20,946 nucleotides of DNA from a virus, in IMG/VR virus record IMGVR_UViG_3300030090_000219, positions 1-20,946 of that record, one strand, 5' to 3'. Below, one piece after another: positions 1 through 20,946 of this stretch (positions are counted from its first letter, which is position 1; each line of letters begins with the position of its first letter). The notes beneath the pieces are model-generated. The model ran no database searches. It worked only from the letters and a program-made list of their open reading frames with translations, and was not told where the DNA came from. The translations under genes were made by a program, and so were the position numbers.

Positions 1-1350
1 ACCAGCACTAGAGATGAGGTTAGTGACTGTAACTTTCTTTAGCGCACTAGCATCTGCATCGTGCAGAAGAAGGGTGTCGTTAGTAATGTTGACATCGCCA
101 GAGGAGATTGCAGTCTGACCGCTGACGACATTTTCATTTACCATTGCAGTCTCAACAGCGTTATTAGCAATGGTTACAGCACCCGTAGAGGCGAGTGTAA
201 TGTCACCAGAGATAGCTTTGTTGTCAAAACTGTTAGAGCCGTCGTGAATAAGAATGTGACCTGAAGCGGCACTTGTAATGTCAGTATCACTAAGTTCAGC
301 TAGAGTGTCAAAACTTGCTACTTGACTGTTAACATACGCTTTAATAGACTGTTGAGTTGCAAGATGATTTGCACTGTCAGAAGACATATCGTCTTCATCT
401 TTAATGGACGTTCCACTTATTGTACCGTTTAGCACAGCATTTGTCAAGGTTTTATTTGTAAGTGTGTCCGTTGTAGCTTTACCTACCAGAGTATCTGTAG
501 CTGCTGGAAGCGTGACAGTAACGTCTGCAGTGGAAGCTGGACCAATAAGGGTAACGGCGTTAGTGCCGTTGTCTGTGTCTTCTTTAAACAGAATAGAACC
601 GGCAGACGAAGAAGAGCCTGTCAGTGTGGGTGCAGTGAGGGATTTATTGGTTAGTGTCTGTGTGCCTGTCAGCGTGGCTACAGTGCTATCAATAGCAACA
701 GTAAGAGTGTTACCAGAGCCACTTGTATCAATACCTGTGCCACCAGCAATGTCCAGAGTCTCACTATCAAGGTCGATAGATAATGCTCCACCGGAGTCGC
801 CTTGGAAGTCAAGGTCTTGTGCTGTGACTTGTGCGTCTATATATGTCTTAATGGCTTTTGCTGATGCTAGTGTATCATCTGAGCCAGACACAGAACTGAT
901 ATCGGTGTCAATAGATGTGATGGCTGTACCAGAAGTAATTGTCAGGCTGTCAATAGTAGCGGCATCTGCATCAATCGTATCAATATTTGCAGTGCCGTCA
1001 AGATGCAGGTCTTTAAACTGTTTGCTGCTTGAACCAAGGTCGATGTCATTGTTAGTCGTAGGCTCAATGATGCCATCCTTAACAACAAACTGTTCTACAG
1101 ACGAACTAGATACGTCAACCGAAAACTCAATCTGATTGTTAGGATTATCAATAACAACCTTGTTAAGTGGTGTAGTCTCGCCGGGGTCTCCAATTAATCC
1201 AATGACCGGACCTTCAGCAGCCGTGCCATCGTGTTTGTGACCCGTTGTATTTACAAATGCAGCTAGTACCTGATTAAATTCATCGTTACTGTGGGCAGCG
1301 GTAATAACGTCGCCGTCAGTATACGAAGATTGCCTAGTATATCCTGCCAT
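1..1350 (-). CDS. Tail fibre / receptor-binding-type repeat protein, partial (C-terminus outside window)
   Basis: An open frame of 450 codons runs leftward from the ATG at 1350 to the window edge without a stop, so the C-terminus is missing. The protein is rich in Ser, Thr, Asp, Ala and Gly, almost free of Cys and Trp, and carries repeated short units such as TLTNKSLTAPTLTG followed by TLTNKTLTNAVLNG, and ATQQSIKAYVNSQ resembling an earlier ASAKAIKTYIDAQ. Such Leu-Thr-Asn-Lys and beta-rich repeats are typical of trimeric fibres or tail appendages of marine phages. The start codon overlaps the stop of the upstream tail gene by one base (TAATG), with AGAAGG just upstream as ribosome binding site. 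Tail-fibre role is inferred from composition, repeats and position at the end of the structural operon; the receptor-binding tip would lie outside the window. Confidence 0.8.
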   Translation of the reverse strand, partial: MAGYTRQSSYTDGDVITAAHSNDEFNQVLAAFVNTTGHKHDGTAAEGPVIGLIGDPGETTPLNKVVIDNPNNQIEFSVDVSSSSVEQFVVKDGIIEPTTNNDIDLGSSSKQFKDLHLDGTANIDTIDADAATIDSLTITSGTAITSIDTDISSVSGSDDTLASAKAIKTYIDAQVTAQDLDFQGDSGGALSIDLDSETLDIAGGTGIDTSGSGNTLTVAIDSTVATLTGTQTLTNKSLTAPTLTGSSSSAGSILFKEDTDNGTNAVTLIGPASTADVTVTLPAATDTLVGKATTDTLTNKTLTNAVLNGTISGTSIKDEDDMSSDSANHLATQQSIKAYVNSQVASFDTLAELSDTDITSAASGHILIHDGSNSFDNKAISGDITLASTGAVTIANNAVETAMVNENVVSGQTAISSGDVNITNDTLLLHDADASALKKVTVTNLISSAG

Positions 1351-2855
1351 TACCTTCTTGCTCCTGCGTCAAATTCTAACTGAAAACCTTTTAGTGAGTA
1401 TGGGGCAGATGTGCCTCTGTCGTTTACTCGTAGTGCCACCGCAAAACCTGAACCCTCTACAGGCTGTCTTACCAATGGGTTTGTCTGACCACCATACGTT
1501 GAGGTGTTATATATAGCTGAACCATACACCGCAACAACGGTTGATGTATCAAACGGGTATGCTGCTGGTCTTGCAACGTCCGGTGCCTCGTAGTCATACC
1601 GGAGAAACAAGTCTGCGTTCACTGCAGCTTCAGGTGCGTAGTTAATAATCACACGCTGAAAGTTTTTTCGTATACCGGCATCACCCATAGTTAGGTCAGG
1701 TGAACGATACTTGCCAACTATTTGGTTGCCGTCAAAGTCGTTGCCCTGCTCTTGCCTGTACACGTATCCGTCAAAGTCACCGTGTAGGATAAAGCTAGTG
1801 CCAGCTACAACCGTTGAGTCTGTTGCACTTGCTCTGATGCCAAGTGTGTCGCCAAACTCGTAGCCTTCTCCACGACGCACACAAATGATACCTTCTGTTG
1901 ATGCTCGTGCCGTGGCAGCATTACTAAAGAAAATACGATACTGCGTCTTGTCTGGTATAACTAGACTTGTAAATTCATCTACATCCGTAAGTTCTTGGAA
2001 CCGTTTCTGTACAGGACGACTAATCGTGCCAAGTTCAACGTCACCAATTCTTTCAGTACCAGCCACTGTACGAAGACCGTCAGGCCCAAGAAATACAATG
2101 TCACCTGCAAATTCTTGGATGGTAAATCCGTTAAGGCACCCAATCTCTCGTGTTACTGGCTGTACAGCAAAGTCAGAAAGTGTACTACCCGTTAGTTTAA
2201 AGATACGTTCTTCACAAAAGATAAACAGTGCATCACGAAACGGAAACAGTCCAGTAATATTGCTGTCTACTTTAATTGTACCTGCGCCGTTACTGGTTTG
2301 GAAATCGTTGTCAGTAAATGGTGCAGTAAACGTAAGCTGCTGTGGTGTGCTGGACATGCCAGCAAAAAACAGGTGGTCTTTAAATCCTGTTACAAACTTT
2401 GGATTAGCTGGTGCGCCAGATGCATTGATGTCTGTAAGGGTTGTGCCGTCATACTTAGTAGCGTGGTTAGCACCGTCTGCCCATATGATAAAATCTGTTC
2501 CTGCGAGATTGTACCTAAAGAATGTATAGCGTCCAGCACTTGTCCTACCTGTATCTATCTCTGACCATGAGCCTGTTGTACCAGCCTCGTATATCTTTGT
2601 TCCACGTGCCGCAATAACCTTTGAGTTAAAGTGTGCCACCATAAGCACAGGCTCTGTAGATGCGGCTGTCTGCGGAACAATATTACTATTCCACTTAGCG
2701 TATCCTGAAATGCGTCTGTAGCCACCACTAATGTCTGGCTCAAAGTTTTGCAGTTCAAGTGCCATCCCCGGTTGCATGGCAAACGTAGACTGGTCGAGGA
2801 CTAGGCCACCCTGACAAGCAAACACAAAAGGGCTAAGTTGTGCTTCATCAGCCAT
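1350..2855 (-). CDS. Tail protein (tail hub/nozzle-like), 501 aa
   Basis: A 501-residue protein with ATG at 2855 and a clear AGGAGC ribosome binding site 9 nt upstream. It opens with MADEAQLSPFVFACQGGLVLDQ and is predominantly beta-type sequence without signal peptide or membrane segments. Segments such as QPGMALELQNFEPDISGG, describing residues about 27-44, are of the kind seen in uncultured marine podovirus tail proteins. It lies 3 nt downstream of the tail adaptor gene and touches the fibre gene, the place where T7-like phages encode tail tubular protein B. I infer a role as the nozzle or hub of a short tail. No catalytic motif is visible. Alternative: a baseplate-like protein of a long-tailed phage, less likely because no tape-measure gene is present. 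Confidence 0.75.
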   Translation of the reverse strand: MADEAQLSPFVFACQGGLVLDQSTFAMQPGMALELQNFEPDISGGYRRISGYAKWNSNIVPQTAASTEPVLMVAHFNSKVIAARGTKIYEAGTTGSWSEIDTGRTSAGRYTFFRYNLAGTDFIIWADGANHATKYDGTTLTDINASGAPANPKFVTGFKDHLFFAGMSSTPQQLTFTAPFTDNDFQTSNGAGTIKVDSNITGLFPFRDALFIFCEERIFKLTGSTLSDFAVQPVTREIGCLNGFTIQEFAGDIVFLGPDGLRTVAGTERIGDVELGTISRPVQKRFQELTDVDEFTSLVIPDKTQYRIFFSNAATARASTEGIICVRRGEGYEFGDTLGIRASATDSTVVAGTSFILHGDFDGYVYRQEQGNDFDGNQIVGKYRSPDLTMGDAGIRKNFQRVIINYAPEAAVNADLFLRYDYEAPDVARPAAYPFDTSTVVAVYGSAIYNTSTYGGQTNPLVRQPVEGSGFAVALRVNDRGTSAPYSLKGFQLEFDAGARR

Positions 2856-2858
2856 GTG

Positions 2859-3584
2859 TTATGCTCCTGATGGGAAAATGGATACGCCGTACCTTTGTGA
2901 GTGCGGAAGATATGTTGACCGCACATAACTAAAATCTCTGTTAATAAACAGACTTTGCATATGCTTGATGCCTTCTTCAAATCGGGCAAAGTTAATGCCA
3001 TATTGCTGTGCCTCGCCCCGATACTGATAGCCATAAGCTGTTGCACCATCTACAATAACCTGACGAAACTGTTCAGGAATTGTTGGGGCATCCGTAGCGG
3101 CAGACAAAGCAGTCGGCTTTATATATGCGTCGTACTTTAATTCATATGCTTTGTCGGGGTACGGAAACAGTCCGTAGTTATTATCCGGTGTTCTGAATAT
3201 GTAGATAGGAACACCTCCCACATCAGAGGTAGTCTCTTGGTCGATGTACTTATCTACGTATTCTTTATATTCCATGACACGTAGGCTTACACCTGCAGTG
3301 CCAAGAGTATCATTTTTACTTATGCGGAATGTTTCATAGTCCACATTATATACTGTAGCACCTAGTGAATAACGTGTGGTGCCAGCTACAAGAGTTTCGG
3401 TTTGCAATGCGTGGCTAAAGGACCACCCAAACTCTCGTTGAAAAATGTAGTTAATAGCGTCGTTCACAGCATTTTTACACTGCGTCTGAAATCCACGAGA
3501 TGTCGTAAAGTTAGAACTCGTTAATGCAACTTCATTGAAACGGGCCAATACTTCATTCGTGATGTCAAGGTAAGTGTACGCCAT
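2859..3584 (-). CDS. Tail adaptor / tail tubular protein A-like, 241 aa
   Basis: The 241-residue product begins MAYTYLDITNEVLARFNE, a start typical of phage head-to-tail adaptor proteins of the T7 gp11 / tail tubular A kind: an N-terminal helix, a stretch about residues 30-60 with CKNAVNDAINYIFQREFGW, and a C-terminal segment PEQFRQVIVDGATAYGY near residues 170-187. Such proteins form the ring between portal and tail nozzle. AAGGA lies 6 nt before the ATG. The gene sits between the putative decoration gene and the 501-residue tail protein, as expected for an adaptor. Assignment is from sequence pattern and order; no enzyme function is expected. Confidence 0.72.
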   Translation of the reverse strand: MAYTYLDITNEVLARFNEVALTSSNFTTSRGFQTQCKNAVNDAINYIFQREFGWSFSHALQTETLVAGTTRYSLGATVYNVDYETFRISKNDTLGTAGVSLRVMEYKEYVDKYIDQETTSDVGGVPIYIFRTPDNNYGLFPYPDKAYELKYDAYIKPTALSAATDAPTIPEQFRQVIVDGATAYGYQYRGEAQQYGINFARFEEGIKHMQSLFINRDFSYVRSTYLPHSQRYGVSIFPSGA

Positions 3585-3604
3585 CTGAAATCCTTAAAGA
3601 GTTA

Positions 3605-3628
3605 GGAGGGCGACTTCTGCCGCCCCCC
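3605..3628 (-). terminator. GC-rich hairpin between decoration and tail adaptor genes (possible attenuating terminator)
   Basis: GGAGGGCG (3605-3612) and CGCCCCCC (3621-3628) form an 8-bp stem with one G-U type pair and an 8-nt loop. It fills most of the 51-nt gap after the decoration gene stop. In the leftward transcript the hairpin is followed only by a weak tract (TAACTCTTT), so it may be a partial terminator or an RNA stability element that keeps capsid and decoration expression above tail expression. Confidence 0.5.
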
Positions 3629-3635
3629 ATATTAT

Positions 3636-4130
3636 TTAGGCAAGAGTGTCACGGTCTACTTCATTAGCAGTCATGTCACCCGTGTCATCCACGTTCATGC
3701 AGACGGCAAACATGCGGATTACGCCGCCTGTTGTCGTACCTGTCATGGCTTGGATTTCAATGTCGATGGTGTCAGAGGTGCCGCCGATAAGAACAGGAGT
3801 TTGACCTGCCTTAAATGCGTAGTCACCTACTGATGCTCCGTCAAAGTCGAAGCCATCAACAAAGTTGTCCAAGTCACCACCAGTGATACCAAAGTCAAAG
3901 TCGGTGTCGGTTGAAGTACCCGTGTGTGCGGATGTTACTTCAAAGCCAGCAGCGAGAATGAGGGTATTCGCTGGGACAGTCAGGCCCGGAATTACATCGT
4001 TAGCAGCGAGGGCTGTACCCTTATCGCTTGCTGCAGTTGCAAAGTTCAGGTCTGCCTGAATCATGTATGGTTGACGCCCACGTGCGCCAACACCCCGTGC
4101 TACAGAGGTAGTATTATCACCAAGAGCCAT
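3636..4130 (-). CDS. Putative capsid decoration / head structural protein, 164 aa
   Basis: A 164-residue, acidic, Gly/Ala/Thr/Asp-rich protein starting MALGDNTTSVARGVGARG, with SD-like AAGGGGGA about 9 nt upstream of the ATG. It has no Trp and one Cys, no membrane segment, and reads as a beta-rich structural protein (repeated short Thr/Gly/Asp turns, for example FDFGITGGDLDNFVDGFDF). It lies 14 nt downstream of the major capsid gene and ahead of a hairpin, so it should be made at levels comparable to capsid. In marine phages such proteins after the capsid gene are often decoration or head-fibre proteins. That role is inferred from position and composition only. Confidence 0.6.
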   Translation of the reverse strand: MALGDNTTSVARGVGARGRQPYMIQADLNFATAASDKGTALAANDVIPGLTVPANTLILAAGFEVTSAHTGTSTDTDFDFGITGGDLDNFVDGFDFDGASVGDYAFKAGQTPVLIGGTSDTIDIEIQAMTGTTTGGVIRMFAVCMNVDDTGDMTANEVDRDTLA

Positions 4131-4144
4131 AATTCAATCCCCCT

Positions 4145-5242
4145 TTAAGCCAAGCAGTATGCCGCAGTAGCGATTGCTTCAGGACGAAGAATCTTGCGAC
4201 CATACAGGTGCATACCACGGACAATATCAGCGAAGCTGTCCGGGTCACGGTAGGTTTCAGTCTTGTTAATCTGCTCTGCAGTTGCAACAGCAGAAGAATG
4301 ACCAGCCACGATGATACCCATGTTTGACGAGTTAACACCGCCGGTAGTTGCAGGGCCAGTACCCAGCGACGGCAGGTTGTTAGACGAGTAAACTTGGAAA
4401 CCGTGGAGGTTATTAATTACAAGACCATTCTGGAGTCCAGAACCACCAAAGTCAGCGTTCAGAAGACGTGAGTCCTCATCCTTCAGAACTTCAATGAAAA
4501 CCGGGTCAAGAACGAGCCAGCGTCCTTGGGTATCAACATTCTGTTGGTCCATTAGACGTGACATACGTGCAATGATTTGCAGCGGGAATGCATTACCAGC
4601 AGTGCTGGACTTAGCAGCCGTTGCGCCACCTGCACGTGGCTCTACACCAATACAGCTATTAGCGGCACCGGCAGTGCCAGAAGTATTGGTGAAGTCAGAT
4701 GCGTCCAGTGACATGGAAGCCAGCAGTTCAGCACCTACAAGGTTGGCACCATCTGAAGCAGAGGTTACAGCCTTGCCACCGTTAACGGTTGTGTTAACAG
4801 TGTCAGCAGCACCGTGGATGGATGACTGCTTGAAGCCGGACAGATAGCCAAGAACGTCTTGGTCAAACTGGTCGGCGAGACGGTAAGCGGCACGGTCAGA
4901 GGCAAGGCTCTGGAAGTTTACGTGGCTGTGCGCCTCTTCAATGTCATCAACCTTAAACGCAAAGTAATTAGCTTTGTCGATGGTCAGGTTGAAGTCTTCG
5001 TCGTCAAGGTCTTGCGGCGTGATAGTCGTACCACGTGCATATTCCTTAACCGTGATTTCGGGTTCCTTGATAATCTTAACGGAGTCACCCATTTGTGCAA
5101 TTTCACCAAAGTAGTCATTATTGGTGATTGCCTCAACAATAGATGCCTTGCGGAAAGCAAGTTGCACCTGTTTGCTGTAAATGACGGGCGAAAAATTACC
5201 GTTAGGAAGATTACCATACCCGGCTGCGGTTGAAAAAGCCAT
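4145..5242 (-). CDS. Major capsid protein, 365 aa
   Basis: The 365-residue product opens MAFSTAAGYGNLPNGNFSP and continues with FRKASIVEAITNNDYFGEI, SVKIIKEPEITVKEYARG and a DLDDEDFNLTIDKANYFAF segment (about residues 79-97). These match the layout of HK97-fold coat proteins of uncultured marine podoviruses: an N-terminal arm, an acidic loop and a helix with many Ala/Asp (DRAAYRLADQFDQDVLGYL). No obvious protease signal is visible. ATG at 5242 has AGGAGA 8 nt upstream. It follows the scaffold gene, with one oxygenase gene between, and is preceded by its own promoter and a long structured leader, as expected for the most abundant virion protein. Confidence 0.88.
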   Translation of the reverse strand: MAFSTAAGYGNLPNGNFSPVIYSKQVQLAFRKASIVEAITNNDYFGEIAQMGDSVKIIKEPEITVKEYARGTTITPQDLDDEDFNLTIDKANYFAFKVDDIEEAHSHVNFQSLASDRAAYRLADQFDQDVLGYLSGFKQSSIHGAADTVNTTVNGGKAVTSASDGANLVGAELLASMSLDASDFTNTSGTAGAANSCIGVEPRAGGATAAKSSTAGNAFPLQIIARMSRLMDQQNVDTQGRWLVLDPVFIEVLKDEDSRLLNADFGGSGLQNGLVINNLHGFQVYSSNNLPSLGTGPATTGGVNSSNMGIIVAGHSSAVATAEQINKTETYRDPDSFADIVRGMHLYGRKILRPEAIATAAYCLA

Positions 5243-5399
5243 GATGTTATCTCCTATTTAGGCATTTTAACAGATGCAAACTTACCAGACTAATCAGAGG
5301 CTGATTCACAATGGGTGCGTATTCTATTCAGTTGGCCGACCGAATATTCAACGGGCCATGCTCGTCAGGTAATCCGTAAGACTGTATTGTTTGCAGATT

Positions 5400-5430
5400 G
5401 GTGTAAGCGGGTAGCGAACCTACTTACACC
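5400..5430 (-). other. 5'-end hairpin in capsid mRNA leader
   Basis: GGTGTAAG (5400-5407) and CTTACACC (5423-5430) are perfect 8-bp inverted arms; inside them GGT and ACC can pair further. In the leftward transcript from the promoter at 5444-5471 the predicted start is near 5437, so this hairpin would begin about 7 nt from the RNA 5' end. It lacks a U-tract, so a terminator is unlikely. A 5' stem-loop near the RNA end is a known way to lengthen mRNA life (as in ompA); that role here is inferred. Confidence 0.6.
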
Positions 5431-5443
5431 TTTGATGACTATA

Positions 5444-5471
5444 GTTATACGAAAAAATAACTATTTGTCAA
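5444..5471 (-). promoter_or_regulatory. Sigma70-type promoter for the capsid gene
   Basis: On the minus strand TTGACA (5466-5471) is followed after 16 bp by TATAAC (5444-5449). The -35 box matches consensus 6/6 and the -10 box 5/6. The -35 box overlaps the last codons and stop of the oxygenase gene and the promoter points at the capsid gene 202 nt away. The same TATAAC, in the context GTATAACTnTA, recurs in the promoter at 18989-19018. Confidence 0.7.
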
Positions 5472-6129
5472 CACTTTTTTCTTTCGGCACTTCAAGAAAG
5501 TTCATGTTCATGCTGAAAGACCTACGTTCTCCCTTCGTATAGAATGGATACACGCAGTGAAACAGTTGAGAAGGAAAGACATAAAAGTCTCCAACCTGTG
5601 GTTTTACAACAAAGTTTGTGCAGGTGTAGCCTGAAGCTGTACCACTAGCAAACTGAATATGACCATTAGCAGGATGGTGGTCTTCGTAGTCTTCTTCCCA
5701 TTCCTCTTCAATACCTTCCGGTAGTTTTAAGTAACCTACACACGATAGGCGAGAGCCGGTGTGTATATGAAGAGGATTGTATTCGTTTTCAAACTGGCGT
5801 ACAAACCAGCCTGAAACAATTTGTAGTCCGTAGTTATAGTTGTCAATATCAAGCGACTTTGCACCAAAAGAGTTTCGCAATTCAGTGTACGCTTGATACT
5901 GTCCAACAAACTGCCCTAAACCTTCTTGGGCAATCTTTACTATTTCTTCGTCAAACGCCAACTCTTCAGATACTTTGCCGACAAGGTTATCGGAGTAGTC
6001 TTGAAGTTTGTCAGACATCTTACTGTTTAGTTTGTCCACAAGTTCCTCTGGCATACGGTAGTATCCCATCGTTGGACCAAATGGAGCAAACAATTCCATG
6101 TCTTTTTGGGGCTTGAATATTATACTCAT
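5461..6129 (-). CDS. 2-oxoglutarate/Fe(II)-dependent oxygenase-like protein, 222 aa
   Basis: The 222-residue product carries the pattern of the double-stranded beta-helix 2OG-Fe(II) oxygenases often encoded by marine phages: NPLHIHTGSRLSCVGYLKLP (about residues 118-137) with the metal-binding His pair H121 and H123, later VGDFYVFPSQLFHCVYPF with the distal His at 191, and ERRSFSMNMNF with Arg 202/203 to bind the 2-oxoglutarate carboxylate. The family hydroxylates protein or small-molecule substrates using O2 and 2-oxoglutarate. The ATG overlaps the scaffold stop (ATGA), so it is translationally coupled. Its place between scaffold and capsid genes suggests action on a virion or assembly protein, or simply co-expression; the substrate is unknown. 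The HxH variant instead of HxD is as seen here, and catalytic activity is not proven. Confidence 0.8.
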   Translation of the reverse strand: MSIIFKPQKDMELFAPFGPTMGYYRMPEELVDKLNSKMSDKLQDYSDNLVGKVSEELAFDEEIVKIAQEGLGQFVGQYQAYTELRNSFGAKSLDIDNYNYGLQIVSGWFVRQFENEYNPLHIHTGSRLSCVGYLKLPEGIEEEWEEDYEDHHPANGHIQFASGTASGYTCTNFVVKPQVGDFYVFPSQLFHCVYPFYTKGERRSFSMNMNFLEVPKEKSVDK

Positions 6130-6980
6130 CGCGCTGACCCCGAAACGTCGTAGACAAATTTGCCACTACGGATAGCTTCCATAATTTCGTCTGACCGCTT
6201 TTCGTATTCTTGCGGTGACATCTTCTGAACTTCAGACTCTTTTATATAAGAAGATGCGTCACTCTCTTGCGGCTTGCTTCTAGTATTCTTTGGTGTGACA
6301 GCTTCTGCTGCGTTACCTTTTGACTTTTTCTTAGTCGTGAGGTTCTTGTCTGATTTGTACAAGTCAATAGCACGGGCAGCAGAACGAGCGTCATCATCGT
6401 TCTCATAGAGTGCTTCCTGTACCCACTTAGGCTGTTCGTCAGCCCACTCGTGAAAGTCATCGCTATCCCTAATCTCATCAAAGTCAGGATGCAGTCGCAT
6501 TAGTTCTGCTTCTGCTTTTTCTCGCTGGGCATTGACCTGCATTTCATCCACTGCCTTAAAGCGGTCTTCTAGTGTTTTAGTTTGTTCCTGTGCTTTCTTG
6601 GCAGCAATAGTTTCAATGATAGCGGCAACATCAGGGTAATCCCTTGCCCAAGCCTCAAGGTCTTCGTCAGACTTTGGCAACTTCATTTCCTTACGAGTTG
6701 CAGAGTCTAGTTGACCTTTTAATTCTTCAAGCTGTTTTTGAAACTCTTTTTCTTTTTCTTGCATATGCCGACGTAAGTCACCATATCGTTTCTTAAATGT
6801 CTTTTCTTCTGACGAAGCAGGTTCTTCTTCCGGCTGTTCTACTTCGCCTTTTTGCTCTTTCATAAGCTGTTCTAGTTCTTCTTCTTCTTTCTTGCGTTTT
6901 TCTTCGTTGCTGTATTTTCTTTGTGCAAAAGCAACTTTTGTTTCCGGCTGCATTTCTTCAGCCATGATTGTGTCGTTCAT
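6126..6980 (-). CDS. Capsid assembly scaffolding protein, 284 aa
   Basis: A 284-residue, highly charged protein dominated by Glu, Lys, Gln and Asp, without Cys. Residues about 20-95 (KYSNEEKRKKEEEELEQL onward to KEFQKQLEELKGQL) and 130-170 should form long helices or coiled coils. The C-terminal third is basic (TTKKKSKGN) and ends with a helix, SPQEYEKRSDEIMEAIRSG, as in scaffolds that bind capsid subunits through a C-terminal helix. AGGAGA lies 6 nt before the ATG at 6980, supporting that start over an internal Met at codon 6. It lies after the portal block and before the capsid gene, the classic scaffold location. No protease motif is visible. Confidence 0.82.
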   Translation of the reverse strand: MNDTIMAEEMQPETKVAFAQRKYSNEEKRKKEEEELEQLMKEQKGEVEQPEEEPASSEEKTFKKRYGDLRRHMQEKEKEFQKQLEELKGQLDSATRKEMKLPKSDEDLEAWARDYPDVAAIIETIAAKKAQEQTKTLEDRFKAVDEMQVNAQREKAEAELMRLHPDFDEIRDSDDFHEWADEQPKWVQEALYENDDDARSAARAIDLYKSDKNLTTKKKSKGNAAEAVTPKNTRSKPQESDASSYIKESEVQKMSPQEYEKRSDEIMEAIRSGKFVYDVSGSAR

Positions 6981-7037
6981 AGGTTTCTCCTATCTGGGGC
7001 CATCGTAGCCATGCAGGGGGATGGGTAGGCCAGTCAT

Positions 7038-7064
7038 GCAGACTATTTTTATTGGCTAGTCTGC
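7038..7064 (-). repeat. Perfect inverted repeat overlapping the stop of the 834-aa gene
   Basis: GCAGACTA (7038-7045) and TAGTCTGC (7057-7064) are perfect 8-bp arms around an 11-nt loop. On the transcribed strand the TAG stop codon of the 834-residue gene lies inside the first arm. No U-tract follows leftward, so this is a weak candidate for a terminator, processing or stability site before the scaffold gene, which starts 58 nt further on. Confidence 0.45.
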
Positions 7065-9560
7065 CAAGCCAAGAACGTCCTCATCGTATGCTGCACCGTA
7101 TCCACGGTCTTCCGTACCAGCTGCAACATTGTCAGAGTAATCGCTAAATGAATATTCGTTTCTGCTTTCGCCTTTATCACTTTCATATTGATGATAGGTA
7201 TTTTGACTTGCTTTTCTTTGGCGATTGATTTCAGCTTGTCGATACGTCTCTTCACTGATTTTATCTTTAAGTTCTTGCATATTATCAATATTAAAGTTTT
7301 TAGTATCCAGACCAAATTTAGCTGCTTCGTTTTTAAGCACATCAAGTTCAGCTTTTCTAACGGCGTTCTCTTTTCCTGTCTTCTGAGCCGCTTCTAATCT
7401 CTTGTCTAACTTTTCTCGATTTCGCTTAGACCTAGATACACGCTCATCTTTTTGTGCTTGATTGTACTCTCCTCTTTGCTGAAGTTCTTGAAGAACATTT
7501 TCAGCTTCTACACCTCTAAATTTATTCTCTTTAATTTTATTGTATTCTTCTGCAGTAACTGTCTTAGTCTGCCCATTTAAGAAAAATGTTGCAGTAGCGT
7601 TCTCAGGTATGCCTTTACCAAAGGCTAAACCAGCCCCTAATCCGACAGCACTTTTTAGACCACCAAATCCATCAGGAACATCAAAGGATACGCCAACTTT
7701 AGTTGCGCCTTGAACTGTACCACTCAATTGACGGCTCCTGACCCCATCACCAACAAACCTAGTTGGTCCTGTATACAGTTCACCACCCAAAGAAACGCGG
7801 CCCCCTCCAGGTCCATACATTGCTTCATCTTCTGCTGCACGTTGGTCATCGTCGCCATCATCCACAGCACTCTCTACCTGCGCTGTAGGTACAACCTCTG
7901 GTTCAGGCGTAGGCTCAACAATATCTGTTTCAACACGTGTAAAGCCTTGGGGAATAGGATAAATAGGCTCACCATTCACAAACGGTATAGTCATCTTCTG
8001 CCCAGTGTCTTTGTTCTCAAACTCTACTAACTCGTCGTACCTACCCTCTGGTGCTGGCATTAGTTGCTCAAAAGTTGGCAACACTTCAGGCGCAGCCATT
8101 ACAGGAGTAGCTGCTTGTTGTGCTGGAACAAAGGGTGCTGGGGGTGGGGGAGGAATATAGGCAGGTGGTTGCACGGGTGCCATCTGTCCAAACTGGGATT
8201 GTTGCATTTGGATATTGGGGTCTACAAAACCACCAACCTGCATCTGCATAGGTTCGTCGTCAAGTTCTAAATCATCTAGTGTAAACGGCAGGTCATCAGG
8301 CATAGTTGCTTCGTCAGAGTTGCCCATCTGACCCATCTCTTCCATGCGCTTCAAACCCATCTTTGCTTCTTGGCGAAGCTGCATTAGCTTTTCCAAACCG
8401 ATGTAACGTACAACATCAGCAGGGAATACAAACTCTCCCTCACTAAGTTGTGCGGGTATGTCGTCGCGTACCTCTTCTTGCATTGACCCCGGAGGTACAT
8501 CATTACCAGAAACAGGGTCTGTTGTGCCACCCTCATCCAGTAAACCGCCGTCGTCAAACATGCTCATCTGTTCTTTTATAGACACGCCACCTTTGTTCAT
8601 TGTCGGCACTCCTGACACAACTGGTCGATTTTTAATTTTATTTAATTTATCTAGTACATTTTTCTTAGCATCCAATGCTTCTTGCGTAGGCTCGTCATCG
8701 CCTTTAAAAAGTTTTTGCATACCCTGTATTACACCTTCAAATAGGCTTGGTTGTTCTGGCTCTGGTTCTGGGGTTGGCTTTACGTCAGGTTTTGGAGTCG
8801 GTAACGTAGGCACAGCTTTTTCTGTTTGAACTTTTAAACTTTCTGCTTGCTGAAGTTGTTCATCCCTATCGGCAGCATCTACAGCTTCTTGCAGTTCTTG
8901 TTGTGCAACGTCTTCTAACATATCTGTTGTACCCGGCTCAACTACGTCCGTATCCGCATCTGGTTCCGAATCTACAACAGGCTCAATTTCTTTATAGTCT
9001 GCGTATTTGTTTACATCAGACAAATCTACAGTTGCTAACTTTAGACGATTAGTTGTAGCCTCATCCGTAGATACAATAATACCAGCACGAGCCAATACTT
9101 TGGCTGTTCTATTATCTAAGCCTCGACTTGGTTTTCCATCAATCGTTCTACGAGACTCTTTGATTACTCGCTTTTTATTGGCGTCTGTTGGGTTATTTTG
9201 AAATTCTAAAAGACGTTTTGCTAAAGTGGGATACTTAGAACCCGTATTAAAATGTGTGTCCTGCAATACATACTGAAATTCTGGTTTAAGAGAATTATAT
9301 TCTGGATATACTTCTGTTAGTTTTATTCCATCTAACTCAAACTTTTTTGTTGCAATTCTTGCAAAGTCTTCTACACTCGTATCTTTATTTAGTGTTTCAA
9401 TACCTAACGATTTTGCTATTGCTTGATTTGCTGCATAAGCATCTGTATTAGGTTGAATAACAACACCGTAAGGTCCGGTTAAAATATCCCGTTCATCTTT
9501 GTGGACAGTAGTTCCCTCGTCCGAAGACAAAGAGTCCAGAATAAATTTATTATTAACCAT
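7056..9560 (-). CDS. Large composite virion protein with N-terminal lysozyme-like domain, 834 aa
   Basis: Three regions are visible in 834 residues. First, residues about 10-165 look like a lysozyme-fold muramidase: an acidic EG (E15) followed by DERDILTGPYGVV, then FQYVLQDTHFNTGSKYPTL (95-113) and RRTIDGKPSRGLDNRTAKVL (137-156), resembling the C-terminal lobe of T4-type lysozymes. Second, an acidic/Pro linker (190-300) leads to RDDIPAQLSEGEFVFPADVV (365-384) followed by RYIGLEKLMQLRQEAKMGL, a segment recurrent in uncultured marine phage virion proteins. Third comes a Pro/Gln-rich part (450-490) and a Lys/Glu coiled-coil region (670-790). Its place between portal and scaffold fits an internal or ejected virion protein that cuts peptidoglycan during entry. 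The muramidase call is by pattern; the catalytic residues are uncertain. Confidence 0.65.
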   Translation of the reverse strand: MVNNKFILDSLSSDEGTTVHKDERDILTGPYGVVIQPNTDAYAANQAIAKSLGIETLNKDTSVEDFARIATKKFELDGIKLTEVYPEYNSLKPEFQYVLQDTHFNTGSKYPTLAKRLLEFQNNPTDANKKRVIKESRRTIDGKPSRGLDNRTAKVLARAGIIVSTDEATTNRLKLATVDLSDVNKYADYKEIEPVVDSEPDADTDVVEPGTTDMLEDVAQQELQEAVDAADRDEQLQQAESLKVQTEKAVPTLPTPKPDVKPTPEPEPEQPSLFEGVIQGMQKLFKGDDEPTQEALDAKKNVLDKLNKIKNRPVVSGVPTMNKGGVSIKEQMSMFDDGGLLDEGGTTDPVSGNDVPPGSMQEEVRDDIPAQLSEGEFVFPADVVRYIGLEKLMQLRQEAKMGLKRMEEMGQMGNSDEATMPDDLPFTLDDLELDDEPMQMQVGGFVDPNIQMQQSQFGQMAPVQPPAYIPPPPPAPFVPAQQAATPVMAAPEVLPTFEQLMPAPEGRYDELVEFENKDTGQKMTIPFVNGEPIYPIPQGFTRVETDIVEPTPEPEVVPTAQVESAVDDGDDDQRAAEDEAMYGPGGGRVSLGGELYTGPTRFVGDGVRSRQLSGTVQGATKVGVSFDVPDGFGGLKSAVGLGAGLAFGKGIPENATATFFLNGQTKTVTAEEYNKIKENKFRGVEAENVLQELQQRGEYNQAQKDERVSRSKRNREKLDKRLEAAQKTGKENAVRKAELDVLKNEAAKFGLDTKNFNIDNMQELKDKISEETYRQAEINRQRKASQNTYHQYESDKGESRNEYSFSDYSDNVAAGTEDRGYGAAYDEDVLGLAD

Positions 9561-9756
9561 TGATATTGTCCCTTAAACTTTTCATGCTACGCAGAACAGC
9601 TACAGCCCCCTGCGCACGATGCATCAAAATTGTATTGTCGCCTTGCTCCAACGCCCTATGCTGTTGCTCTAGCAGGGCATCAAGATAATTATTGAAGTGG
9701 GGCCACTGCTTGCTGTTGACCAGCGGCTTCAGCTTGCTGATTAGTTCCTTGTCCAT
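9553..9756 (-). CDS. Small helical protein overlapping the portal gene, 67 aa
   Basis: A 67-residue product beginning MDKELISKLKPLVNSKQWPH and rich in Leu, Gln and basic residues, probably all helical. The frame remains open to 9801, but ATG 9756 is preferred because AAGGA lies 10 nt upstream and because the N-terminus then matches small marine-phage proteins seen after portal genes. It overlaps the 3' end of the portal gene by 68 nt and the start of the 834-residue gene by 8 nt. Function is unknown; position suggests a head-assembly accessory factor. Confidence 0.65.
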   Translation of the reverse strand: MDKELISKLKPLVNSKQWPHFNNYLDALLEQQHRALEQGDNTILMHRAQGAVAVLRSMKSLRDNING

Positions 9757-11803
9757 TCGCACTAAATCCTTGTTCACCAGGTACAGGTGCTTGTCCCACA
9801 CCTATTGTGCCACCCCCTGCTCCTGTCGGGTCATTGGGGTCGGCCCCCGCAACAGGTGGTTGCTCCGGTGATGTTTGCTGAAACCCTTTAAGTAGTTCAG
9901 CCTGTAATGCAGCCTCATCCATATTGTTCGTAACCTTGTCGGGGTCAAGGTCAAGAGATTTTGCAATCTCGCGTATCACGTACTGGAACTTTGCAAAAGG
10001 TGCAAGTGCAGGATTACTTGCCACACCCAAGAACTGCATCAGCCTCTGGCTACGAACCTCGTTAGCCATCAAACTTTCTGTACCTCTTGCCTTCACCTCT
10101 AGGTCGCCCTTTATCTCAGGGTCAAAGTCAAATTGCATATTGAACCGGAAAAAGCCCTCGCCAAGTGGACGCAACAGATAGTCATCCACGTTTTTGATGA
10201 CACTCTTGGTTCCACCCGCTGCAGCATTCATCAGCATAGAGATGCCTGACGCTGTGCGTCCTACACCCTGAATGCCCGTCTGTCCATGTGCATATGATGG
10301 GAAGCCCGTACTTTCGTCTGCCAGCACACGTGCCTTGTCAAACAGCATCATGTTCTCAGAGGACACATTCGGGAACTTTGTGCCAAAGATAGCTTGACCG
10401 GGTGCGCCACCCTGACGACGGAATACCTTGCCCGGATATAGAGACAAGTCTTGCCCCGGCACTAGATTAGTCTCGTCAACCTCTACAATCAGGTTACCTG
10501 ACAACACAGCGTTGTCCACAGCCATACGCATGAAGCCGTTCATCAGCGTCTGCGTGTCGTCCATATTCTCTGCGATACCCACACCAAAGAAGCTATATGG
10601 ATTGAGTTCATACGGCGAGGCGTGATATGGAATACGTGCTGGCTTAAATGGGTTCAATACAACACGAATAAGTTTGTTGTTACATATCCAGATATTAGCT
10701 TGTAACTCGTCAAAATCTTTGAGTTCATCTGGAATAGCTACATCATTTTCTTCTAAGATTCCTGTGTCAATAGTACCCCAATACTCTAGCACTTCAAATC
10801 TGTCAATACCATGCTCCGGTGCATAGTCTGACAGGTCATCTTCCCAATACTTCTTGTCGTAGTTCTCGCCCATGTTAATAACTTCATCAATCACCGTAGA
10901 CCGGAAGTATGGACGTTTCTTCAGGGAGCGAAGCTGTGTGCGCGACATCTTATGCCGCTCGACAACAAACTGTGCTTCATCCATGTTATTGGCGTCGGGG
11001 TCTGGATAGAAGTTCCAAACAGATACGTGAGACACCTGTGGGATAGTTTTGAAAACGGGGTCGTATTCACCCTCCTCGTTCCAGTTTGGGTATTCTTTAT
11101 CTACAGCAAATGGGCCTTTGATAACGCCCGTGCCAAACAAAGACATTTCAAAAGCGGTGCTGCGTAGATGTTTGTTAGCCCCCGACTCCTCTAATTGGTC
11201 GTGAATTTTCTTCTGCATAGATTTAGCAGCAACCATTGCAGGGCTGAACGTAACAGCCGTGGGGGTTTTACCCGCACCCTTTTCTAGACCATCTACATCC
11301 TGCAGTTTATCACGGAGTGGACCCAGCATTTCTATCAGAGTTTTTTCTGTTGCGCCGGGTGGTATGTCTCGACCATCTCCCGCAAAACCATAAGGACTTG
11401 GGATGTCAGATGGAATGTCGGGTTTTTGTGGGTCAAAGTTCACATCTGCTACTACACCCTCTGGAAGTTCCGTAGGCTCAATGGATAGAGGAAACTTATT
11501 ATTAGCAAACAGCACATCAACAATTTGACCATACGCAGCCAGCGTCTTGGTCTTTGTTACTTTAATAAAGACACGAGATTTTTCAGCTTCCGTAAATTGT
11601 ACATCTGGTCCATACAATCCACGATAGTTTCGATATGCCCTAGTCCAACGCTCTTCATCTTGATAGCGATAGTCCTCCGCACGTTGGTAACAGTCCTGAA
11701 CGTGAGATATCAAAGAAGATATTTCTACATCCGTCACGTTTGTGTCTTCGCTATCTTCTAGTGCGATAGCATCTGTTTCCATAGGGATTTCTTCTTCAGC
11801 CAT
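9689..11803 (-). CDS. Portal protein, 704 aa
   Basis: The 704-residue product lies directly after the large terminase gene (12-nt gap) and has the make-up of podovirus portals: RYQDEERWTRAYRNYRGLYG near residues 46-65, the SRVFIKVTKTKTLAAYGQIV segment (84-103), a core with SVWNFYPDPDANNMDEAQFV and a stem/wing region LNPYSFFGVGIAENMDDTQT. The length is usual for P22- or T7-like large portals of marine podoviruses. The last about 60 residues are low-complexity Gln, Pro, Gly and Ala. Portals form the dodecameric DNA channel at one capsid vertex and bind terminase. Assignment is by pattern and order. Confidence 0.88.
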   Translation of the reverse strand: MAEEEIPMETDAIALEDSEDTNVTDVEISSLISHVQDCYQRAEDYRYQDEERWTRAYRNYRGLYGPDVQFTEAEKSRVFIKVTKTKTLAAYGQIVDVLFANNKFPLSIEPTELPEGVVADVNFDPQKPDIPSDIPSPYGFAGDGRDIPPGATEKTLIEMLGPLRDKLQDVDGLEKGAGKTPTAVTFSPAMVAAKSMQKKIHDQLEESGANKHLRSTAFEMSLFGTGVIKGPFAVDKEYPNWNEEGEYDPVFKTIPQVSHVSVWNFYPDPDANNMDEAQFVVERHKMSRTQLRSLKKRPYFRSTVIDEVINMGENYDKKYWEDDLSDYAPEHGIDRFEVLEYWGTIDTGILEENDVAIPDELKDFDELQANIWICNNKLIRVVLNPFKPARIPYHASPYELNPYSFFGVGIAENMDDTQTLMNGFMRMAVDNAVLSGNLIVEVDETNLVPGQDLSLYPGKVFRRQGGAPGQAIFGTKFPNVSSENMMLFDKARVLADESTGFPSYAHGQTGIQGVGRTASGISMLMNAAAGGTKSVIKNVDDYLLRPLGEGFFRFNMQFDFDPEIKGDLEVKARGTESLMANEVRSQRLMQFLGVASNPALAPFAKFQYVIREIAKSLDLDPDKVTNNMDEAALQAELLKGFQQTSPEQPPVAGADPNDPTGAGGGTIGVGQAPVPGEQGFSANGQGTNQQAEAAGQQQAVAPLQ

Positions 11804-11814
11804 AGTTGTTTCCT

Positions 11815-13383
11815 TTAGTATCCAAATGTGGAGTCAGCTACTTGCATACCTGACGATGGTCTGCCATGCGGGTCGTAGTCGAAAATAGAGAACCTGGGTC
11901 TGGACATAATACCGTACCGGAGGGCATCATAAAGATGGTCTTCAGCTTTTGTGTCAACGTCTTCTGGATTTTTCTTGTCCAGAGGGATGGATGGTAGTTG
12001 ACTGACGACATTTGTACAGCTATTAAAGAATACAAGTCTTGGTTCCTCTGTAAACTCGTCTATCTGTAGACGCCTATGTATTTCGTTCTTGCCAGCCACC
12101 CGACTACCACGGCTTCTGTCTGATGGACGCCAACGGCATCCCCTGCCAATCATTTGCTCCGCAAGAGAAGGACCAGTATCGCCACGCTTGTGCCAAAGAC
12201 TACTGTCCAAAACACCATACTTAATATTTCCATCTTCTGCTTCCAAATCCAATATCATATCGGCCAAGTCTGTCGCCAACACCTTACTGACGTATAATTC
12301 TCTGTAGACGATAAGCTGCTCATCAGGTGCAACAGCAAACCAAAGAACACCAGAATAACTACCGTAACCATAGTCACATGCGCGAAACTTGACCCAGTTG
12401 CTAGGGATACGATAAGGCTCCACAACATGAACATCCCGATTAAACTCAGTAAACGCCGCGCCTTCTTTGATGTCCCAATCGCCTTCAAGAAGCTGCCTAC
12501 GTTGCTGTTCAGGAAGTGAGAGGAGCATGGCCTCGTAGTCTCCTGCTTGCGCAAGGTATGGGTTATCAGAAAGTCTTGCTGGGATGAACCTACGTTTAAA
12601 TAGAGACTTTCCAGCCTTGCTATGTCCTGCGGGATATTTAAGGACTTCTCCTGTTTCAACATCTGTTGCATCAAACGCTCTATTATATGGGGCAGGGTCG
12701 ATGAACATCTTTTTGACCCACTGATGTCCCCGACCACCGGGGTTAGTTGTCGCCCTCATAAAGATAGGCAAGTCTGGTGCAGTGGACCGTAGACGACTTC
12801 GCATGTAGTTCCATGCATATGGTGTGGACCATTGTGTCAGTTCGTCAAAGCCTATCCAGCTAAATGCCAGACCCTGATAACGCAAGACATCCTCATCCCT
12901 ATCTAGGTAGGACATCCACAACCTTGCACCAGATGGCGCAGTCCACTGCATCTTCCGTTCTGACCACTTAATGCCCGGCCAGATTTTTGGGTACAACTCC
13001 TGCGACTTAAATATCAGTTCTCGCAGTTCTTCCGTTGTATGTCGAAGAAGCAATCCACTAAACTGAGGATGCCCCATGTAACGAAGTGGGTCAGCCAGCA
13101 TGGCATAACTCTTACCACCACCAGCACTACCACCGTACAAAACTTCCCGTTCACTCGCCGCTAGAAACTCTGTCTGTGGCCCTTCGTTTGGTTTGAACAA
13201 AACATTAGCATGTTCTTCAATGCTAGATGTTTCACGTGTAACTTCTTTTATCTCAGGCTGTTGCTTTTTTGCGCTTTGCGCCAAGCCTTGTTTCTTCGAT
13301 TTCTTTCGCTTTGGCAATTGCCTTTTCCGCATAGTCTGCCCACTTGCGGAGGCTTGCAGCTTGGTTCTTACGCTGTCGCTCAT
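11815..13383 (-). CDS. terL: Terminase large subunit (ATPase and nuclease), 522 aa
   Basis: The DNA-packaging motor. Walker A is GGSAGGGKS (about residues 84-92) and Walker B ends AFSWIGFDE with the catalytic acid at about 181; the coupling motif TTNPGG lies near 212. The nuclease domain shows FRACDYGYG (D337), YGVLDSSLW (D393) and AEDHLYDALRY (D482/D486), the three acidic clusters of the RNase H-like fold, with GDWD at 301-304 between the domains. The N-terminal 45 residues are very basic and low in complexity. The ATG at 13383 would overlap the upstream gene by 131 nt; a second Met at codon 18 (13332) still overlaps, and no good SD decides the start. Everything from about residue 50 onward is secure. 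Confidence 0.95.
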   Translation of the reverse strand: MSDSVRTKLQASASGQTMRKRQLPKRKKSKKQGLAQSAKKQQPEIKEVTRETSSIEEHANVLFKPNEGPQTEFLAASEREVLYGGSAGGGKSYAMLADPLRYMGHPQFSGLLLRHTTEELRELIFKSQELYPKIWPGIKWSERKMQWTAPSGARLWMSYLDRDEDVLRYQGLAFSWIGFDELTQWSTPYAWNYMRSRLRSTAPDLPIFMRATTNPGGRGHQWVKKMFIDPAPYNRAFDATDVETGEVLKYPAGHSKAGKSLFKRRFIPARLSDNPYLAQAGDYEAMLLSLPEQQRRQLLEGDWDIKEGAAFTEFNRDVHVVEPYRIPSNWVKFRACDYGYGSYSGVLWFAVAPDEQLIVYRELYVSKVLATDLADMILDLEAEDGNIKYGVLDSSLWHKRGDTGPSLAEQMIGRGCRWRPSDRSRGSRVAGKNEIHRRLQIDEFTEEPRLVFFNSCTNVVSQLPSIPLDKKNPEDVDTKAEDHLYDALRYGIMSRPRFSIFDYDPHGRPSSGMQVADSTFGY

Positions 13384-13663
13384 GTTCTAATCTTTTACGT
13401 AGCCCAACATGTGAGATGTATCTTCCAGAATTTGCGGACAACCAATTTGCCACCTCCCTGTATGAATAGCGTTTCACATGTTTTCGTGCAGTCTCAAGTA
13501 GGTCTAACTCTGTGGCTACTGGCAGGAGTATGTCGGGGTCACTCTCATCTGCCATGTATCCAAAGGGTATTGTTCTTGCTATGCGTGGGACCGGAACCCA
13601 CTCGTCCTCATCCTTTAAATCAGTGGGTTGTGGTAGCTTCCATTTTCCTGCTGTTCTGCTCAT
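13253..13663 (-). CDS. HTH-type DNA-binding protein upstream of terL, 136 aa
   Basis: A 136-residue basic protein. Residues about 65-100, KRYSYREVANWLSANSGRYI followed by SHVGLRKRLEHERQRK, form a likely helix-turn-helix of the recombinase/terminase-associated type, then an Ala/Lys/Glu-rich helical tail. It directly precedes, and overlaps by 131 nt, the large terminase gene; it also overlaps the 77-residue gene upstream by 44 nt. Genes in this place in marine phages are often DNA-recognition partners of the terminase. Whether this or the 124-residue protein at 13843 is the true small terminase is open; I favour the latter. Confidence 0.7.
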   Translation of the reverse strand: MSRTAGKWKLPQPTDLKDEDEWVPVPRIARTIPFGYMADESDPDILLPVATELDLLETARKHVKRYSYREVANWLSANSGRYISHVGLRKRLEHERQRKNQAASLRKWADYAEKAIAKAKEIEETRLGAKRKKATA

Positions 13664-13853
13664 TATATCTTTCGTTTAAATATCTTATATAATCGCTTGC
13701 ATTTTTCTTTGTAGGTTTTAGTGTGCCGGGTTTTAAGTATCCTTCAGCTTGCAATTTTTTATACGCAATAACATGCGCTTGTTTTTTTGATACACCATCT
13801 CTAATTAAGACGCCTACTAATCTTCTAAAAACCTTTGGTGCTTTAGTCTTCAT
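13620..13853 (-). CDS. Small basic conserved-type phage protein, 77 aa
   Basis: A 77-residue basic protein with a helical N-terminus (RRLVGVLIRDGVSKKQAHVI) and the segment LKPGTLKPTKKNASDY. It lies between the putative small terminase and the HTH protein, overlapping the former by 11 nt and the latter by 44 nt, so all three are probably translated in a coupled way. I recognise the GVSKKQAHVIAYKKL pattern from small marine-phage proteins of unknown function. Nucleic-acid binding is possible from the charge but not shown. Confidence 0.65.
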   Translation of the reverse strand: MKTKAPKVFRRLVGVLIRDGVSKKQAHVIAYKKLQAEGYLKPGTLKPTKKNASDYIRYLNERYNEQNSRKMEATTTH

Positions 13854-14217
13854 CTTCTACCACGGCTTTAGGCGGCATAAGCATCACACCACCAGATGCC
13901 TCAACTTGCATCTTCTCTGTCTTTACAAGACCAACGCGGTCAAGCAGTTCCTTGGCTGCAACCATCTTATCACGGATGCCAAGTTCAGTCGGGTCATACA
14001 GTGCGCCGGTCATTGCCATAGCGGCCTTTGGTGCATTACGTGCCATATACATTTGTGTGGCCTCAAGAATTTCTTCTTTTAATCCTTTGACAATCTCTGT
14101 GGTAGAACTGGTATCAGAGTATCCTGCAAGTTTTTTGGCGGTAGCCATATTGCCACCTGCCTCATCAAACAGCACATCAAGAAACACTTGTTGCTTACCT
14201 GTCAATTCTCTAGCCAT
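13843..14217 (-). CDS. Putative terminase small subunit, 124 aa
   Basis: The product starts MARELTGKQQVFLDVLFDEA and continues GGNMATAKKLAGYSD, an N-terminal helix-turn-helix arrangement like that of phage small terminases (LT-x-KQ-x-F, followed by A-x-x-AGY). The C-terminal AAKELLDRVGLVKTEK is also characteristic. Small terminases recognise viral DNA and load the large subunit. The frame is open from 14241, but ATG 14217 has GGAGAG 5 nt upstream and overlaps the lysozyme stop by 8 nt. It is separated from terL by two small genes, an uncommon but known arrangement. Confidence 0.75.
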   Translation of the reverse strand: MARELTGKQQVFLDVLFDEAGGNMATAKKLAGYSDTSSTTEIVKGLKEEILEATQMYMARNAPKAAMAMTGALYDPTELGIRDKMVAAKELLDRVGLVKTEKMQVEASGGVMLMPPKAVVEDED

Positions 14218-14701
14218 TAAACTCTCCGTGATGCATAGCATGTGCGAGTTTTGTTGCCCGTGATTTTACCTGATTTGCCCACCTGCTGTCAAGCATTTCT
14301 TTTGCTGCCACGTCAAATTTTTCTTCGTGTATACCCGCCCACATTTTTTTGAACTTACAAAGACGCGGCACACCAAGATTAAATGCCATGTCTATCAGGA
14401 TAAGCTGACGTACAGCGTCCAGCTTCTCTACGCAAGGATGCGCACGGAGAAGTTCCTCTTCGACAATCTGTACGTCATTCTGTGCCAGAAACATAGCATC
14501 TGCCTCAGTAATACCATATTCATATACATGGTCAATACTAGGGATATCCAACTCATCCAACTCTTCTTTAGAGATGCCACGGTCCTGAAGATTCCTACCA
14601 ATACCAATCGTATCAATACCCAGTGTATCCTTGTACACTTGAAGGCGCAAACCCTCATGTGCCACAAGTTTTTCCATCAGTTTGTCTTTATCATATTTCA
14701 T
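14210..14701 (-). CDS. T4-type lysozyme endolysin (GH24), 163 aa
   Basis: The catalytic triad of T4 lysozyme is conserved with exact spacing: E16 in HEGLRLQVYKD, D25 in the same stretch and T31 in GIDTIGIGRNL (9 and 6 residues apart, as in T4 E11/D20/T26). The C-terminal lobe has LILIDMAFNLGVPRLCKF and LDSRWANQVKSRATKLAHAM, matching the family. The enzyme cleaves the MurNAc-GlcNAc bond of peptidoglycan at lysis. No signal peptide is seen, so export needs a holin. The start is ATG 14701 because it overlaps the stop of the upstream membrane protein (ATGA); an in-frame ATG at 14719 lies inside that gene. Length is standard. Confidence 0.93.
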   Translation of the reverse strand: MKYDKDKLMEKLVAHEGLRLQVYKDTLGIDTIGIGRNLQDRGISKEELDELDIPSIDHVYEYGITEADAMFLAQNDVQIVEEELLRAHPCVEKLDAVRQLILIDMAFNLGVPRLCKFKKMWAGIHEEKFDVAAKEMLDSRWANQVKSRATKLAHAMHHGEFNG

Positions 14702-14901
14702 TTCTCGTGTCCCATCCATACAGCAAATGCGCCTGTCATTGCTCCAGTAACTACGCTAACCAGTGCTGCTTGTTGGCTTGTCGGGTCTTCCAAAGTCATA
14801 AACCACTCCACTACCCGCCAAGCGGATAAGGACATCCCAAGCATCATCAAGCGTGGTAGTATCTTCCACTTCAGTATTCGTTCCATCGTTACTTCTGCCA
14901 C
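14698..14901 (-). CDS. Small two-helix membrane protein, holin-like, 67 aa
   Basis: A 67-residue protein with two predicted hydrophobic segments, about residues 18-35 (LMMLGMSLSAWRVVEWFM) and 47-62 (LVSVVTGAMTGAFAVW), separated by a polar loop LEDPTSQQ. It uses a GTG start at 14901 with AGGA 7 nt upstream; a further ATG at codon 6 has a poorer site. Its stop overlaps the lysozyme ATG by 4 nt. Size, topology and coupling to the endolysin suggest a class II-type holin or a holin partner. With a second membrane protein just upstream, which of the two makes the lethal hole is uncertain. Confidence 0.7.
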   Translation of the reverse strand: MAEVTMERILKWKILPRLMMLGMSLSAWRVVEWFMTLEDPTSQQAALVSVVTGAMTGAFAVWMGHEK

Positions 14902-14961
14902 GATTTTTCCTCGCCTGTTCTTCTGTAGTTTTCCCGTGCATACTCCACATCTGCAACTGGA

Positions 14962-15345
14962 CTACCTCTTACCGAAGAATTTTGTAGCACTGCGTACACC
15001 AAAGCTGGCGGCAACAATAACACCAAGAGAGTATTGATACCACTCCGGCATAGCTTGAAGTTGCGCAAAACCATTAGCTACTACCTCTTCCATTCCAGGT
15101 ATAAAAGCCAGTATCAATGGGATACTGAATAAAATGGTTAGCCATTCATCCTTCCAAGAAGAAGTCGAACCACGTGCCATTTCAATGTCCCAATCAATTT
15201 CGCCAGTGGCTTTTTTCTCCATGATAGTTGCTTCAGCTTTTGCTTTAGCAACCTTCGCTGTTGCCGTAGCTTTTGTTTGTTCAACTTTACCATCTAACCA
15301 TGTCCCCGCTAAACTAGCTATCGGTCCTATCAGTGCCGTTAACAT
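14962..15345 (-). CDS. Putative holin with coiled N-terminus, 127 aa
   Basis: A 127-residue protein. Residues 1-18 (MLTALIGPIASLAGTWLD) are hydrophobic/amphipathic; 20-50 are an Ala/Lys/Glu helix (QTKATATAKVAKAKAEAT); 68-84 (LTILFSIPLILAFIPGM) and 103-118 (YQYSLGVIVAASFGVR) are membrane segments; the tail KFFGKR is basic. The order helix, polar SSWKDEW turn, two membrane spans is typical of phage holins of the 3TM type found in marine phages and gene transfer agents. It overlaps the 59-residue gene upstream by 32 nt and lies 60 nt before the second membrane protein. Lysis role is inferred from topology and neighbours. Confidence 0.7.
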   Translation of the reverse strand: MLTALIGPIASLAGTWLDGKVEQTKATATAKVAKAKAEATIMEKKATGEIDWDIEMARGSTSSWKDEWLTILFSIPLILAFIPGMEEVVANGFAQLQAMPEWYQYSLGVIVAASFGVRSATKFFGKR

Positions 15346-15493
15346 TTTTTATTTCCCATAGTTTTTTCTTAATCAAATACACACGAGCCTCTACATCTGG
15401 CTCTACGTCTGCCAAGCGAACCTCTCGTGGGTCTTTACCCGCCTCTGCGAAATCTTGCAGTCTTTTTAGCAATAGATTTAGGTTGGCGTACAA
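15314..15493 (-). CDS. Small hydrophilic protein, probable TTG start, 59 aa
   Basis: The frame is open further upstream, but most of that lies over the neighbouring basic-protein gene. A TTG at 15493 has AAGGA 7 nt upstream and gives a compact 59-residue protein, YANLNLLLKRLQDFAEAG followed by KDPREVRLADVEPDVEARVY, with Leu-heptad character and a charged C-terminus. Without the TTG, Met codons at 15553 or 15544 would imply a 110-120 nt overlap. Function unknown. It is coupled to the holin gene (32-nt overlap). Confidence 0.5.
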   Translation of the reverse strand: MYANLNLLLKRLQDFAEAGKDPREVRLADVEPDVEARVYLIKKKLWEIKNVNGTDRTDS

Positions 15494-15683
15494 ACTGTTT
15501 TCCTTTACGTGTGCCTTCTCTCTTAGCCCTAGTTGTAGCAGCATATTCAGCACTTGTCAAGGACTTTATTGCTTTTTCCGGCAAATACCTTTCTCCTGTC
15601 TTTGCGCTGGGCTTACCAGACTTGGTGCGCCACTTTTGCTTTGTCCAAGACTTGAGACTGCGTTGTGATTTAGCTAATGCCAT
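15435..15683 (-). CDS. Highly basic small phage protein, 82 aa
   Basis: The product begins MALAKSQRSLKSWTKQKWRT and is extremely rich in Lys, Arg, Ser and Ala. The block KSWTKQKWRTKSGKPSAKTG and the later SAEYAATTRAKREGTRKGKQ are familiar from small conserved marine-virus proteins of unknown function. ATG 15683 overlaps the stop of the upstream gene by one base (TAATG); an in-frame Met 14 codons earlier lies inside that gene. Nucleic-acid binding is suggested by charge. It is one of several basic small proteins in this block. Confidence 0.75.
   Translation of the reverse strand: MALAKSQRSLKSWTKQKWRTKSGKPSAKTGERYLPEKAIKSLTSAEYAATTRAKREGTRKGKQFVRQPKSIAKKTARFRRGG
15532..15560 (-). promoter_or_regulatory. 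Possible internal promoter ahead of the lysis cassette
   Basis: On the minus strand TTGACA (15555-15560) is followed after exactly 17 bp by TACAAC (15532-15537), 6/6 and 4/6 matches to sigma70 boxes. It lies within the basic-protein gene and would start RNA about 30 nt before the TTG-start gene and about 180 nt before the holin. It may be chance within coding sequence. Confidence 0.3.
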
Positions 15684-16114
15684 TATAATCGTCCTTGTGC
15701 GTGTAGTATTAGCAGTACAAAGCAAGCAAGAATACCTAAACCTACGATAATTAAAAAGGTAACGATGGATATCTCAATTATCTGCTTGCGTTTGCGTTTA
15801 GCGTTTTGTTCTGCCTCACGTCGTGCTATCCTTGCTTTAGCTTGAAACCTTTGCCAATCACCCCACAGTCCGGGGCGACCACAGTAAATCATAAACTGTT
15901 TTAGCTGCTCTTCTTTCTCTCGTATCTGCTCAAGAGCCATAAACTCTTCTAAATCAGAGCCGCCACCTTTTTTACTGGCTTTCTTTTGTAGGTCTTCCTT
16001 CGCACCGACAAACTTAGCGATTGCGCTGCCAGCCTTGGCTATATCGCCAGAGTTCTGCACAGCTTGCTTGATAACGCTAAACGCTGCATTTGCTGCGGCC
16101 AATTCGGCAAGCAT
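15683..16114 (-). CDS. Helical protein with C-terminal membrane anchor, 143 aa
   Basis: A 143-residue protein: an Ala-rich N-terminal helix (1-40), a Lys/Gly hinge KKASKKGGGSD, a charged helix (54-75), then GRPGLWGDWQRFQAKARIAR and a basic KRKRK ahead of one strong transmembrane segment (about 112-137, IIEISIVTFLIIVGLGILAC) and a short tail. This makes a tail-anchored protein with most of its mass probably in the cytoplasm. It is coupled by one-base overlaps to both neighbours. Function is unknown; a lysis-regulating or envelope role is possible because it precedes the lysis genes. Confidence 0.7.
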   Translation of the reverse strand: MLAELAAANAAFSVIKQAVQNSGDIAKAGSAIAKFVGAKEDLQKKASKKGGGSDLEEFMALEQIREKEEQLKQFMIYCGRPGLWGDWQRFQAKARIARREAEQNAKRKRKQIIEISIVTFLIIVGLGILACFVLLILHAQGRL

Positions 16115-16302
16115 CAGTAAGTCTCCATATCTTTATTTACAATCTTAGGTAAGCAGTACGCTGTGATACGCTCACCCTGCTTATGAAGTTTCTGTGCATA
16201 CCAAACACAATCGTTCAAGTCACGGAAGTACATGTCCCCACTGACCTGACGCCTGTCCTCTCCTATGCCAAGAAAGACAAACAGGAGGAAGACGTGTTTC
16301 AT
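16114..16302 (-). CDS. Small putative exported protein, 62 aa
   Basis: A 62-residue protein with a short hydrophobic N-terminus (MKHVFLLFVFLGIGEDRRQV) that resembles a signal peptide or anchor, followed by a polar part with two Cys (32 and 49) in NDCVWYAQKLHKQGERITAY and AYCLP. The spacing resembles the Cys-containing small exported protein encoded at 18446. The one-base overlap with the downstream gene supports reality. Periplasmic location and a disulfide are inferred. Confidence 0.6.
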   Translation of the reverse strand: MKHVFLLFVFLGIGEDRRQVSGDMYFRDLNDCVWYAQKLHKQGERITAYCLPKIVNKDMETY

Positions 16303-16304
16303 TG

Positions 16305-16586
16305 TTACTTGTAACCGCCCCCTGCATCTTTATACGCTTTAGCCAGCATCTGCGCTTTACGTGCCGACCACTGACCAGGTGCGCCACCTTTACCACCAGC
16401 CTTAATACGGTTGAACTGTCGCTTTCTCATTCCGGGCTTAGTATAGTTGCCAGCCTCGTTAACTCTGCTTTTGCTCTTTGCCGCACCACCCGTCGAAAGT
16501 TTAATCGCTCTAGCCTGTTTCGTTTTCGTCCTAGCTTGTGAGGTTTTGACTTTTTTAGCGGGGGATTTTTTAGAGACACGTGCCAT
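16305..16586 (-). CDS. Basic small phage protein with C-terminal GAPGQWSARKAQ motif, 93 aa
   Basis: A 93-residue protein, about one third Lys/Arg. The N-terminal half is low complexity (ARVSKKSPAKKVKTSQARTK); the C-terminal half contains FNRIKAGGKGGAPGQWSARK followed by AQMLAKAYKDAGGGY, a motif recurrent in small proteins of marine phages, including T4-like cyanophages. The N-terminal Ser/Thr/Ala/Pro/Lys tail is reminiscent of histone-like tails. Ribosome binding site AGGAG lies right before the ATG. Function unknown; DNA association is possible. Confidence 0.75.
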   Translation of the reverse strand: MARVSKKSPAKKVKTSQARTKTKQARAIKLSTGGAAKSKSRVNEAGNYTKPGMRKRQFNRIKAGGKGGAPGQWSARKAQMLAKAYKDAGGGYK

Positions 16587-16589
16587 CTC

Positions 16590-16955
16590 CTACTCCTGTT
16601 CAGATACTCTGCTTTCCCAATACTCTTCACCGTAATCGTGAAGTATTTCTTCGCCTTGCTTTATTTCTTTAAGCGCATAAAACTTAACAAAGCGTTCATC
16701 TTCTTCTTCAATGTCCCACTCAGCGTTTGGACTTGCGCTATGATTATAGACCATAGCATGACCCAGTGGGATATAATACTCTTCGGTATCGACATAAGGC
16801 GTGTGAAACATGTAGTCATGGAGGACACACTCATCTCCCACGTCAGTATAATCCGCGACCAGATAAGGACACAACTCAATTGTATCTCCTTGAGCATAGT
16901 CCCTATCTGCGAAAACACCAAGTCCATGTATTTCCGAATTTGCAACATATGGCAT
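16590..16955 (-). CDS. SET-domain protein (putative lysine methyltransferase), 121 aa
   Basis: The whole 121-residue protein is one compact SET domain. Near the start is GLGVFADRDYAQGDTIE (11-27), the first SET motif; the middle has YIPLGHAMVYNHSASPNAEW (61-80) with the NHS-x-x-PN signature that shapes the SAM-binding knot; the end has FYALKEIKQGEEILHDYGEE (92-111), with the catalytic-type Tyr in the DYG. SET proteins transfer methyl groups from S-adenosylmethionine to lysines of proteins. No pre- or post-SET cysteines are present. Its ATG shares one base with the stop of the Lys-rich microprotein gene upstream, and several Lys-rich proteins surround it, so one of these is a natural candidate substrate (inference). 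Host protein modification is the alternative. Confidence 0.85.
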   Translation of the reverse strand: MPYVANSEIHGLGVFADRDYAQGDTIELCPYLVADYTDVGDECVLHDYMFHTPYVDTEEYYIPLGHAMVYNHSASPNAEWDIEEEDERFVKFYALKEIKQGEEILHDYGEEYWESRVSEQE

Positions 16956-17104
16956 TACTTCTTCTTTTTAGCCATACCGCCGCGCATCATCTTTTTCTTC
17001 TTAGCCATTTTAGCCATGCCGCCACCGCGCATCTTTTTCTTCATGCCCATGCCGCCGCCGCGCATCATTTTCTTTTTAGCCATCTTTGCTTTGCCCATTG
17101 CCAT
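16955..17104 (-). CDS. Lys/Met/Gly repeat microprotein, 49 aa
   Basis: A 49-residue frame with an excellent ribosome binding site (AGGAG 8 nt before ATG 17104) encodes only Met, Ala, Gly, Lys and Arg. It is built from degenerate repeats alternating MAKKK-type and MMRGGG/MRGGG-type units: MAKKKMMRGGG, MGMKKKMRGGG, MAKKKKMMRGG, MAKKKK. It overlaps the preceding gene by 29 nt and the SET gene by one base, so it is translated in a coupled series. Similar Met/Lys/Gly runs occur in small marine-phage proteins; the 79-residue neighbour at 17908 has a related MMMGGMANGKKHM segment. It is likely disordered and nucleic-acid or capsid-surface binding. Function unknown; a methylation target of the SET protein is an attractive guess. 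Confidence 0.75.
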   Translation of the reverse strand: MAMGKAKMAKKKMMRGGGMGMKKKMRGGGMAKMAKKKKMMRGGMAKKKK

Positions 17105-17621
17105 CTCTTAATCTCCTTCTGTCAAGCACTAAAGCATCGTATACTTCTTCTGGAAAGTGTTCATAGTAATTAGACTTTTCCAGATACAAAGCTGCATCGT
17201 CTAGTTTAGAAAGTTTCTGCACAAAGACCATACAGTAGGACAGGCTGTCGTCCGTTACGTCGTCATCGACAAGGAAATCAAGACCAGCCTCTGTTGCGTC
17301 ATAGTCGGGATGAAACACCATCAGGTGCAAATCAATACCGGCTATTGACATCAACTCATTCATGCCATCACACAGACCATCAAGGTATTCCATGTCTGGC
17401 AAATCTTCTTCGGCCCACACTACGATGTCGTAGTTGTGACCGTCAAACTCACGGATAGCATCTAGCAATCCATCTATGCCTGTGTTAATGCTAAACACCA
17501 CCTTGTCATCAGCCCATGCTTTTCTAGCATAGGGGCAGGGTGGTAGACCATTTAGTTTAGCATTGGGTATTTCTAAAAAGTCTCTGGACCACGTGCGTAT
17601 GTCACGCTCGACGGGATGCAC
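17076..17621 (-). CDS. Conserved-type phage protein of unknown function, about 181 aa
   Basis: The acidic 181-residue product has TWSRDFLEIPNAKLNGLPPC and PYARKAW near its N-terminus, then alternating strand and helix patterns such as DIVVWAEEDLPDMEYL and IDLHLMVFHPDYDATEAGL. The LPPCPYARKAW segment is recurrent in uncultured marine phages. The frame extends to 17837, but there it lies over the 101-residue gene with a composition typical of a shadow frame; GTG 17621 is therefore preferred, giving a 20-nt overlap, although its SD is weak. No catalytic motif was recognised. The single CPYA lacks the second Cys of thioredoxin folds. Confidence 0.65.
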   Translation of the reverse strand: MHPVERDIRTWSRDFLEIPNAKLNGLPPCPYARKAWADDKVVFSINTGIDGLLDAIREFDGHNYDIVVWAEEDLPDMEYLDGLCDGMNELMSIAGIDLHLMVFHPDYDATEAGLDFLVDDDVTDDSLSYCMVFVQKLSKLDDAALYLEKSNYYEHFPEEVYDALVLDRRRLRDGNGQSKDG

Positions 17622-17907
17622 GTTGTTTTGTCTTTCGCTTTTGGGCGTTAATAAATTGTCGATACACTGCCGCAGCGGCCTTCTTACCTGCCGCTCTAGC
17701 GCGTTGTTCCATAGCAATCGCCGCTTGTGTCTTATGAGCATGTGATTTTCCAGACGCTCTAATTTTACGGACAGATGCTTCTGCATCTTTGACCGTAGCA
17801 AATTTAAGACCGCGAATGGTTCCTTTTGGGTTCTCATCTGTGTATAAGTCGCTATGTTTTTTAGAACCTACAGGTTGACCCTTTTTGCGTGGAACTCTTG
17901 GGGCCAC
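17602..17907 (-). CDS. Basic small phage protein, 101 aa
   Basis: A 101-residue, strongly basic protein starting with GTG 17907 immediately after the TAA of the upstream gene. The core GTIRGLKFATVKDAEASVRK followed by IRASGKSHAHKTQAAIAMEQ is a pattern I know from small conserved proteins of phages and some bacteria, with a helical Ala/Lys/Arg-rich C-terminus (RAAGKKAAAAVYRQFINAQK). No SD is visible, so reinitiation is likely. Function unknown; nucleic-acid binding is plausible from charge. Confidence 0.72.
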   Translation of the reverse strand: MAPRVPRKKGQPVGSKKHSDLYTDENPKGTIRGLKFATVKDAEASVRKIRASGKSHAHKTQAAIAMEQRARAAGKKAAAAVYRQFINAQKRKTKQRASRRA

Positions 17908-18147
17908 TTAAACATCAAAGCCCATATTGCGTACAGCAGCTTTGCCCTTTTCCGTTTTAGCAAGTTGCTTCAGACCTTTGTTGGGTAGCTTATCAGTCAC
18001 ATCACCACCAGCAGAATACATATGCTTCTTACCGTTAGCCATGCCACCCATCATCATCTCTGCCTTTTTCATTTTCTTCAGCTTGCTGCGAGGCATCGTG
18101 CCTACACCAATTGACACAACTGTTACGTCATCTTTTTTCTTAGCCAT
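17908..18147 (-). CDS. Small basic Met/Gly/Lys-containing phage protein, 79 aa
   Basis: A 79-residue protein. Its N-terminal half contains KLKKMKKAEMMMGGMANGKK, similar in composition to the nearby 49-residue repeat protein. Its C-terminal half, DKLPNKGLKQLAKTEKGKAA and VRNMGFDV, is a recurrent ending in marine-phage proteins. The ATG overlaps the stop of the gene at 18147 by one base. Function unknown; a virion-associated role is possible. Confidence 0.7.
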   Translation of the reverse strand: MAKKKDDVTVVSIGVGTMPRSKLKKMKKAEMMMGGMANGKKHMYSAGGDVTDKLPNKGLKQLAKTEKGKAAVRNMGFDV

Positions 18148-18449
18148 TAGTATTTTCCCTTACGTGATTTAGGACTAGATTGTTTAGACTTACCTGCCCC
18201 ACCCCATAGAGTACGACATGCCCAGTATCGTGCAGACAGAATGTCCGTAGCTGTGTCACACTTGTGCCTAGCACGAAATGACTTACGGGCTGCAGCACTG
18301 TAATTGTGTCCATAGCCCGTAGCACCAAAATGAATTAGCTTTACCTTGTCACCCTTCTTAGCCAATACCATCTTCTTCTTACCTTCACGGTTAGACTTGA
18401 TGGGCTTATTGTAGCCAGGGAATGTAATGCCACGATATTCGACGCTCAT
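18147..18449 (-). CDS. Conserved-type small basic phage protein, 100 aa
   Basis: A 100-residue protein with the very recurrent phage pattern VEYRGITFPGYNKPIKSNRE near its start, then KGDKVKLIHFGATGYGHNYS, KSFRARHKCDTATDILSARY and WACRTLWGG. Two Cys (69 and 82) lie in the CDTATD and WACRTLW motifs. The family is widespread in marine viruses without known function. ATG 18449 overlaps the preceding stop by 4 nt. Confidence 0.8.
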   Translation of the reverse strand: MSVEYRGITFPGYNKPIKSNREGKKKMVLAKKGDKVKLIHFGATGYGHNYSAAARKSFRARHKCDTATDILSARYWACRTLWGGAGKSKQSSPKSRKGKY

Positions 18450-18655
18450 AGATTGATACCCTTTGCTTCAGCTTCTTTGCACTTATACCGATAAGTGTGT
18501 GGCTGTGGGAATGCCATTTGCATAGTTGTGACCATCTGATGCACACGCATCACACATTCAGCCTCAGTCTTGTACGGACCATACTCATCTTCTGCTTCAA
18601 TGCACATAGTCGGCTGCGACATTAAACATGCCAATACAACTGCTTCAAACATCAT
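18446..18655 (-). CDS. Small exported Cys-containing protein, 69 aa
   Basis: A 69-residue protein with a short hydrophobic N-terminus (MMFEAVVLACLMSQPTMCIE) and four Cys at about 10, 18, 34 and 59, the last three in contexts TMCIEAED, EAECVMRVHQ and YKCKE. Small secreted-type proteins with this pattern (ACLMSQP followed by C, then a C-x6-8-M helix) occur in marine phages. If residues 1-16 are a signal peptide or anchor, the mature part is periplasmic with disulfides. Start and stop overlap neighbours by 11 and 4 nt. Confidence 0.7.
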   Translation of the reverse strand: MMFEAVVLACLMSQPTMCIEAEDEYGPYKTEAECVMRVHQMVTTMQMAFPQPHTYRYKCKEAEAKGINL

Positions 18656-18860
18656 CAGTGTCCTTCCATCCTTCGGCTTTCATTGCAGCCTCAACGTGTT
18701 TCAATGTGAAAGGACGACCATAATGTGCCTCCACAGCTTGCCTTACATAGAACACATCACTGTGGGGTATATGCAAATTATGTAATGTGTTGTTCTTGAT
18801 GGCATCATAGAATGCATCCAACACATTGTCTGTGTATAGTTTTACAGATTTCTTTCCCAT
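18645..18860 (-). CDS. First gene of the leftward operon, small protein, 71 aa
   Basis: The product begins MGKKSVKLYTDNVLDAFYDA and continues with FYVRQAVEAHYGRPFTLKHV followed by EAAMKAEGW. The C-terminal half suggests a winged-helix-like or other small helical DNA-binding fold, but no firm family is recognised. A TTG two codons earlier (18866) is an alternative start; neither has a strong SD. The gene lies about 120 nt downstream of the leftward promoter at 18989-19018, so it is the first product of the late cluster and could be regulatory. Confidence 0.65.
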   Translation of the reverse strand: MGKKSVKLYTDNVLDAFYDAIKNNTLHNLHIPHSDVFYVRQAVEAHYGRPFTLKHVEAAMKAEGWKDTDDV

Positions 18861-18906
18861 TGTCAACTACTTTTTTACAATTGATACAGATTAGTCCAGT
18901 AGGGGG

Positions 18907-18984
18907 TTATTAGATGTAGCATTTAATGTTAGCATATAATGTCTTTAACATCTTTCTAAGGACATTTAATGTTTTATCTAATAA
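18907..18984. repeat. Three near-identical CATTTAATGTT boxes inside a TTATTAGAT / ATCTAATAA inverted repeat
   Basis: TTATTAGAT (18907-18915) and ATCTAATAA (18976-18984) are perfect 9-bp inverted arms 60 bp apart. Between them CATTTAATGTT occurs at 18920-18930 and 18963-18973, with a variant CATATAATGTC at 18933-18943. The right arm covers the predicted start point of the leftward promoter. Binding of a repressor or activator, or an AT-rich iteron role, is inferred. Confidence 0.5.
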
Positions 18985-18988
18985 TAGA

Positions 18989-19018
18989 GTTATACCATAC
19001 TTCACTATCTGCTGTCAA
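18989..19018 (-). promoter_or_regulatory. Sigma70-type promoter of the leftward operon
   Basis: On the minus strand TTGACA (19013-19018) and TATAAC (18989-18994) are separated by 18 bp, matching 6/6 and 5/6. RNA would start near 18982 and run into the first leftward gene at 18860. The -10 context GTATAACTCTA nearly equals GTATAACTATA of the capsid promoter. Confidence 0.7.
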
Positions 19019-19156
19019 GAAGAAAATTATCTTTTGCTGACAAAATATGTGTTGACTTGTCTATGCTTGTACTATCCGTATTTATCATTTGCCCATGTGG
19101 TTAACATTCAATTTTCCCAATCTGTGTATTTATCCATATACGTACGTACCATACGG

Positions 19157-19184
19157 GGGTGTCGGTCCGGCCCTACCGGCATCC
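19157..19184. other. GC-rich hairpin next to a TACGTACGTA palindrome
   Basis: GGGTGTCGGT (19157-19166) pairs with ACCGGCATCC (19175-19184), 10 bp with two G-U type pairs and an 8-nt loop. It stands out in AT-rich surroundings and lies 9 nt after the 10-bp palindrome TACGTACGTA (19139-19148). No U-tract follows on either strand, so a classic terminator is unlikely. Origin, attachment or RNA element are possible. Confidence 0.45.
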
Positions 19185-19245
19185 TGGAACAAAACGTGAA
19201 CGAAACGGCAACATATCGAGAACAATGCTGCGCCAGAAATTAAAA

Positions 19246-19366
19246 GCATCGCCTAAGTCATTGATTTTATTAATGCTGCCAAGTGTTATGCTATCACTTG
19301 ACGCCTATTGAATGCCCAAAGACTGACTGGATTTTAAGATTCGTCGCATTTTGTTAGTGGCGATGC
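19246..19366. repeat. Long-range inverted repeat around GCATCGCC
   Basis: GCATCGCC (19246-19253) recurs inverted as GGCGATGC (19359-19366); including the flanking AT tract, AATTAAAAGCATCGCC and AATTATATGCATCGCC agree at 14 of 16 positions. Inside lies CAAGTG (19280-19285) paired with CACTTG (19295-19300), and just outside CTAACAATGTTAG (19383-19395), a perfect odd palindrome. Confidence 0.4.
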
Positions 19367-19488
19367 ATATAATTAACGACCCCTAACAATGTTAGACACG
19401 ACTAACTTTTTAAGCAAAGCCTGCATGACATAACCAGTACATAGCAGGAACAAAGCTACCGACACCTTATATATATAATAAAAGCTGC

Positions 19489-19525
19489 GTCAATATCTTG
19501 ACACTCACCATGTCAAATCTTTGAC
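19489..19525. promoter_or_regulatory. Two tandem 14-bp palindromic operators, GTCAA-N4-TTGAC
   Basis: GTCAATATCTTGAC (19489-19502) and GTCAAATCTTTGAC (19512-19525) have identical 5-bp arms and 4-bp spacers, with centres 23 bp apart, about two helical turns. This is how paired sites for a dimeric repressor look. A minus-strand TTGACG, N16, TATAAG arrangement (19466-19493) overlaps the first site. The binding protein is not identified in the window. Confidence 0.6.
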
Positions 19526-19681
19526 AAATTTTTTATTGCTTTCTGATTTGCCGCATGCCATTCTCTAACCATCGAAAGCGACGACGCTCTATCAACCGAT
19601 ACGACAAAACGCTAACGATAGGCCAAAAGAAAGCGCATAAGCACTACGGTAACCATGCTAGGCCACAGACTAAATAAATAC

Positions 19682-19710
19682 TTGACTAACTGAATACCGC
19701 GAATTAGAGT
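19682..19710 (+). promoter_or_regulatory. Candidate rightward promoter
   Basis: TTGACT (19682-19687) is followed after exactly 17 bp by TAGAGT (19705-19710), 5/6 and 4/6 matches, with an AT-rich ACTAAATAAATA directly upstream. RNA would start near 19717, giving a leader of about 350 nt through the self-complementary region before the gene at 20067. Confidence 0.5.
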
Positions 19711-19759
19711 AAAGAGACTGAAACGAAACGAGGTACAGAAAAGCAGATATCAAAAGCAG

Positions 19760-20035
19760 TGTTGGTCATCATCACCCACACTATAAAACAGCCCCAACAG
19801 CACCCAAAAGGTGCAGGCACAAAACGATGGCAGGTGGAAACATGAAATCCCTGTGGGTGGTATAGACCATAATGCACTGGAGGTGCGCCTAATTACCTGA
19901 CCTACCCTAACGCCTATGCGCCTAGTTAGCCATACGGTGAGGTCGAAGCGAGAGGGTATCGGGTAGGTCGGAGAGTGCCAGGACGGGGGTGGACTATGCC
20001 GCGCAGCGGGTATGCCACATAGAAAGCCCCCATTC
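19760..20035 (+). ncRNA. Predicted structured non-coding RNA or long structured leader
   Basis: About 275 nt with dense complementary segments and GC above its surroundings. Pairings seen by eye: TGTTGG (19760-19765) with CCAACA (19794-19799); CACCCACA (19773-19780) with TGTGGGTG (19852-19859); GCACC (19800-19804) with GGTGC (19810-19814); GCAC (19874-19877) with GTGC (19883-19886); GACCTACCC (19899-19907) with GGGTAGGTC (19961-19969), or alternatively GACCT with AGGTC (19940-19944); CTAAC with GTTAG inside; and a nested final hairpin (19985-20031). The first two and some others exclude each other, so alternative folds exist. No reading frame, tRNA or known RNA class was recognised. The strand is chosen because of the upstream promoter and downstream gene. 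Confidence 0.55.
19985..20031 (+). terminator. Nested hairpin closing the structured region
   Basis: GGGGG (19985-19989) pairs with CCCCC (20027-20031) and CTATG (19994-19998) with CATAG (20018-20022), with 4-nt internal loops on both sides (TGGA and AAAG); inside, CCGC (19999-20002) pairs with GCGG (20006-20009). It is followed by ATTCTTTAAT, a weak U-tract, so it could be a terminator, attenuator or 3' end of an RNA. The downstream gene begins 36 nt later. Confidence 0.5.
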
Positions 20036-20066
20036 TTTAATCAATAACTAACCAAGGGGTGACGCT

Positions 20067-20771
20067 ATGTCATACAATCTTATTGGGGTTGGCAGTAATG
20101 CCAAGACTGTGAAGGGTGATGGGTCAGAGTACGTAACAGGTATTATGTACCTCAAGCCCTTCAAGACTATTATTGAGGGCAAGACATTCAATGTGTGTGC
20201 ATTGGCTGAGAAAGCACAATGCCACAAAGGCTGTCTTGTATCTGCTGGGCGAGGTAAAATGTCCAGTGTTCAGCGTGGGCGTGAACGCAAAACCGTGTGG
20301 TATCATACTGACCGCATTGGGTTCATGGATGCGCTTATAAACGACATAACTATTTTCAGACGTAGGCAACGCAAGAATGGTGTGCAACCATGTGTGAGGC
20401 TTAACGGTACGTCTGACATATTGTGGGAAAAGGCTGGCATCATGGAGCAGTTTCCTGATGTTCAGTTCTATGACTACACAAAAATTGTGGCTAGGGCTTA
20501 CAAGCCTATGCCTAGCAATTATCATCTGACGCTATCATATAGTGAGGCAGATGCTGACTATGCAGAACAGGTATTGACTGCGGTACGGGATACAGGTATC
20601 AACGCAGCAGTAGTGTTCCGCGACAAGATACCCGCCACGTTCAAAGGGTTGCGGGTTGTGGACGGTGACAAGGATGACCTGCGATTCCTTGACCCGCAAG
20701 GTGTGATTGTCGGGCTGAAGGCAAAGGGTGACGCCAAGCACGATGACACTGGATTTGTAATCGACGCATAA
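20067..20771 (+). CDS. Gp88-type phage protein, 234 aa
   Basis: First rightward gene, ATG 20067 with AAGGGGTGA about 7 nt upstream. The N-terminal half has a Cys group, FNVCALAEKAQCHKGCLVSA, with C44, C52 and C56, then GRGKMSSVQRGRERKTVWYH; the C-terminal half has LTLSYSEADADYAEQVLTAV, a long VVDGDKDDLRFLDPQGVIVG and LKAKGDAKHDDTGFVID. This arrangement matches the 'gene product 88' family named from mycobacteriophages and common in marine phages and plasmids, whose biochemical role is not established to my knowledge. The Cys cluster suggests metal binding. Its place right after the control region suggests early expression. Confidence 0.72.
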   Translation: MSYNLIGVGSNAKTVKGDGSEYVTGIMYLKPFKTIIEGKTFNVCALAEKAQCHKGCLVSAGRGKMSSVQRGRERKTVWYHTDRIGFMDALINDITIFRRRQRKNGVQPCVRLNGTSDILWEKAGIMEQFPDVQFYDYTKIVARAYKPMPSNYHLTLSYSEADADYAEQVLTAVRDTGINAAVVFRDKIPATFKGLRVVDGDKDDLRFLDPQGVIVGLKAKGDAKHDDTGFVIDA

Positions 20772-20783
20772 GGAGATGACGCT

Positions 20784-20946
20784 ATGACTATCACAACACA
20801 TACGCTAAAGTTTGAGAAGCGTGACCATTATGGTGAGATTAGATTTTATCCCATGTGTCCGAAGGCACAGTTTCTGTGTAATCTTTCGGGCAGGAAGACA
20901 TTCCATGTGCAACAGTTGGTTGACATCAAGCGCAATTTGGGATATA
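20784..20946 (+). CDS. Second rightward gene, partial, unknown function
   Basis: ATG 20784 lies 12 nt after the stop of the previous gene, with AAGGAGATGACGCT as leader, nearly the same as the leader of the first gene. The 54 visible residues start MTITTHTLKFEKRDHYGEIR and continue FYPMCPKAQFLCNLSGRKTF; two Cys are present. The frame stays open to the window end. No family recognised. Confidence 0.65.
   Translation, partial: MTITTHTLKFEKRDHYGEIRFYPMCPKAQFLCNLSGRKTFHVQQLVDIKRNLGY

Follow-up and report, generated by a model that had tools for sequence, protein, structure and literature searches.

Which protein reads the two palindromes that lie between the divergent gene arms of virus record IMGVR_UViG_3300030090_000219? 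The record holds nothing beyond the stretch of 20,946 nucleotides analyzed here (positions 1 to 20,946, hereafter the window), a partial genome (20.9 kb) of a marine phage of the HMO-2011 type. Its large terminase subunit, TerL, encoded in the late arm (11815..13383, minus strand; phrog_979, E 3.5e-60), shares 86.6% identity with the HMO-2011 protein and 82-85% with its counterparts in the Roseobacter phages CRP-345 and CRP-1. A scan against PHROGs identified terminase, portal, capsid, and tail genes on the leftward side, with a likely small terminase subunit, TerS (13843..14241, minus strand; phrog_2538, a weak match at E 0.0017), directly before TerL. The late arm is headed by a gene whose product has 71 residues from its ATG (18645..18866, minus strand), as had been reported from the sequence, and the first rightward gene (20067..20771, plus strand) belongs to phrog_1617, related to Gp37/Gp68-like and GP88 proteins; homologues of it among solved structures were looked for and none was found. 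The gene content of relatives suggests that the rightward side is the early arm. With the leftward genes beginning at 18866 and the rightward gene at 20067, the region is divergent as originally described. The absence of a lysogeny gene, likewise claimed for the window, was borne out within this fragment, as none of the 20 ORFs scanned matched a PHROGs lysogeny family, and the repressor or integrase genes expected near a lysogeny repressor operator were not found among them.

Box 1 (GTCAATATCTTGAC, 19489..19502) and box 2 (GTCAAATCTTTGAC, 19512..19525) are 14-bp palindromes with perfect arms, lying 23 bp apart from centre to centre. Both match GTCAA-N4-TTGAC exactly, as predicted, and they are the only exact matches in the window; 100 dinucleotide shuffles produced none (0 expected for either box), and a chance origin of the pair was rejected on this ground. 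When two mismatches were allowed, 13 matches were found in the window, which is the chance level; thus, the exact pair alone is special in the window. The search for further palindromes that had been proposed as a check gave no other exact one in the window, and pairs were present in part of the relatives.

Conservation was analyzed from both sides of the control region. A search with the first rightward gene returned 20 viral loci. Seven of them (L003, L004, L005, L007, L014, L015, and L016) possess two or three boxes at the corresponding position, 12 lack an exact pair, and 1 begins inside the gene and is uninformative. Alignment of 8 control regions showed no change in the arms of box 1, and none in the arms of the two common boxes apart from a damaged right-hand box in L004. 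The cores vary, the boxes are spaced at 18 or 23, and an additional box occurs in three regions; copy number in relatives ranges from 2 to 5. Conserved arms with variable cores were also seen in 18 distinct control regions, which had been chosen for having box pairs. Fixed arms (ten bases) combined with changes in the four-base core, the copy number, and the spacing are what a site bound by a dimer would be expected to show. The sites are real and look functional. Of the original prediction of a cooperative repressor site, a paired site for a dimer-type regulator is supported by the 7 of 20 relatives and the 18 regions; a cooperative repressor of phage origin is not.

On the late side, the first leftward gene has 261 relatives, the best 80 of which were used, and 52 upstream regions were left after removal of 25 with less than 900 bp upstream and of 3 duplicates. 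The boxes are patchy in this sample: two or more occur in 7 regions, one in 5, and none in 40, so that 12 of the 52 have at least one. Relatives both with and without boxes have a first leftward gene 100% identical to the window's; the box-less ones include L378, L382, L383, and L391, in which no box lies within 2 kb and the identity extends over the matched residues. Thus, its 71-residue product, which had been named as a possible regulator, is unlikely to be the reader and was rejected as such. In the box-less close relatives, homology to the window extends only 319-465 bp from the late gene and does not reach the boxes, which lie at 642-665 bp. It is deduced that the control segment was lost together with the boxes and that the boxes belong to an exchangeable control segment. 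Palindromes lost from relatives that keep the surrounding promoter elements, the pattern that had been named as contrary to the prediction, were therefore not what these relatives display.

Some neighboring features were noted in the same relatives. A further single exact site, GTCAACTTATTGAC, lies inside an early-arm ORF and is kept in three relatives (L003:5050-5063, L006:2992-3005, and G001:16713-16726). A distant relative with a first gene 55% identical has many CGTCAA/TTGACG half-sites in another arrangement (L017:2790-2960). The early arms of the box-bearing relatives L003 (3737-4837) and G001 contain a gene that by eye resembles cytosine-5 DNA methyltransferases, and a homologue was not found in the box-less G016. 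In the window itself, a G+C-rich leader precedes the first early gene (19885-20040); its predicted fold is strong with a z of only -1.40, and it has no Rfam match, and a known RNA family or an unusually stable fold was rejected accordingly.

The named isolates HMO-2011, CRP-1, and CRP-345 share gene order and the divergent region with the window, and their TerL proteins are 82-87% identical to it, but the box pair is absent from their divergent region. HMO-2011 has a single site at 23.6 kb, outside the control region, and CRP-1 and CRP-345 have none in these three HMO-type records. No exact site was found in 14 isolate records scanned whole in one batch, the named isolates tested being nearly all alphaproteobacterial phages. 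In a further 4 named-phage records, jumbo phages of Xanthomonas and Stenotrophomonas had 5 and 3 scattered sites and two phages had none. Every named isolate with a relationship to the window is a phage of alphaproteobacteria, hosts that are not known to have FleQ. In place of boxes, the control region of CRP-1 and CRP-345 (L280 and L282) contains TTTGTGATCACAA twice and a GTCCAAC(A/G)TTGGAC palindrome, and similar (A)GTCC-N-GGAC(T) palindromes occur in L009, L011, L012, L013, and HMO-2011.

The motif is not confined to this lineage. Pairs of GTCAA-N4-TTGAC with a gap of 2-20 were found in at least 120 stretches of viral contigs, as against 15 stretches for the control motif CTGAA-N4-TTCAG and 17 for the flipped motif TTGAC-N4-GTCAA in the whole collection; the 23-bp spacing was counted, again over the whole collection, in 36 motif pairs versus 3 control pairs. 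The families at the control loci include integrases, repressors, and replication genes. The 120 viral matches listed and the window condensed to 76 distinct contexts. Naive ORF prediction, which gives a rough notion of "intergenic," put 84 of 121 first pairs between ORFs and 37 within them among the matches listed; the 8 of 76 contexts inside long ORFs were left out of the consensus and of the -10 peak and sigma-54 flank counts given below. The consensus of 221 boxes from the non-coding distinct contexts among the matches listed is YGTCAA-(A/T-rich N4)-TTGACR, and the same arm sequence occurs in unrelated phages with GC contents of 0.24-0.71 (among the matches listed). In the full contigs G001-G005 the main array stands at the divergence of the gene arms, and an additional single site is found elsewhere in each of G001, G002, and G003. 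The alignments A2, A3, and A4 consist of unrelated proteins and were used just as lists for family scans.

FleQ/FlrA is the master regulator in flagellar control in many bacteria and, together with c-di-GMP, also governs biofilm genes; it belongs to the NtrC family and has a Fis-type helix-turn-helix. FleQ-type proteins drive sigma-54 promoters. In published accounts, the FleQ box is given as GTCAAT/ATTGAC with two mostly A/T bases between the halves and as tandem at most biofilm genes (PMC10723142), with the consensus GTCaNTAAAtTGAC in Pseudomonas aeruginosa and GTCAaAAAAtTGAC in P. putida (PMC6120874), and the site of a Desulfovibrio FlrA-like protein is yGTCA-N6-TGACr (PMC4641369). The same papers describe a single FleQ box at flagellar operons and regulation of the pel operon via sigma-70 (PMC10723142, PMC6120874, PMC4641369), and ChIP-seq in P. 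fluorescens that yielded no robust FleQ consensus (PMC6120874).

Both window boxes fit the 14-bp GTCA-N6-TGAC inverted repeat exactly, and their cores, TATC in box 1 and ATCT in box 2, are A/T at three of four positions, which makes the centres A/T-rich. Compared by eye with the full P. aeruginosa consensus, box 1 agrees at 11 and box 2 at 9 of the 13 specified positions; the window cores agree with the FleQ consensus just in part. The 14-bp inverted repeat, the GTCA/TGAC ends, the A/T-rich centre, and the tandem copies resemble the box of the NtrC-family, c-di-GMP-binding FleQ at sigma-70 biofilm promoters of Pseudomonas (PMC10723142, PMC6120874), whereas the window boxes lie in a phage and have deviating cores. 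The FlrA-type site of Vibrio and of Desulfovibrio DVU2894, yGTCA-N6-TGACr, has the same flanking Y/R as the viral consensus; such sites are known upstream of flagellar or EBP genes, unlike the position at phage genes here (PMC4641369).

At least 120 stretches with the pair were also found in cellular genomes, mostly sites of other regulators with fixed, often G/C-containing cores. Genus-specific pairs with fixed cores among the loci L145-L264 (ACGA/AGGT in Paenibacillus, GCGY in Curtobacterium, ACATC in Rhodococcus) are probably such sites. Pairs with A/T-rich cores occur near FliA/WhiG sigma-28 genes, assigned by a TIGR02479 match above the cut-off, in 3 of 15 cellular loci inspected among the matches listed (L215, L193, and L188), and flagellar regulators were therefore considered as readers. 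A neighbor of L179 was putatively taken for FliF by eye. The FleQ Pfam domain gave weak matches in 4 of 12 host genomes tested and was missing from the L193 genome with boxes near fliA.

Sites resembling sigma-54 promoters were scored with a hand-made consensus matrix. Among the matches listed, sites above 12 bits within 300 bp pointed away from the arrays in 12 of 132 flanks versus 2 towards them, and above 16 bits the counts for the same flanks were 8 and 0; for the control loci the count above 12 bits was 1 of 61. The matches come from 10 loci, two of which (L031 and L139) have a site on each side. L139 is a relative of the window, its first leftward gene being 69.6% identical to the window's. 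Its sigma-54 promoters TTGGCACGATGTATGCA and TTGGCACGAAGTTTGCA, at 170 and 268 bp past the pair, are near-perfect (20.2 and 17.4 bits) and point at the early arm, which includes the GP88 gene; a third site of 15.8 bits points at the late arm. The two promoters are near-identical to each other and stand 98 bp apart downstream of the box pair (L139:8560-9260).

The window has no -24/-12 element near the boxes: the best leftward-pointing site reaches 5.9 bits, and a site at 20017 on the minus strand reaches 10.4 bits. No member of its lineage but L139 has a sigma-54 site above 12 bits, and a second set of 19 loci showed no enrichment (1 away and 1 toward, of 36 flanks). Among the 52 upstream regions (from the best 80 of 261 relatives), 9 have a sigma-54-like site above 14 bits and 8 of these are box-less, showing that single sites at that score are not rare. 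Given the null result of the second set, the lack of such elements in the window and its nearest relatives, and the sites in box-less regions, sigma-54 promoters are a feature of some box-bearing phages only.

The promoter scan of the window found 5 promoters, barely more than the 3.8 expected in shuffles. It included TTGACT-17-TAGAGT (19682..19710, plus strand), a candidate early promoter of the sigma-70 type that lies 157 bp to the right of box 2; its TTGAC is kept in 8 of 8 aligned regions, and its -10 is variable. The possible -35 box that had been said to overlap one palindrome was found by eye within box 1 as TTGACG (minus strand, 19493-19488), 16 nt from TATAAG, which gives a weak candidate leftward promoter (19466..19493, minus strand); this pair is absent from the scan output, which lists another, weak leftward pair, and it is not conserved in L004, L005, or L007. 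An A/T-rich stretch, TATATATATAATAAAA (19467..19483), can be read beside box 1, and a TATATAT element is retained across the 8 aligned control regions. A repeat like TGCCTATTTTTTGTGCA lies beside the boxes in the control regions of L004, L005, L007, and L015 and also upstream of the first late gene in the box-less L378 and L383; it could be a late promoter element.

Taken with the published sites, the cellular FliA/WhiG context, and the sigma-54 promoters of L139, a host factor is the best fit of the three candidates that had been put forward, and it can be named as a FleQ/FlrA-type regulator. The sites, their conservation, consensus, and position, and the sigma-54 promoters of some box-bearing phages are observed; the reader, the host, and the sign of regulation are inferred. 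A host enhancer-binding protein of the FleQ/FlrA type is the most likely reader, ahead of a phage repressor, and we lean towards the view that the pair consists of FleQ/FlrA-type boxes read by a host protein. The pair would serve as a tandem binding site for an NtrC-family enhancer-binding protein with a Fis-type helix-turn-helix; one dimer would sit on each palindrome, and the two boxes would be bridged in the divergent control region. Once bound, the protein would control the rightward early promoter and, perhaps, the leftward late promoter as well. Its target in some phages would be a sigma-54 promoter, resulting in activation. In the window the sigma-70-like promoter is the lone candidate target, and control there would be similar to that exerted by FleQ at biofilm genes, with tandem boxes and sigma-70.

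The chief alternative, which we regard as unlikely, is an operator pair for a phage-encoded dimeric regulator, repressor or activator, that is unrecognisable by sequence and controls a divergent early/late switch. Most full contigs mapped have one control region per genome, and the boxes travel with an exchangeable control segment, as an operator of this kind might. One phage with box pairs (G012, the contig of L044) also encodes a stand-alone 71-aa protein with an EBP-like Fis helix-turn-helix (L349:1423-1638; HTH_8, E 2.4e-10), which resembles the C-terminal domain of sigma-54 activators and has its best structure matches to Fis (E 0.04-0.2) and to FleQ (8p53, E 0.35); G015 gave a weaker HTH_8 match. 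However, these are 2 of 15 box-bearing virus records. The domain is absent from the other 13, including the closest relative, G001, which argues against a repressor of phage origin, and clustering of the box-bearing genomes showed no shared DNA-binding family. Moreover, identical arms in unrelated phages of such different GC contents are unusual for phage repressors. HTH_8 was likewise missing from 5 other records, namely G016 (no site), G017 and HMO-2011 (a single site each), and CRP-1 and CRP-345 (none), and a text-pattern search for such a helix-turn-helix found no more in 218 viral loci, most of them fragments. DUF7227 of L055 was looked for in named phages and found in none. Of other readers considered, SrpA of P. 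aeruginosa was rejected because it binds another palindrome, NTATC-N-GATAN (PMC5945682), and the readings as a Rex-like or a LexA-like box were dropped.

Readings of the pair as an origin, a packaging site, or promoter halves share most of the remainder after the FleQ/FlrA and phage-protein readings. It is improbable that the boxes are iterons of a replication origin, recognized by a phage initiator and adjoining an A/T-rich element for unwinding. An A/T-rich stretch does adjoin box 1, and some contexts among the matches listed lie near initiator or helicase-loader families. The O-like initiator gene of Pasteurella phage Pmp13 (L346) contains similar repeats, TGTCTAAATTTTTGACA, and these iterons are likewise inverted repeats set apart from one another, with A/T centres and GTC/GAC ends; however, their arms differ and they are placed inside the initiator gene. 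The window has just two copies, no O-like initiator was identified in its lineage, and iterons leave the sigma-54 promoters by the boxes unexplained. TGTCAAA-type half-sites were also observed near early or replication genes of pneumococcal phages (L345 and L347).

Very improbable, too, is a packaging site (pac/cos) read by TerS. Among the matches listed, 26 of 76 contexts have TerL no more than 4 kb away, with the array upstream in 21 and 17-35 bp behind TerL in 4 of the other 5, and the two control motifs have no terminase family among their 25 commonest. The head of the late operon is, however, a natural place for a promoter site too, and TerL is 6 kb away in the window. The TerS helix-turn-helix is nearly the same in box-bearing phages as in HMO-2011 and the CRP phages with no box there; TerS is therefore an unlikely reader, and this candidate was rejected because site presence does not follow the TerS helix-turn-helix. 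Least credible are overlapping sigma-70 -35 boxes alone with no regulator, a reading that accounts for TTGAC as the -35 core and for the weak -35 overlapped by box 1 and that was rejected because 133 outward flanks (among the matches listed) have no -10 peak at 16-18 nt, so that the box halves are not -35 elements, and because the flipped motif, which has identical TTGAC halves, is rare.

A literature search listed no report of FleQ with phage, of sigma-54 with phage, or of the motif as an operator or pac site. The host FleQ/FlrA-type reading implies that a marine phage may read host lifestyle through these sites. We tentatively extend it, as a possibility short of an even chance, to unrelated phage lineages that would independently have placed tandem FleQ/FlrA boxes, some with sigma-54 promoters, between their gene arms, so that the flagellar or c-di-GMP state of the host would gate infection; at least one of these phages has, besides, a stand-alone Fis-type helix-turn-helix protein that might compete for them. 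If this is true, the boxes would provide a rule for host prediction, pointing to hosts with FleQ/FlrA-type regulators, and a question for the bench would arise in pseudomonads, namely whether the same infection programme runs in motile and in biofilm cells. In a phage group that ranks among the most abundant in the sea, gene control would then be tied to an identified regulator of the host, one that responds to motility and c-di-GMP.

Follow-up and report, generated by a model that had tools for sequence, protein, structure and literature searches.

The DNA analysed here (the window) is an entire virus record of 20,946 bases, in which the structural genes, including those for a terminase, an SU10-type portal and a lysozyme, lie on the minus strand and are separated by approximately 1.2 kb without a convincing gene from an operon on the plus strand. 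This operon, which judging by layout alone is likely to be 'early', starts with a gene of the Gp88 family (PF17338, E 1e-46; 20067..20771, plus strand), for which Puniceispirillum phage HMO-2011 gives the top match among named phages (65% protein identity). A small neighbour gene on the minus strand shares 67% identity with the corresponding genes of HMO-2011 and Roseobacter phage CRP-345 and, on these sequence similarities, the window is an HMO-2011-like marine phage. Phages of the HMO-2011 type are described as a dominant and widely distributed marine viral group (PMC9038755); intergenic regions, promoters and noncoding RNA are not mentioned in the genome paper on these phages. Amid the structural genes of the window there are also minus-strand genes for a 2OG-Fe(II) oxygenase (PF13759, E 3e-18; 5461-6129) and a SET-domain protein (PF00856, E 2e-14; 16590-16955), the latter adjoining a short repetitive reading frame rich in lysine, methionine and glycine (16955-17104, minus strand; MAMGKAKMAKKKMMRGGGMGMKKKMRGGG...).

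Comparative alignments and covariation place a structured RNA at 19717..20040 on the plus strand, its probable start lying about 7 nt past the −10 box of a candidate promoter and its probable end just past a terminal hairpin. This candidate sigma-70-type promoter (TTGACT-17-TAGAGT, 19682..19710, plus strand) has a predicted start at about 19717, where the first-pass annotation, which also mentioned a candidate promoter upstream, had begun its RNA. The promoter agrees with the consensus at nine of 12 positions, a score reached by as many sites in shuffled sequence; its weight therefore rests on conservation: of 26 copies, 24 have a TTGAC(A/T) box no more than 480 nt ahead of the terminal hairpin, usually 237-374 nt from it. 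As had been claimed, the stretch 19717-20035 is devoid of an evident reading frame: the plus strand contains no ORF of at least 40 amino acids and the minus strand only one, of 57 amino acids with a GTG start, and the insertions and deletions found among relatives of the RNA have lengths that are not multiples of three. Farther upstream lies a noncoding block (19063-19162; GTGGTTAACATTCAATTTTCCCAATCTGTGTATTTATCCATATACGTACG) whose conservation extends to distant relatives (L006-L011, HMO-2011 and CRP-345) and which is possibly a replication origin or a regulatory site.

The complementary segment pairs listed in the first-pass annotation are present in the window where it had placed them. The longest, a perfect 9-bp pair with its arms 53 nt apart (GACCTACCC, 19899-19907, with GGGTAGGTC, 19961-19969), is extended by flanking pairs to an 11-bp core helix formed by CUGACCUACCC (19897..19907, plus strand) and GGGUAGGUCGG (19961..19971, plus strand). 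In the covariation analysis of 15 sequences sharing the scaffold of the window, referred to as scaffold A, every cell of this helix is paired (15/15 sequences), and both sides have changed in at least one sequence for six of the 11 pairs, as illustrated by the compensatory version in L127 (CUGCUAUACUG/CAGUAUAGUGG). An alternative partner for the GACCT segment of the helix, which had hinted at a switch, is AGGTC at about 19939. Three relatives (L060, L127 and L128) keep GAGGTC at this place, but their helix arm has CTATA instead of GACCT, which makes the alternative pairing impossible while the 11-bp helix is preserved by compensation. The second partner is thus not conserved, whereas the helix is kept in every sequence, and the reading as a switch is not supported by the sequences compared. 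A riboswitch or attenuator operating through conserved alternative pairing between the body and a terminator or antiterminator likewise finds no support as far as simple helices, as opposed to pseudoknots and tertiary contacts, are concerned: no complement of the 5' arm of the terminal stem recurs across lineages.

The terminal hairpin (19985..20031, plus strand) is terminator-like and consists, in the window, of an outer stem (GGGGGU/GCCCCC), an internal loop (GGA/AAA), a 5-bp stem (CUAUG/CAUAG), an apical hairpin and an 8-nt unpaired bulge, GUAUGCCA (20010..20017, plus strand). Across 19 aligned sequences the 5-bp stem reads CUAUG/CAUAG, GUGUA/UGCAC or CUGUA/UGCAG and the apical hairpin is variable, while the GGA/AAA loop is conserved, with AGA in L130 and L131, and the bulge is invariant (19/19). 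Outside this alignment, the three divergent copies, L115, L202 and L209, have an altered bulge or none. Both sides have changed in 12 of the 17 pairs. The hairpin is paired in 93.5% of cells, against 73.2% in the shuffled control, and its covariation score of 0.597 compares with 0.216 after shuffling and at most 0.135 when the structure is slid along the alignment. A score of 0.573 was obtained from 18 matches to a covariance model of the hairpin (R1) that were located by way of a further neighbour gene and amount to 14 distinct rows; these are only partly new evidence, because most come from contigs already in the 19-sequence alignment, the new ones being L195/L196, L202 and L209, and because their alignment was fitted to the model. 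The complement of the bulge occurs at two sites in the window, one of them the RNA itself, against 0.67 expected, and is not enriched.

The first-pass annotation had suggested weighing the structure by its folding energy against shuffled sequence and by covariation among relatives. The former turned out to be marginal: the minimum free energy of 19717-20035 is -103 kcal/mol (z -1.64, with six of 100 shuffles at least equal), a second set of shuffles gave z -2.1 for the same span and z -1.3 for 19897-20036, and a local scan of folding energy was uninformative, as parts of the downstream coding region score lower than the RNA. These weak scores are what might be adduced for chance pairing in a GC-enriched stretch, an explanation that is refuted by covariation far above the shuffled and slid controls and that is left with virtually no probability. 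Paired positions co-vary in both the 11-bp helix and the terminal hairpin, and it is this covariation, not the folding energy, that is decisive in confirming the original observation of a structured RNA.

The body preceding the terminal hairpin is exchangeable. Identity between the window and L037 amounts to 94.7% over 18068-19735 and to 93.9% over 20010-20946, and the intervening 274 bp (19736..20009, plus strand) display no detectable similarity, the window carrying scaffold A where L037 and L001 carry the unrelated scaffold C. The left edge of the exchange lies about 18 nt past the predicted start and the right edge falls within the terminal hairpin, the stem of which is structurally kept. 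The same A/C difference separates L059 from L065, with flanks 86.9% and 91.6% identical, and an A/B exchange distinguishes L024 from L028, which are 97.6% identical on the 3' side. Three bodies were recognized: A, in the window and most relatives, B (L023, L028, L031 and L209) and C (L037, L059, L138, L146 and L195); that of L202 may be a fourth scaffold. The comparison shows that at least three unrelated scaffolds share one terminal hairpin, with the bodies apparently being replaced as a cassette, and the alignments suggest exchange between lineages. Compensatory changes affect 23 of 92 predicted pairs in scaffold B and 22 of 42 in scaffold C, counts that are supporting only, as they derive from four and five sequences, respectively, with the structures predicted on the same alignments. 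Scaffold B of L023 (3669-4061) contains loops that fit the T-loop pattern (TTCAATG and TTAAA). A tRNA-like nature was considered for this scaffold in view of L023, which combines the 7-base TTCAATG loop, set on a 5-bp stem, with an adjoining closing stem of 7 bp; it was rejected, given that ARAGORN finds no tRNA or tmRNA there and that L209 has no closing stem.

A DNA element, such as a recombination site, a replication origin or a cruciform, would be compatible with the location of the region, which marks the edge of the exchanged DNA and lies within about 1 kb of the conserved noncoding block. However, at two pairs of the hairpin that alternate between U-A and U-G, the U-G wobble is present in 13 and 14 of the 19 sequences, respectively, and would read as A-C, a mismatch, on the opposite strand, which argues for an RNA read from the plus strand. 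The presence of a GCAA tetraloop in L138 and the covariation of the scaffold itself also speak against a DNA element, which is accordingly regarded as very improbable. An integron attC-like hairpin was considered and dropped because wobble pairs favour RNA.

A run of T residues follows the outer stem in L059, L060, L127, L134 and L202, giving the form of an intrinsic terminator (for example CCCTTGTTTTTTAT in L060, CCCTTGTTTTTATC in L059 and CCCCTGTTTTC in L202), while the T-tract is weak in the lineage of the window (ATTCTTTAAT), as is the tail of L115. The first gene begins 35-76 nt past the hairpin in most copies, farther away in L130 and at 35 nt in the lineage of the window, where the gap is too short to accommodate a second promoter and read-through is the probable route to this gene. 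The weak T-tract and the short gap together suggest that in this lineage the RNA is also part of the early mRNA leader. In the window the RNA is indeed located upstream of the Gp88-family gene, which lies outside it, as the first-pass annotation had stated, but this association is incidental: in relatives the same RNA is followed by other first genes, including those of a 199-aa MSVENI protein and an approximately 58-aa MAKNRN protein, showing that it is not linked to Gp88 in particular. In L129, L138, L146, L156, L195 and L202 the RNA is separated from the first gene by a second small hairpin, of the AGGCATAATGGTATGCCT or GGTGCAATAGTGTACC type.

Relatives were gathered through relatives of Gp88, of the minus-strand neighbour gene and of another early protein, as well as through patterns for the terminal hairpin and for scaffold A. 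Model R1 identifies the hairpin in at least 33 viral contigs besides the window, counted by contig name, among them three divergent copies, L115 (E 5.6e-5), L202 (E 8.7e-7) and L209 (E 3.9e-4). The sequence of L115 is very different, yet the hairpin and a similar core helix are kept (CCTATATGATAG-TAACGCC...CTATCATATGG). Chance matches from the first pattern scan (L026 and L038-L043) were discarded on structural grounds. A pattern scan of 84,980 cellular species genomes gave 11 matches, none of them convincing; the best, L178 (E 0.0007), was preselected by pattern, covers only positions 7-54 of the model and is missing the full outer stem. DNA similarity searches with four copies (scaffolds A, B and C and another A) against 50,697 phage records returned nothing credible, the seven Staphylococcus matches to L138 being confined to a 36-nt partial stretch (E 0.04). 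At the sensitivity used, the RNA was found in none of the named phage records, and the regions searched in HMO-2011 and CRP-345 gave no match to model R1.

In HMO-2011, CRP-345 and several relatives, a different conserved noncoding block occupies the place of the RNA (L044:2460-2560 and L045:2510-2600), with the motifs GCGCACnAAnTTCG, GAAACGGCA and GCAGAGGAT; in HMO-2011-like phages a long nested hairpin (CTATCTTCTTACGGTT...AACCTAAAGATAG) comes after this block, directly before an early gene. L047, L051 and L061, the neighbour gene of which is 100% identical, hold apparently protein-coding DNA in place of the RNA region, and therefore the whole locus can be replaced. One contig of 45,238 bases (IMGVR_UViG_2802429358_000003, comprising L195 and L196) has two copies of the RNA, one towards each end, in stretches of 3.6 kb or more that are identical, a duplication that represents either terminal redundancy or an assembly overlap.

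Comparison with Rfam 15 (4227 families, with c4, GOLLD, ROOL and Ocean-V among those considered) yielded no match in the window at the gathering threshold, none in 18900-20100 at E values of up to 5 and none in L023, L024, L028, L031, L037, L044 or L045. ARAGORN detected no tRNA or tmRNA in the window or in the RNA of ten relatives; in L032 it places one tRNA-Trp downstream of the RNA. Strong covariation and the absence of an Rfam match bear out the description of the RNA as an undescribed structured one, and it is taken as a new phage RNA family, since put RNA, c4 and riboswitches each fail at least one of the features tested. Like GOLLD and ROOL, the large ornate RNAs of bacteria and phages (PMC12286853), it is structured and was discovered by comparison; unlike them, it has no Rfam match, is smaller and is defined by a common 3' hairpin on several scaffolds. 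It also resembles the cabRNA of staphylococcal phages (PMC10686824), a structured phage RNA made during infection that a host defence can encounter, but that RNA comes from terminase genes, whereas the present one has its own promoter-proximal locus in marine phages.

Tentatively, and with a probability short of even, the locus is interpreted as producing an approximately 320-nt plus-strand structured RNA in which a 3' hairpin for a shared factor is joined to a swappable specificity body acting in trans. Transcription would start at the sigma-70-type promoter heading the early genes, and the 3' hairpin, through its conserved internal loop and bulge, would dock one shared partner, probably the host RNA polymerase or an RNA-binding protein. 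The hairpin is further proposed to terminate only part of the transcripts, which would yield a free RNA alongside messages that continue into the early genes. The exchangeable body would confer specificity, making the RNA a decoy or regulator in trans against a target of the host or of a rival phage, and this specificity would be the reason why close relatives swap it. This interpretation is supported by covariation in both parts and, from few sequences, in scaffolds B and C, by the plus-strand wobbles, the conserved promoter box, the clear terminator-like ends of some lineages, the cassette exchange, the variety of first genes downstream and the lack of convincing pattern matches in cellular genomes; counting against action in trans, the RNA invariably heads the early operon, a position that is also compatible with a role in cis alone.

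Nearly as likely is such a cis role, in which the RNA would be an early leader controlling the operon, either as an attenuator or as a polymerase-binding antitermination element comparable to the put RNA of phage HK022. The RNA precedes the first early gene by 35-76 nt in most copies, whatever that gene is, and attenuators share its arrangement of a structured body with a terminator-like hairpin behind it. Like put RNA, which works on RNA polymerase without protein factors and the putR element of which lies approximately 270 nt past its start site (PMC9378689), it is located downstream of an early promoter and has paired stems and bulges, the latter functional in put; its terminal hairpin also begins approximately 270 nt past the predicted start. 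On the other hand, identification with put RNA by layout was rejected: put comprises two stem-loops in approximately 70 nt, whereas the present RNA, with about 320 nt, is more than four times longer, and has several helices, several swappable scaffolds and a terminal hairpin that is often terminator-like, polymerase binding being hypothetical here. Moreover, no antiterminator partner for the terminal stem is conserved across lineages, and the full T-run in some lineages suggests release, not read-through.

Phages exchange immunity regions, and the cassette exchange between near-identical phages resembles such events, so a self-standing antisense or immunity-type RNA gene, with the swapped bodies as immunity specificities, was also considered. 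The precedent is c4, the antisense RNA of P1/P7-type phages (RF01695), a structured RNA and known phage regulator (PMC12197685). Here, however, an antisense role is hypothetical, the Rfam search was negative, c4 included, an unsystematic look met no antisense partner, and no temperate sign was seen in a look that did not extend to integrases; this explanation is considered improbable, if less so than a DNA element.

Wholesale replacement of the body beside a constant last hairpin hints at a new type of phage RNA with a part in the control of infection or in an arms race. Returning to the trans-acting RNA with a docking hairpin, the finding may, more speculatively than the mechanism itself, represent a class of phage RNA in which a constant 3' docking hairpin and a swapped body provide RNA-level specificity in an arms race with host defence or competing phages. 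An early RNA that is conserved while its bodies are exchanged would add a new and testable layer to phage control. The covariance model offers a means of detecting the RNA in metatranscriptomes, and near-identical phages whose local differences are almost confined to it are natural experiments.
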